DNA of 64,000 nt, taken from contig NZ_JAQNDM010000002.1 in NCBI RefSeq assembly GCF_028368975.1, positions 5,946,425 through 6,010,424 of the forward strand, read 5' to 3'. Below are positions 1 to 64,000 of the stretch, piece after piece; the stretch's first letter is position 1, and every line of letters begins with the position of its first letter. The position numbers and the translations under genes are program-made. Source of the stretch: Stigmatella ashevillena. GTDB lineage: Bacteria > Myxococcota > Myxococcia > Myxococcales > Myxococcaceae. A model generated the notes under the pieces. It did no database searches, was not told where the DNA came from, and saw nothing but the letters and a program-made list of their open reading frames with translations.

Positions 1-2
1 GC

Positions 3-1316
3 GTGCTTGCTGGGTGCGGCACCTCTGGAAGGGTTGTGCGCTTGGAGGTGGGCCAAGACGAGATCGTCGTCTTGGCGCCACGCAGCCCTGTGGAAAGGGT
101 GGAACTGGACGAGCACGAGTTTGAGGAGGCTGTGAGGGAACTCGTCCAGGACGTGCGGCCCTCCTCCAATCCGCTGCGCGAAGCACGGCATCTTCTCGGC
201 GTCCCAGCACGAAACGGGATGTACCTCTATGAAGGCAGCAGTCGGCGGCTGCTGCCCGTCAGTGACGACGAGGATGCGGATGGCCTTCGCTTGTTGGCGT
301 CATCCTCGGACGAGAAGGTGACTCGTGCCTACAGCCGGTGGTGTGAACGCAAGGGGCAGTCCGAAGACTGCTTGAGGTTGCTGAAGGAAGGGCCTCTGCT
401 GGCGAGCGATGGCAAGTATGCGTTGGCCACGGCGATCGCCATGGGCTCGGTGTGGCCGGAGACAGCCAGAGCCCTCAAGAACATGGCGGATCCTCAAGCC
501 CTTTTGGCCACGGTGACGGCCTCCATCAGCATGTACATGCTGCTCTGGACTCTGCCCGAACCGGTGAGCAAGGGGATTGCGGCTCTTCTGACAGCCACCG
601 TGATTGCTTACTTGGGAGTGGATACGGTGTGGCGCCTGCTGGATGGATGGGTGGTCCTGGTTCGCAAAGTGGATCAAGCCACGACCTTCGAGCAGCTCAG
701 CGAGGCGGGTGAGCAGTACGGTGAGGTGTTGGGAGAGAATGCCGCACGCATCTTCATCATGCTGGCCACGGCGGCCATTGGAAGCACGGCTGGCCTGGGG
801 ACGAAGGCGTTGGGATTGCCTGGCTCGGCACAGGCAGCGCTGGCCGTTGAGGCGCAGGCAGGCTACCAGTACGCGGCCATTAGCAGTGTCAAGTCAGTGG
901 TGATGACGTCCGAGGGCTTTACCCTCGCACTTGCCCCCAACGCACTTGCCATGTCGGGCAGGGGAATGGGGAGCGGTCACCAGCGCAGAAGGCGGCACCA
1001 CCTCGCAACGGATAAGAACAGTGTCTCCACGGCACGCGGCGGGCCTTGGACGCCGAAATTCGAAAAGATTTTCGCCAAGGCAGGCATGGAACTGAAGGAC
1101 CCTGAAAACGTCGTGCCCATCAAGGGGCATCGAGGGCCTCACCCCCAGGAATACCACGAGCGGGTTCACGAGCGCCTCTACGATGCAACGCGGCATTGCC
1201 GCAAGGTTTCTGAGTGCAAGGAGGCACTGACGGCCGCGCTCAGAAGACTGGCCAAGGAGGTCATGACCGAGGGCTCGGAGTTGAACCAGCTTGTCACGAA
1301 AAGCTCTCAGCCCTAG
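3..1316 (+). CDS. AHH-nuclease polymorphic toxin lipoprotein (SitA-like), 5' end cut by window
   Basis: The reading frame is open at the window edge and begins with Leu-Ala-Gly-Cys, a lipobox, so the signal peptide and true start lie upstream. A long N-terminal region with hydrophobic segments near residues 165-215 leads to a C-terminal tip at about 332-420. That tip has a His-His-Leu-Ala-Thr motif and further paired histidines (HPQEYHERVH), the pattern of AHH nucleases in the HNH/endonuclease VII superfamily. Myxobacterial SitA proteins are lipoprotein toxins passed between cells by outer-membrane exchange and paired with a downstream SitI immunity gene. The Imm11-like gene 9 bp downstream fits that plan. 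Nuclease activity is inferred from the motif. Confidence 0.75.
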   Translation: MLAGCGTSGRVVRLEVGQDEIVVLAPRSPVERVELDEHEFEEAVRELVQDVRPSSNPLREARHLLGVPARNGMYLYEGSSRRLLPVSDDEDADGLRLLASSSDEKVTRAYSRWCERKGQSEDCLRLLKEGPLLASDGKYALATAIAMGSVWPETARALKNMADPQALLATVTASISMYMLLWTLPEPVSKGIAALLTATVIAYLGVDTVWRLLDGWVVLVRKVDQATTFEQLSEAGEQYGEVLGENAARIFIMLATAAIGSTAGLGTKALGLPGSAQAALAVEAQAGYQYAAISSVKSVVMTSEGFTLALAPNALAMSGRGMGSGHQRRRRHHLATDKNSVSTARGGPWTPKFEKIFAKAGMELKDPENVVPIKGHRGPHPQEYHERVHERLYDATRHCRKVSECKEALTAALRRLAKEVMTEGSELNQLVTKSSQP

Positions 1317-1325
1317 AGGTCTCTC

Positions 1326-1892
1326 ATGCCCAAGCGCTTCTTCAGGTTGAAGGAGGATGTCCATGCCCCAGGCCGTTGGCACTTGGGGGATCCTGTCGAC
1401 AGCCGGGGTCGAGAGGTAGATGAGCCAAGGGCTTTCAATGAAGGACGCCCGGTCCATGTCGATGGGCGTCTGAGGGTTCCTATTGAGCATGCGGGCAAGT
1501 CGCTGGATTTTTCCCTGACGGCCTTGAGCGTTCCCATTGTCCACGTCAAGGTGGCGACGCTCCTGGCGGAGCACGCTCCCAGTGATACCCAGTTTTTCCC
1601 CGTGGACATCAAAGGCTGTCCGGATCAGTACCTGATCTGCGTAGCCACGAAGCTCATTCGCTGCATTGACGAGAAGGCGTCCAAAGTGCAGTTCTGGATG
1701 CCAGAGGATGGGTTGCCCGAGAAGGTTGGGCAGTACTACGCCGTCGACCACATGCGCATCGATCTCGCGCGAGTCAGTGACGTCCAAGTGTTTCGCACGG
1801 AGGGCTGGCCTCTTGCGCTTATCGTCTCTGAGGACATCAAGACCGGCTTGGACCGCCTAGGGGCTACGGGCGTGAAGTTCGAGGAAGTCTAA
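1326..1892 (+). CDS. Imm11-family immunity protein (SitI-like)
   Basis: The 188-residue product starts Met-Pro-Lys-Arg-Phe-Phe-Arg-Leu and ends with the tail GATGVKFEEV, both typical of Imm11 (DUF1629-like) proteins encoded after myxobacterial toxin genes. It has no signal peptide, consistent with a cytoplasmic antidote that binds the toxin tip. It begins 9 bp after the toxin stop, so the two are almost certainly cotranscribed. Fragments of a paralogue lie at 2764-2904 and 6239-6301. Pairing with this particular toxin is inferred from adjacency. Confidence 0.75.
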   Translation: MPKRFFRLKEDVHAPGRWHLGDPVDSRGREVDEPRAFNEGRPVHVDGRLRVPIEHAGKSLDFSLTALSVPIVHVKVATLLAEHAPSDTQFFPVDIKGCPDQYLICVATKLIRCIDEKASKVQFWMPEDGLPEKVGQYYAVDHMRIDLARVSDVQVFRTEGWPLALIVSEDIKTGLDRLGATGVKFEEV

Positions 1893-1897
1893 ACTAG

Positions 1898-1984
1898 GTG
1901 CGTGAAGTCTCCATACTGGGCACCAAGCTCAACAAGCTGGTACCCAGGCTGATCTTCTCGAAAGCGGGAGAGCAGGTGAGCTGA
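1898..1984 (+). pseudogene. Remnant of a second AHH-toxin C-terminus
   Basis: A 28-codon frame starting at a GTG encodes a peptide containing EV-x3-G-x2-LN-x-LV. The intact toxin upstream ends with the same spacing of residues (EVMTEGSELNQLV). The frame ends in TGATG, overlapping the next start codon. I read it as the last codons of a displaced toxin gene copy, though it could also be expressed as a short coupled leader. The match is short. Confidence 0.4.
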
Positions 1985-2700
1985 TGAGGCCGCGCGCATC
2001 TTTGGTCATGCTGGCGCTGTTGGGTCTGGGAGGAGTGTTTTTTTACTGGCTCATACACGTCAATCCTCTGCCCGTCGTACAGAATGTGCCCCCCGTTTTG
2101 CCAGAGTATTTCGCGGAACGAGCGTCGGATTGCGGTGTGGCTCTGTTGAATGTGGCTCAGTCAGAATCGGGCCCTTTCAAGCGCGTCTTTCCCATCGGTT
2201 TAAAACAGCCCCATGAGCGGCTGCGCCGAAATGTTTGGGAACACGGGCGGTATCGAATTCTAGGCCGATTCACGGGTAAGACCCGGGTGATGTCTGAATG
2301 CGCCAGCTTTCCAGAGTTTGAGGTGTTGGAGTTCAAGTCTTGGGGACCTGTCCAACGGTGCGCCTCTCCTGGGACGCTCGATGCAACGATGCTGCTGTAC
2401 ACGGGAGAGCTCTCCACGGAACATTATGTGCCTGAAGATTTCATTGATGGGCCCTGGCCTCCGTCCTTTGATGATGAGTCGTGTAGGCGCGTCGGGTCTT
2501 GTGACGCAAACCTGCGCCGCTTGGACGCTGGTTGTGCTTCTGAAGATGTGATTGTTGATGGAGCCAAAGCTCCCTCGATAGATGGCGGTTTTTGCCAGGC
2601 ACCAGAGGCATGCGTGAATGGCGAACGGCGGGTCAATGCATGCTCGGGCGATATCTGGTGTTGTCAGCTATTACCCTCGGATGGGCAGCCAGAGCCATGA
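1984..2700 (+). CDS. Cysteine-rich exported protein of unknown function
   Basis: I do not recognise the family. The 238-residue product has one N-terminal hydrophobic helix (about residues 8-25) after a short basic start, suggesting membrane anchoring or export. Eleven cysteines are concentrated in the C-terminal third, including a terminal Cys-Cys, which suggests a disulfide-bonded periplasmic domain. Base composition is less GC-rich than the surrounding chromosome. It sits between a toxin-tail remnant and a truncated immunity gene, so it may be cargo of the same cassette, but nothing in the protein proves that. Confidence 0.6.
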   Translation: MRPRASLVMLALLGLGGVFFYWLIHVNPLPVVQNVPPVLPEYFAERASDCGVALLNVAQSESGPFKRVFPIGLKQPHERLRRNVWEHGRYRILGRFTGKTRVMSECASFPEFEVLEFKSWGPVQRCASPGTLDATMLLYTGELSTEHYVPEDFIDGPWPPSFDDESCRRVGSCDANLRRLDAGCASEDVIVDGAKAPSIDGGFCQAPEACVNGERRVNACSGDIWCCQLLPSDGQPEP

Positions 2701-2763
2701 GTGTGCTGGCACAAGTTGAAAGCGAGCTGGTGACTCGCAGCGAGTAGAGCCACAATGGTCTGC

Positions 2764-2904
2764 ATGGCCAAGAAGTACTTCAGACTGTCCGCTGATATGA
2801 CCCTGCCGGGGCGGTGGTTTCTGGGCATACCCACGGACCTTCAGGGCCGGGAGGTGGAAGACCCATGGATTCTCAAGAAAGGACAGTCTGTTCCTGCTAC
2901 CTGA
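2764..2904 (+). pseudogene. Truncated Imm11 gene, N-terminal fragment
   Basis: A 46-codon frame begins MAKKYFRLSADMTLPGRWFL and continues with a GREVEDP motif. This aligns closely with the first 40-45 residues of the intact Imm11 protein at 1326-1892 (MPKRFFRLKEDVHAPGRWHL, then GREVDEP). It then stops where the intact protein has about 140 more residues. The matching C-terminal tail is at 6239-6301, so this appears to be an immunity gene broken by insertion or recombination. Confidence 0.8.
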
Positions 2905-2969
2905 GATGCTTCGGACCACTGCTGCCGGGGCCACCTAAAAAGTGCGATACTCGAACATGTCGTTGGGTA

Positions 2970-2977
2970 GTGGGCGC
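2970..2977. repeat. 8-bp target-site duplication, left copy
   Basis: GTGGGCGC lies immediately left of the insertion-sequence end and is repeated exactly at 4536-4543. An 8-bp duplication is the usual length for IS66-family insertions. Confidence 0.9.
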
Positions 2978-4535
2978 GTAATTGTTCACCGGCTCAGGCA
3001 GCGCCCGAGGCTGCCTGAGCCGAAGCGGAGCCAGGAAGAAGCGAAGGCGGAGGGAGGCCACGGCGGTAAGCCCCCAACGCTGCAGTCAGAAACTCCAGCG
3101 GGTTACGCTTCTGCTGTTTGAGCGTTGTCACCACGGTGAGGATTCGCTCAATGAAGCGGCTGCCGCGCTCACTGCGCGTGCCGAAGGAAATCTTCCGGTA
3201 GATGACCCCCTGGCGAATGGTGCGCTCGCCGTAGTTGTTCGTCGGCTCCACCCCAGGCACGTCCACGAATACCCACAGACACTTTTCCAGCCGAAGGATT
3301 TGCCGGGCGATGCCTGCCGTCTTCTTCTCCCCGCACGCCTGCGCTTGGCGCAGCAGCTCGCCCACCTTCCGCTCCACCTTGCTCATCCGCTGTTGAAACA
3401 TGCGGCGCTCCAAAGTGCCGTCGCGCACGCGATGCCACCACTTGAACATTCGGTTGCGCTCCGCCATCAGCTTGCTGCCAATGCGGCCTCCTTGGCCGCC
3501 TCTGTCAATGAAGCCTTGGAAGTCGCGCGTCAGGTGTGACCAGCACAGTTGGCGCAGCCCCGCGTCGTACCCGCCGTACGCGCTCCACCTGTCGGTAATG
3601 AGCCAGCCCAGGAAGTCCTCGCCCAGCAGCGCCTTGATGACCTGACTGCCACGGCTGGTGGCGATACGGAACACCACCACCAGAGCGCTGGCCACCACCC
3701 ACAGCCAGGCACGGGCCGCCCGCCCTTCCTTCACCCCTTGGGCCCACCCTGTCTCGTCGGCGTTGACGACTGCAGCGTTGCGCACGTGCTCCTGGGCCTG
3801 CTCCACAGGCGCCTTCAGCGCGGCGCTCATCTGCTGCTCCAGGTTCGAAACACTGCCCACCGACACGTGCACGCCCACGATGTCCGAGAGCACTTCGCAC
3901 ACCAACCGCTTGGACAGCCGGTACTTGCCTACCAGCAGGCTCATGCTCGCCCCCAGCCGCTCCCCAAACGCGCTGCGCGCCTCGCGGGGTACTTCGGCTC
4001 GGGTGAGCATGCCGCAGAAGGCGCACTTCAGCTGGTGACTCCGATACTCCGTCACCAACGCCTTCACCGGGTCCAGTTCCACTACCTGATGCCTCTGGGG
4101 TTCAGCGTCTTTTCCCTTCAGCTCCCGCTGGCAGTGCTGACACCGCTCAGGCATCAGCTCTACCACCCGCTGGACGCTCTCGCTCGGCACCAGCTCCCGC
4201 TCATGCTTCGGGGGGCCAGGCTGCCCTCCGGGGTGTCGCCTCCTGCGCTTCCTCTTCTTCTTGGCCCGAGCTGCGCCCGGAGCATCGCTCGACGGGGGCC
4301 TTGAGGAGTTGGTGGAGTTCTGCCTCAACCGCTCCCTCAACTGAGCATTCTCTTGCTCCAACTGCCGTATCCTCGTCAGCGCTGCTCCCAGCAGCACCTG
4401 CAGTTGGACCACCTGGGCCGGTATGGATTCGAATGGGCTCATCCTGTAGGTAGAACACCCTACACCCTACCTCTTATGTTGGCTCGTTCCCTGGCTGCTC
4501 CCCCCTCTACCGGCCCTCACCCCGTGAACGGTTAC
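2978..4535 (-). mobile_element. IS66-family insertion sequence, tnpC-only type
   Basis: The element is 1558 bp. Its ends both read GTAA inward and form imperfect terminal inverted repeats of about 21 bp with five mismatches (left GTAATTGTTCACCGG, right strand GTAACCGTTCACGGG). Perfect 8-bp duplications (GTGGGCGC) flank it, showing a clean transposition event with no later rearrangement at the ends. Only one long gene is present. No tnpA or tnpB accessory genes are seen, which resembles the ISBst12-like branch of IS66. It landed about 16 bp beyond the stop codon of the gene at 4560-5510. Confidence 0.9.
2994..4442 (-). CDS. tnpC: IS66-family transposase TnpC
   Basis: The 482-residue product has an N-terminal leucine-rich coiled coil (about 10-45) and a basic RPPSSDAPG linker with a Lys/Arg-rich tract. 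A CxxC zinc finger pair follows (CQHC near 110, CAFC near 140), then the catalytic DDE core: Asp in NADETGW, Asp in ITDRWSAYGGY and Glu in NNYGERTIR. Length and motif order match full-length TnpC of IS66 elements. The frame is intact, so the element may still be active. Confidence 0.95.
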   Translation of the reverse strand: MSPFESIPAQVVQLQVLLGAALTRIRQLEQENAQLRERLRQNSTNSSRPPSSDAPGAARAKKKRKRRRRHPGGQPGPPKHERELVPSESVQRVVELMPERCQHCQRELKGKDAEPQRHQVVELDPVKALVTEYRSHQLKCAFCGMLTRAEVPREARSAFGERLGASMSLLVGKYRLSKRLVCEVLSDIVGVHVSVGSVSNLEQQMSAALKAPVEQAQEHVRNAAVVNADETGWAQGVKEGRAARAWLWVVASALVVVFRIATSRGSQVIKALLGEDFLGWLITDRWSAYGGYDAGLRQLCWSHLTRDFQGFIDRGGQGGRIGSKLMAERNRMFKWWHRVRDGTLERRMFQQRMSKVERKVGELLRQAQACGEKKTAGIARQILRLEKCLWVFVDVPGVEPTNNYGERTIRQGVIYRKISFGTRSERGSRFIERILTVVTTLKQQKRNPLEFLTAALGAYRRGLPPPSLLPGSASAQAASGAA

Positions 4536-4543
4536 GTGGGCGC
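4536..4543. repeat. 8-bp target-site duplication, right copy
   Basis: Exact copy of GTGGGCGC found at 2970-2977, abutting the right terminal inverted repeat of the IS66 element. Confidence 0.9.
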
Positions 4544-4559
4544 TTCATCCGAATCCGCC

Positions 4560-5510
4560 TCACACCACGCCCGAGGCGTGGACCGTGAGCGTCTGGAGTT
4601 TGTTCACGTGGAGGTTCCGCGGCGCTTCGCCATGGGTCAGGGCCCGAGCGGCCTCGACCAATGCAAATCGATCGTAGCCAAGGACGCGGACCGTCTGGAA
4701 ATAGAGGGTCCAGGCGTTGTGCCCGGTCCGGCGGCCCATCACATTGGCACCCGCGAGGAGCCACTGGAAGTTATGGCGGCCCATGAAGAACTTGCGGACC
4801 ACTTCCGTGGTGAGGCCCGGGTTCACGACGGTGTTGAGGCCGACGTTCGCGGAGCGGTAAGCAGTGACGGTCGCGTGCGCAGCGGGCACGCCCGTGACGG
4901 CCTGGAACATGTGGTCCATGTAGGCCTGCTTGTTCCCCACGGGGACGTCTGCCACGTCGCCAGCGTTGGCATGGAAGAACTGCGGCGGGCCTACCGCGGG
5001 CCGCCAGATGTAGACGGTGCATCCACCCAGCGGCGCGGTGAAGCAGAAGTCCGCGTCATTGCCGAGCGTGACGTGGGTGATGCCGTTCTGGCGATACGGG
5101 AGGAAGTAGGCCCGGCGGAGCGTGTTGAGGCCGCCGCCGCCGGGGTTGTTGGCGAAGAGCTGGAAGTCGGACTTCACGTGGGCAGGCAGCAAGCCCCACG
5201 TCATGGGGTGGTTGGCCGGGTTGTTGACCGCGTTGAACCAGAACCACGTACGCCCGTCAGTTCCTCCGGCCCCGCCCCCCACGGGCAATGCCACCACCTC
5301 GGCGGCCAAGTCCTGGATCACGGCCGCGACGGCGAGCGGAGTGACGGCGGGGATGTTGGCCGGGGCCACCAACCCGGCAGCGTTGCCATTGTGCGTGAGG
5401 AACGTCGCGTGCCGATTGAGCATCGCCAGGCAGTTGGCTCCATGGGAGCAGTAGGCGTAGTTCTGAAGAAACGCGGGCGTGTTGGCGACGAGGTCGTTGT
5501 GGGTGGGCAT
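4560..5510 (-). CDS. Unrecognised 316-residue protein
   Basis: I do not recognise the family. The start chosen is the ATG giving MPTHNDLVAN; the frame stays open further upstream, but that extension is Arg/Ala-rich and runs through the neighbouring lipoprotein gene, so it looks like shadow coding. The protein is soluble, without signal peptide or membrane helix. It is rich in Asn, His and aromatic residues (WFWFNAVNNPANHPMTWGLL; HVTLGNDADFCFTAPLGGC; FFMGRHNFQWLLAGANV). It lies inside the stretch separating the two halves of a broken Imm11 gene and may be horizontally acquired cargo. A toxin or effector role is possible but unsupported by any motif I can name. Confidence 0.55.
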   Translation of the reverse strand: MPTHNDLVANTPAFLQNYAYCSHGANCLAMLNRHATFLTHNGNAAGLVAPANIPAVTPLAVAAVIQDLAAEVVALPVGGGAGGTDGRTWFWFNAVNNPANHPMTWGLLPAHVKSDFQLFANNPGGGGLNTLRRAYFLPYRQNGITHVTLGNDADFCFTAPLGGCTVYIWRPAVGPPQFFHANAGDVADVPVGNKQAYMDHMFQAVTGVPAAHATVTAYRSANVGLNTVVNPGLTTEVVRKFFMGRHNFQWLLAGANVMGRRTGHNAWTLYFQTVRVLGYDRFALVEAARALTHGEAPRNLHVNKLQTLTVHASGVV

Positions 5511-5662
5511 GCGCTCGGTCCTCTCGGCCACAGCGTAGCAGGAGAACTCTGAAGCGAGAGCACCGAGCCGTTTGAGGACAAGCCATTCTGGGCACTTGCG
5601 AGGAGGATCGACAGAGAGGGAGAGGCCTGAGCTGGCGGGCTCCTCATGTTTGTGAGCAGCTC

Positions 5663-6157
5663 TTAGCGGAACGAGTCCACCATGAAGACGCCTGCGCGGG
5701 AGGAGTCGAGCAGGGCCGTTCCGGGTTTGGACTCGGGCAGTTTCCGAAGTTGCCCCATTCCGAGGCGGGCGACAGCACAGATGGGCACCTTGTTGCCGCC
5801 CTTCACCGGCTGTGCCTCGTAGTACCGGATGACGACCTGCGGCCCCCCGGTCCAGACGTGCCCGTAGAGTCGCGCGGGCGCCTCCAGGAGACCGAGGTTG
5901 TCCTCCAGCACGCTCTCGAGAGGCCCGTTGTAGAGAGTGATGGGGCTGCTGGATTGGTTCGCGTCGATCTGAACCCAAGCTGCCTCACCGACGAACATGC
6001 GCAGGTAGTTCATCGCCTTTCGAGCCTCCTCCGAGCACTCCTCGGGTCCAGGAGTTCCATCGGGACGAAGGGATACCGCTCCAAGCGAAGTCGCGCAGCG
6101 GGTCAGCGTCAGGAGCAGGGCGGCGCAGCACAAGAGCGCGAACCTGTGGAAGATCAT
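5663..6157 (-). CDS. Myxobacterial lipoprotein, copy 2
   Basis: The 164-residue product has a signal peptide ending in a cysteine (LLLTLTRC), so it should be lipid-anchored. It is a clear paralogue of the lipoprotein at 6316-6816, sharing GAVSLRPDGTPGPEECSEEA, LRMFVGEAAW, SVLEDNLGLLEAPARLYG and AVARLGMGQLRK. The start at 6157 is chosen because it aligns with the paralogue's start and leaves a 10-bp gap to the upstream DUF2381 remnant. The molecular role is unknown. The gene lost its DUF2381 partner through truncation upstream. Confidence 0.7.
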   Translation of the reverse strand: MIFHRFALLCCAALLLTLTRCATSLGAVSLRPDGTPGPEECSEEARKAMNYLRMFVGEAAWVQIDANQSSSPITLYNGPLESVLEDNLGLLEAPARLYGHVWTGGPQVVIRYYEAQPVKGGNKVPICAVARLGMGQLRKLPESKPGTALLDSSRAGVFMVDSFR

Positions 6158-6167
6158 GCCTCCGCTC

Positions 6168-6238
6168 TTACCCCTCAACGAGGTGTGGATCTAGCTGGAC
6201 GATGGCCTGCCGAAGCCCATCGTGCCGGTAGAACTCCA
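6168..6238 (-). pseudogene. 3' remnant of a DUF2381 gene
   Basis: On the minus strand this encodes LEFYRHDGLRQAIVQLDP followed by a few residues and a stop. The intact DUF2381 gene at 6828-7751 ends LELYRHDGLRQAFVQLDP. Homology with the intact copy runs continuously through the gap into the lipoprotein gene, then breaks off sharply at 6239, where an Imm11 tail on the other strand begins. It is the end of a duplicated gene truncated by recombination. Confidence 0.8.
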
Positions 6239-6301
6239 GACAAACTCAAAAGCGCCCTGTCAGGCATGGGCGCCACCGGGACGAAGTTTCAAGAAGTCTA
6301 G
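6239..6301 (+). pseudogene. Imm11 gene remnant, C-terminal tail
   Basis: Twenty codons ending in TAG encode DKLKSALSGMGATGTKFQEV. The last residues of the intact Imm11 protein at 1326-1892 are DIKTGLDRLGATGVKFEEV. Together with the N-terminal fragment at 2764-2904 this suggests one immunity gene whose middle was lost and replaced by about 3.3 kb of other DNA. The left border with the DUF2381 remnant is abrupt, marking a recombination joint. Confidence 0.7.
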
Positions 6302-6315
6302 AAGGGCATGGCCCC

Positions 6316-6816
6316 TTAACGGAACTCGTTCACGATGTAGACGCCAGCGCGGGGAGCATCAAGGATGGCCGTTCCGGGCTGGGATTCGGGCCGCTTCCGG
6401 AGCTGGCCCATCCCGAGCCGGGCGACCGCGCACAGGGGCACCTGATCGCCACCCTTCAAGGGTTGGGCCGCGTAGTACCGGATGACGGCTTGGGGACCGC
6501 CGGTCCAGACCCGCCCATAGAGCCGGGCGGGTGCTTCCAGCAGCCCGAGGTTTTCCTCAAGGACGCTCTCAATGGGACCGTCGTACAGGGTGATGGGATG
6601 AGCGCGCGTTTGGTTCGCATCAAGCTGGGCCCACGCAGCTTCTCCGACGAACATCCGGAGGTAACTCATCGCCTTCTTGGCCTCATCCGGGCACTTCTCC
6701 GGTCCCGGAGTGCCGTCGGGACGGAGGGATACCCCTCCCGTCGCCGTCCCAGGACAACCGGAGGACATCACGAGGAGGACAGCGCAGCCCAAGAGCGCGA
6801 GTGTATTGGAGGCCAT
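6316..6816 (-). CDS. Myxobacterial lipoprotein, copy 1
   Basis: The 166-residue product begins MASNTLALLGCAVLLVMSSG and then Cys, a lipoprotein signal peptide. The mature part is about 75 percent identical by eye to the copy at 5663-6157. The start at 6816 was preferred over upstream in-frame codons because it places the signal peptide at the N-terminus and lies 11 bp after the DUF2381 stop. Coupling to DUF2381 suggests the two act together at the cell envelope. Function is unknown. Confidence 0.75.
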   Translation of the reverse strand: MASNTLALLGCAVLLVMSSGCPGTATGGVSLRPDGTPGPEKCPDEAKKAMSYLRMFVGEAAWAQLDANQTRAHPITLYDGPIESVLEENLGLLEAPARLYGRVWTGGPQAVIRYYAAQPLKGGDQVPLCAVARLGMGQLRKRPESQPGTAILDAPRAGVYIVNEFR

Positions 6817-6827
6817 GCCTCTCGCTC

Positions 6828-7751
6828 TTACCGCGCTATGAGGGCCGGATCTAGCTGGACGAACGCCTGCCGGAGCCCATCGTGCCGGTAGAGTTCCAGC
6901 CACAGGCTCGTTAACATGCCATCGTCAACGAAGGCGCTGCCATCTGCGACGAGGGCCACTCTCCCGGACCCTCCGGATGTGATCTCGCGGGCGGTGGCGC
7001 GAACAGCGATCGCTCGATCGTGGCTGCTGTCCTTGGTGACGAGCCGAACCCGCTGCACGCTCCAAGCGTTCTCCGCGTGGAGGTTCTTGACCGTGAAGAC
7101 GACGGCTGCTTTTCCCTTCCCTTGAAACACCGTTGCGTCAACCTCGGCATCATCGTCTTTGCCGGAAAAATGATCCGCGATCATGAACGGCGTTTGTGCC
7201 ACAGCACCCGATGCGAGCAGGGCTGCAAGCGCGTGATCTTCCGAGGTCTCTTCTTTTCGATAGCGCTCGTTCTCTTCGGTAAGGGCGCCGTTTCTCTTGA
7301 GCGCTTGGGTCAGCGCGGCTCGCAAGGCCGCGTGGCTCTCCTGGTCCTCGAATATGTCAACCTGTTGATCCGTTCGTGCCCATTCGTCACGGCCGGGAGG
7401 TCTCAGGAGGAAAGGCACCTCTGTCCCATCCACCAGTCTCACAACCAGGGGAATGGCTTCGTCCGCGTTGAGGTCATGGAGGGGCTCCAGGATCACCTTG
7501 TTGCGGACGACGGACAGGGGTTCCAGTCGGCCCTCCCAACCGATCATCTTCGTGTTCTCTGGCTCGACGGGCCTGTCGAACCGGAGCGTCGTGACGACCT
7601 GCCCCTTCACGTAGATGCGGTGGGTTTCGTCGTCCGGATGCTCCGAGATCAGGATGGGGCGGACCGAAAGCTTCTCGCGTTCGCTGGCCAGAGCAGCCGA
7701 TGCCACAAAGTGAAGTAACAAGACTGACCAAGGGGGTAGGATCTTTCTCAT
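6828..7751 (-). CDS. DUF2381 family protein (TIGR02268-type)
   Basis: The 307-residue product has an N-terminal signal peptide (MRKILPPWSVLLLHFVASAA) and belongs by overall sequence to the myxobacterial paralogous family DUF2381/TIGR02268. Features include an N-terminal beta-rich region with FDRPVEPENTKMIGWEGRLE and a C-terminal domain with FTVKNLHAENAWSVQRVRLV. In related genomes these genes often sit beside lipoprotein or serine/threonine kinase genes. Here the lipoprotein gene follows after 11 bp. The biochemical role is not established. Confidence 0.75.
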   Translation of the reverse strand: MRKILPPWSVLLLHFVASAALASEREKLSVRPILISEHPDDETHRIYVKGQVVTTLRFDRPVEPENTKMIGWEGRLEPLSVVRNKVILEPLHDLNADEAIPLVVRLVDGTEVPFLLRPPGRDEWARTDQQVDIFEDQESHAALRAALTQALKRNGALTEENERYRKEETSEDHALAALLASGAVAQTPFMIADHFSGKDDDAEVDATVFQGKGKAAVVFTVKNLHAENAWSVQRVRLVTKDSSHDRAIAVRATAREITSGGSGRVALVADGSAFVDDGMLTSLWLELYRHDGLRQAFVQLDPALIAR

Positions 7752-7905
7752 GGCCAATCCAACGTAGCAGGGCGGGTGGGGGAGTCCAAGGGGATGGCAC
7801 CTCGGCAAGCCCGCTGTGACCTTTCCTACTCGGCAAAGCGCTCGGTGATTTACAGATCCTTCTTCCGGCCGCTATAAGCGGTTTTCTCGGATAGGAGCGG
7901 ATTCC

Positions 7906-8859
7906 ATGGCGAAGCGGATCGGATTGAAGATGCGCATTCTCAGGGCCAGTGTGCTGTCGTTGTCGCTGAGTGGTATCGGCTGTGATTCTGGTGAGCCCAC
8001 TTCGCTCCAGCGCGTGGAGGAGGTGACGGAAAGCCTGGCGGCGTTTTCCTGCCCGACTGCTCGCGCCACGGCCGACCGGACCGACAGCACCGCGGATTAC
8101 AAGGTGAAGTTCCTCTACGTGCTGCCCTCGGACGGATTGGATCGGGCGCTCGACACCAACGGTGCCATCTGCCGGTCCGTTCAGGCGCAATACAACTGGT
8201 TCATCTCTCAAACGATGAACGGAGCGGCCCTGCGCTATGACGTGTCTCAGTCCGCGTTGGACATCCAATTCGTGCGCTTGTCGAAGACCGATGCCCAGAT
8301 GAAGGGCACGGGAAACACGGGTGACGTCAACACGGGTCATGCCTACGTGCGCGACAGAATCGAGCGGGAATTGGTGGCCATGGGGGTTATCAATAACGCC
8401 CGGAAGCTGTACGCCGTCTACTACGGGGGCACCAGTGAGTGGGCTTGCGGTGGAGCCGCGTGGCCTCCCCTGCTCGTCGGCAAGGTGGTCGCGCTCTACC
8501 TCAATGGTCTCCCCAGCAGCTCGGTCCCGTGCGCGTCCAACCCCGTGGGAGGCTCCAGCACGGTGCCTGGGTATATCGAATACGCCATGCTCCATGAGAC
8601 GCTGCATGGGCTGGGCTTCGTGGCCGATGCCGCGCCCAACGAGCATGCCAGTGGCCACAACTTTTACCCTGCGCGAGACTTGATGTACGCGGCCCGGCCG
8701 GGCACGTCGGATCCGTACTGGGACATCTACTCTGGCGCGGTGGTTCTGGATGACGGGCACGACCAGTACTACGGCCATGGAGGCAGCTACCTCGATCTGG
8801 CCAGGAGCGCGTTCCTCGACCCGCTTCCCGCCGGCGCGGTGGCTCCGCCTGGCTGGTAA
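7906..8859 (+). CDS. Metalloprotease-like lipoprotein
   Basis: The 317-residue product has a signal peptide ending SLSGIGC, a lipobox, so it is probably an anchored or secreted lipoprotein. HETLHGLGF at residues 230-238 is an HEXXH zinc-peptidase motif. The position where metzincins carry a third histidine holds Ala, so the third zinc ligand must be elsewhere (HASGHNFYP or DDGHDQYYGH are candidates). Two or more cysteines may form a disulfide (CGGAAW, VPCASNP). It is monocistronic by spacing, with a 154-bp upstream gap. Substrate unknown. Confidence 0.7.
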   Translation: MAKRIGLKMRILRASVLSLSLSGIGCDSGEPTSLQRVEEVTESLAAFSCPTARATADRTDSTADYKVKFLYVLPSDGLDRALDTNGAICRSVQAQYNWFISQTMNGAALRYDVSQSALDIQFVRLSKTDAQMKGTGNTGDVNTGHAYVRDRIERELVAMGVINNARKLYAVYYGGTSEWACGGAAWPPLLVGKVVALYLNGLPSSSVPCASNPVGGSSTVPGYIEYAMLHETLHGLGFVADAAPNEHASGHNFYPARDLMYAARPGTSDPYWDIYSGAVVLDDGHDQYYGHGGSYLDLARSAFLDPLPAGAVAPPGW

Positions 8860-8871
8860 GGCCCGCGGGCA

Positions 8872-9630
8872 TCAAAAGGGCGTTCGTCCCCCGATTTCGG
8901 GGAAGCGCTCGTAGGCGCGCCGAAGTGCGTCGAGGTGTGTGGGGTCGTCGAGATCGAGCGGTGCATCCGTGAGCCGGAGGATCCATCCTCCGGAGGCCGT
9001 GCATCGCGCCCGCGTGAGCAGGTCTGCGTCGACCAAGGGGTCCGGGAACCCGATGGCCCGTGCGGCGGCGGCCGACCAGTAGTTCAACCACCCCAAGCGA
9101 TGGGGAATTTCCGGCGAGCGGATGTCCTCTGGGAACCTGAGCGCTGGCAGTCCCCGAGGGGGAACTTGCGGCTTACGCACGGGGTGGCTTGTTTGCCGCG
9201 CGATCTCCACGGCTGTTCTATGCGGCGTCGCATGTCCCCAGAATGAGCGTGCGCCCTCCGCCATGCCCTCCAGCACATCCGCTGCCATCGCGATGCTGGC
9301 GGCATTCAGTGGCAGCTTCGCTGGGATGTCGCACAGAGGTTTGCCACCGGGTGCGAGCCCTGCCGGTATCTCCAATCCAGAAACAGTGACGAGGCTGTTC
9401 TCGTCACCATTGCAGAGCATCGGGAATGTTCCCCTGGCTGCTGCCTCCGTGAGCCATGCGTCTCGCTGCGGTAATGGGACGAACTGTCCCTGGTCGGAAA
9501 TCGTCCACTCCAGGCGCATGCCAGGAAGCGCATGTTCCATGGCACGTGCTACAGCCATCGGTCGGCCATCATCGTCCATCAGCGCAGTCGTGTAGACGAC
9601 CAGGAGAAGGTGGGTTGAGGGGGGGGCCAT
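8872..9630 (-). CDS. DUF5953-like protein, probable immunity partner
   Basis: The 252-residue cytoplasmic-looking protein has an N-terminal LLLVVYTTALMDDDGRPMAV strand-helix start and a C-terminal GGWILRLTDAPLDLDDPTHL segment. This matches my recollection of the myxobacterial DUF5953 family and is reminiscent of Imm52. It starts one base after the stop of the upstream lipoprotein, so the genes are translationally coupled. The order toxin-like lipoprotein then small cytoplasmic protein argues for an immunity role. The family name is from memory and the immunity function is inferred. Confidence 0.6.
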   Translation of the reverse strand: MAPPSTHLLLVVYTTALMDDDGRPMAVARAMEHALPGMRLEWTISDQGQFVPLPQRDAWLTEAAARGTFPMLCNGDENSLVTVSGLEIPAGLAPGGKPLCDIPAKLPLNAASIAMAADVLEGMAEGARSFWGHATPHRTAVEIARQTSHPVRKPQVPPRGLPALRFPEDIRSPEIPHRLGWLNYWSAAAARAIGFPDPLVDADLLTRARCTASGGWILRLTDAPLDLDDPTHLDALRRAYERFPEIGGRTPF

Positions 9631-9631
9631 T

Positions 9632-10261
9632 TCAGCACCAATCCATCACGACGATGTCGAGAGAGGGTTCCAGTTCCTCAAGAGAGAGCTTGTGTTCAGC
9701 GCTCCGCACGCCGACGCGGAAGTTGAATCCGCAGGCCCTTGCGAGGTCGCGCTCTCGCCGCAGCTCTGGGATCTGTTTCCCAATCACGATTTCGCGAAGA
9801 GCGCGTGAGTACGTGTCGAAGTTGTCGGTCTTGACTTCCCACAACACCCCTGAGCGGTGCTGGAGCGCGTCGAAATGCTTTCCGTTGACGAATGCATCGA
9901 AACCGGGGAAGCCATTTTGCGGAACCTTGTCGGCGCACTTGTTATGCAGGGCGTCTCCGCCCAGGTGGGGCACGATGCGGGGAATGCACTCCGGGCGGGA
10001 TTCCGAAGTCGGTGGGATGGGGGCGCCTCGGTTCGGTCCGGACCTCCCCGGTTTCGTCTCCGGCTCTTGCTGCTTCCGCGAGTCAGGCTCCACCATGACT
10101 GTGATGGGGGGCGTCAGGCCAACAGGTACCGGAAGCGCGACGGGCTTCGGCGCAACGAGCGGGGCCACCCAAGGAATGGCCGCTTGGTTTTGCCGCTTTG
10201 TCGTCGCGCATGCGGAGAACAGGATCAGGAGCAAGCTGCACATTCGAAAACGCATCGGCAC
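9632..10261 (-). CDS. DUF6310-type lipoprotein, candidate nuclease toxin
   Basis: The 209-residue product has a lipoprotein signal (LLLILFSAC) and a proline-rich linker to about residue 90. The C-terminal domain includes FDAFVNGKHFDALQ and LWEVKTDNFDTY near residue 140. The Asp then Glu-x-Lys pattern is the active-site signature of PD-(D/E)XK nucleases, and the domain resembles myxobacterial DUF6310. A short lipoprotein carrying a nuclease-like tip and followed at once by a putative immunity gene fits a SitA-like exchanged toxin. Nuclease activity is inferred only from the motif. Confidence 0.6.
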   Translation of the reverse strand: MPMRFRMCSLLLILFSACATTKRQNQAAIPWVAPLVAPKPVALPVPVGLTPPITVMVEPDSRKQQEPETKPGRSGPNRGAPIPPTSESRPECIPRIVPHLGGDALHNKCADKVPQNGFPGFDAFVNGKHFDALQHRSGVLWEVKTDNFDTYSRALREIVIGKQIPELRRERDLARACGFNFRVGVRSAEHKLSLEELEPSLDIVVMDWC

Positions 10262-10342
10262 GTTCTTGAGGACGTTACCTCCCCAAAGGTCTCTTGCGAG
10301 CCACCTTTCCAGGCGGCGCGGGCCATTTTAGGGTCGCCGCCC

Positions 10343-12031
10343 ATGATTCCCTGGAACGCTTCCAAGCCTACCCGTCTCACCGCCCTCGCCGCTGCCGCCG
10401 TCCTGCTGGGCGCGGGGGTGGGGCAGGCTCAGGACTCGGGGCCGATTGATCCGGCCCGACTGTCGCAAATCGTCAAAGTGCTCGCTTCCGATGCGTTCGC
10501 CGGACGCGCGCCGGGAGGGCCGGGCGAGAAGAAGACCCTGGAGTACCTCATCAGTCAGTTCAAGGCGGTGGGCCTGGAGCCCGGGGGCGAGAAGGGTGGC
10601 TGGACGCAGAAGGTGCCGCTGATCCGGTTCCAGATGAAGGCCAACGCCACCTTGAAGGTCGTCTCCGGGGACCAGACGGTGTCGCTGCGCCAGGGCCAGG
10701 AGGTGATGGTCAACACCCAGCGCCCCGTCAAGCGCGTGAAGATCGACAAGGCCCCGCTCGTGTTCGTCGGCTATGGCGTCTCGGCCGCCGAGCGGGAGTG
10801 GGATGATTTCAAGGGCGTCGATCTGCGCGGCAAGATCGCCGTCTTCCTGATCAATGATCCCGACTTCGAGGCGCAGCCGGGTGAAGCCGTCCGTGGGAAG
10901 TTCGGCGGCCAGGCCGCTACCTACTACGCCCGGTGGACCTACAAGTTCGAGGAGGCCGCCCGTCGCGGGGCCATCGGGGCGCTGATCATTCATGAGACTC
11001 CCGGCGCGGGCTATGGCTGGTCAACGGTCACGGCAGGCAATGGCCAGACCTTCGACATCGTCCGGGCTCAGCCCGACAAAGAGAAGGTCCTGATGCAGGG
11101 CTGGATTCAGCGTGATGCCGCCGCCGTGCTGCTCGCCCGTGCGGGGTTGTCCCTCGAGAAGTTGAAGGCCGATGCGCGCAAGGCGAGCTTCGAGCCCGTT
11201 TCCCTCAAAGGGGTCAGCCTCTCCGCCGACTACACCCTGACCCACTCGCGGGCCGACAGTCACAACGTCATCGGCCGCTTGCCGGGAACACAGCGCCCCA
11301 ACGAGTCGATCATGTATGGCGGGCACTGGGATGCCTACGGGCTCGGTCCCCCCGACGCCTCGGGTAACAAGGTCCGCCACGGTGCCGTGGACGACGCCAT
11401 CGGCCTTGCGGGCATGATCGAGATCGCTCGCGCGTTTCAGCAGGGGCCGAAGCCCGCGCGTTCCATCCTCTTCGCCGCCTGGACCGCCGAGGAGCCGGGT
11501 TTGCTCGGCTCGGAGTACTACGGCGCCCACCCTCTTCAGCCCCTCGAGACCATGGTGGCGAACCTGACCATGGACATCCTTCAGACGGCCGGACCCTCTC
11601 GGGACGTGGTGCTGGTGGGCATGGGCCAGAATGAGCTGGAGGACGCGCTCGCCGAGGCTGCCTCGCGGCAGGGGCGCACCCTCACGCCCGATGCCAAGCC
11701 CGAGCGGGGCCTGTTCTATCGCGCCGACCACTTCTCGCTGGCCAAGCGCGGCGTGCCGGTGCTGCTCCTCATGGGGCTGGGCGGTGGCCATGACCTGGTG
11801 AACGGCGGCCGGGAGGCCGGGGACCGTTGGGTGGCCGACTACACCGCGCGCTGTTACCACCAGCCCTGTGATGCGTGGCGCTCGGACTGGGACCTGCGGG
11901 GCGCCGCCCAGGATGTGCAGCTGCTCTATGAGATCGGCCGCGAGCTGGCCTCGCCCGGCCGCTGGCCCGAGTGGAAGCCCGGGTCGGAGTTCAAGGGCGT
12001 ACGGGACCGGTCGGCCGCCGCCCGCAAGTGA
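10343..12031 (+). CDS. Secreted M28-family zinc aminopeptidase with PA domain
   Basis: The 562-residue product has a cleavable signal peptide ([19 protein letters not shown]). A protease-associated insert spans about 120-260 ([33 protein letters not shown]). The M28 catalytic domain includes [38 protein letters not shown] and [11 protein letters not shown], which supply the two-zinc His/Asp/Glu ligand set. The start at 10343 is chosen because it begins the signal peptide; the frame extends further upstream but would run over the divergent toxin gene. It probably trims peptides outside the cell, consistent with predatory nutrition. Confidence 0.85.
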
Positions 12032-12143
12032 ACCGTGCTGTTGCGCGTCAGGAACCACGAGGTACCGCCGGGCTCATCGGTTAGGATGCGCCCCGCTTCT
12101 GTTTCCCCGTCGAAGTGTCCTCGCAACTCAAGGAGTTTTCATC

Positions 12144-13088
12144 TTGGCTGGTTCCAGTCTGCTCGCGCTGCTCGACGACATCGCTACCATCCTCGACGAC
12201 GTGTCGGTGATGACCAAGCTGGCCGCGAAGAAGACCGCCGGTGTGCTGGGAGATGACCTGGCGCTCAATGCCCAGCAGGTCACTGGCGTCAAGGCCGACC
12301 GCGAACTGCCCGTGGTCTGGGCCGTGGCCAAGGGCTCCACGGTGAACAAGGCCATCCTGGTGCCCGCGGCGCTGGCCATCAGCGCCTTCGTGCCCTGGTT
12401 GGTGACGCCCCTGCTGATGGTGGGCGGCCTGTTCCTGTGCTTCGAGGGTTTCGAGAAGCTGGCGCACAAGTTCATGCACAGCAAGGACGAGGACGACGCC
12501 CACCACGCCGAGCTGACCCAGGCGCTGGCCGATCCGCAGGTCGACCTCGTCGCCCTCGAGAAGGGGAAGATCCAGGGCGCGGTGCGCACCGACTTCATCC
12601 TGTCGGCGGAGATCATCGCGATCGCGCTGGGCGTCGTGGCCGCCGAGCCCTTCATGACGCGGGTCCTGGTGCTGGTGGGTGTGGCCGTGCTGATGACCGT
12701 AGGCGTCTATGGATTGGTGGCCGGCATCGTCAAGCTCGACGACGCGGGGCTCTTCCTGAGCCGGCGGCCCGGCGATGGCGCGGGGCCGCGCTTCCTGCGG
12801 GGCCTGGGGGTGGGCATCCTGAAGAGCGCGCCGTGGCTCATGAAGGGCCTGTCGGTGGCCGGGACCGCGGCGATGTTCCTGGTCGGTGGCGGCATCCTCA
12901 CGCACGGTATCGCCGCGCTCCACCATGGCATCGAGGGGCTGGCCGAGCGCGCGGGCGGCGTGTCCGGCATTGGGGGCCTGTTGCAGGCCCTCACACCTCA
13001 GGTGGCCAATGCCGTGGTCGGGCTCGTGGCGGGTGCTTTGACGTTGGCCGTGGTGCTGGGCGTCAAGCGCGTGCTGCGCAAGGGGTAG
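12144..13088 (+). CDS. DUF808 family inner-membrane protein (YedI-like), TTG start
   Basis: The 314-residue protein opens [20 protein letters not shown] and contains [20 protein letters not shown], hallmarks of the DUF808/YedI family. Several membrane spans follow (about 75-105, 150-200, 235-265, 285-310). A TTG start is chosen because AAGGAG lies eight bases upstream and the family's conserved N-terminus begins there; upstream in-frame ATGs lie inside the peptidase gene. Function in E. coli relatives is unknown. Confidence 0.8.
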
Positions 13089-13152
13089 CGAACTTTCGCG
13101 AAGCCGTGCCGCAACTTTCGCCCCTTCGCATGGTCTGCTCAAGGCGGAGCCA

Positions 13153-14325
13153 TCAGGGGGCGTCAAACCTCTTCGCCGTGGCCAAGAGGGCCACGCACAG
13201 CCCCATTCCCGCGATGAGCGTGAAGGACAGCCTCAGGCTGGAGATGCTCGCCAACAGGCCAATCACCGGTGGGCCGATCAGGAAACCCATGAAGCCGATG
13301 GTGGACACCGCCGCCAGCGCGACGCCCGCGGGCATCGTCCGTGACCTGCCCGCAGCCCCATACACCAGGGGCACCACCGAGGAGACGCCAAAGCCCACCA
13401 GCAGAAAACCGATGAGGGCCGTGGGCAACTGCGGAATCCCCACCGCCAGCAACAGGCCCATGGCGATCAGTCCGCCGCTGAGCTGGAAGACCCGCGTCAG
13501 GCCCAGCTTGAGCGTGAGCCAGTCCGCGATGAATCGCCCCGTGGCCATCGACGCCATGAACGTGGCGTAGCCCGTGCCCACCCACGCAGGCTCCGCGCGA
13601 ACCACCTGCTGGAAGTACACCCCGCTCCAGTCGAACATCGCCCCCTCGCACATCATGCAGCAGAAGGCGATGATCCCCAGCGCGAGCAGGGACTTGTCGG
13701 GCACCGCGAAGATGCGGCCTCCTCCTGCCGCCCGGGCCTCTTCCTTCAGCGTGAACCGCGAGCAGAAGGCCGTGACGGCCCACACCCCCAGCATGACCAC
13801 CAGGAAGTGCTGGGCAGGCACCACCCCCGCGCCCATCACCACCGTTCCCACCGCGGCGGCGGCAAAGCCCGCCAGGCTCCACATGCCGTGGAAGGACGCC
13901 ATGATGGAGCGCTGGTAGAGCACCTCCACCCCCACGCCCTGGGTGTTCACGGCGATGTTCACCATGTTGCCCGCGAACCCGAACACGAAGAGCCCCGCGG
14001 CCAACTGCGCCAGGGAGCGCGCCTGTCCCAGGCCCGTGAGCACGAGGCCGTAGAAGAACAGCGCGCCCACCACCACCCGCGCGCTGCCTGCCCGGGCCAC
14101 CAGCCAGCCCGCGAGCGGCAGGGACACCATCAGCCCCGCCGGCAACGCCAGCAGCGCGAAGCCCAGGTCCGCTTCAGACAGGCTCAGCTTCTGCTGGATG
14201 CTCGGGATGCGGGACGCCCAGGTGGCGAAGCACAACCCCTGGAGGAAGAAGAGGCTGCCCACCCCCTGGCGATAGGTGGTCCGGGGCAGGGGATTCATCG
14301 TCTGTGCGTGTCCCATCCTGCCCAT
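13153..14325 (-). CDS. MFS transporter
   Basis: The 390-residue protein has about twelve hydrophobic helices and a cytoplasmic loop around residue 200. The opening helix contains GLCFATWASRIPSIQQKLSL, seen in MFS proteins related to YbjJ-type exporters. Three possible starts (14325, 14316, 14298) lie close together and none has a clear ribosome-binding site; the longest is given. No neighbouring pathway gene indicates the substrate. Confidence 0.8.
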   Translation of the reverse strand: MGRMGHAQTMNPLPRTTYRQGVGSLFFLQGLCFATWASRIPSIQQKLSLSEADLGFALLALPAGLMVSLPLAGWLVARAGSARVVVGALFFYGLVLTGLGQARSLAQLAAGLFVFGFAGNMVNIAVNTQGVGVEVLYQRSIMASFHGMWSLAGFAAAAVGTVVMGAGVVPAQHFLVVMLGVWAVTAFCSRFTLKEEARAAGGGRIFAVPDKSLLALGIIAFCCMMCEGAMFDWSGVYFQQVVRAEPAWVGTGYATFMASMATGRFIADWLTLKLGLTRVFQLSGGLIAMGLLLAVGIPQLPTALIGFLLVGFGVSSVVPLVYGAAGRSRTMPAGVALAAVSTIGFMGFLIGPPVIGLLASISSLRLSFTLIAGMGLCVALLATAKRFDAP

Positions 14326-14361
14326 GCCGTAACATGGAAGTTTCCGGCCCGCAGGGCGGAA

Positions 14362-14934
14362 TCAGGTCGCGCTTCGGTGACTTCTCGCCTCCGAGAGTCG
14401 GCGGCTCAATGCCGAGGCCGCCAGGAACCCGTGGCTGAATCCCTTGCGGAAGATGTTCTTATAGAACCACCCCGCCACGGGCACGGCGGCAATCATGTCC
14501 CCGAAGCTCCACATCTCCTCGTGCGCGTGGATGCGCGGCTGGAGCTTGCTCCCCTTCGTGGGGGCCTCCAGGGTGAAGTCGTAGACGAGGATCGTCCGCA
14601 GGGGGTAGGTGTACAGCCAGCTGAACTGCTTCAGGTGCATCACCCCGTCCACGATGGCGCGGCCCTTCTGCTGGCCCTCCTCCAACTGGACGTTGAGCTG
14701 GAACACCTCGAAGTCGAACGAGAACATCAGGTGGAAGCCCACCGCGCCGAGGCGGTAGTCCTCGATGCCGGCTCCCCGTTGCCAGGGATCCGTGAAGACG
14801 ATGTCCTCCGCCAGGTAGGGAAGCACTTCCTCGTCCAACACGTCCGCGGGAACGTTCGTGTCGTAAAGCACCTCGGTCACCCGGCGGAACCGCTCCTCCA
14901 GCCGCTGGATGAGTGCCTGATCCTTTTGGCTCAT
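14362..14934 (-). CDS. NTF2/SnoaL-like protein of unknown function
   Basis: The 190-residue protein has an N-terminal helix pair and a beta-rich core (DIVFTDPWQRGAGIEDYRLG; RTILVYDFTLEAPTKG) that suggests an NTF2-like cone fold. A C-terminal tail with aromatic residues (VPVAGWFYKNIFRKGFSHGF) could touch the membrane. No catalytic residues are obvious. It lies between the MFS gene and the repeat protein on the same strand. The fold call is tentative. Confidence 0.6.
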   Translation of the reverse strand: MSQKDQALIQRLEERFRRVTEVLYDTNVPADVLDEEVLPYLAEDIVFTDPWQRGAGIEDYRLGAVGFHLMFSFDFEVFQLNVQLEEGQQKGRAIVDGVMHLKQFSWLYTYPLRTILVYDFTLEAPTKGSKLQPRIHAHEEMWSFGDMIAAVPVAGWFYKNIFRKGFSHGFLAASALSRRLSEARSHRSAT

Positions 14935-14963
14935 TGGCCCTTCCCCCTGACAGCGTGCTTCCG

Positions 14964-15965
14964 TTAACGGCCCAACTTGTTCACGGTGCTGCCCGGGGGC
15001 AAGCCAGCTCCCGGCGCGGCGGTGCGCCGCAGCGACAGGTTCGGAAAGGAGATGGAGACGACCGTCGGCAGGTCCCGGACCTTCTCGGGAACAGCCTGGA
15101 GCGACTCATAGGTGAAGCCGCGCCCGGCCACCACGACGAGCACGGTCTGGCCCGCCTGGTTCTGCCCCGTTCCAATGCGCTCGATGCCCTTCACGTTCGC
15201 CAGGCGTTCCTGGGCCTCCTGGACGGCGGCCTGGTGCGCGGGGGGGGCGCCGGCGGAGGCGGGGGGATGCTCCTTCAGGTACGTCCCCACGGGCTTGCCG
15301 GTGCTGAGCAGGTGCCGGGCATCCAACTTCGGTGGGAGCGCCGGGCGCGCGCCGGTGGAGGGTACGGCGGGAGGCGCGGAGGGGGAGAGCGCGGGGCGAG
15401 AGCCGGTGGTGGGCGCCGCCGCGGTGAGCGCCAAGCGTGAACCCGTGAGGGGCGTTGTGGATGGAAGTGCCGGGCGTGAGCCGGTGGGAGAGGATCCTCC
15501 TGAGGAAGGCTGCGTCCCGCTTGCTCCCCTGCTCGTCGAGGGGCCGTAGAGGGCCCGGTGGGAGCCCGTTTGCGGATTCGCCTGTGGGGTGGCGAGGTGC
15601 GTGCCAGAGGGGGGAGGGTTCAGCAGCGCCACCGGCGGGGCGGAGTGGCCGTGGCCCTTCCCTGAATGAGAGCCATCGCCCTCCAGGGAGCGCTTCTGGA
15701 ACTCCTGGCGGTCCTTGTGACGGGATTCTTCGAGCAGACGCAGCGTCTCTTCGCTCGCGTCTTTCTTCCGGTCGCCGTGGTGGCCCAGAGAGGAGCCAGG
15801 GTCCTGCATCATCTCTGGCTCGTCGTCCTCCTCGAGGTGCCCGGCGTTGACCTGGGCCCCCTTGTTGGCCTGCGCCCGGTTCGCGCGGTTTCTCTCCGCG
15901 GGCCGAGGCTGTCCCCGCGAGGCAGTCGAAGGACGGGGCTGTGAAGAAGGAGGGGTCTTAATCAC
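14964..15965 (-). CDS. Low-complexity repeat protein with small C-terminal domain, GTG start
   Basis: The 333-residue product starts at GTG. Residues 1-130 are charged and disordered. Residues 133-210 carry five TGSRPAL-like repeats (TGSHRAL, TGSRPAL, TGSRLAL, TGSRPAL, TGARPAL). A compact C-terminal domain follows at about 235-320, with LANVKGIERIGTGQNQAGQT and LVVVAGRGFTYESLQ. There is no signal peptide. The layout suggests a linker-tethered binding domain. Function unknown. Confidence 0.65.
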   Translation of the reverse strand: MIKTPPSSQPRPSTASRGQPRPAERNRANRAQANKGAQVNAGHLEEDDEPEMMQDPGSSLGHHGDRKKDASEETLRLLEESRHKDRQEFQKRSLEGDGSHSGKGHGHSAPPVALLNPPPSGTHLATPQANPQTGSHRALYGPSTSRGASGTQPSSGGSSPTGSRPALPSTTPLTGSRLALTAAAPTTGSRPALSPSAPPAVPSTGARPALPPKLDARHLLSTGKPVGTYLKEHPPASAGAPPAHQAAVQEAQERLANVKGIERIGTGQNQAGQTVLVVVAGRGFTYESLQAVPEKVRDLPTVVSISFPNLSLRRTAAPGAGLPPGSTVNKLGR

Positions 15966-16018
15966 AATGCCCCCATTCTAGCGGTTTTCCAGGTCTGGAT
16001 GGACCCCCAGCGGGGGAT

Positions 16019-16651
16019 TTATCCTTCGCCCTGGACGGCACTGTCCTGGAGGGTACTGGGCGCAGTCCATTGTTCCAGCGCGCGGAGGAGCCCTTCGAAG
16101 AGCCGCTCCTCGATGGGTTTGAGCGCCGAGAAGTCCGAGACGCCCACCTCGGCCAGCCGCCGCAGGCAGGTGTCCTCGATGTCGAGCCGGTGAGACTGTT
16201 CCTCGGTGACGACCTTGCCCAACTCAGCGCGCACCGCCGGGTGGCGCGTGGCGGCCTTGTAGAGGGGGTAGAGGAGCATCGCCCGCTGCTCCACCAGCGT
16301 CGTGGTGAGCAGGTAGTTCAGCTGCACATCTTCCTGCCCCAGGGTCCGGACCGTCCAGGCGGCCAGCTCGCGATCCAGCGTCTGGAACCAGGCCGCCGCT
16401 TCCTGGGCGCAGAGGTATTCGGAGGGCTCGGTGCCAGCGACTTCACACGCCAGACGCTTGAAGGCCAGCGCATGCCGCGTCTCATCCGCGAGGTGGCCGA
16501 GCACCTCCAGCGAGGGGTGCCGGTCCGCCACCGTGCGGCTGATCTTCCGGACCCCGATGAACTCCAGCAGGGACAGGGTGTTGAGCCAGCGGGCCTCGAG
16601 CGTGGGCTCGGAGGCGATCCGCTTGAGGACGGTCTGAATTCGTTCACGCAT
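16019..16651 (-). CDS. Ferritin-like four-helix-bundle protein
   Basis: The 210-residue product is wholly helical. Candidate metal-ligand motifs are LLEFIG near 24, DETRHALAF near 50, LVEQRAML near 115 and VTEEQSHRLDIE near 148. The E...ExxH...E...ExxH arrangement matches ferritin-like di-iron or rubrerythrin-type bundles. The start at 16651 is the first Met before the bundle; the frame also extends upstream through proline/arginine-rich sequence that overlaps the neighbouring gene. Enzymatic role unknown. Confidence 0.65.
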   Translation of the reverse strand: MRERIQTVLKRIASEPTLEARWLNTLSLLEFIGVRKISRTVADRHPSLEVLGHLADETRHALAFKRLACEVAGTEPSEYLCAQEAAAWFQTLDRELAAWTVRTLGQEDVQLNYLLTTTLVEQRAMLLYPLYKAATRHPAVRAELGKVVTEEQSHRLDIEDTCLRRLAEVGVSDFSALKPIEERLFEGLLRALEQWTAPSTLQDSAVQGEG

Positions 16652-16664
16652 GCCGGGCGGCTCT

Positions 16665-19409
16665 CTAGCCGGGCGCGGCCTCCAAGGAAAGGCCGGGGTG
16701 GGCCGCGCGCAGCCGCACCAGCGAGGCCAGGCAGCTCTGCCACTCCCCCTTGGCCAGCGAGCCGGTGAACTCACTCAGCACGGGGGCCACGAGCTGGGCA
16801 AAGGCCGCGTCCTCCAGCCCCAAATCCCGCATCAGCTCGATGACGCGACGCTTGGCGGTGCTCGCGGACAGGCGCCGGGCCACGAGACCCTCGCGGCCCT
16901 CCTTGGAGCGGCCCGGGGGCAGTCCGAAGAGCATGCGGCGCAGGAAGTTGCGCAGGGCCTCCACGTGGGCGAACCGCTCGGGGCTGGGGCCCGGAGGGGC
17001 TTGGGCGGCGCCCGCGGGCTTCCACCCCTCGGGCAGGTGCGCGGGGCGGTGCTTCTCCCAGAGCAGCCGCGCGGCGAACAGGCCCACCTCGCGGTCCGCG
17101 CTCTCCATCAGCCACGCCAGCCGCTCGGCCCCGCCCAGCCGCGCGTAGTGCCGACGGATGAGCTCCATGGCCACCTCGCGCGTGCTCTGCCGGGTGCTCT
17201 CCGTGAGGGTGAACACCTTCACCGGGTCCAGCTCCTCGGGCGTGAGCGTGATGCGCTCGTCGGCCCCCGCCTCCCCGGCATTCAGCAGCGCGTCGTAGGC
17301 CAGGGCCCGCACCTCCTTCGCCTCCGCCTCGGCCAACTCGTACACGCGGGGCAGGGCGCCCCAGGCACGCAGCTCCACCCGCGCCACGGACAGGGCGAAG
17401 CGGCGCACGTCATCGCGCGTGTCGAAGAGCGCGGGCCACAGCCGCCCCATGGTGTACGCCTTGCGCGGGGCGCGGGGCTTGAGCCCGTAGGAGCTGGACT
17501 CGGGCTGCTCGGGGCCGATGACGGGGTGGTGGCAGCGCAGGTACGTCTGGGCGAACTGGCGCACGGGCACCGGCTGCTTGGGGCCCAGGGCCAGCTCGAA
17601 GAGGCGCTCCAGCCCGGCGGCCGTGTCTCCAGACTCGCTGAAGTCCCCCGGCTCCACGGACTCCAGCAGGTAGCGGTGGGCGAAGGCATGCAGCGCCGGA
17701 TCCGCGCGCCGGGCCAGCGCCAGCAACCAGGGCACGGTGAGCTGCCGCGGGCTGAACAGCTTGCGGTTGCCCAGCAGGGCCAGCGCCACCTCGCGGGACC
17801 GGCCGTGGAACACCATCCCCTTCACCTGTTCCACGTCCAGCCCCGGCAGCGACTCAGCGCGGGTGAGCCACTTCGTCACCGAGGGCCCCAGGCGCGGGTG
17901 AATCGCATGCTCCAGCAGCCAGGCCGGACCGATGGCCTCGGGCGAGTAGGTGCCCAGCGCCTTGAGGGCGAACTGCTCCACCGGGCCACTCGCCGAGGAG
18001 CGCATCCTCGCCAGACGCGGGTCGGTGAGCAGGTCCTTATATAAGGATGCGGGCAGCTCCCGGACGGCGTACCGGGAGCCCACATAGCCCTTCACCCACT
18101 TGAACGGCTCGGGGCCTCCGAGGAACAGGTCGATGAGGAAGCCGTGGGAGAGCTCGGCCCGGTCAAAGGCCTGCTCCAGCGTCCGGGCGGCGAACGTGTT
18201 CGTGGCGCCGTAGCCGAGCAGCCGCCCGAGCAGATCCACGCCCAGCTCGCGCGGGGCCCGCTTCTCCAGCACGGCCAGGGCGAAGGCCACGGTGTCCGGC
18301 GGCGCGCGGGCGATCAGCGTCTCCAGCCGCTCGGCGGTCAGGTCCTGTGCGTGCGCCCGGGCGTACTCGATGGCGTAGGCGCGGGCCTTGGGGCTGGGGG
18401 ACTCGAGCAGCGCGAGCACCGCTTCATGGAGCCCGAGCGCGCGCAGCTTGCCCTGGTGGTACTCGGGCGAGCCTTGCAGCGTCTCCACGAGGAACTCATG
18501 GGCGCTGCCGAGGGGGCGGCGCGCGAGCCGGTCCAGCCACGCGGGCGTCACCTGGCCTCGCAACACCTCGGGGAAGTCCTGGCGCAGGCCCTGGATGGCG
18601 AAGCGCGCGGGCGGATCCGACAGACAGGTGTCCAGCAGGCGCATGAGCGCATCCGGCGAGCGCTTCCACGCGTCCGCGAAGGCGCGGTGCTTCATCAGGT
18701 CCGAGGGCAGGCCGATGGAGAAGCCCTGGGCGTTGTACTTGCCGGTGCCGTGGGCCCACAGGTGCATCGCCACCCACGTGCCCTGCCAGTGGGTGTCCGG
18801 CTCGTAGTGGCGCAGGACTTCGGCGGCGAACTGGGGGAAGAGCTCCGGCACGGCGGCGCCCAACTGCCGCAAGTAGCGCCATGCCCGGCGACGCAGGTAG
18901 GTGAGGGTGCCGAGCGAGACTTCGCGGGAGCGCGAGGTGTGGCGCTCCACGTCGAAGCGCCAGGCCAGCACGCCGAACAGCTCCGCGTCGTGGCGCTGCT
19001 CGGCGAGCTTGTAGATGCGCTTGAGGCCGCCCCAGAGGCCAAAGCGCAGGTCCGCCGTGCGGGCCAGCTCCAGGAGCACGGCGCGGGTGGCGTCGGTGTT
19101 GCGCGCGTAGAGGCCCACGAGCAGGTCCGCCAGGGCGAAGCGCGCGGGCAGGGGCACATCCTGCTGGGCGAGGAAGCGCTGCCAGGCCTCGCGCGAGCCT
19201 GCGCTCCGGGCCTCGGCGTCATGCCGGGCCTGGGCCTGGGCCAGCAGGTTCTTGAGCCCCTGGAAGTCCAGCGCGCCCTGCGGCAGGGGCGTGGAGGGCG
19301 GCGGCTCGGGCTGGGCCAGGAAGGCGATGACCGATTCGATCAGGTCCGGCGCTTCCGCGCGGGCCAGGCGTTGGAGGTCTGCTGCGCTCAGGGCGTCGCT
19401 GGGGGCCAT
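16665..19409 (-). CDS. Large HEAT-like helical-repeat protein
   Basis: The 914-residue cytoplasmic protein is almost all amphipathic helices in repeated pairs, for example LLESPSPKARAYAIEYARAH and FDTRDDVRRFALSVARVELR. This indicates an alpha-solenoid scaffold. No catalytic motif was found. The start at 19409 precedes MAPSDALSAADLQRLARAEA; the longer open frame upstream runs antisense through the ROK gene and is rejected. The stop lies 13 bp before the ferritin-like gene, so both are probably one transcript. Likely a protein-interaction scaffold. Confidence 0.75.
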   Translation of the reverse strand: MAPSDALSAADLQRLARAEAPDLIESVIAFLAQPEPPPSTPLPQGALDFQGLKNLLAQAQARHDAEARSAGSREAWQRFLAQQDVPLPARFALADLLVGLYARNTDATRAVLLELARTADLRFGLWGGLKRIYKLAEQRHDAELFGVLAWRFDVERHTSRSREVSLGTLTYLRRRAWRYLRQLGAAVPELFPQFAAEVLRHYEPDTHWQGTWVAMHLWAHGTGKYNAQGFSIGLPSDLMKHRAFADAWKRSPDALMRLLDTCLSDPPARFAIQGLRQDFPEVLRGQVTPAWLDRLARRPLGSAHEFLVETLQGSPEYHQGKLRALGLHEAVLALLESPSPKARAYAIEYARAHAQDLTAERLETLIARAPPDTVAFALAVLEKRAPRELGVDLLGRLLGYGATNTFAARTLEQAFDRAELSHGFLIDLFLGGPEPFKWVKGYVGSRYAVRELPASLYKDLLTDPRLARMRSSASGPVEQFALKALGTYSPEAIGPAWLLEHAIHPRLGPSVTKWLTRAESLPGLDVEQVKGMVFHGRSREVALALLGNRKLFSPRQLTVPWLLALARRADPALHAFAHRYLLESVEPGDFSESGDTAAGLERLFELALGPKQPVPVRQFAQTYLRCHHPVIGPEQPESSSYGLKPRAPRKAYTMGRLWPALFDTRDDVRRFALSVARVELRAWGALPRVYELAEAEAKEVRALAYDALLNAGEAGADERITLTPEELDPVKVFTLTESTRQSTREVAMELIRRHYARLGGAERLAWLMESADREVGLFAARLLWEKHRPAHLPEGWKPAGAAQAPPGPSPERFAHVEALRNFLRRMLFGLPPGRSKEGREGLVARRLSASTAKRRVIELMRDLGLEDAAFAQLVAPVLSEFTGSLAKGEWQSCLASLVRLRAAHPGLSLEAAPG

Positions 19410-19481
19410 GGGCGCGGATTTAACACAGCCCCCTGGGAGGGAGGGCCCGGGTGTGTTTCCAGGGGCTGGCGTTAATTCGGC

Positions 19482-19511
19482 CTGACTTGGGTCAAAGTTG
19501 GTCCTTGTCAG
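19482..19511. promoter_or_regulatory. Inverted repeat, candidate ROK operator
   Basis: Two 9-base arms, CTGACTTGG and CCTTGTCAG, are separated by 12 bases and match at 7 of 9 positions. The site lies 31 bp upstream of the ROK regulator start, in the divergent gap with the HEAT-repeat gene. ROK repressors usually bind such dyads and control their own operon. Binding is inferred. Confidence 0.4.
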
Positions 19512-19542
19512 TCGGAAGTTCGCCTCCATAGCATGGGCTTTC

Positions 19543-20745
19543 ATGAGCCGCTGGAGGGGCCTCTCCCCGGGAGAACTCGCGTTGCTGGACACGGTGTTCT
19601 GGTCCGTCGGCCTGTCGCGCGACGCGCTCGCCCAGCGATCCGCCTTCTCCAAGACGCGCTCGAACGCGGCCGTGGCGGGGCTGCTCGAGCGAGGGTTGCT
19701 GGAGGAGGTCGGCTTGCAGGCCTCGTCGGGCGGCCGAAGACCCGAGACGCTGCGGCTCCACCGGGGCCTGGGCGTGCTCTTGGCGGCGGACCTGGGGGCT
19801 ACGGGGCTGCGCGTGGGGGTGCTGACGCCGGATCTCCAGGTGCTGGCGCGGCATGTGGAGTCCGCGGATGTGCGCAAGGGGCCCGAGCTGGTCCTGTCGC
19901 GCGTCCGGGCGCTCATGGTCCAGTTGCTGACCCAGGCGGGCCTCACGGCACGTGACGTCATCGGCATCGGCATCGGGGTGCCAGGGCCCGTCAACTTCGA
20001 GAGTGGCCAGCTCGTCAACCCGCCGTTGATGCCCGAGTGGGACAGCTTTTCGATCCGCGACGACATGAAGCAAGGCTTCGACGCGCCGGTGTTCGTGGAC
20101 AACGACGTCAACATCATGGCGCTCGGCGAGCTGTGGCGGATGCAGCGCACCCTGCCGAACTTCCTGGTCATCAAGGTGGGCACGGGCATCGGCTGCGGCA
20201 TCGTCTGCCACGGCCAGGTGTACCGCGGCGCCACGGGCTCGGCCGGTGACGTGGGCCATATCTGTGTGGACCCCACGGGCCCTCGCTGCCACTGCGGAAA
20301 CCTGGGCTGTGTGGAGGCGATGGCGGCGGGCCCGGCGATTGCCCACATGGCCCGCGCGGCGGTGGCGGCGGGCGAGAGCGTGCTGCTCGCGGAGACCCTG
20401 GAGGCCACGGGCACCATCCTGCCCGAGGACGTGGCCCGGGCGGTGCGCGCGGGGGACACGGCGGCGAACGCCATCGTGCAGCGCGCGGGCAGCTTGATCG
20501 GACAGATGCTCGCGTCGGTGGTGAACTTCTTCAACCCGTCGCACGTGTTCTTCGGGGGCTCGATGATGCGCATCGGCCCGCTGTTTCTCGCCTCGCTGCG
20601 CCAGAGCATCTACCAACGCTCGCTCGCGCTCTCCACGCGCCAGCTGGAGATCCAGGTGACGCCGCTCGGCGAGCAGTCGGGGCTCATCGGCGCCTCGGTG
20701 CTGGCCATGCAGGAGACCATGAGGATGAACGGAGCCACGCGATGA
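19543..20745 (+). CDS. ROK-family transcriptional regulator
   Basis: The 400-residue protein has an N-terminal winged helix-turn-helix (about 8-70, with LSRDALAQRSAFSKTRSNAA). A ROK sugar-binding domain follows: DLGATGLRVGV, GVPGPVNFESG, VDNDVNIMALGE, GTGIGCGIV, and the zinc site GDVGHICVD with CHCGNLGCVE. Such proteins sense a sugar and release operator DNA. It is the first gene of the sugar-uptake operon and overlaps the ATPase gene by 4 bp, so it likely autoregulates the operon. An alternative start 45 bp upstream is possible. Confidence 0.9.
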   Translation: MSRWRGLSPGELALLDTVFWSVGLSRDALAQRSAFSKTRSNAAVAGLLERGLLEEVGLQASSGGRRPETLRLHRGLGVLLAADLGATGLRVGVLTPDLQVLARHVESADVRKGPELVLSRVRALMVQLLTQAGLTARDVIGIGIGVPGPVNFESGQLVNPPLMPEWDSFSIRDDMKQGFDAPVFVDNDVNIMALGELWRMQRTLPNFLVIKVGTGIGCGIVCHGQVYRGATGSAGDVGHICVDPTGPRCHCGNLGCVEAMAAGPAIAHMARAAVAAGESVLLAETLEATGTILPEDVARAVRAGDTAANAIVQRAGSLIGQMLASVVNFFNPSHVFFGGSMMRIGPLFLASLRQSIYQRSLALSTRQLEIQVTPLGEQSGLIGASVLAMQETMRMNGATR

Positions 20746-22229
20746 GCGTCGCCATCGAGTTCCGCGAGGTGGTGAAGGCCTTTGGCCCGGTGCAGGTGCT
20801 GCACGGTGTCAGCTTCGCCTTGCAGCCGGGCCGGGTGACGGGCCTGCTGGGCGAGAACGGCGCGGGCAAGTCCACGCTGATGAAGATCCTCTCCGGCTAC
20901 GAGCAGGCCACGGCGGGGCAGGTGCTCGTCAACGGACGCGCGGCCCACTTCAAGGGCTCCCGCGAGGCGGAAGGGGAGGGCATCGTCCTGATCCACCAGG
21001 AGTTCAACCTCGCCGAGGATCTGACGATCGCGCAGAACATCTTCTTGGGGCACGAGAAGAAGCGCGGCTGGCTGCTGGACGATGCGGCGATGAACCGCGA
21101 GTCCGCGGAGGTGCTCCAGCAGGTGGGACTGCGGCTGCCTCCCGAGACGCCGGTGCGCCAGCTCATCGTGGCGGAGAAGCAGCTCGTCGAGATCGCCAAG
21201 GCGCTGGCCCGCAAGGCCCGGCTGCTCATCATGGACGAGCCCACAGCCACCCTGACGCCCGGGGAGACCGAGCGACTGTTCGCGTTGATTGCACAGCTCA
21301 AGGCCAGCGGGGTGACGCTGCTCTACATTTCGCACAAGCTCGACGAGGTCGAACGCATCACCGATGAGGTGGTGGTGATGCGCGATGGCCGGTTCGTCTC
21401 CCGCTCGGAGACGCGCGAGGTGACACGCCACCAGATGGCCAATCTGATGGTGGGCCGGGAGACCGCGGACCTCTATCCGCCCAAGGCCCCGGTGCCGCAG
21501 GCCGCCTCGCCCCGGCTGCGCGTGCAGGGCCTCACGGTGCCGGGCTGGGCCCAGGGGGTGAGCTTCGAGGTGAGGCCCGGAGAGATCCTGGGGTTCGCGG
21601 GGCTGGTGGGGGCGGGCCGCACCGAGCTGTTCGAGGGGCTGCTGGGCTTGAGGCCGCGCACGGTGGAGCGCATCGAGCTCGATGGCCACGCCATGCGCTG
21701 GCGCAACCCCCGCGACGCCGCCAACGCGGGGCTCACGTACCTCAGCGAGGATCGCAAAGGCAAAGGGCTCCACGTGCACTTCGGCCTGCGCGAGAACCTG
21801 ACGCTGATGGCGCTCTCGCGCTACGCCACCCCGTGGCTGAAGCCCGAGGCCGAGCGCCAGGCGCTCGAAGAGGCCGTGAAGCGCTTCGGCATCCGCACGG
21901 GCACGTTGGACAATCCGGCGTCGGCGTTGTCCGGCGGCAATCAGCAGAAGCTCGCGCTCGCCAAGGTGCTGCACCCCGACCCCAAGGTGGTGGTGCTGGA
22001 TGAGCCCACGCGGGGCGTGGACGTGGGCGCCAAGCGCGACATCTATTTCCTGATCGAGGCGCTGGCCCGCGAAGGGCGCGCCGTCATCGTGATTTCATCC
22101 GAGCTGATGGAGCTGATTGGACTGTGCCACCGCGTGGCGGTGATGCGCGGCGGACACCTCCAGGCCACGCTCGATGCGGACCAACTGACCGAAGGGGAGC
22201 TCATCGCCCATGCCACTGGAACCCACTGA
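20742..22229 (+). CDS. Sugar ABC transporter ATP-binding protein (RbsA/MglA type)
   Basis: The 495-residue protein is a tandem of two ABC cassettes. The first has Walker [10 protein letters not shown] near residue 40 and Walker [12 protein letters not shown] near 165. The second has a degenerate P-loop (GLVGAGRTE near 287), signature LSGGNQQK and Walker [13 protein letters not shown]. This double-cassette layout is specific to CUT2 transporters for monosaccharides such as ribose, xylose, galactose or inositol. It energises the permease encoded next, whose start lies inside this gene's last 20 bp. Confidence 0.93.
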
Positions 22230-23265
22230 GGCCCTGAAGCCAGGGGGAGGCGCCGCGGCCACGGGCGGCGGGGCCCCGCGCCCGGAGGCCCACCCCCGCG
22301 CCAGCCACCGCGCGCGGTCGCTGCTGCACGGCTTCGGGCCCGTCCTCGGCCTCATCCTGCTGTGCATCACCGGCACCGCGCTGAACAGCGACTTCGCCGC
22401 GCTGGACAACGTGATGAACGTGCTCACGCGCACGGCCTTCATCGGCATCATCGCGGTGGGCATGTGCTTCGTGATCATCTCCGGGGGCATCGACCTGTCG
22501 GTGGGCTCGATGGCCGCGCTGATCGCCGGGGCGATGATCCTCGTGATGAACAAGCTGGCGCCCTCGCTGGGCTCTCCGGTGTCCGTGATTGCGCTGGGCA
22601 TCGGCTTCGCGCTGGTGCTGGGGGCGGTGTTCGGGCTGGTGCACGGGCTGCTCATCTCCAAGGGGGGCATCGAGCCCTTCATCGTGACGCTCGGTTCGCT
22701 GGGCATCTTCCGGGCGTACCTCACGTACTTCGCCGATGGCGGGGCCCTCACGCTGGACTCGGATCTGTCCGACGCCTACAGCCCCGTCTACTACGCCAGC
22801 TTCCTGGGCATCCCCGTGCCTGTCTGGGTGTTCCTCGCCGTGGCGCTCGTGGGCGGGCTGGTACTCAACCGCACCGCGTTCGGCCGGTACGTGCAGGCCA
22901 TCGGCTCCAACGAGCAGGTGGCGCGGTACGCGGCCGTGGACGTGGGCCGCATCAAGGTCCTCACCTACATGCTGCTCGGCATCTGCGTGGGGGCCGCCAC
23001 GGTGCTGTACGTGCCCCGCCTGGGCTCGGCCTCGCCCACCACGGGCCTCTTGTGGGAGCTGGAGGCGATCGCGGCGGTCATCGTCGGAGGCACCGCGCTC
23101 AAGGGAGGCTCGGGGACCATTACTGGCACCGTCGTGGGCGCCGTGCTGTTGTCTGTCATCAGCAACATCCTGAACCTCACCAGCATCATCAGTGTGTACT
23201 TGAACGCTGCGGTGCAGGGCTTCGTCATCATCGCCGTGGCATTCATGCAGCGCCGCCGCAAGTAG
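22210..23265 (+). CDS. Sugar ABC transporter permease (RbsC type)
   Basis: The 351-residue inner-membrane protein has about ten spans. Family motifs include [56 protein letters not shown] and [20 protein letters not shown], all typical of CUT2 permeases. It overlaps the ATPase gene by 20 bp, so translation is coupled. It forms the channel of the transporter; specificity cannot be read from the sequence. Confidence 0.93.
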
Positions 23266-23300
23266 CGCCGTTCTTCCCTCACCCGCAGGAGACAGCACGC

Positions 23301-24272
23301 ATGAAAACCGTCTTCCGTAGACTCGCAGTGGGTGCCTCCGCCGTCGCCGCGCTTCTCGTCGCCTCCAGCGCGTTCGCGCAGGAGCAGAACAAGGTCAACC
23401 TCGGGGTCGCCATCCCCGCCGCCACGCACGGCTTTACCGGCGGCATCGTGTGGTGGGCCAACCAAGCCAAGAAGGAGCTGGAGAAAGCCAACCCCGGGCT
23501 GAAGATCACGGTGAAGACGGCGGCCAACGCGCCCGATCAGGCCAATCAGCTCCAGGACCTGCTGACCGTGAACAAGATCAACACGCTGGTCATCTTCCCG
23601 TTCGAGTCGGCCTCGCTCACCAAGCCCGTCGCGCAGGTGAAGGGCAAGGGCGTCTACGTCACGGTGGTGGACCGCGGCCTGACGGACACCCGGGCGCAGG
23701 ATGCCTACGTGGCCGGTGACAACACCGCCTTCGGCAAGCTGCCGGCGGAGTACCTGGCCAAGCGGCTCAACGGCAAGGGCAACATCGTGGTGCTGCGGGG
23801 CATGCCCACCACGCTCGACAACGAGCGCATGGATGCGTTCAACGCCGTGATGAAGAACCACCCGGACATCAAGATCCTCGATGCCAAGTACGGCAACTGG
23901 AACCGGGACGATGCCTTCAAGGTCATGCAGGACTACCTGACGCGCTTCAAGCAGATCGACGCCGTATGGGCCGCGGATGACGACATGGCGGTGGGCGTGC
24001 TCAAGGCCATCGAGCAGTCCCAGCGCACGGACATCAAGGAAGTGTTCGGCGGCGCGGGCTCCAAGGGCATGGTCCGGACCATCATCGAGGGCAGCAACAA
24101 GCTCATCCAGGCCGACGTCTCCTACTCGCCCAAGTTCATCTACGACGCCATCAAGCTGACGGCCGAATCGCGCCTGAAGGGCGAGAAGCTGCCGGCCAAC
24201 ACGATCATCCCCTCGGTGTTGATCACGAAGGAGAACGCGAAGGACTTCTACTTCCCGGACTCGCCCTTCTAA
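23301..24272 (+). CDS. Periplasmic sugar-binding protein (RbsB type)
   Basis: The 323-residue product starts with the signal peptide [20 protein letters not shown] ending ASSAFAQ. The type I periplasmic-binding fold follows: [59 protein letters not shown]. The start at 23301 is supported by the signal peptide and an upstream AGGAGA. It delivers the sugar to the permease. The ligand is unknown; the oxidoreductase and epimerase that follow suggest an inositol-like or oxidisable sugar. Confidence 0.92.
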
Positions 24273-24300
24273 AACGCCTCACGCCCCTCAGGACACCGCC

Positions 24301-25323
24301 ATGCCGAGACCTGTCACGCTGTTCACCGGCCAATGGGCCGATCTGCCCCTCTCCGAACTCGCACCGCTGGCCCGGCGCATGGGCTACGACGGCCTGGAGC
24401 TGGCCTGCTGGGGCGATCATTTCAATGTCCAGGAGGCGCTCGCTTCCACCGCCTATGTGAAGAGCAAGCGGGCCCTGCTCGAGTCCCACGGCCTGAAGTG
24501 CCTGGCGATCGGCAACCACCTGGTGGGCCAGGCGGTGTGCGACCTCATCGACGAGCGGCACCAGTCCATCGTGCCCGCCCACGTGTGGGGCGATGGCAGT
24601 CCTGAAGGGGTCCGGCAGCGGGCGGCCCAGGAGATGAAGGACACGGCGAGGGCCGCCGCCGCCTTCGGCGTGAAGACCGTCACCGGCTTCACGGGCTCGT
24701 CGGTGTGGCACGCCACCTACGCCTTCCCGCCGACCTCGCAGGCGTTCTGGGACAAGGGCTTCGCTGACTTCGGCCAACGCTGGACGCCGATCCTCGACAC
24801 GTTCGAGGCGCACGGCGTCCAGTTCGCGCTGGAGGTGCACCCGACGGAGATTGCCTTCGACATCGCCTCGGCCCAGCGCGCCATCGAGGCGGTGAAGGGC
24901 CACCGCCGCTTCGGTTTCAACTTCGACCCCAGCCACCTGGGCTACCAGGGCGTGGACTACGTGAAGTTCCTCCGCACGTTCACGGACCGCGTCTTCAACG
25001 TGCACATGAAGGACGTGTGGTGGGGCCGGGGCGATGGCACCGTGGGCGTGTTTGGCGGCCACACGAGCTTCGGAGATCCTCGCCGCTTCTGGGACTTCCG
25101 CAGCCTCGGCCGGGGCATGGTGGACTTCGAGTCCATCATCGTCGCGCTCAATGACATCGGCTATGCCGGGCCGCTGAGCGTGGAGTGGGAGGACAGCCGG
25201 ATGGACCGGGTGCACGGGGCCACCGAGAGCGCGGCCTTCTGCAAGCGACTCGACTTTCCCGCTGCGGCGGGCGCGTTCGACGCCGTGTTCGACAAAGACA
25301 AACAAGCGCGGGTGGGCGGATGA
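24301..25323 (+). CDS. Sugar phosphate isomerase/epimerase, TIM barrel
   Basis: The 340-residue protein belongs to the xylose-isomerase-like TIM-barrel family. Visible strand ends carry likely metal ligands: [49 protein letters not shown] and [11 protein letters not shown] (Glu, Asp, His, Glu). It overlaps the following oxidoreductase gene by 4 bp. In other bacteria such pairs convert imported sugars or inositols through keto intermediates. The exact substrate is not determinable. Confidence 0.87.
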
Positions 25324-26486
25324 GCTCCCGGCCCGAGCGCAAGCTGCGGTATGCGATGGTGGGCGGAGGGCGAGACGCGTTCATCGGCGCGGTGCACCGG
25401 CGCGCCATGGCCCTGGATGGGCAGATGGAGCTGGTGGCCGGCGCGCTCTCGTCCCACCCAGACAAGGCGCTCGCCTCGGGCCGGGACCTGGGGCTGGCCC
25501 CGGCTCGCAACCACGGCCGGTGGGAGGAGCTGCTGGCCGATGAGCTGAAGCGGCCGGCGGAGGAGCGCATCGATTTTGTTTCCATCGTCACGCCCAACCA
25601 CGTGCACTTCCCGGTGGCGAAGGCCTTCGCCGCGGCAGGGATTCACGTGGTGTGTGACAAGCCGCTCGTGCACACCCTCCTCCAGGCAGAGGAGCTCGTG
25701 CGCACGGTGGAGAAGACGGGCGTCGTGTTTGGCGTGACGTACAACTACACCGGCTATCCGATGGTGCGCGAGGCGCGCGAGCTGGTGAAGCGCGGCGTCC
25801 TCGGAGAGCTGCGCAAGGTGGTCGTCGAATACAACCAGGGTTGGCTGGCCACGCACGTCGAGGGCCAAGGCAACAAACAGGCCGGCTGGCGCACGGACCC
25901 CGAGCGGAGCGGGGCGGCGGGCGCCATCGGCGACATCGGCTCACACGCGGAGAACCTGGCCGCCACCGTCACGGGGTTGGAGCTCGAGGCGGTGTGCGCG
26001 GACCTCGGCTCGCTGGTTCCCGGGCGAAGGCTCGACGACGATGGCAGCCTGCTCCTGCGCTGGCGGGGGGGCGTGCGAGGCGTGCTGATGGCCTCGCAGA
26101 TCGCTGCCGGCGTGGAGAATGATTTGCGCCTGCGCGTGTTTGGCTCCGAGGGCTCACTCGACTGGCGGCAGGAGAACCCGAACGAGCTCGTGCACGCGAC
26201 GCTCGATGGGCCGAAGCGCATCCTGACGCGGGGCTCGCCGTGGTTGAGCGAGTCCTCGCGCCGGGCCTGCCGCGTGCCGACGGGCCACCCCGAGGCCTTC
26301 ATCGAGGCCTTCGCCAACGTGTACCTCGGCGTCGCGGCGGACATCCGGGCCCGGCTCGCGGGCGAGGAGGCGGATCCGGTGGCCGCCGACTACCCGCGGC
26401 TCGCCGACGGCGTCCGGGGCGTGCGCTTCATCGAGAAGACGGTGGCGTCGGCGGCCAGCACGCTCAAGTGGACGCCGATGGCGTGA
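25320..26486 (+). CDS. Gfo/Idh/MocA-family sugar dehydrogenase
   Basis: The 388-residue protein has an N-terminal Rossmann fold ([40 protein letters not shown]), the signature [11 protein letters not shown] with the conserved Lys-Pro, and a C-terminal substrate domain with [16 protein letters not shown] holding the usual Asp and His. It should oxidise a sugar or polyol with NAD(P). The start overlaps the epimerase stop by 4 bp. The 3' end overlaps the convergent terpene synthase gene by 23 bp. Confidence 0.9.
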
Positions 26487-27480
26487 GCTTCGGCACCACG
26501 GGGGGGTGGAAGTCGTGGTGAGCGTAGAAATCGCAGGCGAAGGCCGCGGCATTCACGATGGCTTGGGTGGCGCGGGAGCCCGCCGAGGCTTCTTCGGTGC
26601 CGGACTGCATGCACCGCTCCATGGCGTCCACGAGGTGGGTCCTCACCTCCGCGCGGGCCCGCGCCAGGGCCCGGGTGGAGTCCATCCCGTGCTGCGCCAT
26701 GAGTTCGCGCTGGAAGAGGACGAGTGAGTTGAGCTTGCCCTCGGCCAGCTCCTTCTCGTAGCTGCGAAGATCATTGGCCAGCCGGATGCTGATGGCCGCT
26801 TCGTGCCCCAAGCCCATGAAGTGGGGAAGGCGCGGCAGGATCGCATCCTCGTTGATGGACGTCAGCACGCCCAGATAGATGGGGAGCGTGCCGCTGGTGT
26901 AGCAGGCGCCCTTCTCCAGGTAGTCCTCGAGCGAAGGCAAGGGACCGTGGGGGGACTGGCGGTAGCGGGCGCTCCACGCCGTCTCATGCCGGGTGCCCCG
27001 CAGAAAGTCCCGGAGCGAGCTCTCCAGGGGAGCGCGGAGGGAGGCAAAGAGCGGGAAGTGGGCCAGCCCGTCCCGGATGTCCCGCAGGGACTGGCGCAGC
27101 GGCTCCTCTCCGCCCGGGGAGACGGTGTCGGGTTCCCTGAACACGGACACGGCCTGCTCGATCCGCGTCCAGAGCGGTGCATCGGACGCGGCCTGCTCTC
27201 CGGGGGGGGCCTCGTCACAGAGATCATCCACGGCGAAGAGCCACATGAACAAGCTCGCGGTGGGCAGCAACTCGCGGGCACTCAGGAACGGCGCGGAGAC
27301 GGCCATGGTCAGGCTGACCTGAGGCACCCGGCGCGTCCGCATGAGCGTGGGGTACTTCTTCGACCAGGCCATCAGGAAGACAGACAGCTCCCCGGTGAGG
27401 GTGAAGATGTGGTCTCGCTCCGCGCTGGGAAGCGCTTCGAGGAAGGTGCTGCGAAGGGTGTTTTCAGATTTTGAGGACAT
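26464..27480 (-). CDS. Terpene synthase family protein
   Basis: The 338-residue protein has both metal-binding motifs of class I terpene synthases: an aspartate-rich DDLCDE at residues 85-90 and an NSE triad NDLRSYEKE at 236-244 (Asn236, Ser240, Glu244). The helical fold and length match bacterial sesquiterpene or diterpene cyclases. The start at 27480 is chosen 7 bp after the stop of the upstream propeller gene, implying coupling. The product cannot be predicted. No prenyl-diphosphate synthase is adjacent; the isoprenoid synthase near 41 kb is in another operon. Confidence 0.82.
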
Positions 27481-27487
27481 GTTTTGC

Positions 27488-28561
27488 TCAAATCGACACC
27501 ACGCTGACGAGCCCCAGTCCGTCGAGGATGGGCTCGACATGTTTTCCACCATCGCGGGTCAGCCAGACGGAGCCATCCGTCAGCCCCGCGCAGAACGTCT
27601 CAGGGTCTCCTGGATCTCCACACGCCGTCCAGCAGCCCCCAGGGATGAGCGGTGTGTTGCCTATGCGGCGCCAGTGCTCGCCTTGATCATCACTGCGGTA
27701 GAAGGCGCCCTGCGCGCCGGCCCCCGGGTGGAACCAGGACGGAGGGGCGTTTCGGGCGCCAAAAGCGTAGAGCGTCTTGGGGCGTGACGGATGAAGGACG
27801 AGGGGGGACAGGTAGCGGCCGTCGAGTCCCTCGTGAAAGGGGCGGAAGTGCGCTCCCCCGTCGTCGCTCCGGAAGAAGCCGTAGCCGCTCGTCGAGAGCA
27901 GAACGTCCGGCTGGCCCGGGGAAAAGAGGACGGAGTGCGAATCGAACTCCGGGCCGTGGGTGAGGTTTGTCCAGCTCTTGCCTCCGTCGAGGCTGAGCAC
28001 GAGCCAGCCCACCTCGATCGCGGCGGCGATGGCGTGGGGGCGCTCGGGATCCAATCCAATGCCTCTCACCCGGGGTTCATGGTGGGGCGGGTTGGGAGAC
28101 GTCCACTCCGAGTAGCGGGGCAGGGAGGTGAAGGGGGTGCAGGGCTCCCACGCGGTGGCGCCTGGAGGCTTGCGATAGAGGGCGGCGGGCTCGGTGCCGG
28201 CGTAGAGCACGCCCGTGACGGGGTGCTGGACCAGGGACCAGATCCGCGGCGAGCCCAATCCCACGCTGTCGGGAACCCACGTGGCGCCGCCATCCTCGCT
28301 CCGGAAGACGCCCGCGGCCTCGGTTCCTAGGTAGAGCCTCCAGGGGTTCCAGGGATCGGCGATGAGGCCCCCCTTGGGCATGTCCGCGGTGATGGGCTCC
28401 GGACCCGAGCGGAACATGCTCTGGAGGGCGGACTCGGTTTGCCGGGCGGAAGCGTCGACGGGGGGACGGCCGAGGGGGGTGAGGGTGTAGCGGCCATTCA
28501 CATGCCGGGCGACGAAGACGCCGCGTGTCGCGCCAACATAGATATCCGGGAAAGGGCTCAT
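27488..28561 (-). CDS. BNR/sialidase-like beta-propeller protein
   Basis: The 357-residue protein has repeated Asp-box motifs of the S-x-D-x-G-x-T-W kind (FRSEDGGATW, LSLDGGKSW, FRSDDGGAHF, YRSDDQGEHW, LTRDGGKH), diagnostic of BNR repeats in a six- or seven-bladed propeller. There is no signal peptide and no clear sialidase arginine triad, so it may be a VPS10/F-type scaffold rather than a glycosidase. It lies directly upstream of the terpene synthase gene with a 7-bp gap. A functional link between them is unexplained. Confidence 0.78.
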   Translation of the reverse strand: MSPFPDIYVGATRGVFVARHVNGRYTLTPLGRPPVDASARQTESALQSMFRSGPEPITADMPKGGLIADPWNPWRLYLGTEAAGVFRSEDGGATWVPDSVGLGSPRIWSLVQHPVTGVLYAGTEPAALYRKPPGATAWEPCTPFTSLPRYSEWTSPNPPHHEPRVRGIGLDPERPHAIAAAIEVGWLVLSLDGGKSWTNLTHGPEFDSHSVLFSPGQPDVLLSTSGYGFFRSDDGGAHFRPFHEGLDGRYLSPLVLHPSRPKTLYAFGARNAPPSWFHPGAGAQGAFYRSDDQGEHWRRIGNTPLIPGGCWTACGDPGDPETFCAGLTDGSVWLTRDGGKHVEPILDGLGLVSVVSI

Positions 28562-28657
28562 GGACTCATTCTCTCATCATTGGAGAAGGGAGTGCACGGT
28601 CGGAGGGCCATGCTAGCTTGCGAACAGTCGAGCGTTTCTGGGGGGGGGAAGCACGCC

Positions 28658-30265
28658 ATGGGAGCAGGTTCAATTCAATGGGAGCCCGGCAGCAAACCCG
28701 TCATCGTTCCCACGGCTTGCTGGTGCGGGCAGCGGCTGACGGAGTTGTTGGGGCAGCGCCAACTGGAGAGCACACTCAAGGTGAGCGCCCGGGGAGAGGA
28801 TGTCCGCGCGCTTCAGGAGCATTTGATCCGCTTTGGCTTCGAGCTGGAACTGATGAAGGCACCCCGGGTGGGCAAGGCCGGGCCGAGCGATGATCAACGG
28901 CTCTGTATCTGGGGGAACTACACCACTCGGGCGGTGCGCATGTTCGCGCTTCATCCGGGCGCGGGCAGCAAGCCCGAGAAGATCCTTCCGGCGGACGGGA
29001 AGAAGTTGACGCAGGCGCTGGTGGAGAAGCTCCAGGACTGGTGCCAGAAGGGCACGCGCAGTCCTCAGAACTACTGGGAGTTTCCGCACCTCAAGCTCGA
29101 CGGCAAGGCTCAGCTCATCGACGCATTCGGGGAGGACCAGGGGCATGGGCCGCAGAGTGCGTGGCACCATCATATCCGGCAGATACAAGAGGACCTCGCC
29201 CGGGTGGGCTTCGGCGTCCACTCGGATGCCCTCTGTGACTTGAAGACGGCCGCCCGGCCCAGTGGCAAATACGTGGCGAACGTCCAGAACGACAAGCAGC
29301 TGACGGACCTGGCGTATCTGGTGCGCAAGTTCCAGCGCCAGTCCAAGTGGCTGTGGCGGATGGATGCCGAGGGAAAGCACCTCGCGGACGCGGACCTGGA
29401 CAAAGACAGCACCGTCTACAGGCAGGAACAAAACAGCGGAATCATGGATCAGGAGACCGCGCTCGTCCTGCACGCCTGGGTGGAGAAAAAGCTCCACATG
29501 GTCATGAACAAGTTCGAGTTGAAGGAGCTGCACTGGCCACCGGACAGCACCACCGTCATCCCCTCGGAAGGCGGTCCTGCCAAGCTGAGACAGGATGCCT
29601 ATGATGCATGGTTCGAGGCAGCGACTGAAATTCATCGGCTTGGAGGGTATCTGGGAAAGACCTTCGCCAGCAGCCCTCGTGGGTACAGGGCGGGAAAGCT
29701 CTCCCACATCAAGGGCAACAGTCCCTTTAGCTGGCACTACTCAGCATTGGGGATTGATATCGATCAAGCGGCTACAAGCTGGGACGGGACGATCAACCCC
29801 AAGACGGGAGTCCGCTTCGTGCTTGAGAATGACGGCGCCAAATTCCGTGTCTGGTGCTACGCTGATTCTGTGTCACCCGGCAGGGTCATCAAGGCCGAGA
29901 GTACAGTGGATACCAGCCCCCTGTTCCACCAGTGTGGCGCGAAAGCGGAGTTTGCTCAGGTGGCTGCCCCCGTCGGATGGTACGTCGACATCTCGGGTGT
30001 CATGGAAAAGCATGGGATGCATCGCATCCCCCGGAAACCCAATTGGAAGGTCAATCCCAAATCATGGGAATGGTGGCACTACGAATTTCATCCCCTGCCG
30101 CCCCTCTCATGGCCTAATAAGAGGGGGGCCAAACCACTCCCTCTCTATTTCGGTGACTATCTCCAGCTTTACGGCGTTCATGAGTACACATTGAGAAACA
30201 TCGCTGATGGCTGGATCGACCATAAAGACATTGAGCACGTATTCAAGAGTGAAACCATGCCATGA
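28658..30265 (+). CDS. Peptidoglycan-binding, VanY-like zinc peptidase
   Basis: The 535-residue protein carries two peptidoglycan-binding-like helical domains (about 40-110, VSARGEDVRALQEHLIRFGF; about 165-290, HIRQIQEDLARVGFGVHSDA). A C-terminal M15/VanY-like domain has SWHYSALGIDID (His360, Asp367) and EWWHYEF (His474), the zinc ligand set of D,D-carboxypeptidases. No signal peptide is seen, so export would need a special route or lysis. The last third is less GC-rich than the start. It overlaps the WD40 gene by 4 bp. It may cleave peptidoglycan stems as an effector or endolysin. Confidence 0.7.
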   Translation: MGAGSIQWEPGSKPVIVPTACWCGQRLTELLGQRQLESTLKVSARGEDVRALQEHLIRFGFELELMKAPRVGKAGPSDDQRLCIWGNYTTRAVRMFALHPGAGSKPEKILPADGKKLTQALVEKLQDWCQKGTRSPQNYWEFPHLKLDGKAQLIDAFGEDQGHGPQSAWHHHIRQIQEDLARVGFGVHSDALCDLKTAARPSGKYVANVQNDKQLTDLAYLVRKFQRQSKWLWRMDAEGKHLADADLDKDSTVYRQEQNSGIMDQETALVLHAWVEKKLHMVMNKFELKELHWPPDSTTVIPSEGGPAKLRQDAYDAWFEAATEIHRLGGYLGKTFASSPRGYRAGKLSHIKGNSPFSWHYSALGIDIDQAATSWDGTINPKTGVRFVLENDGAKFRVWCYADSVSPGRVIKAESTVDTSPLFHQCGAKAEFAQVAAPVGWYVDISGVMEKHGMHRIPRKPNWKVNPKSWEWWHYEFHPLPPLSWPNKRGAKPLPLYFGDYLQLYGVHEYTLRNIADGWIDHKDIEHVFKSETMP

Positions 30266-32166
30266 CGTTCCTGACGCTGAAGCGGCCAATACAGCACGCG
30301 AGACCCCTGGGATGGGTTTTTCTGGCCATCTTTCTGGTGGGCTTCGACGCCAGCCCACCAGGAACCTCTCGGCCTTCTGCGGTTCACGTGAAAGAGGTAG
30401 CGACCTTCGGAAAAGTGGGCCGTCTGTACCCTCGGAGCGTGGAGGCGCTGAGATTTTCGCCTGATGGGCAGTTCGTCTCTGCCGTCACGGCAGGAGGGAG
30501 TTTTTTTACCTGGTCCCTCCGTACCCGGCGGCAGGTTTCATTCGCAACTTACGAAATCTCTTTTCCGAAAACCGCCGCGCTCTCCGACAACCATAGGCTG
30601 GCCATTGCGCAAGGGCTTGACGGTGGCAATTGGATTCAAGTTTTTGATACGCGTGATGGCAAGGAACTCCATGGCTTCGAAGGCACCCAAGACTCAGATC
30701 TCCGGGCAATCGCGCTCTCGCGGGGGGGGACCTTGCTCGCGGCCATCGCGGACAAGGGGCCTCCTTGGCTCTGGGACTTGTCTGGGAAGCCCCGTGTCCG
30801 CAAGCTGCGAGGTTCCAAGGGGCGCTTGATGGCGGTGGCCGTGTCAGGAGATGGAACGCGGACAGTGGCGGCGGGAGAGGACGGCCTTGTTTATGTCTGG
30901 AACTCAAGGACAGGCCGACTGCTGAGAACCCTGCGGGGAGGGAAGCGATACATCGCCAGTGTCGCCGTGTCGGAGGAGGGCAGGTGGGTGCTGGCGGGGA
31001 GCGAGGATGCGCAGGCACGGCTCTGGGACACGCAGACCGGGAAACAAGTGTGGAGCATGGAGGAGGATGCCATCCCCATCGGGTCTGTTGCTCTCTCCAG
31101 AGATGGGACTCGGGCGGTGACCTCGGGTCGAGGTATCCAACTGTGGGATCTCCAGAAAGGCAGCGTCCTCGCGGAGTCATCCCGTGGGCCTTCACCCGTA
31201 GCGTTGTCCGCAGACAGTGCGTTCATCGCGGCTGGAGGCGATGATGCGCTGTGGTTGATGGACACTCGGAGCGGACAACAGTTCAGTCTTTCGCTCAATG
31301 GCAGTATGGATGCGATTGCGTCCCTCGCTATCAGCACCGATGGAAAGCACATCGCCTCGGCCAGTCAGACGGCCTCAATCCGTTTGTGGGATGAGACGCA
31401 AAACAGTTCGCAAGGGCTTGTCTCGGGCCGTGAGCAACCTCCGGTGGCCGTCGGCTTCTCTCCGGATGGGCAGAAGATGCTCTCTGCGAGCCGGGACGGC
31501 CTTATCCGGCTTTGGAACCCCCTCGAGCCGTCAGCCAGCCGCGCCCTGGTGAAATTGCCTCCAGGCCCCACGGTGCTGGCGACGTCACCGGCGGGGCCCT
31601 TCGCGGTGTTCTCGGGAAGTGATGGGGTGCTGCGTTTGTGGAGCCTGGACGAGGAGAAGGAAGTGAGGCGGTATGGGGGGGAGGGAGGGCCTGCGTACTA
31701 CCCTGTGGCCTTCTCGGCGGATGGACAGCGCCTGTTTGCGGCCCGGGAGGAGCACGGGGTGGACGTTTGGGAGGTGGCGACGGGTCAGCACGTGCAGAGG
31801 CTGGAGCCTTCGGCGTATGAGGTGACGAGCTTCGCGGCCAGTGGGGAGGTGGTCGCTGCGGGGACGCGGGACGGCCACATCCAGTTGTGGAAGGCCAAGA
31901 CGCTGGAGCCGCTGGTTCGGCTCTCGGGACATGACGGCGCGCTCAGCGCGGTGTCGCTGAGCGGGGATGGGAGTTGGGTGCTCTCCGTGGGAGAAGACTC
32001 GACGGTGAGACTGTGGGACGCGAGGACAGGAGTGCAACAGGATGTCCTGGAGGCTCATAGCAACCACGATTTGCCGACCGCAGCGGTCTTCGATCCTGGC
32101 GGGCAATCATTCCTGGTAGGGAACAACGCGGGGGTCATCCGCCGGTTCGTGCTCGAACGCCCGTAG
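30262..32166 (+). CDS. WD40-repeat protein with N-terminal membrane anchor
   Basis: The 634-residue protein has one N-terminal hydrophobic segment (GWVFLAIFLVGF) followed by at least a dozen WD40-type blades, such as SVEALRFSPDGQFVSAV, VALSRDGTRAVTSG and VSLSGDGSWVLSVGEDSTVR. It probably folds into two propellers in the periplasm or as an anchored exported protein. The 4-bp overlap with the peptidase gene implies joint expression and perhaps a complex. WD40 proteins act as binding platforms; no catalytic domain is present. Confidence 0.82.
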   Translation: MTFLTLKRPIQHARPLGWVFLAIFLVGFDASPPGTSRPSAVHVKEVATFGKVGRLYPRSVEALRFSPDGQFVSAVTAGGSFFTWSLRTRRQVSFATYEISFPKTAALSDNHRLAIAQGLDGGNWIQVFDTRDGKELHGFEGTQDSDLRAIALSRGGTLLAAIADKGPPWLWDLSGKPRVRKLRGSKGRLMAVAVSGDGTRTVAAGEDGLVYVWNSRTGRLLRTLRGGKRYIASVAVSEEGRWVLAGSEDAQARLWDTQTGKQVWSMEEDAIPIGSVALSRDGTRAVTSGRGIQLWDLQKGSVLAESSRGPSPVALSADSAFIAAGGDDALWLMDTRSGQQFSLSLNGSMDAIASLAISTDGKHIASASQTASIRLWDETQNSSQGLVSGREQPPVAVGFSPDGQKMLSASRDGLIRLWNPLEPSASRALVKLPPGPTVLATSPAGPFAVFSGSDGVLRLWSLDEEKEVRRYGGEGGPAYYPVAFSADGQRLFAAREEHGVDVWEVATGQHVQRLEPSAYEVTSFAASGEVVAAGTRDGHIQLWKAKTLEPLVRLSGHDGALSAVSLSGDGSWVLSVGEDSTVRLWDARTGVQQDVLEAHSNHDLPTAAVFDPGGQSFLVGNNAGVIRRFVLERP

Positions 32167-32208
32167 TCCGTTGGCCCCTCCTCGCGTGCAATGGAGGAGA
32201 ATGCCCCC

Positions 32209-32850
32209 ATGAACCGGATTGGCGTCATCGGCGACATCCACTGCGAGCATGTGTCGCTCAAGGCCGTGCTTCGCTTTTTCGATCGGGCGGGCGTCGATCG
32301 CATCGTCTCCGTCGGGGACATCTGTGATGGGCCCGGAGACCTGACGCGGACCGTGGAGCTGCTGCGAGGCGCGGGTGTCGAGACCGTCGCGGGCAACCAC
32401 GAGCGTTGGTTGCTCCAGGGAGAGATGCGGAGCCTGCCCGACGCCACCGAGCCGGACTCCCTCCCGCCGCACGTTCAGGCATGGCTCGCCTCGTTGCCGC
32501 GCACCCGGGAACTTCACACGCCCGCGGGGGCGCTCCTCGTTTGCCACGGGTTGGGCGAGGACGACATGGCCCAGGTCACTCCGGAGGATCAGGGGTATGC
32601 GCTCGAGGTCAATGAGGCCCTGTGGGCCCTCGTCCGTGCGCGACGCTGGCGCTACGTCATCAACGGCCACTCCCATCGGCGCATGGTCCGGAGCTTCGAG
32701 GGGCTGACCGTCATCAATGCAGGCACCCTCCACGAGGGCCACGACCCCTGCTTCGGCCTGATCGATCTCTCCCGGCGAGAGGTCGCCTTCTACGACATCC
32801 ACGACGACTGGATCGCCGAGCCTCCCCAGGTGCTTCCGCTGCCGGCATGA
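32209..32850 (+). CDS. Calcineurin-like metallophosphoesterase
   Basis: The 213-residue protein has all five motifs of the family: GDIH, GDICDGPGD, GNHE, a short VCHG and GHSHRRM, which hold two divalent metals. It resembles small YfcE/Pph-type phosphodiesterases. The start at 32209 is supported by GGAGGA ten bases upstream; a start 18 bp earlier is possible but overlaps that site. The substrate is unknown, and the gene stands alone. Confidence 0.87.
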   Translation: MNRIGVIGDIHCEHVSLKAVLRFFDRAGVDRIVSVGDICDGPGDLTRTVELLRGAGVETVAGNHERWLLQGEMRSLPDATEPDSLPPHVQAWLASLPRTRELHTPAGALLVCHGLGEDDMAQVTPEDQGYALEVNEALWALVRARRWRYVINGHSHRRMVRSFEGLTVINAGTLHEGHDPCFGLIDLSRREVAFYDIHDDWIAEPPQVLPLPA

Positions 32851-33149
32851 AACGCCCGGCGCTCCTCCACCGGCGAAGCCGCTGCGGCATCAAGTGGACA
32901 GAAACCGTGTCCAGGGACTTAGAACAGCTCCGACCCGAGCATCCCGAAATGCAGTGAGACGCCCGGAAGCGGATCACTCTGGACTGGCCGCTCGACCTTC
33001 GGCGCCCGGGCGCGTAGCACTTCTGCCACTGGGCGCGCCTGCAGTATGTATCTTGTGCTGCGGCCAATAGGGGCGCATGACCGAGCCTGTGAATCCAGCA
33101 TTGTGCGCGTTGATGAGTGTTGAGGAAGCCACGTTTTGTTGCTGCATTG
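32851..33149. other. Intergenic stretch without a convincing gene
   Basis: About 300 bp after the phosphoesterase gene hold only short frames with no ribosome-binding site or recognisable domain. A small hairpin, TGGACA-N7-TGTCCA, lies at 32895-32913. Base composition drops toward the sheath gene, so the segment probably contains the left border of acquired DNA, but no terminal repeat could be identified. Confidence 0.4.
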
Positions 33150-33178
33150 TTGGTCTAGTGCGAGGGGGTAGGTAGAAT
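33150..33178 (+). promoter_or_regulatory. Candidate sigma-70-type promoter of the sheath gene
   Basis: TTGGTC and TAGAAT are separated by exactly 17 bases, close to the consensus housekeeping promoter. The start codon of the sheath gene follows about 60 bp downstream. The local sequence is less GC-rich than its surroundings. Confidence 0.45.
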
Positions 33179-33240
33179 CTGGCAAGAAAACGGGCAGCTG
33201 CGCCTGTGTCGCACAACCCCACCGCTACGTGAGCGCGCTC

Positions 33241-34287
33241 ATGTCTCCTACCGATGTTACCCTTCCCGGTGTCTACATTGAAGAAGATGCCAATCTTAGC
33301 CTCTCCATCACCACCAACCTGACGGCCGTGCCTGTCTTTGCATGTGGAGACAGGGTGACCGCCAGCTTTGCGAGGTTCGACTCATGGTCGAGCTATAGCC
33401 GGAATTCAGGAGGCGCACAGGAAGACAGCACGCTACATGCCGCCATCAGAGCTTATTTTGAGAACGGAGGCGGCTATTGCTATCTCGTGCCAACAAGCAA
33501 ACTTTTGGAAGAGGTGCCTCTCCTTGCAGATGCCACGCTTCTGGTCGCGGCGGGACAAGACATACGGACTGCCGCTTCCAAGCTGTGTACTGAGGAGAGT
33601 GGTCTCTTTGCCATCCTTGATGGTCCTGAAGCAGCTATCACAAGCGCAGACCTGGAGAAGTACGATGCAAACAGTCAGGCAGCCGTGTATTACCCGTGGC
33701 TCAAGGCGGACTGGGCAAAGGTGAATATTCCTCCGAGCGCTGCGCTTGCTGGGGTCTACTGTGGGGTGGATAGGAGCAGGGGGGTATGGAAGACCCCCGC
33801 CAATGTCCCATTGAGAGGGGGTCTGACGCCTCTTCACGCTGTCAGCGACTCGGAGCAGGCGCAATATCAAGAGGGCAAGGCCGTCAACATGATTCGCCAG
33901 TTCAGTGGCGCTGGCGTCGTTGTCTGGGGCGCCAGAACCTTGTCAGCGGCCAATGTGAATTGGCGATATGTGCCCGTGCGGCGATTGTTCAACTCCGCCC
34001 AAAGGGATATCGCCAGAGCATTGAGTGTAGCCATTTTCGAGCCCAACACTCAGCCGACTTGGGAGAGGGTCAAAGGAGCGATTGAGAATTATCTTCACAA
34101 CATGTGGCAGCAAGGAGCCTTGCAAGGAGCCAAGTTGGAAGAAGCCTTTTTTGTCCAGGTTGGAAAAGGCACGACAATGACTGATGATGACATCAGCCAG
34201 GGGCGGATGATTGTAAAGGTCGGGATGGCCGCCGTTCGCCCTGCCGAATTCATTATCATGCAGTTCACTCAGAACATGGAAGCCTGA
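33241..34287 (+). CDS. Phage/eCIS-type contractile tail sheath protein, orphan
   Basis: The 348-residue protein begins MSPTDVTLPGVYIEED, the start typical of tail sheath proteins. It ends with the conserved sheath C-terminal domain: FSGAGVVVWGARTL, WRYVPVRRLFNSAQRDI, FEPNTQPTWERVKGAIENYL, FFVQVGKGTTMTDDDISQGR, VRPAEFIIMQFTQ. The length equals the short sheath subunits of extracellular contractile injection systems (Afp/PVC type). No tube, baseplate, spike or ATPase gene lies nearby, so it cannot build a particle alone. GC content is well below the surroundings, indicating transfer. A GTG at 33229 is an alternative start. Confidence 0.88.
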   Translation: MSPTDVTLPGVYIEEDANLSLSITTNLTAVPVFACGDRVTASFARFDSWSSYSRNSGGAQEDSTLHAAIRAYFENGGGYCYLVPTSKLLEEVPLLADATLLVAAGQDIRTAASKLCTEESGLFAILDGPEAAITSADLEKYDANSQAAVYYPWLKADWAKVNIPPSAALAGVYCGVDRSRGVWKTPANVPLRGGLTPLHAVSDSEQAQYQEGKAVNMIRQFSGAGVVVWGARTLSAANVNWRYVPVRRLFNSAQRDIARALSVAIFEPNTQPTWERVKGAIENYLHNMWQQGALQGAKLEEAFFVQVGKGTTMTDDDISQGRMIVKVGMAAVRPAEFIIMQFTQNMEA

Positions 34288-34295
34288 GCACTCTG

Positions 34296-34394
34296 GGGTT
34301 CCAACAACCGCCGGAGCGCGCCTTGGACCACCCGGTCTCGAATCGTTGGAATCGAGATGGTGCGGACCTTGCCGCCCTCCGTACCTCTGGAAAA
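34296..34394 (-). pseudogene. Fragment of a group II intron reverse transcriptase
   Basis: Reading leftward, 33 codons encode EGGKVRTISIPTIRDRVVQG followed by ALRRLLEP. The IPTIRDRVVQGAL...LEP block is the conserved early reverse-transcriptase motif of group II intron proteins. The rest of the gene is absent on both sides: the sheath gene ends nine bases beyond it and the next gene begins right after it. It is a scrap of a retroelement at the border of the acquired sheath gene. Confidence 0.75.
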
Positions 34395-34411
34395 CATCGA
34401 TGTTCGGTGGC

Positions 34412-35017
34412 TTAGCCCCTCAGGTTGCCGGCGCCCGGGTTCTTCAGCCGCGTCGAGGACTCGGACTTCAGGTCCTCCTTGTCCTTGCTTACGGACACGG
34501 GCGTCCCGTCCGACGGCCGGAGATCGACGCTCTGGGGCTTCGAGGAGCCCTCGAATCCATCCTTGCCGCCTCCGGCGGGGTTGGCCTTGGAGCTGGGGGG
34601 CGGCGCGGCCTTGGCCGCCGGGGCGGGTGCAGGCGCACTGCCGGAAAGAGAGCCAATCAGGCCCGGAGGCGGCGGGGGCGCTCCCTTGGGAAGCTGCATC
34701 TGTCCTGTCCAGCCCATGGCCACCGCGCGTTTCTGCAGGAACTCGATGGTCTGCAGGATGGCGGAGGGGGGCGGAAGGACAGGCTCCTTCATGAATCGCT
34801 CGAAGGCCACCTTGGCATCTTCATACAGCTGCAAGTCCATGGGGACGTTGGGCTTTGTGTGCACCACCACCTCGTGCAACTTGCGCAGCACGGCCTGCGC
34901 GGCGCCCGTGGCGGCCCGGGCCTGTTTCTCCAACTCGATCAGCAGCACATCCCGTTCCGCGACCAGTTCGGGGGGCTCGGTGGGAAGCGCGGCACTGGGG
35001 GGATTCGACTGGGACAT
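34412..35017 (-). CDS. Hypothetical protein, helical N-terminus and disordered tail
   Basis: The 201-residue protein has a helical domain at about 15-110 (LVAERDVLLIELEKQARAAT; LYEDAKVAFERFMKEP) followed by a proline/alanine/serine-rich disordered tail. There is no signal peptide or known motif. It is encoded 130 bp after the larger hypothetical gene at 35148-36092 on the same strand. Function unknown. Confidence 0.6.
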   Translation of the reverse strand: MSQSNPPSAALPTEPPELVAERDVLLIELEKQARAATGAAQAVLRKLHEVVVHTKPNVPMDLQLYEDAKVAFERFMKEPVLPPPSAILQTIEFLQKRAVAMGWTGQMQLPKGAPPPPPGLIGSLSGSAPAPAPAAKAAPPPSSKANPAGGGKDGFEGSSKPQSVDLRPSDGTPVSVSKDKEDLKSESSTRLKNPGAGNLRG

Positions 35018-35147
35018 GGGTGCATCCTCTGCGCGGGGGGCGTGATGCCGTCTCTGGCGCGGGCACCCAAGGTATCAGGAACGGTGGGGCGTCGCGTAGC
35101 CCCGGCCCCACGCCCGTGGGGTCCACACCGGCGGCGGGCGCCGGGGG

Positions 35148-36092
35148 TCACGCCGCCTGACTGCCGGAGGGCTTTGTCACCTGGAGCCCTGCGGAGACCA
35201 CGCGTGCCAGTTGCGGCATCCGCCCGTGTTTGCACTCCACCAGGAAGCCGTGGAGGTTCTCCGCCGAGAGCCCATGCAACACCAGCCGGAAGCCGGCCTC
35301 CATCGTTGCCAGGGGCACCAGCGGATGGCGGTTGTTCACCAGCGCCACCAACCCTGGTGCTTGGAGGAGCGTGGCCACGTAGATGGCGATGGTCTCGTCC
35401 AGTTGAAGGGAGTTGCTCGCCCGCCAGAAGTCCCGGTCCGTGAGGAAGAGCTGATACAGCGGGGTGAACAGCTCGATGGCGGACTGCAAGTCCAGGAAGT
35501 TCGTCCACCGGTGGGGCATCGGCTCCAGGGGGAACGCGTCCGAGATGCCGCTGAAGTCCAGCCGCGCCGGTGGGGCCAGCGTGCGCTCCTGGTCCCGCAG
35601 CGCCCGGTTGAGCCGGATGACGAAGTTGTAGAGGTTCAGGTCGTGCTTGAGGAAGATCTCGTCCTTCACGTGCTCCATGTTCGTGGGCAGCAACGGGTTC
35701 ACCGGGACATTCAGCTCCGGGGTGTTCCGAGCGATGAAGCCGAGCAGCTCCGAGCCCACGTGGAAGTGGCGCAGGATGAGGTAGTTGGCCTCGGGGCTCA
35801 CCCACGTTCGCATGCCCCAGGACAGCAGCCGGTGCAGGAGCTTCGACGAGGTGAAGCGGTTGGGGACCACCGTCTTCAGCACTTGCAGGAGGATGACGCT
35901 CAACCGGGAGAAGATGCGGATGAGCGGCAGCAGGAACTGGCGTGAGCGCGAGCGCTGATCCACCAGCAGGCTGGCCTTCGCCCGCGGGTTCATCGGCAGG
36001 CTGCTGTCCAGGAACATCGCCACCCAGGGATCCGGGTCCCTGGGATCGTGCGGTGCGTTGCTCAGCAACTCCACGGGGTCCACGGAATTCAT
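35148..36092 (-). CDS. Hypothetical helical protein, possibly membrane-associated
   Basis: The 314-residue product (start at MNSVDPVELL) is largely helical. One hydrophobic stretch near 75-95 (LLPLIRIFSRLSVILLQVLK) is amphipathic rather than a clear span. Tryptophan- and histidine-rich motifs recur (RTWVSPEANYLILRHFHVGS; HRWTNFLDLQSAIELFTPLY). I do not recognise the family with confidence. An in-frame start 66 bp upstream exists but neither has a clear ribosome-binding site. Confidence 0.6.
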   Translation of the reverse strand: MNSVDPVELLSNAPHDPRDPDPWVAMFLDSSLPMNPRAKASLLVDQRSRSRQFLLPLIRIFSRLSVILLQVLKTVVPNRFTSSKLLHRLLSWGMRTWVSPEANYLILRHFHVGSELLGFIARNTPELNVPVNPLLPTNMEHVKDEIFLKHDLNLYNFVIRLNRALRDQERTLAPPARLDFSGISDAFPLEPMPHRWTNFLDLQSAIELFTPLYQLFLTDRDFWRASNSLQLDETIAIYVATLLQAPGLVALVNNRHPLVPLATMEAGFRLVLHGLSAENLHGFLVECKHGRMPQLARVVSAGLQVTKPSGSQAA

Positions 36093-36173
36093 GGAGACAG
36101 ACTGGCACGTCAGCCGCTCCGCGCAAGCCCCCGTACCCTTGGGCAGGAAGGCGAGCAAACGCTTCGCCCGTCG

Positions 36174-36356
36174 CTACTTCTCGGTTTCGGGGCGGGGCGA
36201 GGCGGCGCCTTCAAAGGCGGTTTCGCGCACGAGTTGTTCTCCGACGGAGCCACGGCGCATCCACTCCGGCCAGCCCTCCATCTTCTGGCGGTTGCGCTCC
36301 AGAGATTCCCGGAACTGCGCTTTCTCGTTCGAGTCACCGTTCTTGCGCGTTGTCAC
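36174..36356 (-). CDS. Small protein downstream of the dCTP deaminase, GTG start
   Basis: The 60-residue product starts at GTG, with GGAGG nine bases upstream, which makes translation likely. It begins 13 bp after the deaminase stop, so the genes are probably one transcript. The sequence is charged with a WPEWMRRGS motif and no membrane helix. It could be a regulator or accessory factor of the defence gene; nothing in the sequence shows which. Confidence 0.6.
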   Translation of the reverse strand: MTTRKNGDSNEKAQFRESLERNRQKMEGWPEWMRRGSVGEQLVRETAFEGAASPRPETEK

Positions 36357-36369
36357 GTTGTGCCTCCAA

Positions 36370-37854
36370 TCACAGGTAGGTCTTCAGTAACTCAAAAAGC
36401 TCCTCGGAAGCGACGACTTCGTTCTCTAGGTAAGAGTAGGGCCGAAGGGGGATTCGGGGAGTCGTTTCCGCTGTAGGCCACGCAATCGAGTCGCCTGCCG
36501 GGGTTTTCCGGGAGATAGGACGACCAGAGCTTAACTTCATCGAGAACAAATCGAAAAAGCGCCGGGGGCCTACCCCCACAAAGGGTTTGAAGACCACTTT
36601 GTCCTCCACCTGGTCTCCATCCGAGAGGAGGAGCGAGTCGCCGTGCAGCTTGGCGGCATGGCTCTTGGGGTAGGGCTCCACGAAGTGGACCGTCTTGACG
36701 CCTGCCGCGACGATGTGCTTGGCACAGTTGTGGCATGGGAACGTGGTCGTGTAGAGGAGCGTTCCCACCGTGCTGACGCCCGTACGGGCGCAGGCCATGA
36801 AGGCCGCCATCTCCGCGTGGACATCGCGGCTGTACTCCGTGATGTCCATCACCCCCGTATCCTTCAGGAGGGAACGGCCCTCCTGGAAGAGATCGTCATC
36901 CGGCTTGCTGGCGCACTCGGGCTTCATCTTGCGCATCAACGCAATGACGAGTTTGCGCTTCATCAAGTCGTTGGCATCGCTTCCTGTCGCAATGTCCCGG
37001 AAGTCGCTTGGACCTGGCCAGTACTGGCCGCCTCCGAAACGGGGCGCGTCATTGGCACCGACCGCGAGGACGTCTCCCATCGCATTGGTGACGACGGCGC
37101 CGACCTGGCGGGCAAGGCTGCCTGAACGCAGTGCCGCGCTGAAGGCGAGAAACATTCCGTGCTCGTCTTGTGTCGGCGTGATGTGGGGGGCCCCGAACAC
37201 GAGTTCCACAAAGCGGTGGAGCTGATCACGCGTTCGCTCCTCGTTGCCCGTCATCGGGATGAACACGTCACTCATCTCGAAGACGTCCCGGGTGTGCTGG
37301 CCGTGGTCCTCCTTTTCGTTTTCATCCCGGTCGACGAGTTCGATGGCCTCCTTCTCAGGCATCAGCCGACGGTCCACGAGGTTGCGCAGGCGAACGGATT
37401 CCGGAGAAAAAACACCGATGAGAAAGAAGCCCTGGCCGTAGATGCTGCGGAGCGTACGCACCTCGTCGGGGTGTTTCAGCGAGTGGATGACGTGAGCCTT
37501 GTACGGGTGAGGGAGTGCTCGCTTTTGGGCGTCCACGGAGCGGCTGCTGGAGATACGTTGGGCTGCGTACAGCGCGAAGATATCGTTCCGCTGCGTGCGT
37601 TTCCGGAGTTCGTTCCCTGCGTTGATCGATGTGCGAATGCGCTCAGCCTCTGGCGCGGATTTCACCTCCGTGTCGAGATCGACTTTCCGCAGAAAATCAC
37701 TGAGCTTCACCACCTCGGGCAGGTACTGAAAGCGCTGAAGACCTTCTTGTAAAAAGGTCTCGATGCGGTGGAGGTCCGTTCCCAGGGGCCCGACCAGTCC
37801 GAAGACCAGCTCGGTTCGTTTCAGATCCAGTGAGGTCAGCGTCTCCTGCACCAT
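36370..37854 (-). CDS. Anti-phage dCTP deaminase (AvcD-like)
   Basis: The 494-residue protein has an N-terminal P-loop-like domain whose first strand reads ELVFGLVGPLGTDLHRIETF; the loop lacks the usual Gly-Lys-Ser. A long linker leads to a C-terminal cytidine/deoxycytidylate deaminase domain with HAEMAAF (His346, catalytic Glu348) and PCHNC (Cys374, Cys377), which bind zinc. This two-domain layout is that of anti-phage dCTP deaminases, which drain dCTP during infection. No RNA antitoxin was identified by eye. GC content is lower than in flanking genes. Confidence 0.87.
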   Translation of the reverse strand: MVQETLTSLDLKRTELVFGLVGPLGTDLHRIETFLQEGLQRFQYLPEVVKLSDFLRKVDLDTEVKSAPEAERIRTSINAGNELRKRTQRNDIFALYAAQRISSSRSVDAQKRALPHPYKAHVIHSLKHPDEVRTLRSIYGQGFFLIGVFSPESVRLRNLVDRRLMPEKEAIELVDRDENEKEDHGQHTRDVFEMSDVFIPMTGNEERTRDQLHRFVELVFGAPHITPTQDEHGMFLAFSAALRSGSLARQVGAVVTNAMGDVLAVGANDAPRFGGGQYWPGPSDFRDIATGSDANDLMKRKLVIALMRKMKPECASKPDDDLFQEGRSLLKDTGVMDITEYSRDVHAEMAAFMACARTGVSTVGTLLYTTTFPCHNCAKHIVAAGVKTVHFVEPYPKSHAAKLHGDSLLLSDGDQVEDKVVFKPFVGVGPRRFFDLFSMKLSSGRPISRKTPAGDSIAWPTAETTPRIPLRPYSYLENEVVASEELFELLKTYL

Positions 37855-37983
37855 GTGGCGCCCTCCAGGTGCTCAAGCCGGTTCACGGACACGAACGCCG
37901 CGTCCCGCCGCACCCAACTTCCTGGGTAGGATGGCCTTTTCCCGTCGTCGCTGTCAAACCGAGAGGATGAACCTGTCGGTTCG

Positions 37984-39135
37984 TTACCGAGAGGGCGCCT
38001 GGACGTGGATGAGCTCGGGCGTCCGCGAGGGCGGGCGCCGCAGTTCCTGCTCCGGGGTGGGCCGCCGGGTCCGCTCGATGGGCTCCAACTTCACGGGCTG
38101 GCCCGAGCGCGCCGACTCGTACAGCGCCGCCACGATGCGCACGTCCGCCAGTCCCTCCCAGCCATCCGGCTCCGGGTCCTTGCCCTCGAGGATGCACTGG
38201 CTGAAGGTGAGGAGTTCCGGGGCGAGCTGGTCCCTGGCGGAGACCTTCCCCCGGCGAGTCTTTCCCCGGCTCTTCAGCGTCCAGTGGATGGGGCCCTTGT
38301 TCTCGTAGGCGTTCTCCAGGTGCAGCTCGCCTTGGGTTCCCACGAGCCGGTAGGTGGCCACCGCCTCCGCGCCGAAGCTCACGTTGAAGGAGGCCAGCTT
38401 GCCTTCAGGGAAGCGCATCACCACCGAGGCGGCCTCCTCCGTCTCCGTGAAGCGCGGATCCCCACTCCGGTCATAGAAGGCGAAGACTTCAATGGGCTCG
38501 GCCCGGAACAGGTAGCGCGCGGCGTTCACGCAGTACACGCCAATGTCCCACAGCACCCCGCCGCCCTTGTCCGCCTCGGTGCGGATGTTGGGCGTCTTCA
38601 ACTGGAAGCAGAAGGTGGACGCGAAGAGGCGCGGCTCGCCCAGCTTTCCCTCACGCACTGCCTTCACCGCCTGGAGGTTGGCCCGCTCGAAGTGCAGCCG
38701 GTAGGCCGTCATCAGCCGGACATCGCTCTGCTCGCAGGCGCCGATCATCTCCCGGCACTCCGCCTCCGTGGTGGCCAGGGGCTTCTCGCACAGCACGTGG
38801 GCACCCGCGCGCGCCGCACGCACCGCGTACTCGGCGTGCATCGAGTTGGGCAGGACGATGTAGACCGCCTCCACCTCGGGCAGGGCCAGGCACTCCTCGA
38901 ACTGTTCGTAGCCAAAGACGGGCACCCCGTGCTTCTTGCCCAGCACGCGCGCCTTCTTGGCATCGCCGCTCACCAGGGCCACCAGCCGCGAGTTGCCGCG
39001 GGCGTGGGCGAAGGCCGGGAGCACCGATTCCTGGGCGAAGTGTCCCAATCCCACCACCGCGTAGCCCACCTGCCGCTGTGCCTTCGCGGCCGGCCGCCGC
39101 CGTGTGCCCTGCTTGACGCTCTGCCGTCGTGCCAT
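37984..39135 (-). CDS. Gfo/Idh/MocA-family oxidoreductase
   Basis: The 383-residue protein starts with a basic tail (MARRQSVKQGTRRRPAAKAQ), then a Rossmann fold with VGYAVVGLGHFAQESVLPAF, the signature HVLCEKPLATTEAECREM, and GGVLWDIGVYCVNAARYLFR in the substrate domain. This resembles glucose-fructose oxidoreductase-like enzymes. The start at 39135 is preferred because the fold begins soon after it. The gene has no operon partner; its sugar substrate is unknown. Confidence 0.88.
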   Translation of the reverse strand: MARRQSVKQGTRRRPAAKAQRQVGYAVVGLGHFAQESVLPAFAHARGNSRLVALVSGDAKKARVLGKKHGVPVFGYEQFEECLALPEVEAVYIVLPNSMHAEYAVRAARAGAHVLCEKPLATTEAECREMIGACEQSDVRLMTAYRLHFERANLQAVKAVREGKLGEPRLFASTFCFQLKTPNIRTEADKGGGVLWDIGVYCVNAARYLFRAEPIEVFAFYDRSGDPRFTETEEAASVVMRFPEGKLASFNVSFGAEAVATYRLVGTQGELHLENAYENKGPIHWTLKSRGKTRRGKVSARDQLAPELLTFSQCILEGKDPEPDGWEGLADVRIVAALYESARSGQPVKLEPIERTRRPTPEQELRRPPSRTPELIHVQAPSR

Positions 39136-39303
39136 TCCATGCCTCCGAACGCTTGCCCGGGGAAGAAGCTCCGCACGCCCGCTGTGGAGCGCAACACGCG
39201 CCAGGATGCCTGGCTGCTTCTGGCCGACGCTGGAAAAAGGAAGGGCCCGAAGCAGCGGTTCCCCGCGCCCCGGGCCCTGGGACATGCCATGAGGTGGTCG
39301 CTG

Positions 39304-39795
39304 CTACTTGGCCATGTCGTCGTGCTGCATCGTCGAGTCCGGGTGGTTCGTCTCGGGGACGGTCTGGTCATTCATGGTGCCAGAGCCCCCCGTGCCGCCC
39401 AGATCATCCGCCGTGTTCGAGGGCGGGTTGGGATTCAGGTCGCCCTTCGTGTCCATGCTGGTGCCCTTCACATCCGTGCCGGTGTTGGGCTCCACAGGGG
39501 TGACTTCTCCACCCGCGCCCGCGCCGCCCGTACCCCCGAGATCTGCCCCGTTCTCAATGTCACGGCTTTGAGTGGTGTCCTCGGTATTCGTGCTGCCACT
39601 CGTGCTGCCCGGGCTGTTGTAGTCGCTCGCGCCCGAGCCGCCCGTGGCGGGCATCGGTGTCTGGGTCGCGGGCAGCGCGTTCTGGTTCTCCACGCCCGAG
39701 CCACCCATGGCAGGGTCCTGCCGGGGCCGATCCTGACATCCCGCCAACGCCAGCGCGGAGGCCACCGCGCCCAGTACCATCATTCGCTTGAACAT
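39304..39795 (-). CDS. Small Gly/Ser/Thr-rich lipoprotein
   Basis: The 163-residue product has a lipoprotein signal peptide (MFKRMMVLGAVASALALAGC). The mature part is disordered, low in hydrophobic residues, and repeats GGTGGAG/GGSG motifs (MGGSG, TGGSG, LGGTGGAGAGG, LGGTGGSG). It is likely a flexible outer-membrane surface protein. Function unknown. Confidence 0.7.
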   Translation of the reverse strand: MFKRMMVLGAVASALALAGCQDRPRQDPAMGGSGVENQNALPATQTPMPATGGSGASDYNSPGSTSGSTNTEDTTQSRDIENGADLGGTGGAGAGGEVTPVEPNTGTDVKGTSMDTKGDLNPNPPSNTADDLGGTGGSGTMNDQTVPETNHPDSTMQHDDMAK

Positions 39796-39947
39796 GTGCC
39801 TACCTCCCAATGGGATTGGAGTTACCCTTGAAGGTTTGGGTTGCTCCGGCCAGAAGGCATCGGTTTGCCCAGGAGCCTCGTCCGCAGGGCTCCGATGCAG
39901 GCGGGCAGGGGAGGGGAGGCGCTCCTGGAGGTAGGCAGGGGTCGGCG

Positions 39948-40838
39948 TCAACGCCGACGCCGCATGACCATCATGGCGTATTGAAGCCCGCCATCCAGCA
40001 GCCCCTGCTGAAGCCGCAGGTGCTCGCGCTGGGAGACCGAGCGCGGGGTGACTCGCGAGCCCCGTGAGGGCTGGGCCTCCTGCTCGCGCGCGAGCAGATC
40101 CATGGTCAACGTCCAGAAGTTCACCGTGCGGTAGGCCAGGTCCTGGTAGAGCTCGAGTTCCAGTCCCGCCAGGCTCGCCGCGCGGAGGTACTCGTCCGTG
40201 GTGCCAAGCCGCGTGTGCCAGTACCGGTTGAAGGGCGCCGCCAGCTCTGGGCGCCCGAGGAAGCAGTCCACGAGCAGCAGCGTGCCTCCGGGCCGCAGCA
40301 GCCGGTGCACCTGGTGGAACCAGGCCTGGCGGGGCAGGTAGCACGAGCTCTCCACCGCCACCACGCGGTCGAAGTAGTCCCGCCCTGGGACTTCCAGGGC
40401 GTCGCACAGCAGCACCCGCACCCGGTCCGAGGCGCCCACCTGGGCCGCGAAGCGCTGAATCCACGGAACGTGTGAGGGCGCGATGGTGACGGCCGTCATC
40501 TGGGCCCGGTGCTCGGTGGCCCAGTACAGCGAGCTGCCGCCCAGTCCACAGCCCACGTCCATCACCCGCTTGCCCGCCCAGGACTCGCCCACCGCGTAGG
40601 ACATCTCGCGCAGCAGCACCTCCTGCGCGTCGTGGATGCGCACCCGCAGCGCCTGCTCCGTCATCCCCGGAGGCGGCATGTCGTCCACCAGCCCCGTGTG
40701 GTAGTGCACCCGGGGCCCCGGGCCGTAGCGGCGCAGGATGCTCTCCGTCTTGGCGTCGTAATACGAGACGACATCGCCTGACGGCTCGCGCACCGCGGGG
40801 GATGAGCTGATGAGCTTGAGCGCGGGGTTGACGTTCAT
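39948..40838 (-). CDS. SAM-dependent methyltransferase, isoprenoid-type candidate
   Basis: The 296-residue protein has a class I SAM fold with the glycine-rich motif VMDVGCGLGGSS at 92-103, TAVTIAPSHV, and LLRPGGTLLLVDCF. The N-terminal YYDAKTESILRRYGPGPRVH resembles small-molecule C-methyltransferases acting on prenyl diphosphates or sterol-like lipids. It overlaps the isoprenoid synthase gene by 4 bp, supporting a shared pathway where a prenyl chain is made or transferred and methylated. The substrate is inferred from context. Confidence 0.78.
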   Translation of the reverse strand: MNVNPALKLISSSPAVREPSGDVVSYYDAKTESILRRYGPGPRVHYHTGLVDDMPPPGMTEQALRVRIHDAQEVLLREMSYAVGESWAGKRVMDVGCGLGGSSLYWATEHRAQMTAVTIAPSHVPWIQRFAAQVGASDRVRVLLCDALEVPGRDYFDRVVAVESSCYLPRQAWFHQVHRLLRPGGTLLLVDCFLGRPELAAPFNRYWHTRLGTTDEYLRAASLAGLELELYQDLAYRTVNFWTLTMDLLAREQEAQPSRGSRVTPRSVSQREHLRLQQGLLDGGLQYAMMVMRRRR

Positions 40839-41563
40839 GGCACGACCTCCTGAAGAATCGGTTCGATGCGACGCAGCGCCGAGTCCAGGCACCGCAACCC
40901 CTGTGCCCGCACCCGCTCCACCGCGGCCTGTGCCCAGCGCATCACCTCGCGCTGATCCACCTCGGACATGCTGAAGAAGCGCAAGTCCCGGCTGCGGATG
41001 TCCTCGGCCACATGGGCGGCGATGCCCAGCCCGTAGCCCACCGTGGCCTGGGACTCCAGCCGCGTCCCTGCCCACAGCAGGTGCAGGTACGCGGCCCATT
41101 GCTGGCCGGCGAGCCCTTCGGCCACCTGTTGGAAGAGCGGCGCTGTCCACTGGCGCGTGCGCACCTCCAGCGCCTGGGGGCCCGCGGCCATCACCAGCCC
41201 TCGCGCGGCCTCCGCCATCACCCGCTCGGACAGCTCGGCCTGCGCCAGGATGGCCCACGCCAGGTTCTGCAGCAGGAACTGCACGTAGGGCCCGACCCGC
41301 GCCGGTTCCTCGTAATAGCTGCACTCCCCATCGCACAGGTCGTCCGCGAGGTTGCCCGCGGCGAAGCCCAGGAAGATGCCCACCGCACGGGGCAGCAGCA
41401 GCTCGCGCCGCAGGCCTGCCTCCGTGCCTGCCTCGTACAGCAGCACCAGCGGGCCTGGTTGCGCGGCCTCCAGGGCCATCACGACATCGCGCTCGGCCGC
41501 CGCGGGCAGCGACTGGCGCCGCAGCGTGCGCAGCGTCTCCTGGTAGATGACGCCGGCGCTCAT
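40835..41563 (-). CDS. Class I isoprenoid synthase-like protein
   Basis: The 242-residue helical protein has an aspartate-rich motif NLADDLCDGE (Asp74, Asp75, Asp78) and a second acidic motif AEDIRSRD at 186-193, the two magnesium-binding sites of the prenyl-transferase/terpene-synthase superfamily. It is shorter than typical polyprenyl synthases and similar in size to ComQ-type peptide prenyltransferases. It is sandwiched between the histidine kinase (4-bp overlap) and the methyltransferase (4-bp overlap). Whether it makes, cyclises or transfers an isoprenoid cannot be decided here. Confidence 0.72.
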   Translation of the reverse strand: MSAGVIYQETLRTLRRQSLPAAAERDVVMALEAAQPGPLVLLYEAGTEAGLRRELLLPRAVGIFLGFAAGNLADDLCDGECSYYEEPARVGPYVQFLLQNLAWAILAQAELSERVMAEAARGLVMAAGPQALEVRTRQWTAPLFQQVAEGLAGQQWAAYLHLLWAGTRLESQATVGYGLGIAAHVAEDIRSRDLRFFSMSEVDQREVMRWAQAAVERVRAQGLRCLDSALRRIEPILQEVVP

Positions 41564-42915
41564 CGCTGGAACTCCTGGGGCAGCAGCACGCGCAGCACCG
41601 CGCCCCCGGACTGCGCGTTCTGCCACTCCAGCAGGCCTCCACTGGAGCGGATGAGGCACTCGCTGGTGTACAGCCCCCGCTCCGTGCCTGGGGGCTTGGG
41701 GACTGGAGGCGCCGGGACGTGCTCCTGGAACTGCTCCGGAGAAATCCCCGGCCCATCATCCGAGATGATCATCTCGAGCCTCCCACTGTAGATTTCGGTA
41801 CGGGCGGTGATGTGCACCCGCCGGGCGGCGCGCGGGCCTTCCCGCTCGCACGCGTTGGTGACGAGGTTCTCCACCACCCGGCGCAACGTGGTGGTGCCGC
41901 CGCGCACCAGGGCCCGCAGCGGCTCGGCGCGGTTCACATCCACGTGGATGTCCACGCCCGGGTAGCGCACGCCCAGGCTCTGCCGGACCGAGTCCAGCAC
42001 GGACACCAGGTCCACGGCCTCCGGATCGCTGCCCATGAAGCGGCGGCTCTTCTGGCGGATGTCCACCACGCGCTCGCGCATGGAGGCGAGCTGCTCCTGG
42101 AGTTGGCGCACGAGCGCGTCGTACTCCGCGCGGCTCGCCGGGCCCCGGGGGCCGCCCACCACCCGGAGCATGTCCGCGGCGGCGCCCGCCGTGAGCAGCC
42201 CCGTGTGGAGTTCTTGGGTGTGGTGGAGCACCTCGGTGAGCGCCTGGGACAGTCGGCCCACGTCGCGCTCCTGGTGCTCCAGCATCTGTGCCTGGACGGC
42301 GTCGTGCAGCCGCTCCGCCTCGGCGCGGACCTGATCATGGCGCACGGTGAAGGTGCCCAGGTACAGCTCGGCGAGCAGGGCCGACGGGCCGATGACGGCA
42401 AACAGGGCCAGGTGCTCGCGGCTGCTGGCGAAGGTGGCCGCCAGCCCCATTGCCAGCGCCGTGCCCACGGCGAGGAAGGGGGTGTGCAGGGTGACGCGGA
42501 ACAGCTGGCCATGGAAGGCGGCGGTGAAGAGCAGCAGGCCGCCGAAGGCGGTGGCACCCCCCAGGGCCGAGAGCGCCATCAGGCCCGCCAGGAAGAACTG
42601 GAGGCCCGTGGTGCCCACGAGCGCCAACACCCAGCCCCAGGTCTGGATGGGCGGGTGGCGGCGGTGCAGCAGGGCAAAGCCGAAGTCCAGCAGCGCCGGC
42701 AGGAAGCACAGCAGCGCGCTGCCCAGGGGCAGGGCAAAGAGCGCGTCCGCTCCGGGGGCCCAGTGGATGGCCGCGAGCATCACCCCCACCAGCGCGAAGA
42801 GCACCAGCCATGAGTTCATGCTGCTGGCCTCCAGCACCTGGGCGGGTTGCTGCTCCCGCACCCAGCGCGCGAAGGCCCCCTGGACGGTGGCGCGCATGGA
42901 AGCCCAGGGGCTCAT
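41560..42915 (-). CDS. Membrane-embedded sensor histidine kinase
   Basis: The 451-residue protein has about six hydrophobic helices (35-200), then a long helix with an atypical phosphoacceptor region (RDVGRLSQALTEVLHHTQEL; no HExxxP box). The HATPase domain shows N-box LRRVVENLVTNACE, G1 DDGPGIS and a degenerate G2 region GTERGLYTSE. Multi-spanning input domains of this kind sense lipophilic or membrane ligands, as in ComP. No response regulator gene is adjacent. It overlaps both operon neighbours by 4 bp. Confidence 0.82.
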   Translation of the reverse strand: MSPWASMRATVQGAFARWVREQQPAQVLEASSMNSWLVLFALVGVMLAAIHWAPGADALFALPLGSALLCFLPALLDFGFALLHRRHPPIQTWGWVLALVGTTGLQFFLAGLMALSALGGATAFGGLLLFTAAFHGQLFRVTLHTPFLAVGTALAMGLAATFASSREHLALFAVIGPSALLAELYLGTFTVRHDQVRAEAERLHDAVQAQMLEHQERDVGRLSQALTEVLHHTQELHTGLLTAGAAADMLRVVGGPRGPASRAEYDALVRQLQEQLASMRERVVDIRQKSRRFMGSDPEAVDLVSVLDSVRQSLGVRYPGVDIHVDVNRAEPLRALVRGGTTTLRRVVENLVTNACEREGPRAARRVHITARTEIYSGRLEMIISDDGPGISPEQFQEHVPAPPVPKPPGTERGLYTSECLIRSSGGLLEWQNAQSGGAVLRVLLPQEFQR

Positions 42916-43211
42916 ACGGCGGTGACGACCAGGCTCGGGGGCAGCGCCCTGCTCTCTTCGAGCACCTGCTCCGCCAGGGCGTTGAGTTCCTCGACGATGT
43001 CCGCTTGTCCAGCGCGTGTGATGCGCACCTCCACCTCTCCGCCCGCCAGCACGTGGTGGAGCGCCTCCAGCACCGGGTGGATGTGGGGGCTGAACGTCAG
43101 GCTCATCCCGGAGCCTTCGATGGCGCCCAGCGCCTGCAAGCGCTGGAGGTACGTGCCCACGGAGGGGGTGAAAGACAATGGAACGACGAGGCCCTTTTGA
43201 CCGTTGCTCAT
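42912..43211 (-). CDS. 99-residue protein of unknown function
   Basis: The start at MSNGQKGLVV is chosen; an in-frame ATG 39 bp upstream is less likely. The product has an alternating beta/alpha pattern (LVVPLSFTPSVGTYLQRLQA; GSGMSLTFSPHIHPVLEALH; GEVEVRITRAG), no signal and no known motif. It overlaps the kinase gene by 4 bp, so it is made in step with it and may be a cytoplasmic modulator of the kinase. Confidence 0.65.
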   Translation of the reverse strand: MSNGQKGLVVPLSFTPSVGTYLQRLQALGAIEGSGMSLTFSPHIHPVLEALHHVLAGGEVEVRITRAGQADIVEELNALAEQVLEESRALPPSLVVTAV

Positions 43212-43338
43212 GAATGTTCCCTTCCCGTCGCGCAGGTCCATGCGTGACAAGCGAGTCAGGCAAAGGCCTGCTCAGGAGGTGGGATGAATGAGAGGGTTTT
43301 CGTGAAGGAGCGGCGTCTTCGCGGGTGCGGCGGACTGC

Positions 43339-43443
43339 TCAGCCAGGGTCATTGCGCGTGCGCGGCGGCGGACGCCGGACGGGAGACTCCTGGAACTGAA
43401 AACCCTGCCCATGTCCATGGGCGTGCAGCACTTGAGACTTCAT
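43339..43443 (-). CDS. 34-residue peptide at head of kinase/isoprenoid operon
   Basis: A short frame begins with ATG preceded by GGGGGGAG at a 5-base spacing, a strong ribosome-binding site. The peptide begins MKSQVLHAHGHGQGFQFQES and ends VRRPPPRTRNDPG. It is the first frame of the leftward operon, 127 bp before the 99-residue gene. Its position ahead of a multi-spanning kinase and a prenyl-transferase-like gene recalls pheromone precursors such as ComX, but it lacks the conserved Trp of ComX and any Cys. Translation is likely; a signalling role is speculative. Confidence 0.5.
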   Translation of the reverse strand: MKSQVLHAHGHGQGFQFQESPVRRPPPRTRNDPG

Positions 43444-43498
43444 GTCGACTCCCCCCTCGGATCCGGCTCAGACGGTGGTCTGTGTCAGATCCTTTCGT

Positions 43499-43520
43499 GG
43501 CAAAGGGTACCCTCCTTGCC
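43499..43520. promoter_or_regulatory. Imperfect palindrome in the leader of the kinase operon
   Basis: GGCAAAGGGTACCCTCCTTGCC is centred on GGGTACCC with GGCAA/TTGCC outer arms. It lies between the candidate promoter and the peptide start. It could bind a regulator or form an RNA hairpin. Confidence 0.35.
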
Positions 43521-43533
43521 ACAGTCATCCCTA

Positions 43534-43562
43534 TGAGAACCGATTGCTGATGGACAAGTCAA
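43534..43562 (-). promoter_or_regulatory. Candidate promoter of the kinase/isoprenoid operon
   Basis: On the minus strand TTGACT and TTCTCA are separated by 17 bases. The -35 box is close to consensus and the -10 box is weak. It sits about 90 bp upstream of the peptide start. Confidence 0.35.
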
Positions 43563-43600
43563 ATTCCCGTGAGGGTGCATCTGGACCTGCCGCGTGAGGT

Positions 43601-44293
43601 TCAGCGCAGCTCCAACGCCTCGGTCAGGCGCAGGGCCCGGGCCTTCCGGGCGCGCTTGCGGCTCAGCTCCACCCCCACTGCGTCCAGCCCCAGTGCGTTG
43701 GCCACCGCCAGCACCGTGCCGTGTCCGCAGAAGGGATCCACCACCGTGCGAGTAGGGGTGTGCTCTTGGATGAAGCGGCACGCGGCCAGACAGGCCCGCA
43801 CGCCCATGCCTCGCGTCCACGTCACCTCGCCTGCATCGGGCAGCACGTCCGCCGTGGCCTTGCTCAACTCCAGCCGCACGCCCCGGGAGAAACCCAGCAG
43901 GTGGGAATACGCAGGCCGTCCGAAAGTCACCGTCCCGGGCGGCCGTCGGCACACCACCTTGTGAAAGAGCATCTCACACCCGGCTTCTTCCGCCGCCCGG
44001 CTCACCAGGTAGCCTTTGTCCACCCACGTCCCCTCGTGCTTCACATCTGTCTGGTAGAAGAGGGTCACCCCCTCGGCGGGGACTTTCTCCATCACCAGGG
44101 CCGCGGCGCGCAGGAACCACTGCTTCCATTCCGTGAGCGAGAGCGCGGGGAACTCGGACACGTCCGGCAGCGACGTGATGACCGAGCAGCCCTCCAGCAT
44201 GCCCCGGCCCGAAAGCCAGGCCACCGCCTCCGCGCACTCCACCGTCCGGCGCCCCGGGGGGGTGGGTGAATCTCCGTCGCCTTGCTCCGCCAC
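43601..44293 (-). CDS. DNA-methylase-like SAM methyltransferase, GTG start
   Basis: The 230-residue product starts at GTG with GAGGAGG upstream. The C-terminal TRTVVDPFCGHGTVLAVANA is a SAM-binding motif I (DPFCGxGT) of the kind found in DNA and RNA N-methyltransferases, and ITSLPDVSEFP may stand in for the catalytic loop. The region from 60 to 130 is Rossmann-like (TLFYQTDVKHEGTWVDKGYL). No restriction enzyme gene is near. The nucleic-acid target is inferred from motif I only. Confidence 0.75.
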   Translation of the reverse strand: MAEQGDGDSPTPPGRRTVECAEAVAWLSGRGMLEGCSVITSLPDVSEFPALSLTEWKQWFLRAAALVMEKVPAEGVTLFYQTDVKHEGTWVDKGYLVSRAAEEAGCEMLFHKVVCRRPPGTVTFGRPAYSHLLGFSRGVRLELSKATADVLPDAGEVTWTRGMGVRACLAACRFIQEHTPTRTVVDPFCGHGTVLAVANALGLDAVGVELSRKRARKARALRLTEALELR

Positions 44294-44408
44294 GCGGCCT
44301 CCTCCTCGCCTGGGCGAGGGCGGGCAGGATGCGGCGGCGTCCTCAGGGCGTCAAACCGAAGCAGGATGTGGGCCCGGGAGGCGCTCGGCGGGTTAGAGTG
44401 GCGCCACC

Positions 44409-45083
44409 ATGAAGCCATCCGCCAAACGCCTCTTCGAGCAGTCTCGGGCCCACCTCGAGAAGGGCGAAGTGGGCAAGGCCGTGCATGTCCTCAAGCAAGC
44501 CCTTGCGGAAGAGCCGGACAACGTCTCGCTCTGGGCCGAGATGTACCGCCAGTGCATGCTCGCCAAGTCCCCACAGAGCGCGCTCACCGCCGCCCGGGAG
44601 CTGCGGCGCATCAACCCGGCGGAGGCCAACTACATCTACATGCATGGCATCGCCGCGCTCACTTCTGGACAGGCCCAGGAGGCGGCCACCCTGCTGGAAG
44701 AGGCGCTCCAGCGCCTGCCTCAGGCCACGCACGTGCGGCGCACGCTCGTCCAGGTGCTCGAGGCGCTCAAGAAGCCCGAGCGAGCCCGGCAGGTGCTCCA
44801 GGAGGCGGTGGACCGGGCCCCCACGGATCCCGTCGCGGTGAACGACTTGGCGCTGCTCCTGCTCAAGCAGGGCGAGGAGGGCAAGCGCACCGCGGAGCCG
44901 CTGCTGCGCCGGGTTCTCTCGGCGCACCCGGATGATCTGGCCACCCACCTCAACCTCGCGCTCGCCCTGGCGGACCGCGACGCCGAGGCCGCGCTCGAGC
45001 ATGCCGACCGCGCGAAGGAGTCTCCGGATCTGGCCATTCGCGAACAGGCCCAGCGCCTGTACCAGCTCCTCGTCCGCCACTAG
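44409..45083 (+). CDS. Tetratricopeptide-repeat protein
   Basis: The 224-residue soluble protein is built of about five TPR-type helix pairs (AKRLFEQSRAHLEKGEVGKA; PVAVNDLALLLLKQGEEGKR; DDLATHLNLALALADRDAEA). It starts at the first ATG of the frame and has no signal peptide. TPR proteins bind partner proteins; the partner is unknown. A terminator-like hairpin follows at 45119-45141. Confidence 0.82.
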   Translation: MKPSAKRLFEQSRAHLEKGEVGKAVHVLKQALAEEPDNVSLWAEMYRQCMLAKSPQSALTAARELRRINPAEANYIYMHGIAALTSGQAQEAATLLEEALQRLPQATHVRRTLVQVLEALKKPERARQVLQEAVDRAPTDPVAVNDLALLLLKQGEEGKRTAEPLLRRVLSAHPDDLATHLNLALALADRDAEAALEHADRAKESPDLAIREQAQRLYQLLVRH

Positions 45084-45118
45084 GACGCATTGCCCCCGCC
45101 CCTTGGGGGGGGACGCCT

Positions 45119-45150
45119 CCGCCCAAGGGTTGCTTGGGCGGCAGAGCCCT
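45119..45150 (+). terminator. Probable intrinsic terminator after the TPR gene
   Basis: A perfect 9-bp stem, CCGCCCAAG and CTTGGGCGG, encloses a 5-base loop, and a T-rich run (CCCTTTTCT) follows within about ten bases. Confidence 0.5.
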
Positions 45151-45324
45151 TTTCTGCATTGATCATTCCGGTGTCCCGGCATTGCCAACCGGTCCTGACT
45201 CGCTAAACAATGAAGTCACGAAACGCTTCGGAGTCGTGAATTTCGACTTCCGGGGCATAGACCGGTTTCCCTGGGACGCGGGTGCGTCAGGCGGTGGGGC
45301 CGGAAGGCGCGAGGAGGAAAGGCA

Positions 45325-45774
45325 ATGTCTTGGAACATGTCCTTCGAGTATCAGGCGGAGCACGACATCGTTCACGCCCGCTTCAACCGGTGCCTGTTGG
45401 TGAGCCCCGCGGATGTGGACCGGTGGAAGGCAGACGTGGAGGAGAAGCTGGCGGTGTTCGGCCGGCGGGTGGATCTGCTCGTGGACCTGGATGGGCTGGA
45501 GGTGACGTTCACCGTGGGCCGTCTCTTCGGCCAGGCACGGCGTGAGGTGTTGGAGCGCTTTACCCAGCGCGCCAATTGCTATGGCGGTGACGAGACGACG
45601 CGCATGTTCCTGTCCACCAGCGGCGTGCTTCACGGCAGGCCCATGGCGCACCTGGACAGCTTCGAGGCCGCGCTGGTGGCGATGAGGGCCGAGCGGGAAG
45701 CCTCTCGTCAGAGAGTCTTTGCCCCCTTCTCGGGAGCTCCTCGGTTCGAGGATGTCCACGCAGCCGGTGGGTAG
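45325..45774 (+). CDS. Hypothetical STAS/SpoIIAA-like protein
   Basis: The 149-residue protein starts after a good ribosome-binding site (GAGGAGGAAA). Alternating strands and helices with a central VDLLVDLDGLEVTFTVGRLF resemble the SpoIIAA-like/STAS fold, where a strand ends in D-x-x-G. No catalytic motif is visible. It stands alone between a terminator and the SUKH-like gene. Confidence 0.6.
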   Translation: MSWNMSFEYQAEHDIVHARFNRCLLVSPADVDRWKADVEEKLAVFGRRVDLLVDLDGLEVTFTVGRLFGQARREVLERFTQRANCYGGDETTRMFLSTSGVLHGRPMAHLDSFEAALVAMRAEREASRQRVFAPFSGAPRFEDVHAAGG

Positions 45775-45843
45775 GCGGCCGGGTGGCGTGAGCGGCTCGG
45801 GCGGGCCTTCGGGACGTCCAGGTATGACGAGGGCCAAGGTGGA

Positions 45844-46584
45844 ATGAAGGAACTCATCGAGTTGCTCAGCCAGTATGATCCTTCATATCCAAGGCATCTC
45901 CGGGGTGTGTCCAGCGAGGAGCTCGCCGAGCTGGAAAGGTTGGTGGGGCGCCCTTTGCCCGAGCGGCTCCGGGGGTTTCTTCGCCTCATGGGAAGAGAGT
46001 CAGGAGACTGGCTCTCTGCCGAGGTCCGCGTGCGGTTCGATGCGATCTGGCAATTCTATCTGGAGAAAGAGCGTCACCGGCTTTCGCCCCGCTACATTTT
46101 CATCGCGGCGCGCGAGCAGTCTCCGGACCGCACCTATTTCTGTGACTGCGGCCTGCTGGCGGAAGCCGAAGACTGTCAGGTGGTCTATGTCCGCCAGGGA
46201 ATGGCACTCCATCGCGGCGGGTCCTTCGCGTTCAGCTTTCCCTCGCTGAAGGACATGCTGTTCCGGGAGGCGTTTCAATCCAAGCGGATGGCGATTCTGC
46301 CCTACCGGGCCGTGCTGCGGCCTGCGGACAGGACGGCGGACTATGGGGCCGCCGAGACGGCCGCGATGGTGATGGAGGAATTGGCGGACCTGATGCCCAG
46401 GCTCGGGTTCCAGAGACTGCCCCAGACCAGCGCCTTGAATCCGCTGTTCGAGCGGGGCGACGCCGCCCTGTCCGCGCACAATGCCTCGGATCCGGGGGAC
46501 ATGTGCGTGGTGCTCGCCACCGCGAACGAACGCGAACGGGACCGGTTGCTGGAGGCCCTGATGGACACCACGCTGCTCGTCTGA
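45844..46584 (+). CDS. SMI1/KNR4 (SUKH)-like protein
   Basis: The 246-residue protein opens with a SUKH-type pattern: SSEELAELERLVGRPLPERL, then RGFLRLMGRESGDWL and a strand series. SUKH proteins in bacteria are common immunity proteins against nuclease toxins. A C-terminal extension of about 70 residues is not part of the core. No toxin gene lies next to it, so it may be an orphan immunity gene or a housekeeping member. Confidence 0.65.
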   Translation: MKELIELLSQYDPSYPRHLRGVSSEELAELERLVGRPLPERLRGFLRLMGRESGDWLSAEVRVRFDAIWQFYLEKERHRLSPRYIFIAAREQSPDRTYFCDCGLLAEAEDCQVVYVRQGMALHRGGSFAFSFPSLKDMLFREAFQSKRMAILPYRAVLRPADRTADYGAAETAAMVMEELADLMPRLGFQRLPQTSALNPLFERGDAALSAHNASDPGDMCVVLATANERERDRLLEALMDTTLLV

Positions 46585-46719
46585 GGCCACCCGCCGTCTG
46601 TTTCTGCACATGGAAAACAGGCAAGCGTTGGATCCTCGGCGCGGGCCCCGGGGCGGGTGTTGGCCGGCTCTTCCCGCGTGCGAGGATGTTGCCGCCGTAC
46701 TCATGGGGGGGCCCACAGG

Positions 46720-47235
46720 ATGAAGAAGACGCCATCGGACGAGGGGACGCAGCAGGCTCGCGATTTCTTGCGGCTGGTTCGTGAGCCGCAGACCGGGCCC
46801 AGAGCCCCCTCGGCGGACAAGCCTCCACTGATTGAACTGCCAGACTTCACCCTGACGCGTCAGGTGCTGAACGCGCGGGGCAGGACGGATCTCTTGAAGG
46901 ACATCGGGGGGTTTCAGACGCAGCGCCGGTACCTGCACCTGTCGCTGCCGCTGATGCTGCTCTTCGTGGGGGCGGGGGCGGTGCCATTGCTGACCGAGCT
47001 GCCGAACTCCGCGCTGGTGAGCGTGGGCATCATGGCCATCATGGGGACCGTGGTCGGCTTGTTGCTGTTCCCGAAGGTATTCGGGGAGACGTATGTGCTC
47101 CGGGTGCGCACGCTTCAGGGAGACCGCGAGGTGTTCCGCTCGCAGGACGCGGAGCTCTTCACCCGGGTGGTGGATGCGCTGGACCGGGCCCTGGTCTGGC
47201 GTGAGCCCAAGCCCCTGCGCGCGCTGGTGCGCTGA
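46720..47235 (+). CDS. Hypothetical membrane protein, two spans
   Basis: The 171-residue product has a cytoplasmic N-terminus, two adjacent membrane helices at about 78-96 and 105-122 (LSLPLMLLFVGAGAVPLL; ALVSVGIMAIMGTVVGLLLF) and a C-terminal domain with TYVLRVRTLQGDREVFRSQD. The start at 46720 has GGA just upstream; a longer start lies within low-complexity sequence. Function unknown. The 3' end converges on the Fic gene with an 18-bp gap. Confidence 0.65.
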   Translation: MKKTPSDEGTQQARDFLRLVREPQTGPRAPSADKPPLIELPDFTLTRQVLNARGRTDLLKDIGGFQTQRRYLHLSLPLMLLFVGAGAVPLLTELPNSALVSVGIMAIMGTVVGLLLFPKVFGETYVLRVRTLQGDREVFRSQDAELFTRVVDALDRALVWREPKPLRALVR

Positions 47236-47253
47236 GCCGGTGCCCCGGTGGCT

Positions 47254-48525
47254 TCACCGGGAGCGCACGAGCAGAACGCCCTCCAGCGCCTGCGTCCAGA
47301 TGTCCGTGGCGAGTTTCTCGGCGGAGATTCCCTGGCGAAGCTGCCCCGTGGTGGAGGCCACGGTGAACAGGGCGTTCTCCTCCAAGGAGAACTCGGCGGG
47401 GCGCTCCGGCATGACCGTGGCGGCCTGGAGCGTGAGGGCGGGGAGGGTACGCTGCCATGCTCGGGGCTCTCGCGGACACGAGGCCGTGAGGGTGGCCTCG
47501 TACGTGCCCTGGGAGGACTGGCCACAGAGCACCGCGAGGGGCAGAGGTCCCTGGTGGGCCTGCTCCCAGCTGACAGGGGTGAGCCCATCCAGGGAGATGA
47601 CCGAGAGGCTGAGGTCCGCGACCGCCCCGGAGTGTTTCGCGGTGAGCTGGAGCGCCACCGTCTCCAGCGCATCGAGCAGCGCATCGACGCCGCGTCTCCA
47701 GGCGGGGAACTCGCGGGGATCTCCCGGGGGCAGGGCGGCGGACGGCGGGGGGGAGTCCTCGGCGAAGGACTGGGCGGCGTACTCGTAGCGCGCGAGGCCG
47801 TGCTCCACGCTCTCCACCAGGAGGGTGGTCAGCGAGGTGATGTCCCCCTGGTGGGCCTGTTTCAACGCGGTGTGGTACCGCGCCCGGTCCTTCACGCGCA
47901 GCACCGTGAGGGGGTAGCCGTGCCGGAAGAGCAGCAGGTGGAGCAGGAGCCGGCCGATCCGGCCGTTGCCCCCGGTGAACGGGTGGATGGCGTCGAACGC
48001 CGCGTGCGCCCGGCTCGCGAGGACCAGGGGGAGCTCGGCAGTCTCCTGGGACAGCCAGGCGCTGAACTCTTGGATTTGTTCAGGAACGAGCGAGGCGTCC
48101 GGCGGCGTGTGGCCGGGGCCGCGCGGGGGCACGGCGGTGGTCCGGTAGCTGCCGGCCTCGGTGGACTCTCCGGTGCCCAGGACGACGGCGTGGAGGATGC
48201 GCAGGTCCCGCTCGGTCAGCGGCAGGCGTGAGCTCGCCAGGGACTCGATGAAGTCCAGCGCATGGGAGAGGTGGGTGGCTTCCGCCTGCACCTTGGGCGG
48301 CTTGCCGGCGAAGGTCGGCCCGTCCTCGAGGATGGTGCGCGTCTCCGGCAGGGTGAGGCGGCTGCCCGAGATGGCATTCGAGTGGTACACGTGGTGGATG
48401 CGCAGCCAGTGGCTCAAGGCCTCCTCGGCCAGCGAGGGCAGCCGGAGTTGCCGCAGGCGGCGAACCCGCTCGGCCGTTTGCTCCAGCCGTGCTCCCAACC
48501 TCGTCTCCCAGCGATAGCGGTACAT
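47254..48525 (-). CDS. Fic-family AMPylase with altered inhibitory motif
   Basis: The 423-residue protein carries the Fic active-site loop HPFTGGNGRIGR starting at His181, matching HPFx[D/E/G]GNGRxxR. The N-terminal helix holds SNAISG at 49-54, where the usual class II inhibitory motif is (S/T)xxxE(G/N). The inhibitory glutamate is replaced by Ser53, so autoinhibition may be lost or altered. The C-terminal half (about 270-423) is a separate domain without a known match. Fic proteins transfer AMP to protein hydroxyls. The target is unknown. Confidence 0.87.
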   Translation of the reverse strand: MYRYRWETRLGARLEQTAERVRRLRQLRLPSLAEEALSHWLRIHHVYHSNAISGSRLTLPETRTILEDGPTFAGKPPKVQAEATHLSHALDFIESLASSRLPLTERDLRILHAVVLGTGESTEAGSYRTTAVPPRGPGHTPPDASLVPEQIQEFSAWLSQETAELPLVLASRAHAAFDAIHPFTGGNGRIGRLLLHLLLFRHGYPLTVLRVKDRARYHTALKQAHQGDITSLTTLLVESVEHGLARYEYAAQSFAEDSPPPSAALPPGDPREFPAWRRGVDALLDALETVALQLTAKHSGAVADLSLSVISLDGLTPVSWEQAHQGPLPLAVLCGQSSQGTYEATLTASCPREPRAWQRTLPALTLQAATVMPERPAEFSLEENALFTVASTTGQLRQGISAEKLATDIWTQALEGVLLVRSR

Positions 48526-48752
48526 CCGGCGGCCTCCAGGGGTGGGAAGTGTAGTGCCTCGCGCGGCGGGGGGGGCGCCGTGTTTCGCATGGCTCAACGC
48601 CGTACCGGCGGCCACTGGCGGTGGCGCAACGGATGGCTACGTCTTGGGGAGCCAGGAGGCGGGGCACACGCCGTCCGGGATTCTGGCCGCGGGACTCGTG
48701 CTCGGACGTCCGCGAGCGCGTCACAGCAGGGTGCGTCAACGGGGGATGTGAC

Positions 48753-49274
48753 ATGCGCTTCACGGACTTCTTGAGCGAAGAGAGGATTCGTCCTTTCTTG
48801 AGGGCCCGCGAGCGGGCGGGGGTGGTGTGCGAGTTGGCGGAGCTGCTGGCGATGCGGATGCCGGTGAAGCCCAGCGTGCTGGGGCGGCTGCTCATGGAGC
48901 GTGAGCGGATTGCCGGCACGGTGCTCGCCGGAGGGGTGGCGATTCCGCACTGTCGGCTGGAAGGGCTGCCCCGCATCACTGCCTGTGTGGGCCTCCTGCG
49001 CGAGGGGTGTCTCTTCGGAGCGCCTGAGGAGGGCCCGGTGCGCATCTTCGTGGGGCTCGTCTCCCCCCTGAATACTTCAGGGTTGCACCTCAACCTCCTG
49101 GCCCGGATCGCCGGCATGTTGAGGGAGCCCGCCCTGCGCCAAGAGCTGCTGGCCGCTCCCACCGCGGAAGAGATTTTCCAGCTCCTCGTTCAGGCCGAGG
49201 AGTCCCATGTGGCGCGGTTGGCCCGCCGGGGCGGGCTGGTGCTCGCCGAGGGAGCGGGCTCCGGCCACGCCTGA
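48753..49274 (+). CDS. PTS EIIA-Ntr-like protein
   Basis: The 173-residue protein is a PTS EIIA type-2 domain. VLAGGVAIPHCRLEGLPRIT contains the phosphorylatable histidine, and SGLHLNLLARIAGMLREPAL matches the family's second half. In proteobacteria EIIA-Ntr (PtsN) binds and tunes potassium transporters and KdpD. Its place just upstream of the kdp operon suggests the same. The start at 48753 follows a GGGGG purine run. Confidence 0.82.
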   Translation: MRFTDFLSEERIRPFLRARERAGVVCELAELLAMRMPVKPSVLGRLLMERERIAGTVLAGGVAIPHCRLEGLPRITACVGLLREGCLFGAPEEGPVRIFVGLVSPLNTSGLHLNLLARIAGMLREPALRQELLAAPTAEEIFQLLVQAEESHVARLARRGGLVLAEGAGSGHA

Positions 49275-49300
49275 CGGGTCCCCGGGTTTCACCGCGCACG

Positions 49301-49394
49301 GCCCCCTCGGGGCACTTCGTGCAAGGTGCAACCCCGGCCGGAAGGAGGGGACCGTAAGTCCCCGGAAAGATTGGGGCGGTGGCCGGACAGGGTT
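49301..49394 (+). ncRNA. Structured leader RNA upstream of kdpFABC
   Basis: The 308-bp gap before kdpF encodes no gene but folds strongly. Small hairpins GCCCC/GGGGC (49301-49313) and GCAC/GTGC (49312-49322) precede a compact element. In that element AACCC (49330-34) pairs with GGGTT (49390-94), CGGCC (49335-39) pairs with GGCCG (49381-85), and inside lies GGGGAC-CGTAA-GTCCCC (49347-63). I do not recognise a known riboswitch. Position and pairing suggest a cis-regulatory RNA for potassium uptake. Confidence 0.45.
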
Positions 49395-49413
49395 GGTACG
49401 GCCAGTGCTCATG

Positions 49414-49443
49414 AAGGGGGGGAACGGGAGCCCCTCCTTTATA
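49414..49443 (+). terminator. Terminator- or attenuator-like hairpin before kdpF
   Basis: AAGGGGGGG (49414-22) pairs with CCCCTCCTT (49431-39) through nine pairs including one G-U, with an 8-base loop, followed by a short T-rich run. It lies about 140 bp before kdpF and just after the structured leader. It may end the upstream EIIA transcript or act as a regulated attenuator. Confidence 0.4.
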
Positions 49444-49582
49444 TGGCGATCTTCGAACTCACCTCCTTGCTGTCCACGCTGCTGTGGGACCAGACGGCTG
49501 CCGAGCCGCCCACGTCCCGTCTGAGACGGCGCCCAGGTCCAGCGTCCGGCGACGGCGTCCTTCTAGGACAGGACGGCTTCCC

Positions 49583-49672
49583 ATGACTTTCGACTACGCA
49601 GCGGGCGCCGTGCTGTCGGTGCTGCTCACGGTTTACCTCGTCTACGCCCTGCTCCGGCCCGAGCGCTTCTAG
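49583..49672 (+). CDS. kdpF: KdpF, small subunit of the Kdp potassium pump
   Basis: The 29-residue peptide is one membrane helix ([20 protein letters not shown]) ending in PERF, typical of KdpF, which stabilises the KdpABC complex. It begins at 49583 and ends 10 bp before kdpA. Size and position identify it. Confidence 0.88.
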
Positions 49673-49682
49673 GAGCCTGGCC

Positions 49683-51398
49683 ATGACCTTCACCGGTGGG
49701 TTGCAGATTCTCGTGTTCTTCGCGCTCGTCCTCGCGGTGACGAAGCCGCTGGGCGGCTACCTCTTCCGCGTCTTCGAGGGCCGTCCTCCCCTGCCCCAGG
49801 TGCTGGGCCCGGTGGAGCGGGGGCTGTTCCGCCTGTGCGGCGTGACGCCAGAGCGCGAGCAGACCTGGGGCCAGTACACCCGGGCGCTGCTGGCGTTCAG
49901 CCTCTTCAGCGTCCTCGTTCTCTACGCCCTTCAGCGGCTCCAGCACGTGTTGCCGCTCAATCCCCAGGGCCTGCCGGCGGTGGGCCCGGAGCTGGCCTTC
50001 AACACCGCGGCGAGCTTCACCGCCAACACCAACTGGCAGTCCTACGCGGGCGAATCGACGATGAGCCACTTCAGCCAGATGGTGGGGCTGACGTGGCAGA
50101 ACTTCGTGTCCGCGGCGGCCGGTCTCGGCGTGGCGCTGGCGCTGGCGCGAGGCTTCACGCGACGGCTGGGGCCGGAGGGGCCGAAGACGCTGGGCAACTT
50201 CTGGGTGGATCTCGTGCGGGGGGTCCTCTACGTGCTGCTGCCCCTGTGTGTCGTGTATGCCTTGTTCCTTGTGTCCCAGGGGGTGCTTCAGAACCTCGAC
50301 GCTGCCCGGGAGCTGACGACGCTGGAGGGGGCGAAGCAGACGCTCGCCATGGGTCCGGTGGCCTCGCAGGAGGCCATCAAGATGTTGGGCACCAACGGCG
50401 GCGGCTTCTTCAATGCCAACAGCGCTCATCCGTTCGAGAACCCCACGCCGCTCACCAACCTGGTGCAGATGCTGTCCATCTTCGCCCTGCCCGCGGCCCT
50501 CACGTACACGTATGGCCGGATGGCAGGGGACACGCGGCAGGGCTGGGCCCTGTTCGCGGCGATGAGCTTCCTGTTCTTCGTGGGCGTGGCCGCCGCCTAC
50601 GCCGCCGAGTCCCAGGGCAACACCGCCCTGATCCCGGCGCAGGTGGCGCAGGCGGGCAACATGGAGGGCAAGGAGGTGCGCTTTGGCATCGCCGCCTCCA
50701 CGCTGTTCGCCACCGTCACCACGGATGCGTCGTGCGGCGCGGTCAATGCCATGCATGACAGCTTCACCCCCCTGGGCGGGCTGGTGCCCTTGGTGAACAT
50801 GCAGTTGGGCGAGGTCATCTTCGGAGGGGTGGGCGCGGGCCTCTACGGCATGCTCGTCATGGGGGTGCTCGCCGTCTTCATCGCCGGGCTCATGGTGGGC
50901 CGCACGCCCGAGTATCTCGGCAAGAAGATCGAAGCCCGGGAGATGAAGCTCGTCATGTTGTACGTGCTCATCTTCCCGGGGGTCATCCTCGGGCTGAGCG
51001 CGGTGGCGGCCGTCCTGCCCCAGGGCACCTCCTCGCTGAACAACGCGGGACCGCACGGCCTGTCAGAGCTGCTGTATGCGTTCACCAGCGGCACGTCCAA
51101 CAACGGCAGTGCCTTCGCGGGGCTCAATGCCAACACGCCCTTCTGGAACATCTCCTTGGGTCTGGCGATGCTCGCAGGCCGCTTCCTGATGATCGTCCCG
51201 GTGCTGGCCATCGCCGGCTCCATGGTGGGCAAGAAGGGCGTGCCCGTGGGACCGGGTACTTTTCCCACGCATGGCCCGCTCTTCACCGGCCTGCTGGTGA
51301 GCGTCGTCGTCATCGTCGGCGCGTTGACCTTCTTCCCCGCGCTCTCGCTGAGCCCCCTCGTCGAGCACTTCCTCGCCGGTGCCGGAAAGGTGTTCTGA
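49683..51398 (+). CDS. kdpA: KdpA, potassium-binding and translocating subunit
   Basis: The 571-residue membrane protein has about ten spans and the selectivity-filter-like segments [57 protein letters not shown] and [20 protein letters not shown]. These glycine-rich loops bind potassium in the superfamily of K+ transporters. Length equals that of E. coli KdpA. It ends one base before kdpB. Confidence 0.97.
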
Positions 51399-51399
51399 C

Positions 51400-53460
51400 A
51401 TGGCCTCCCCGTCTTCGAAGCAGATGTCGCTCTTGGATCCGGCGCTGCTCCGGCAGGCCTCGCTGGACAGCCTGCGCAAGCTGGACCCTCGGGCCGTGGC
51501 CCGCAACCCGGTGATGTTCGTGGTGTGGGCGGGCAGCCTGCTCACCACGGTGTTGCTGGTGAAGGAGGCGGTGGTGCCCGGGGAGGGGGCCCCGCCCGTG
51601 TGGTTCACCGTGTCGGTGACGCTGTGGCTGTGGTTCACCGTGCTCTTCGCGAACTTCGCCGAGGCGGTGGCGGAGGGGCGCGGCAAGGCGCAGGCCGGCG
51701 CGCTGCGCAAGATGCGTCAGGACGCCACGGCGCGCCTCTGGGTGAATGGGAAGGAGGAGCGGGTGCCCGCCCCGAGCCTGAAGAAGGGGGACACGGTGGT
51801 GTGCGAGGCGGGCGACCTCATCCCCGGAGATGGCGAGGTGGTGGAAGGCATCGCCAGCGTGGACGAGTCCGCCATCACCGGCGAGTCCGCCCCCGTCATC
51901 CGCGAGTCGGGCGGAGACCGGTCGGCGGTGACGGGGGGGACGAAGGTGCTCTCGGATCGCATCCTCGTGCGCATCTCCGTCAACCCGGGCGAGTCCTTCC
52001 TGGACCGGATGATTGGCCTTGTGGAGGGCGCGGCCCGGCAGAAGACGCCCAATGAGATTGCCCTGCACATCCTGCTGGTGGGGCTGACGGTCGTCTTCTT
52101 GCTGGCGTGCGTGAGCTTGGTGCCGATGGCGCTCTACTCGGGGGTGAAGCTGCCGGGCACGGCGGTGGTGGCGCTGCTCGTGTGCCTCATTCCCACGACC
52201 ATCGGCGGGTTGCTGAGCGCGATTGGCATCGCGGGGATGGACCGGCTCCTGCGCAAGAACGTGTTGGCCATGAGTGGCCGAGCGGTGGAGGCGGCGGGGG
52301 ATGTGGACACGCTGCTCCTGGACAAGACGGGCACCATCACCTTGGGCAACCGCATGGCCACGGAGCTGTTGCCCCTGCCCGGGGTGCGGATGGAGGAACT
52401 GGCCGAGGCCTCTCAGTTGGCGAGCTTGGCGGACGAGACGCCCGAGGGACGCTCCATCGTCACGTTGGTGAAGGATGCCTACAAGATGCGTCCCCGGGAG
52501 CTTCAGGCGCACCAGGTGACCTTCGTGCCCTTCACCGCGCAGACGCGCATGAGCGGGTGCGACCTCGCGGTGCCCACGCCGCGCAGCATCCGCAAGGGCG
52601 CCGTGGAGGCCATCGTCCGGTATGCGCGCGAGCAGGGGGGCACGGTGCCTCCCGAACTGGAGCAGGCCTCCGCGCGCATCGGGGACGCGGGGGGCACGCC
52701 GCTCGCGGTGGCCGAGGGCGCGCGCGTGCTGGGCATCATCCACCTCAAGGACGTGGTGAAGGGCGGCATCCGGGAGCGCTTCGACCGCTTCCGCGCCATG
52801 GGCATCCGCACGGTGATGATCACCGGAGACAACCCACGCACGGCGGCGGCGATCGCCCGGGAGGCGGGGGTGGATGACTTCCTGGCGGAGGCGACGCCTG
52901 AAGCCAAGCTGGCGCTCATCCGCGCGGAGCAGGCCAAGGGCAAGCTGGTGGCGATGACGGGGGATGGCACCAACGACGCGCCCGCGCTGGCCCAGGCGGA
53001 CGTGGGCGTGGCGATGAACACCGGCACCCAGGCGGCCAAGGAGGCCGGCAACATGGTGGACCTGGACTCCAACCCCACCAAGCTCCTGGAGGTGGTGGAG
53101 GTGGGCAAGCAACTGCTGATGACCCGGGGCACGCTCACCACGTTCTCCATCGCCAATGACGTGGCGAAGTACTTCGCCATCCTCCCGGCGCTGTTCATGG
53201 GGGTGTTTCCTGAGATCGCCCCGCTGAACGTGATGGGGCTGAGCTCGCCCTTCAGCGCCATCCTGGCGGCGGTCATCTTCAACGCGCTCATCATCATCGC
53301 GTTGATTCCGTTGGCGCTCCGGGGCGTGCGCTACCGGCCGCTGGGCGCGGCGGCCCTGCTGCGCCGGAGCCTGCTGCTCTACGGCGTGGGCGGCGTCCTC
53401 GTCCCCTTCATTGGAATCAAAGCCATCGACGTGCTGCTCACCGCCGTGGGGATGGCCTAG
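51400..53460 (+). CDS. kdpB: KdpB, P-type ATPase subunit
   Basis: The 686-residue protein has the P-type ATPase phosphorylation motif [14 protein letters not shown] (catalytic Asp), the actuator [10 protein letters not shown], and the hinge [20 protein letters not shown]. The [20 protein letters not shown] segment is characteristic of KdpB. It hydrolyses ATP to drive uptake through KdpA. The start at 51400 follows kdpA directly; an earlier in-frame ATG lies within kdpA. Confidence 0.97.
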
Positions 53461-53483
53461 GCAAGAACCCAGAGGAGTCCTTC

Positions 53484-54140
53484 ATGACATCCGAACTCGT
53501 CATCGCGCTGCGCGTCTCGCTCGTCACCCTTCTCCTGACGGGCGTGCTCTACCCGTTGGCCGTGACGGGAGGCGCGCGGCTGCTCTTCCGCCATGAGGCC
53601 GATGGCTCGCTCGTCACCGATGAGCGGGGCCGGGTGGTGGGCAGCGCCCTCGTGGGCCAGGGCTTCACGCAAGCCTTGTACTTTCAGCCCCGCCCCTCGG
53701 CGGCGGGCAGTGGCTACGATGGGACCGCCTCGTCCGGCAGCAACCTGGGACCCACCTCCCAGAAGCTGAGGGACCGGGCCGTGGCGGAAGCGGAGCGTCT
53801 GCGCCAGGAGAACCCGGACGCACCCTCCCCGGTGCCCGCGGAGCTTGTCACCACGTCCGCCTCGGGGTTGGACCCGCACCTGTCGCCCGAGTCGGCCCGC
53901 TGGCAGGTGGCTCGGGTGGCCAAGGCGCGCGGCGTGGCCAACGAACGGGTTCTCGCGGTGGTGGATGCGCACATCGAGGGCCGCACCTTCGGCGTGCTGG
54001 GCGAGCCCCGGGTGAACGTGCTGGCGCTGAACCTCGCGCTGGACCGGCGGTTCGGTGGGCCCGGCGCGGTGGGAGGACGGGTGGGTGCCCTGCCGCCTTC
54101 GGACAAGGATTCCCCTGGCGCGCGCGAGGCGGCGCGTTAG
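53484..54140 (+). CDS. kdpC: KdpC, accessory subunit
   Basis: The 218-residue protein has one N-terminal membrane helix ([20 protein letters not shown]) and the KdpC periplasmic domain with [40 protein letters not shown] and [12 protein letters not shown]. The C-terminus extends about 25 residues beyond the typical protein ([20 protein letters not shown]). It follows kdpB by 23 bp. Confidence 0.95.
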
Positions 54141-54150
54141 ACGCTCGGAC

Positions 54151-55323
54151 ATGGCTGTGAGGACACGGCGCCCGCGCGCGGAGGATTTTCTGGAACTGGT
54201 GGAGCGGGGCCGCCGGGGGCGGCTCAAGCTCTACATTGGCTTTGCGGCCGGCGTGGGCAAGACGTACCGCATGCTGGAGGAAGCCCATGCGCTGAAGAAG
54301 CGCGGGGTGGACGTGGTGCTCGGCTTCGTCGAGACGCACGGCCGCGCGGAGACCGAGGCCCTGGTGGCCGGGTTGGAGTCCGTGCCCCGGCGTGCCTTCA
54401 CCTACCGCGATGTCACGGTGGAGGAGATGGACCTGGAGGCGGTGCTCGCCCGGAAGCCCCAGGTGGCCGTGGTGGACGAGCTGGCCCACACGAACGTGCC
54501 CCTGTGCCGCAACACCAAGCGTTACCAGGACGTGCAGGAGCTGCTGGCCGCGGGCATCAACATCATCGGCGCCTTCAACGTGCAGCACCTGGAGAGCCTG
54601 AATGATCTGGTGGAGCGGGCCACGGGCGTCACCGTCCGGGAGACGCTCCCTGACAGCTTCCTCAAGAGCGCGGACCAGGTGGTGAACCTGGATCTGGCGG
54701 TGGAGGACCTGCACGAGCGCCTCAAGGCGGGGAAAATCTACGCCCTGGACAAGGTGCCGCACGCCCTGGAGCGCTTCTTCACGCAGGAGAACCTCTCCAC
54801 GCTGCGCGAGCTGGCTTTGCGCGAGGTGGCCGAGAGCCTGGACCGGGCGACCACGGGACAGCAGGCGCGGGCGGGCGAGGAGCCTCAGGGCAAGGGAGGA
54901 GGCTGGGGCCGGGTGATGGTGGCGCTCTCCAGCCATCCTCCCCGAGCGGCCACGCTGCTGCGCCGGGGCTCGCGCATGGCGGGGCGGCTCAACACGGACT
55001 GGTTCGTCGTGTACGTGGAGACACCTCGCGAGGCCCCGAACCTCATCGACGCGGAGGCGCAGCGCCACCTGCTGGCGAACATCGAGAAGGCCAAGGAGTT
55101 GGGCGCCGAGGTGGTGCGCCTGCGCGGAGAGGATCCCGTGGAGGCGATCCTGGACTTCGCCCGCTCGCATGGCGTGGGCCACATCATCCTGGGACGCTCG
55201 CACCAGCCTTGGTGGAAGCAGATGCTGGGCCGCTCGGCGGATGTCCGCCTCTTGAGGGAGGGCGCGGGGTTTGACGTGCATGTCGTCTCGTTCGACTCGC
55301 CGCAGGAGGAGCGCAGGCCATGA
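54151..55323 (+). CDS. kdpD: KdpD N-terminal sensor module (split KdpD)
   Basis: The 390-residue protein contains the KdpD-specific domain with Walker A GFAAGVGKTYRM near residue 32 and Walker B VVDELAHTN, then a UspA-like domain at about 250-380 (RVMVALSSHPPRAATLLRRG; HGVGHIILGRSHQPWW). It ends there, lacking the four membrane helices, histidine box and ATPase of full KdpD. The following gene, overlapping by 4 bp, supplies kinase domains. It probably senses cytoplasmic potassium or ATP and signals through that partner. Confidence 0.9.
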   Translation: MAVRTRRPRAEDFLELVERGRRGRLKLYIGFAAGVGKTYRMLEEAHALKKRGVDVVLGFVETHGRAETEALVAGLESVPRRAFTYRDVTVEEMDLEAVLARKPQVAVVDELAHTNVPLCRNTKRYQDVQELLAAGINIIGAFNVQHLESLNDLVERATGVTVRETLPDSFLKSADQVVNLDLAVEDLHERLKAGKIYALDKVPHALERFFTQENLSTLRELALREVAESLDRATTGQQARAGEEPQGKGGGWGRVMVALSSHPPRAATLLRRGSRMAGRLNTDWFVVYVETPREAPNLIDAEAQRHLLANIEKAKELGAEVVRLRGEDPVEAILDFARSHGVGHIILGRSHQPWWKQMLGRSADVRLLREGAGFDVHVVSFDSPQEERRP

Positions 55324-57140
55324 CGCTGCGAGGACGCCTCTTGCTGGCGCAGGCCCCGCTGGCGCTCGCGCTGGTGCTGGTGGGGGTGGCGGCCGTGGCC
55401 ACGCTGGCGCGGCTGGGACGGGCGGGACAGGACATCCTCCAGGACAACTACCGCAGCGTGCTGGCCATGCAGCGGGTGAACGAGCTGCTCGGGGGCATGG
55501 ACAGCGCCGCGCTCTTCATCATCGCGGGCGAGCGGCAGCGAGGCTGGGAGCAGCAGGCCGCCCAGCGGCCGGTGCTGGAGGCGGAGTTGCACGTCCAGGA
55601 GGGCAACATCACCGAGCCGGGCGAGTTCGACTCCACGGGCCGCCTGAGCCAGGCCTGGGCGCGCTACCAGCAGGAGTACACCGCCTTCCTGGAGCAGGAG
55701 GGCGTGGAGGCGGGGCGGGAGCGGTACTTCGCGGCCCTGCGGCCCGCGTACCAGGAGGTGAAGGACGCGGCGGCGAACATCCTGAACCTCAATCAGGACG
55801 CGATGGTGCGCAAGAGCGAGGCTTTGCGAAGGCAGAGCCAGCGCGTCAACACCGTGATGGTGACGGCGGTGCTGGCGGCGTTCCTCGCGGGGTTGTTCGC
55901 GTCCACCTCGCTGACGCACCGGGCGTTGCGGCCGGTGTCGGTGCTCTCGCAGGCAGTGCGCAGGCTGGGGCAGGGCGACCTGGAGGCGCGCGCGGTGGTG
56001 GCGGGAACGGACGAGATTGCCCAGCTCGGCCGGGACTTCAACACCATGGCGGAGCACCTCCAGCAGTACCGGCAGAGCAGCCTGGGCGAGCTGCTCCAGG
56101 CGCAGGCCGCCTCGCAAGCGGCGATCGACAGCTTGCCGGATCCGGTGATGGTGTTTGGCGCGGGTGGGGCGCTGCTCAACGTGAACCAGGCGGCGGAAGG
56201 GGTGCTGCGGTTGTCGCTGGAGACCGGGGGCGAGGCGCTGGTGCGGGTAGAGCCCGAGGTGCGCGACGTGCTCGAGCGGGTGAGGACGCACGTCCTGGGG
56301 GGCAAGGGGGCCTATCAGCCCCAGGGCTATGAGGAGGCGGTGCGGGTGACGGCCCCAGAAGGAGACCGGTGGCTCTTGCCGCGCGGAAGTCCGGTGTACG
56401 GCGAGAGCGGCGAGGTGGTGGGGGCAACGGTCATCCTCCAGGACGTGACGCGGCTGAGACGGTTCGACGAGCTGAAGAACGACCTGGTGGCCACGGTGGC
56501 GCACGAGTTCCGCACGCCGCTGACGTCCCTGCGGATGGCCATCCACCTGTGCGCCGAAGGGGTGGTGGGGCCGGTGACGGAGAAGCAGGCGGACCTGCTG
56601 ACCGCGGCGAGGGAGGACTGCCAGCGGTTGCAAGGCATTGTGGATGACTTGTTGGACTTGTCCCGGCTCCAGTCCGGACGGCTGGTGCTGGACCTGCGGC
56701 GGGTGCCCGCGGCGGAATTGGTGGAAGGGGCGCTCGGAGTCCACCGGACGGCCGCGGAGGAGCGAGGGGTGCGTCTTTCCCAGGAGGTGTCCCCCGAAGC
56801 CGAAGAAGTGGAGGTGGACGCGGAGCGCATGCAGTTGGTGCTCTCGAACCTCGTGGGCAACGGCATCCGGCACACGCCCACGGGGGGCGAAGTCTCCGTG
56901 CGCGTCTCCCGCGAGGGCGCCCGGGTGCGCTTCGAGGTGAAGGACACGGGCGAGGGAATTCCTCCCAGCGAGCAGGCGCGCATCTTCGAGAAGTTCTACC
57001 GCGTGCCCGGAGCCCCTTCGGGGGGCGCGGGCTTGGGCCTGTCCATCGCCCAGGAGGTGGTGCAGGCCCACGGCGGAGCGCTGGGGGTGACCAGCGCCGA
57101 GGGCCAGGGGAGCACCTTCGGGTTCACCGTGCCCGGTTGA
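55320..57140 (+). CDS. Sensor histidine kinase, partner of split KdpD
   Basis: The 606-residue protein has two membrane spans (about 8-28 and 178-198) bracketing a helical periplasmic domain, then HAMP (200-250), PAS-like (270-380), a HisKA box VAHEFRTPLTSL with His395, and HATPase motifs NLVGNGIRHTP, DTGEGIP and GAGLGLS. It resembles an ordinary HAMP kinase fused into the kdp operon rather than the KdpD C-terminus. It overlaps the KdpD-like sensor gene by 4 bp, implying the two act together. Confidence 0.92.
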   Translation: MTLRGRLLLAQAPLALALVLVGVAAVATLARLGRAGQDILQDNYRSVLAMQRVNELLGGMDSAALFIIAGERQRGWEQQAAQRPVLEAELHVQEGNITEPGEFDSTGRLSQAWARYQQEYTAFLEQEGVEAGRERYFAALRPAYQEVKDAAANILNLNQDAMVRKSEALRRQSQRVNTVMVTAVLAAFLAGLFASTSLTHRALRPVSVLSQAVRRLGQGDLEARAVVAGTDEIAQLGRDFNTMAEHLQQYRQSSLGELLQAQAASQAAIDSLPDPVMVFGAGGALLNVNQAAEGVLRLSLETGGEALVRVEPEVRDVLERVRTHVLGGKGAYQPQGYEEAVRVTAPEGDRWLLPRGSPVYGESGEVVGATVILQDVTRLRRFDELKNDLVATVAHEFRTPLTSLRMAIHLCAEGVVGPVTEKQADLLTAAREDCQRLQGIVDDLLDLSRLQSGRLVLDLRRVPAAELVEGALGVHRTAAEERGVRLSQEVSPEAEEVEVDAERMQLVLSNLVGNGIRHTPTGGEVSVRVSREGARVRFEVKDTGEGIPPSEQARIFEKFYRVPGAPSGGAGLGLSIAQEVVQAHGGALGVTSAEGQGSTFGFTVPG

Positions 57141-57161
57141 GCCGCGGCGCTCCTTGGGCCG

Positions 57162-58568
<1,407 letters not shown>

Positions 58569-58678
58569 GGACGTATCCTAAACGTCTCAGGCACCGCCAG
58601 CCGGGCTCACCCGTGTTTCCCGTGCACCGGTCAACGGGGCGATGGGGCAGAACCCTTCCCTCTCCGCAAGGAGGAGGC

Positions 58679-59056
58679 ATGTTCAAGAATATGGCGATAA
58701 CGGAAGGCGCGAACTCACCGGGGGGAGGGCTCTTTTCACGGGAGCTGGAGGCCCCCCGGGGCTCGGGGCGTCGGCGGGGGCTGGTGGTGGGAGCCATCCT
58801 GCTGGTGTTGCTGGGCTTGTGGCTGTGGATGCGGGGCTCGGAAGGGGGAGCGCTCCGGGCCCTGTCTCCTGTCCAGCGGCAAGCCCTCTACCAGGAGACC
58901 TGGCGTGACCAGCGGGCCCGGTGCTTGGCGCCAGGGGAGCGGCGCGACACCGCGGAGCAATGCCAGCACCGGGCCGAGTTTCTCCTGCGTTTTCCCCAGT
59001 GTGACGTGGCCTGCCGCGCGGAGCTGGCTCCCTCGTTTTCCCCTGTTTCCCCCTGA
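58679..59056 (+). CDS. Small single-span membrane protein
   Basis: The 125-residue protein starts after a strong AAGGAGGAGG site. One membrane helix lies at about 36-51 (GLVVGAILLVLLGLWLWM). The outer part is basic and has four cysteines (RARCLAPG, EQCQHRAE, FPQCDVACRAE), which could form disulfides. No known family. It is transcribed away from the NtrC-type regulator. Confidence 0.65.
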   Translation: MFKNMAITEGANSPGGGLFSRELEAPRGSGRRRGLVVGAILLVLLGLWLWMRGSEGGALRALSPVQRQALYQETWRDQRARCLAPGERRDTAEQCQHRAEFLLRFPQCDVACRAELAPSFSPVSP

Positions 59057-59324
59057 GGGGCCCCTTCGCTGGACGCCGGGAGGGCCGCATGAAACAAGCG
59101 CTCGCCCGGTTGCCTGCCCTTCCTGATAGGAAGGGTGTGGGGCGTGTGCCGGATGGGAAACCTTCCGGAAACCTATAGGAGGATGTGCCTCTGAGGGTTG
59201 GCAGGCAGGCGTGAGCGTCGGCGAGTCCTTGAGTCATGGGGTGAGCTGTTGGCTATCGTGCTGTAGGATTCCTGCGCTGCTGGAGCGTTGTTTCCGGCAG
59301 TCCTGGTGGGTAAGGAAGAGAGAC
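59057..59324. other. Intergenic region with a hairpin
   Basis: No gene is apparent here. A 7-bp perfect stem with a 5-base loop (CCCTTCC-TGATA-GGAAGGG, 59117-59135) lacks a T-run, so it is more likely an operator or mRNA structure than a terminator. Confidence 0.4.
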
Positions 59325-59435
59325 ATGTTCTGGCGCACCCGGTCCCATGGTGGGCCGCGCATCACTCCCTCGGGAGCCATGGCCGGTGGCCGCGTCCGCG
59401 GGACGCCAGTCTCCGCGCCGGGTGAGGGACGATGA
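59325..59435 (+). CDS. Possible 36-residue leader peptide of the chemoreceptor gene
   Basis: A frame with AAGGAAGAGAG ending four bases before the ATG encodes MFWRTRSHGGPRITPSGAMA and 16 more residues. Its stop overlaps the chemoreceptor start by 4 bp, so it could couple translation. Composition is otherwise like random GC-rich DNA. Weakly supported. Confidence 0.25.
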   Translation: MFWRTRSHGGPRITPSGAMAGGRVRGTPVSAPGEGR

Positions 59436-61027
59436 GGCTGACGTTCAAGCACAAGATGTTGCTGCTGCCCGCGGGGTCGGCGGCGCTCCTGCTGATTCTG
59501 CTCATCGTCTCCCTGACGTTGCTGATCTGGACACGGCAGGTGCATGCGCGCATCGACAAGGGCCATGCGCCGGCGCTGGCGAACAGCCACGTGCTGATGG
59601 CGGAGCTGGAGAGCTTCCACCGGGGGGCGCTGGACGCGATCGCCCGCAAGGACGCGAGCCGGCTGGATCCGCTCCGGGCGCTGGGGCGGAAGATCGCCGC
59701 GGACCTGAACGACACGGGCCAGAACCCGGTGGCGAGCGCCCCGTACCTGGAGGTGCTCCAGAAGGACTTCGGCCAGTACCAGCAGGAGACGTGGCGGGCG
59801 GTGGAGCTGGGCCTCAAGGGGGACGCGCAGGCGGAGGCGGCGCTCATGCGGGAGACGACGCGCTTCGAGTCCCTCCAGAAGGCGCTCCAGCTCTTCCAGA
59901 GCGAGCACGAGCAGGGGCAGGAGAAGGCCCTGCTGCAGGCGCGGAAGCTGAACTCGCGCGGCCAGGCGGTGCAGGCGCTGTTGGCGGTGCTGTGCCTGGG
60001 GTGGCTGGCGGGGGGCACCTGGTGGGTGGTGCGGCAGGTGGTGGAGCCGCTGGGGCGGCTGTCGGACACGGCCTCGCGCATCGCGGAGAGCGGGGACCTG
60101 ACGCTGGCCATCGAGTCGCACGCGAAGGACGAGGTGGGCCAGCTGGGACGGAGCCTGGAGGCGCTGGTGAACCGGCTGCGGTCGGTGCCCGTGGGGTTGC
60201 AGGCGGTGGTGGGCGAGCTGTCCACGGCGGCCGAGCGGCTGACGAAGGTGAGCCAGGAGCAGCTCAACTTCCTCACGGAGCAGGCGCGCAGCCTGTCGGA
60301 GGCGGGCTCGACGATGGCGGAAATCGCCCAGACGTCCAGCATGGCCTCCAGCCGGGCGGAGATGGTGCTGAAGGTGGCCGAGCAGGCGGACTCCTTCACG
60401 GTGGAGAGCCAGAAGTCCATCGAGCAGAGCGCCCAGGGGCTGGAGCGCATCCGCCAGCGGGTGAGCGCGCTGGTGGGCAACATCGGCCAGCTGTCGGAGC
60501 AGGCGGTGCACGCGCGGGAAATCATCGGCAGCGTGAAGGACCTGGCGGACCAGAGCAACGTGCTGGCGCTCAACGCGGCCATCGAGGCGGCGCGCGCGGG
60601 TGAGGGTGGGCGAGGGTTCGCCGTGGTGGCGCGCGAGATGCGGGCGCTCAGCGGGCAGTCGCTGCAGAGCACCGAGCGCATCGGGAAGATCCTGTTGGAC
60701 ATCAACCAGGCCATCCGCACGACGGTGTCCTCGGCGGAAGGCGACAGCCAGCAGATGGAGGAGGGCATCGAGCAGGTGCTGTCCTCGGCGGACAAGCTGA
60801 AGGAAATCACCACCGTCATGCAGGAGAGCAGCAAGGCGGCGCGGCAGATCGTCGCCTCGGTGACGCAGCAGAACGCGGGCATCCACCAGATGATGGAGGC
60901 GATGCAGCAGCTCTCCGGGATGATGGGAGACGTGGTGCTGGCGACCTCGACGGCGGAGGAGACGGTGGGGCAGATCAACTCCACGGTGTCCCAGCTCCAG
61001 AAGATCGTCTCCGAGTTCCGCGTGTAG
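59432..61027 (+). CDS. Methyl-accepting chemotaxis protein
   Basis: The 531-residue receptor has an N-terminal span (LLLPAGSAALLLILLIVSLT), a helical periplasmic sensor (about 40-170), a second span (about 183-205), HAMP, and a signalling domain with the conserved hairpin tip DQSNVLALNAAIEAARAGEG and GRGFAVVAREMRALSGQS. It relays stimuli to CheA. No che genes are adjacent in the window. The sensor domain resembles four-helix-bundle ligand sensors. Confidence 0.93.
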   Translation: MRLTFKHKMLLLPAGSAALLLILLIVSLTLLIWTRQVHARIDKGHAPALANSHVLMAELESFHRGALDAIARKDASRLDPLRALGRKIAADLNDTGQNPVASAPYLEVLQKDFGQYQQETWRAVELGLKGDAQAEAALMRETTRFESLQKALQLFQSEHEQGQEKALLQARKLNSRGQAVQALLAVLCLGWLAGGTWWVVRQVVEPLGRLSDTASRIAESGDLTLAIESHAKDEVGQLGRSLEALVNRLRSVPVGLQAVVGELSTAAERLTKVSQEQLNFLTEQARSLSEAGSTMAEIAQTSSMASSRAEMVLKVAEQADSFTVESQKSIEQSAQGLERIRQRVSALVGNIGQLSEQAVHAREIIGSVKDLADQSNVLALNAAIEAARAGEGGRGFAVVAREMRALSGQSLQSTERIGKILLDINQAIRTTVSSAEGDSQQMEEGIEQVLSSADKLKEITTVMQESSKAARQIVASVTQQNAGIHQMMEAMQQLSGMMGDVVLATSTAEETVGQINSTVSQLQKIVSEFRV

Positions 61028-61134
61028 CAGAGGCCAGGGGGACCGCCAGGCATCGTGGCGGGCCCTCATCACAAAGCCTGGGTTCGTGACTCCATCCGGG
61101 TGCCCACTGTCGGGCACTGCGAGGAGCAAGGACC

Positions 61135-61428
61135 ATGAAACGAGAAGCCATCATCCGGGCCTGGAAGGACCCTGAGTTCAGGGCAGGCCTCACCCCGGAC
61201 GAGCGGGCGGAGATGCCCGGGTGCCCGGCGGGGCAAGCCTTCACCGAGCTGGACGAGAGCGAGTTGGCGGACGCGACCGGCGGTGCCCTCGCCTTGTCCG
61301 CGGAGGACGGGTGCATCTGCTCGAACTGGACGGTGCCGACGAAGCTCACCACCACCCGCCTCGTGCTGATCAACCCGGCGGAGCAGATCGCGCTGCCGCA
61401 GTTGGCGCTCTCCGGCCTCCAGCGTTGA
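61135..61428 (+). CDS. Type II lanthipeptide precursor (mersacidin/lichenicidin family)
   Basis: The 97-residue peptide opens MKREAIIRAWKDPEFRAGLT then PDERAEMPGCPAG, the N-terminal leader of mersacidin/lichenicidin-type precursors (usually PENPAG). The leader ends ELADATGG at residue 50, a double-glycine cleavage site. The 47-residue core has only two cysteines (GCIC, core positions 10 and 12) and a Thr/Ser cluster after them (TKLTTT). LanM follows 116 bp downstream. Confidence 0.87.
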   Translation: MKREAIIRAWKDPEFRAGLTPDERAEMPGCPAGQAFTELDESELADATGGALALSAEDGCICSNWTVPTKLTTTRLVLINPAEQIALPQLALSGLQR

Positions 61429-61544
61429 GTCCCCGCGCGGCAGGGGGCCCCTCTCGAAGGGCGTGAGAGGTGCCCGCCCTGGGCGCGCGTCCACCGTTTC
61501 AGCCCCTTCCTGGCGGCAGGCTCCGTCTTGCCGGCGAGGCCCGC

Positions 61545-64000
61545 ATGCACCCGCTCCCCCCTGAACTGTCCTGGAAGAAGGCCGCGTTTCTTCACGAGCG
61601 CACCGTGCCGGAGCACGCCGCGCCGCTGGAGGAGGGTGCCGCGCTCGAGCACGCCCGGCATCGCGCGAGGGCCTGGCGCCAGGTGATGTCCGCCGATGAG
61701 CGGCTGCTCGACGAGCGGCTGCGGAGCGCCGGGCTCGACCGGGAGAGGTTCCTCCAGATCCTCGCCCACGCGGAGAGCGGGACGGACGCCCCCCGGAGCC
61801 AGTCCTGGGAAGGGCTCCTCCAGGAAGTCATCGAGGACCGGGGAAGAGGGGAGCCGCTGCCCGCCGGCCTCGCCGCGCCTGCCAGCGCCTTGCAGCCGGG
61901 ACTTCCCTTCTCGGGCTTTCTCCACCCCTTCCTGCGGCTGGGCGCCGCGAGGCTCCGGGCGGGCTTCGCGGCGCTGGAGGCACGCCATCCCTCACCCCAG
62001 CCGCTCATGGACCCGGGGCTCGACGCCATGCTGTTGGGGGCGCTGGCCTCGCAGCTCCACGAACTGGCGTCGCGCGTGCTCATCCTGGAACTCAACGTGG
62101 CCCGGTTGATGGACCGGCTCCAGGGAGCCACGCCTCAGGAGCGCTTCCACCACTTCTCCACGGTCCTGCTCGGAGAGCCGGGCACGCGGGCCGCGCTGCT
62201 GGAGGAGTACCCGGTGCTCGCCCGGCTGATGGCCACCCTGTTGGAGCGCTGGTGGGCGGCGGGCCTGGAGTTCCTGGCGCACCTGGCCGAGGACAGGGCG
62301 CTGCTGGAGGAGACGTTCCTGGAGGGACGCACGCTGGGCCCCCTGGTGGCGCTCCAGGGCGGCGTCTCGGATCTGCACCGGGGTGGCCGAGGCGTCTTTC
62401 TGCTGCGATTCGGTTCGGGGCTGCGGCTGGTCTACAAGCCGAAGTCCCTCGCGGTGGACCATCGGTTCCAGCGGCTCCTGCACGGGCTCAACGGCGCGGG
62501 ATTGCGCCACCCCCATCGGGTGCTCACGGTGTTGGACCGGGGCGGGCACGGTTGGGTTGAGTTCGTGGAGGCCGGAGGCTGTGACTCGCGCGAGGCGCTC
62601 CAGCGCTTCTATTGGAGACAAGGCAGCTTCCTGGCGGTGCTCCACCTGCTGTCGGCGGTGGACTTCCACCTGGAGAACCTCATCGCGTCCGGAGAGTTCC
62701 CGGTCCTGGTGGACCTGGAGGCGCTCTTTCACCACCGCCCGCCCCTCGAACCCCGGGGCAAGGCGCATGGGCGGGCCTGGGCGCTGTTGGATCGCTCCAT
62801 CGTCGCCGTGGGCATGCTGCCCCTCTGCCTCTTCGGCCGGCAGGGAAGGGCGGGGCTGGACATGAGTGGCCTGGGCGGAGAGGCCGGACAGCTCACGCCC
62901 CAGCGCATCCCCACGTTGGAGGACTCCGGGAGCGACACCATGCGGGTGGTGCGCCGCCAGGGGCTCATGGTGGGCTCCCACAACCGTCCCCTGCTCGGAG
63001 CGGCGCCGGTGGACCCCACGGAGTTCACCGGCGAGCTCATCCAGGGCTTCGAGGAGACCTACGCGCTGCTGATCCGGGAGCGTGAGGCGCTGGTCCCCTC
63101 GCTGCGGGCCTTCGCGGGGGTGGAGGTCCGGTACATCGCCCGTGCCACCCAGCGCTACGCGATGCTGCTTCAGGAGAGCCACCACCCGGACTTCCTCCGA
63201 GACGGGCTCGAGCGGGACAAGGTGTTGGATCACCTGTGGGCGGAGGCCGTGCATGAGCCCTTGCTGCGAAGGCTGCTGCCCTTCGAGCACGCGGATCTGC
63301 GCCTGGGGGACATCCCGTTCTTCACCGCCCGGCCGGGGGAGCGCCACCTGTGGAGCAGCACGGGTGAGTGCATCCCGGACTTCTTCACCCAGGACAGCCT
63401 GGGCGAGGTGCTGCGGCGGCTGGAGCGGCTGGACGCGGAGGACTGCGCCACCCAGGTGTCCTTCATCCGCAAGGCGATGGTCGCGCTCGACAAGGGCCGG
63501 GCCTTCGCCCCAGCCCGAGCCGCTCCCGCGGGGCAGGAACCGTTGCCGGAGGCCTCGCCCGAGGAGTGCCTGGAGGCCGCGGTGGCATTGGGAGAGCGCC
63601 TGGCGGCCAAGGCCATCCGGGGAGACCGGGATGTGAGCTGGATCGGCCTGAACCTGGACGACTTGCAGCACTGGCGTTGGAGCCTCTCGCCGTTGGGCAC
63701 GGAACTCTACGAAGGGCTGGGAGGGCTGGCGCTCTTCTTCGCGCACCTCGCGGCGAGGACGGGGCGCGAGGACTTCGAGGCGCTCGCGCGCGCGGCCCTG
63801 GAGCCGGTGCGGGAGGATTGGCGCACGCCTGGACTGCGGAGTGGCACGGGGGTGGGCGTCTTCGTGGGGCGTGGCGCGGCGGTGTACGTGCTGGGCCACT
63901 TGGCGGCACTCTGGAACGAGCCACTCCTGAGGGACGAACTGCGAGAAGGATTGCCCGCGTTGGAGGCGCTCATCGAGACGGACGCGCGGCTGGATCTGCT
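61545..64000 (+). CDS. lanM: Type II lanthipeptide synthetase LanM, 3' end beyond window
   Basis: An open frame from 61545 runs off the window after 818 residues. The dehydratase part has DLHRGGRGVFLLRFGSGLRL, VYKPKSLAVDHRFQRLL, and DFHLENLIASGEFPVLVDLE near residues 370-390, matching the kinase-like phosphorylation site of LanM enzymes. Near residue 720 the LanC-like cyclase begins (ELYEGLGGLALFFAHLAA). The cyclase zinc ligands lie outside the window. It should dehydrate Ser/Thr in the precursor and close lanthionine rings. The ATG has only a weak ribosome-binding site (GAGG). Confidence 0.92.
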   Translation, partial: MHPLPPELSWKKAAFLHERTVPEHAAPLEEGAALEHARHRARAWRQVMSADERLLDERLRSAGLDRERFLQILAHAESGTDAPRSQSWEGLLQEVIEDRGRGEPLPAGLAAPASALQPGLPFSGFLHPFLRLGAARLRAGFAALEARHPSPQPLMDPGLDAMLLGALASQLHELASRVLILELNVARLMDRLQGATPQERFHHFSTVLLGEPGTRAALLEEYPVLARLMATLLERWWAAGLEFLAHLAEDRALLEETFLEGRTLGPLVALQGGVSDLHRGGRGVFLLRFGSGLRLVYKPKSLAVDHRFQRLLHGLNGAGLRHPHRVLTVLDRGGHGWVEFVEAGGCDSREALQRFYWRQGSFLAVLHLLSAVDFHLENLIASGEFPVLVDLEALFHHRPPLEPRGKAHGRAWALLDRSIVAVGMLPLCLFGRQGRAGLDMSGLGGEAGQLTPQRIPTLEDSGSDTMRVVRRQGLMVGSHNRPLLGAAPVDPTEFTGELIQGFEETYALLIREREALVPSLRAFAGVEVRYIARATQRYAMLLQESHHPDFLRDGLERDKVLDHLWAEAVHEPLLRRLLPFEHADLRLGDIPFFTARPGERHLWSSTGECIPDFFTQDSLGEVLRRLERLDAEDCATQVSFIRKAMVALDKGRAFAPARAAPAGQEPLPEASPEECLEAAVALGERLAAKAIRGDRDVSWIGLNLDDLQHWRWSLSPLGTELYEGLGGLALFFAHLAARTGREDFEALARAALEPVREDWRTPGLRSGTGVGVFVGRGAAVYVLGHLAALWNEPLLRDELREGLPALEALIETDARLDL

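Follow-up and report, generated by a model that had tools for sequence, protein, structure and literature searches.

What does a myxobacterium make, or sense, with a membrane kinase homologue, an isoprenoid-type protein and a methyltransferase encoded side by side? The question is raised by a 64,000-nucleotide stretch of the Stigmatella ashevillena genome (the window), for which a preliminary description listed five leftward frames beginning with a short peptide, likened them to ComQXP quorum sensing in Bacillus, and offered as products a lipidated or methylated signal or a methyl-terpenoid sensed by the kinase. All five reported frames are present at their coordinates. On balance, it seems probable to us that the operon directs synthesis of a methylated, homoterpenoid-type isoprenoid under the control of a membrane regulator, which in the window's lineage is a pseudo-kinase, and that the 34-aa open reading frame (ORF) upstream is no part of it. 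No description of this operon is found among the matches listed from the open-licence literature.

A Conserved Four-Gene Operon

The genes that we call P2, P3, P4 and P5 lie on the minus strand with an exact 4-bp overlap at each of three joints, so the tight packing first described holds for these four. Their order, P2-P3-P4-P5, is seen in the window and in 33 of 44 related loci, an arrangement that is beyond chance. Conserved co-occurrence had been suggested for five genes; it is found for these four, but not for the 34-aa peptide, and the neighborhood of P2-P5 is not lost in relatives. A P4 profile matches 48 of 195 genomes of the phylum, 45 of them in the window's own family (Myxococcaceae) and three in another family of the same order, where the operon recurs in part: as P2-P3 with a joined P4:P5 in locus L113, as P2-P3-P4 followed by the contig end in L114, and as a partial P4 alone in L115. 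The genome set includes Hyalangium versicolor (G041), Pyxidicoccus caerfyrddinensis (G053), Myxococcus xanthus AM003 (G078), M. vastator (G074) and Citreicoccus inhibens (G014), as well as the closest relative (G037), which we take to be Stigmatella aurantiaca. Seven of the 45 loci, those of g3 and g20, carry P4, P2 and P3, and P5 is undetected in their genomes at E 1e-30; the methyltransferase would thus not always be needed by P4. Genus g6, presumably Corallococcus, has a P5 homologue in 16 of 16 genomes and P4 in 0 of 16, and retains P3 and P5 without P4 and P2. Plasmids give no match to P4 at E 1e-3.

No sigma-70-like promoter or terminator is found within 39700-43700. A TTGAC-like element upstream aligns across eight g1/g8 loci, and a palindrome around a G-run is present in some relatives and gone in others and in the window.

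A Putative Methyl-Isoprenoid Pathway

P5 (39948..40838, minus strand; 296 aa) is recognized by Pfam as a SAM methyltransferase. Its nearest solved relatives are the prenyl-diphosphate C6-methyltransferases BezA (7FBH; E 4.5e-52) and C6-FPP-MT (9TB4; E 1e-49), which it matches over most of its length. The catalytic Glu (E163 in the window; Glu165/Glu170 in the relatives) and a Phe-Trp pair (F241-W242, equivalent to Phe243-Trp244) occur in 38 of 38 copies, and the head-group aromatic pair (Y38 and Y46; reference positions 37 and 45) in 36 of 38. From this resemblance, P5 is probably a methylating enzyme for terpene building blocks (prenyl diphosphates), and these relatives lend support to the methyl-terpenoid that was among the products first proposed. 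We would expect the SAM methyl to go to a prenyl diphosphate, most likely to C6 of GPP or FPP. The window's P5 has Cys192 at the position of His194, which is Val in BezA. In the portion of the C6-FPP-MT study on which we draw, His194 is essential, and H194A and H194N fall below detection or close to it (PMC12929941); with Cys192 in its place, we do not assign P5 to the FPP-specific subgroup.

P4 (40835..41563, minus strand; 242 aa) escapes the family models: nothing in Pfam lies above cut-off (DUF4126 appears only at E 0.066), NCBIfam gives no match, and neither the P4 sequence nor its profile retrieves anything relevant from PDB sequences. The predicted model (pLDDT 93.5) matches an FPP synthase at E 2.3e-5 in Foldseek. 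In VIA it reaches Z 23.3 to 4wk5 and Z 22.9 to IspA (1rqj), the 50 listed entries spanning Z 20.8-23.3 and rmsd 2.5-3.3; ComQ is not named among the structures listed, an absence that carries no weight. The predicted fold is that of an isoprenyl diphosphate synthase. Its first motif is DDLCD at 74-78, a DDxxD in 43 of 45 loci. The second is a lone-Asp version: 45 of 45 tabulated loci have Glu-Asp (E187-D188 for the window's copy), and L113 and L114 have Ile-Asp. The proposal of a class I isoprenoid-fold protein adjoining a membrane kinase-like protein is borne out by this predicted fold and by synteny. We suggest that P4, with a shortened fold, a Mg2+-binding DDxxD and an IPP site that is apparently lost, would ionise the allylic diphosphate methylated by P5 and then quench, cyclise or transfer it instead of elongating it.

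P4 and P5 probably act within one pathway, because two lineages join them in a single frame and elsewhere their decay is joint. The single open frame is seen in L077 and L113, whose assemblies are fragmented (L077 is an 8.5-kb MAG contig), so that sequence error at the joint is possible. The two loci whose P4 has lost DDxxD have lost both P5 aromatics as well. In three g6 loci, P5 has Cys at the second aromatic position (3/3) and Gln at the first (2/3), the first aromatic being retained in L118. Like BezA and C6-FPP-MT, P5 has an isoprenoid-fold neighbor; terpene synthases encoded beside C6-prenyl-diphosphate methyltransferases are described for Streptomyces in the part of the source used here (PMC12929941). 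The myxobacterial operon differs from those clusters in its Cys for His194, in a partner that is a 242-aa protein of predicted isoprenyl-diphosphate-synthase fold and not a canonical terpene synthase, in the inclusion of a kinase homologue and P2, and in the joining of P4 and P5.

The Membrane Kinase Homologue

P3 (41560..42915, minus strand; 451 aa) has several hydrophobic segments and a HATPase_c domain (E 2.3e-11), and to that extent the multi-spanning kinase of the preliminary description stands by homology, but the phosphoacceptor His is absent, Gln234 taking its place. In the alignment column, checked against a solved kinase, His is present in 30 of 43 copies and Gln, Glu or Asn in 13. 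The window's G2 box (GTERGL) is degraded and its N and G1 boxes are intact; in L040-L042 the second Asn of the N box is gone. The nearby His residues 231, 232 and 237 are not conserved within the window's clade. A tree of P3, in which long branches are flagged for L114, L113, L077 and L116, places four state changes at the His: three losses in P4-bearing operons and one in a g6 locus without P4. Ancestrally, P3 probably functioned as a histidine kinase, and a pseudo-histidine kinase is the best reading of its sequence in the window's lineage. A role as phosphorelay sensor finds no support here, with Gln234 at the phosphoacceptor position, and no response-regulator domain is found in the eight flanking window genes scanned. 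The g3 and g20 loci encode a protein that resembles a receiver, PF00072 lying below cut-off in the one copy scanned; in a column judged visually, its acceptor Asp is missing in 7 of 7 cases.

Since the window's P3 has neither the phosphoacceptor His nor an intact G2 box, its output, if any, would be allosteric or pass through a partner. We propose that P2 and P3 form a coupled membrane module that may tune the pathway or report its state. Kinase architecture outlives catalytic loss in DivL of Caulobacter and in a ChrS pseudokinase variant, according to the portions of the sources consulted, and P3 is likewise under purifying selection (dN/dS 0.18-0.47 across 16 of 16 pairs, which have sequences in common and are not independent). 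P3 differs from both in having no known partner kinase or regulator, and in the repetition of its His loss.

The competing account that survives best, which we nonetheless hold to be unlikely, is that the window's lineage is losing the operon to decay, with relics for a kinase and a peptide region and P4 alone remaining under strong constraint. In its favor are the missing kinase His and G2 box, a peroxidase gene (below) absent from the window's own genome, an ATP-domain dN/dS of up to 0.67 (WIN-L041), and two Citreicoccus-like loci whose P4 and P5 are themselves far advanced in such decay. Against this, the frames of the window's clade are open, with dN/dS of 0.29-0.47 for P3, 0.08-0.35 for P4 and 0.23-0.38 for P5, and the His has been lost without gene loss in three P4-bearing lineages. 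Because the ATP-domain dN/dS of His-bearing pairs also reaches 0.41, the relaxation in the window's clade is modest.

P2 as a Possible Partner or Acceptor

P2 (42912..43211, minus strand; 99 aa) belongs to no Pfam or NCBIfam family. Its model has a pLDDT of 73, with no significant fold match. Some winged-helix chains appear in the fold lists, but Foldseek does no better than E 0.84 and VIA no better than Z 3.6, and that assignment was rejected. Membership of a known leader-peptide family was rejected too, neither NCBIfam nor Pfam giving a match at E 1. The P2 profile finds four weak matches among PDB sequences, the best being designed proteins. Of 96 family genomes, 42 encode P2, and every one of these 42 has P4; among the 43 loci with an intact DDxxD in P4, 42 have P2. 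As P3 and P5 persist in g6 without either P2 or P4, P2 would seem to be tied to P4.

This tie is what one would expect if P4 were a prenyltransferase acting on P2, or on another protein or metabolite, with P5 methylating the donor and the lipidated P2 acting on P3. ComQ and PalQ, tryptophan prenyltransferases that act on peptides, belong to the same isoprenoid-synthase superfamily in the published accounts that we draw on in part (among them PMC10853753 and PMC10881772), and so set a precedent. However, neither Trp nor Cys is invariant in P2, whose sole invariant nucleophile-like residues are Tyr21 and His52; no leader-peptide family is recognized in it; and it may just as well be a partner of P3. 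We regard P2 as a prenyl acceptor as quite unlikely, a step below decay of the operon.

Possible Chain Elongation by P4

Of lower standing again, and improbable in our estimate, is that P4 is a chain-elongating prenyl-diphosphate synthase taking a methylated starter. The fold itself is nearest to FPP and GGPP synthases, as elongation would require. Yet of the second Asp motif E-D alone remains, and GKRxRP, RRG and KT are not seen, on a single weak alignment (hhalign to L111, probability 13%, E 5e-4; one of three templates aligned, L110 and L112 giving nothing usable). A conserved PGPL stands where an IPP-site motif is expected, and from the sequence the IPP-site residues are apparently absent. 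The window's genome has three further PF00348 genes, which also weighs against this role for P4.

The 34-aa ORF and a Probably Lost Peroxidase

The 34-aa ORF (P0001; 43339..43443, minus strand), described earlier as the first gene of the operon, is probably not a gene. Outside the window it is recognizable only in the three closest relatives; in other relatives the same ATG opens a frame of unrelated sequence that often runs into P2 or P3. Between the window and the closest relative there are 2 synonymous and 15 nonsynonymous codon changes, and no protein-level constraint is seen (34 codons, four sequences). It has no tblastn match, an absence that weighs little given that 30 of 39 loci are too short to reach it. 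A ComX precursor has 53-58 aa and a Trp third or fourth from the C-terminus; the ORF has no Trp and no Cys.

A DyP-type peroxidase gene, P6 (PF20628; one copy Pfam-scanned), lies near the operon head in 13 of 45 loci; it is absent from the window, and the window's own genome gives no match. The start context of the 34-aa ORF is like that of intact DyP genes in relatives: a conserved, Shine-Dalgarno-like G-run with its ATG context (43441..43460, minus strand) elsewhere precedes the DyP gene. The ORF is most likely the start region left behind when that gene was lost, which makes a Bacillus-style peptide signal at this operon unlikely.

We give almost no credence to a ComQXP-like system with P4 as prenyltransferase for the 34-aa peptide, P5 as the enzyme that methylates this peptide or the prenyl group on it, and P3 as the sensor. 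P4 does share with ComQ the superfamily fold, the intact DDxxD and a second motif reduced to its lone Asp. But the peptide lacks Trp, Cys and purifying selection, has a narrow distribution and is explained as the start of the lost DyP gene, the second motif starts with Glu (Ile in L113 and L114) instead of the Asn or Gly of the ComQ pseudo-SARM (NDxxx or GDxxx), as given in the part of the ComQ description used here (PMC5331326), and P3 has no phosphoacceptor. The first likeness drawn to ComQXP accordingly keeps its isoprenoid fold, DDxxD and lone Asp, and loses the pseudo-SARM, the ComX-like precursor, the phosphoacceptor His and, among the eight flanking genes scanned, the response regulator. 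By the same partial published descriptions, PalQ also has the fold and the intact first Asp-rich motif. P4 differs from both ComQ and PalQ in its second motif, in that no Trp-bearing precursor is found with it, and in matching no family model.

Significance

A bolder version of the acceptor idea, to which we give marginally less weight than to P2 as acceptor, makes P4 a new prenyltransferase family that attaches a C6-methylated prenyl group to P2 or another acceptor, with P3 reading the methyl-prenylated regulator or signal. If true, the operon would stand as a Gram-negative equivalent of ComQXP, reached by convergence and extended by a methylation step, in which a kinase has repeatedly been turned into a non-phosphorylating receptor within a conserved operon.

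Under the methylated-isoprenoid reading that we prefer, P4 is a class I isoprenoid-type enzyme that the Pfam and NCBIfam models miss, and one that is found in frame with a probable prenyl-diphosphate methyltransferase in two lineages. Its hosts are myxobacteria, Myxococcus and Hyalangium strains included. One orthologous operon spans the passage from an intact kinase to a pseudo-kinase, and the role left to a histidine kinase once phosphorylation is gone is here directly testable.

The P2-P5 Operon and Its Conservation

Four genes on the minus strand of the window, joined by 4-bp overlaps, are real: P2 (42912-43211), encoding a 99-residue protein; P3 (41560-42915), a 451-residue membrane homologue of histidine kinases; P4 (40835-41563), a 242-residue isoprenoid-fold protein; and P5 (39948-40838), a 296-residue SAM-dependent methyltransferase. 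By Pfam, P3 carries HATPase_c and P5 methyltransferase domains; P2 is without a match, and the one for P4, DUF4126, falls below the cut-off (E 0.066). The NCBIfam kinase model for P3 and methyltransferase model for P5 both fall below their cut-offs, and P2 and P4 have no NCBIfam match. A small Gly/Thr-rich lipoprotein-like gene of no Pfam family lies directly downstream of P5 (39304-39801), and similar starts follow P5 in L040, L043, and L046.

P4 is present in 45 of the 96 genomes of the family; its profile matches 48 of 195 genomes of the phylum, and the three beyond the family belong to another family of the same taxonomic order. Synteny was read at 45 loci, the window and 44 loci around relatives' P4 genes within the family. 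The order P2-P3-P4-P5 occurs in 34 of them, window included. The preliminary description was thus right that an isoprenoid-fold protein and a methyltransferase share a conserved operon with a kinase-like membrane protein. Seven loci (L074-L076, L078-L081) have P2-P3-P4 without P5, two (L082, L083) have P4-P5 alone, one (L077) has a single P4-P5 frame upstream of P2-P3, and one (L062) has no recognisable P2. The L062 P2, missed by tblastn, looks internally deleted; P3, P4, and P5 are present there. Among the loci of the other family, P2-P3 of L113 precede a single 523-residue frame that spans P4 and P5, the contig of L114 ends directly after P2-P3-P4, and L115 has a partial P4 alone. One-frame joining of P4 and P5 is therefore seen in two distant lineages (L077, L113), both in fragmented assemblies. 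Given the synteny in both families, the four-gene core is probably old.

Predicted Functions of P4, P5, and P2

The AlphaFold2 model of P4 (34-row alignment, pLDDT 93.5) is grouped with trans-isoprenyl diphosphate synthases by both Foldseek and VIA-align (best E 2.3e-5), and superposes on 4wk5 with Z 23.3 and an rmsd of 2.6 over 232 residues. Of the 45 loci, 43 retain the first Asp-rich motif, DDxxD. The window's genome encodes three PF00348 proteins. A weak profile alignment (E 5e-4, probability 13%) to one of them shows the second Asp motif as an E187-D188 remnant, with no counterpart to the GKRxRP, RRG, and KT motifs; the remaining two gave no alignment. According to one account (PMC5331326), the second motif of ComQ retains just its second Asp and requires Asn or Gly ahead of it. 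P4 appears likewise reduced to a lone Asp, but the preceding residue is Glu, and Ile in the P4 of the other family.

The nearest solved relatives of P5 are the prenyl-diphosphate C6-methyltransferases BezA (E 4.5e-52) and C6-FPP-MT (9tb4, E 1e-49). The residues identified as important in PMC12929941 are a catalytic Glu, a Phe-Trp pair, two head-group aromatics, and His194. P5 retains the Glu (E163), Phe-Trp (F241-W242), and both aromatics (Y38, Y46); His194, given there as essential in C6-FPP-MT, is Val in BezA and Cys192 in P5. With the other key residues kept, P5 is likely a prenyl-diphosphate methyltransferase of this type; its substrate and methylation position are putative. The methyl-terpenoid that the preliminary description named as one option fits these relatives.

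Several patterns tie P4 to P5, probably in one pathway. In L082 and L083, P4 lacks DDxxD and P5 lacks both aromatics (PDECFW in place of YYECFW or YFECFW). Every one of the 16 genomes of genus g6 has a P5 homologue, and none has P4. The three g6 loci that were read have P3 just ahead, and in each of them Cys replaces the second aromatic of P5; at the first aromatic, L118 retains Tyr and the other two have Gln. Joint motif loss, the g6 pattern, and the one-frame fusions together make the tie. Against it, the seven loci without P5 retain P4, P2, and P3, although a search at E 1e-30 turned up no P5 in their genomes.

Of the 96 family genomes, 42 contain P2, and each of these also has P4; among the 43 loci whose P4 has an intact DDxxD, all but one carry P2. 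Its model (pLDDT 73) gave no significant match in a fold search. Since P3 and P5 outlive P4 in g6 and P2 does not, P2 may be related directly to P4, as its candidate subunit or as a prenyl acceptor.

A Kinase Homologue That Has Lost Its Histidine

Alignment to a solved kinase supports the phosphoacceptor column of P3, where His stands in 30 of 43 copies, Gln in ten, Glu in two, and Asn in one. The window's copy has Gln234 and a degraded G2 box, with N and G1 boxes retained; its three closest relatives have lost the N box's second Asn, and further His residues near Gln234 are unconserved across the clade. A tree of 46 P3 sequences, which also takes in L113, L114, and L116 from g6, requires four changes of phosphoacceptor state, each forced by well supported branches: at the g1/g8 clade, at the L050/L062/L067/L071 clade, at L072, and at L116, whose operon is without P4. 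Because both other-family kinases (L113, L114) bear His, we read the changes as losses; the g6 copy L118 also has His.

Purifying selection on P3 persists (dN/dS 0.18-0.47 over 16 pairs). For the ATP domain, dN/dS is 0.08-0.22 in Gln pairs with intact boxes (L050, L062, L067, L071), indicating constraint, 0.09-0.41 in His-bearing pairs, and 0.27 (window-L040), 0.44, 0.55, and 0.67 (window-L041) in the window's clade. This pattern suggests that P3 is retained for some role apart from canonical phosphotransfer. In g3 and g20 (L074-L076, L078-L081), a receiver-like protein encoded between a DyP-type peroxidase gene (DyP) and P2 lacks the acceptor Asp in 7/7 copies; the one copy scanned scored below the Pfam cut-off.

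A Probable Relic of a Lost Peroxidase Gene

The preliminary description compared the kinase and the isoprenoid protein to ComQXP quorum sensing of Bacillus, in which ComQ prenylates the ComX peptide that ComP senses, and counted a peptide gene in the operon. That peptide is a 34-residue frame ahead of P2 (43339-43443, minus strand). The frame matches nothing in Pfam or NCBIfam. Unlike P2-P5, with their third-position excess, it varies at all three codon positions when the window is compared with the three relatives closest to it; window-L040 changes number 4, 7, and 8 by position, with two synonymous and 15 nonsynonymous codons. DyP lies near the operon in 13 of 45 loci (frames of 271-314 residues in the eleven measured; Dyp_perox_C E 3.3e-22 in the one scanned), and in several its start has a G-run and ATG context of the same kind as the frame's. 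Upstream of P2 in L056, DyP carries a large internal deletion with both ends recognisable: about 310 nt, beginning ahead of the start and reaching into the gene, adjoins about 100 nt around the 3' end. Shorter remnants were noted in L052 and L064. In L043-L045, from the window's genus and a neighbouring one, the match is confined to the start region; at the threshold that caught these loci the window has no match, and an alignment links it to them. A search of the window's genome for this peroxidase found no homologue. The frame, which has no coding signature, is thus best read as the residue of a lost DyP start and not as a signal precursor. The comparison with ComX breaks down.

A palindrome of the CTGGT..GGGGGG..ACCAG type stands directly 5' of the ATG of DyP or its relic in some of L047-L073 and in L082-L083, and has been lost from other loci and from the window's clade; it is possibly an operator or translational hairpin.

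A Putative Homoterpenoid Pathway

The analysis demonstrates synteny, a predicted fold, motif retention and loss, and selection, whereas the system's chemistry, acceptor, signal, and output are inferred. Most likely, P5 and then P4 would act in a homoterpenoid-type pathway, and P2-P3 would form its membrane regulator, a pseudo-histidine kinase in the window's lineage.
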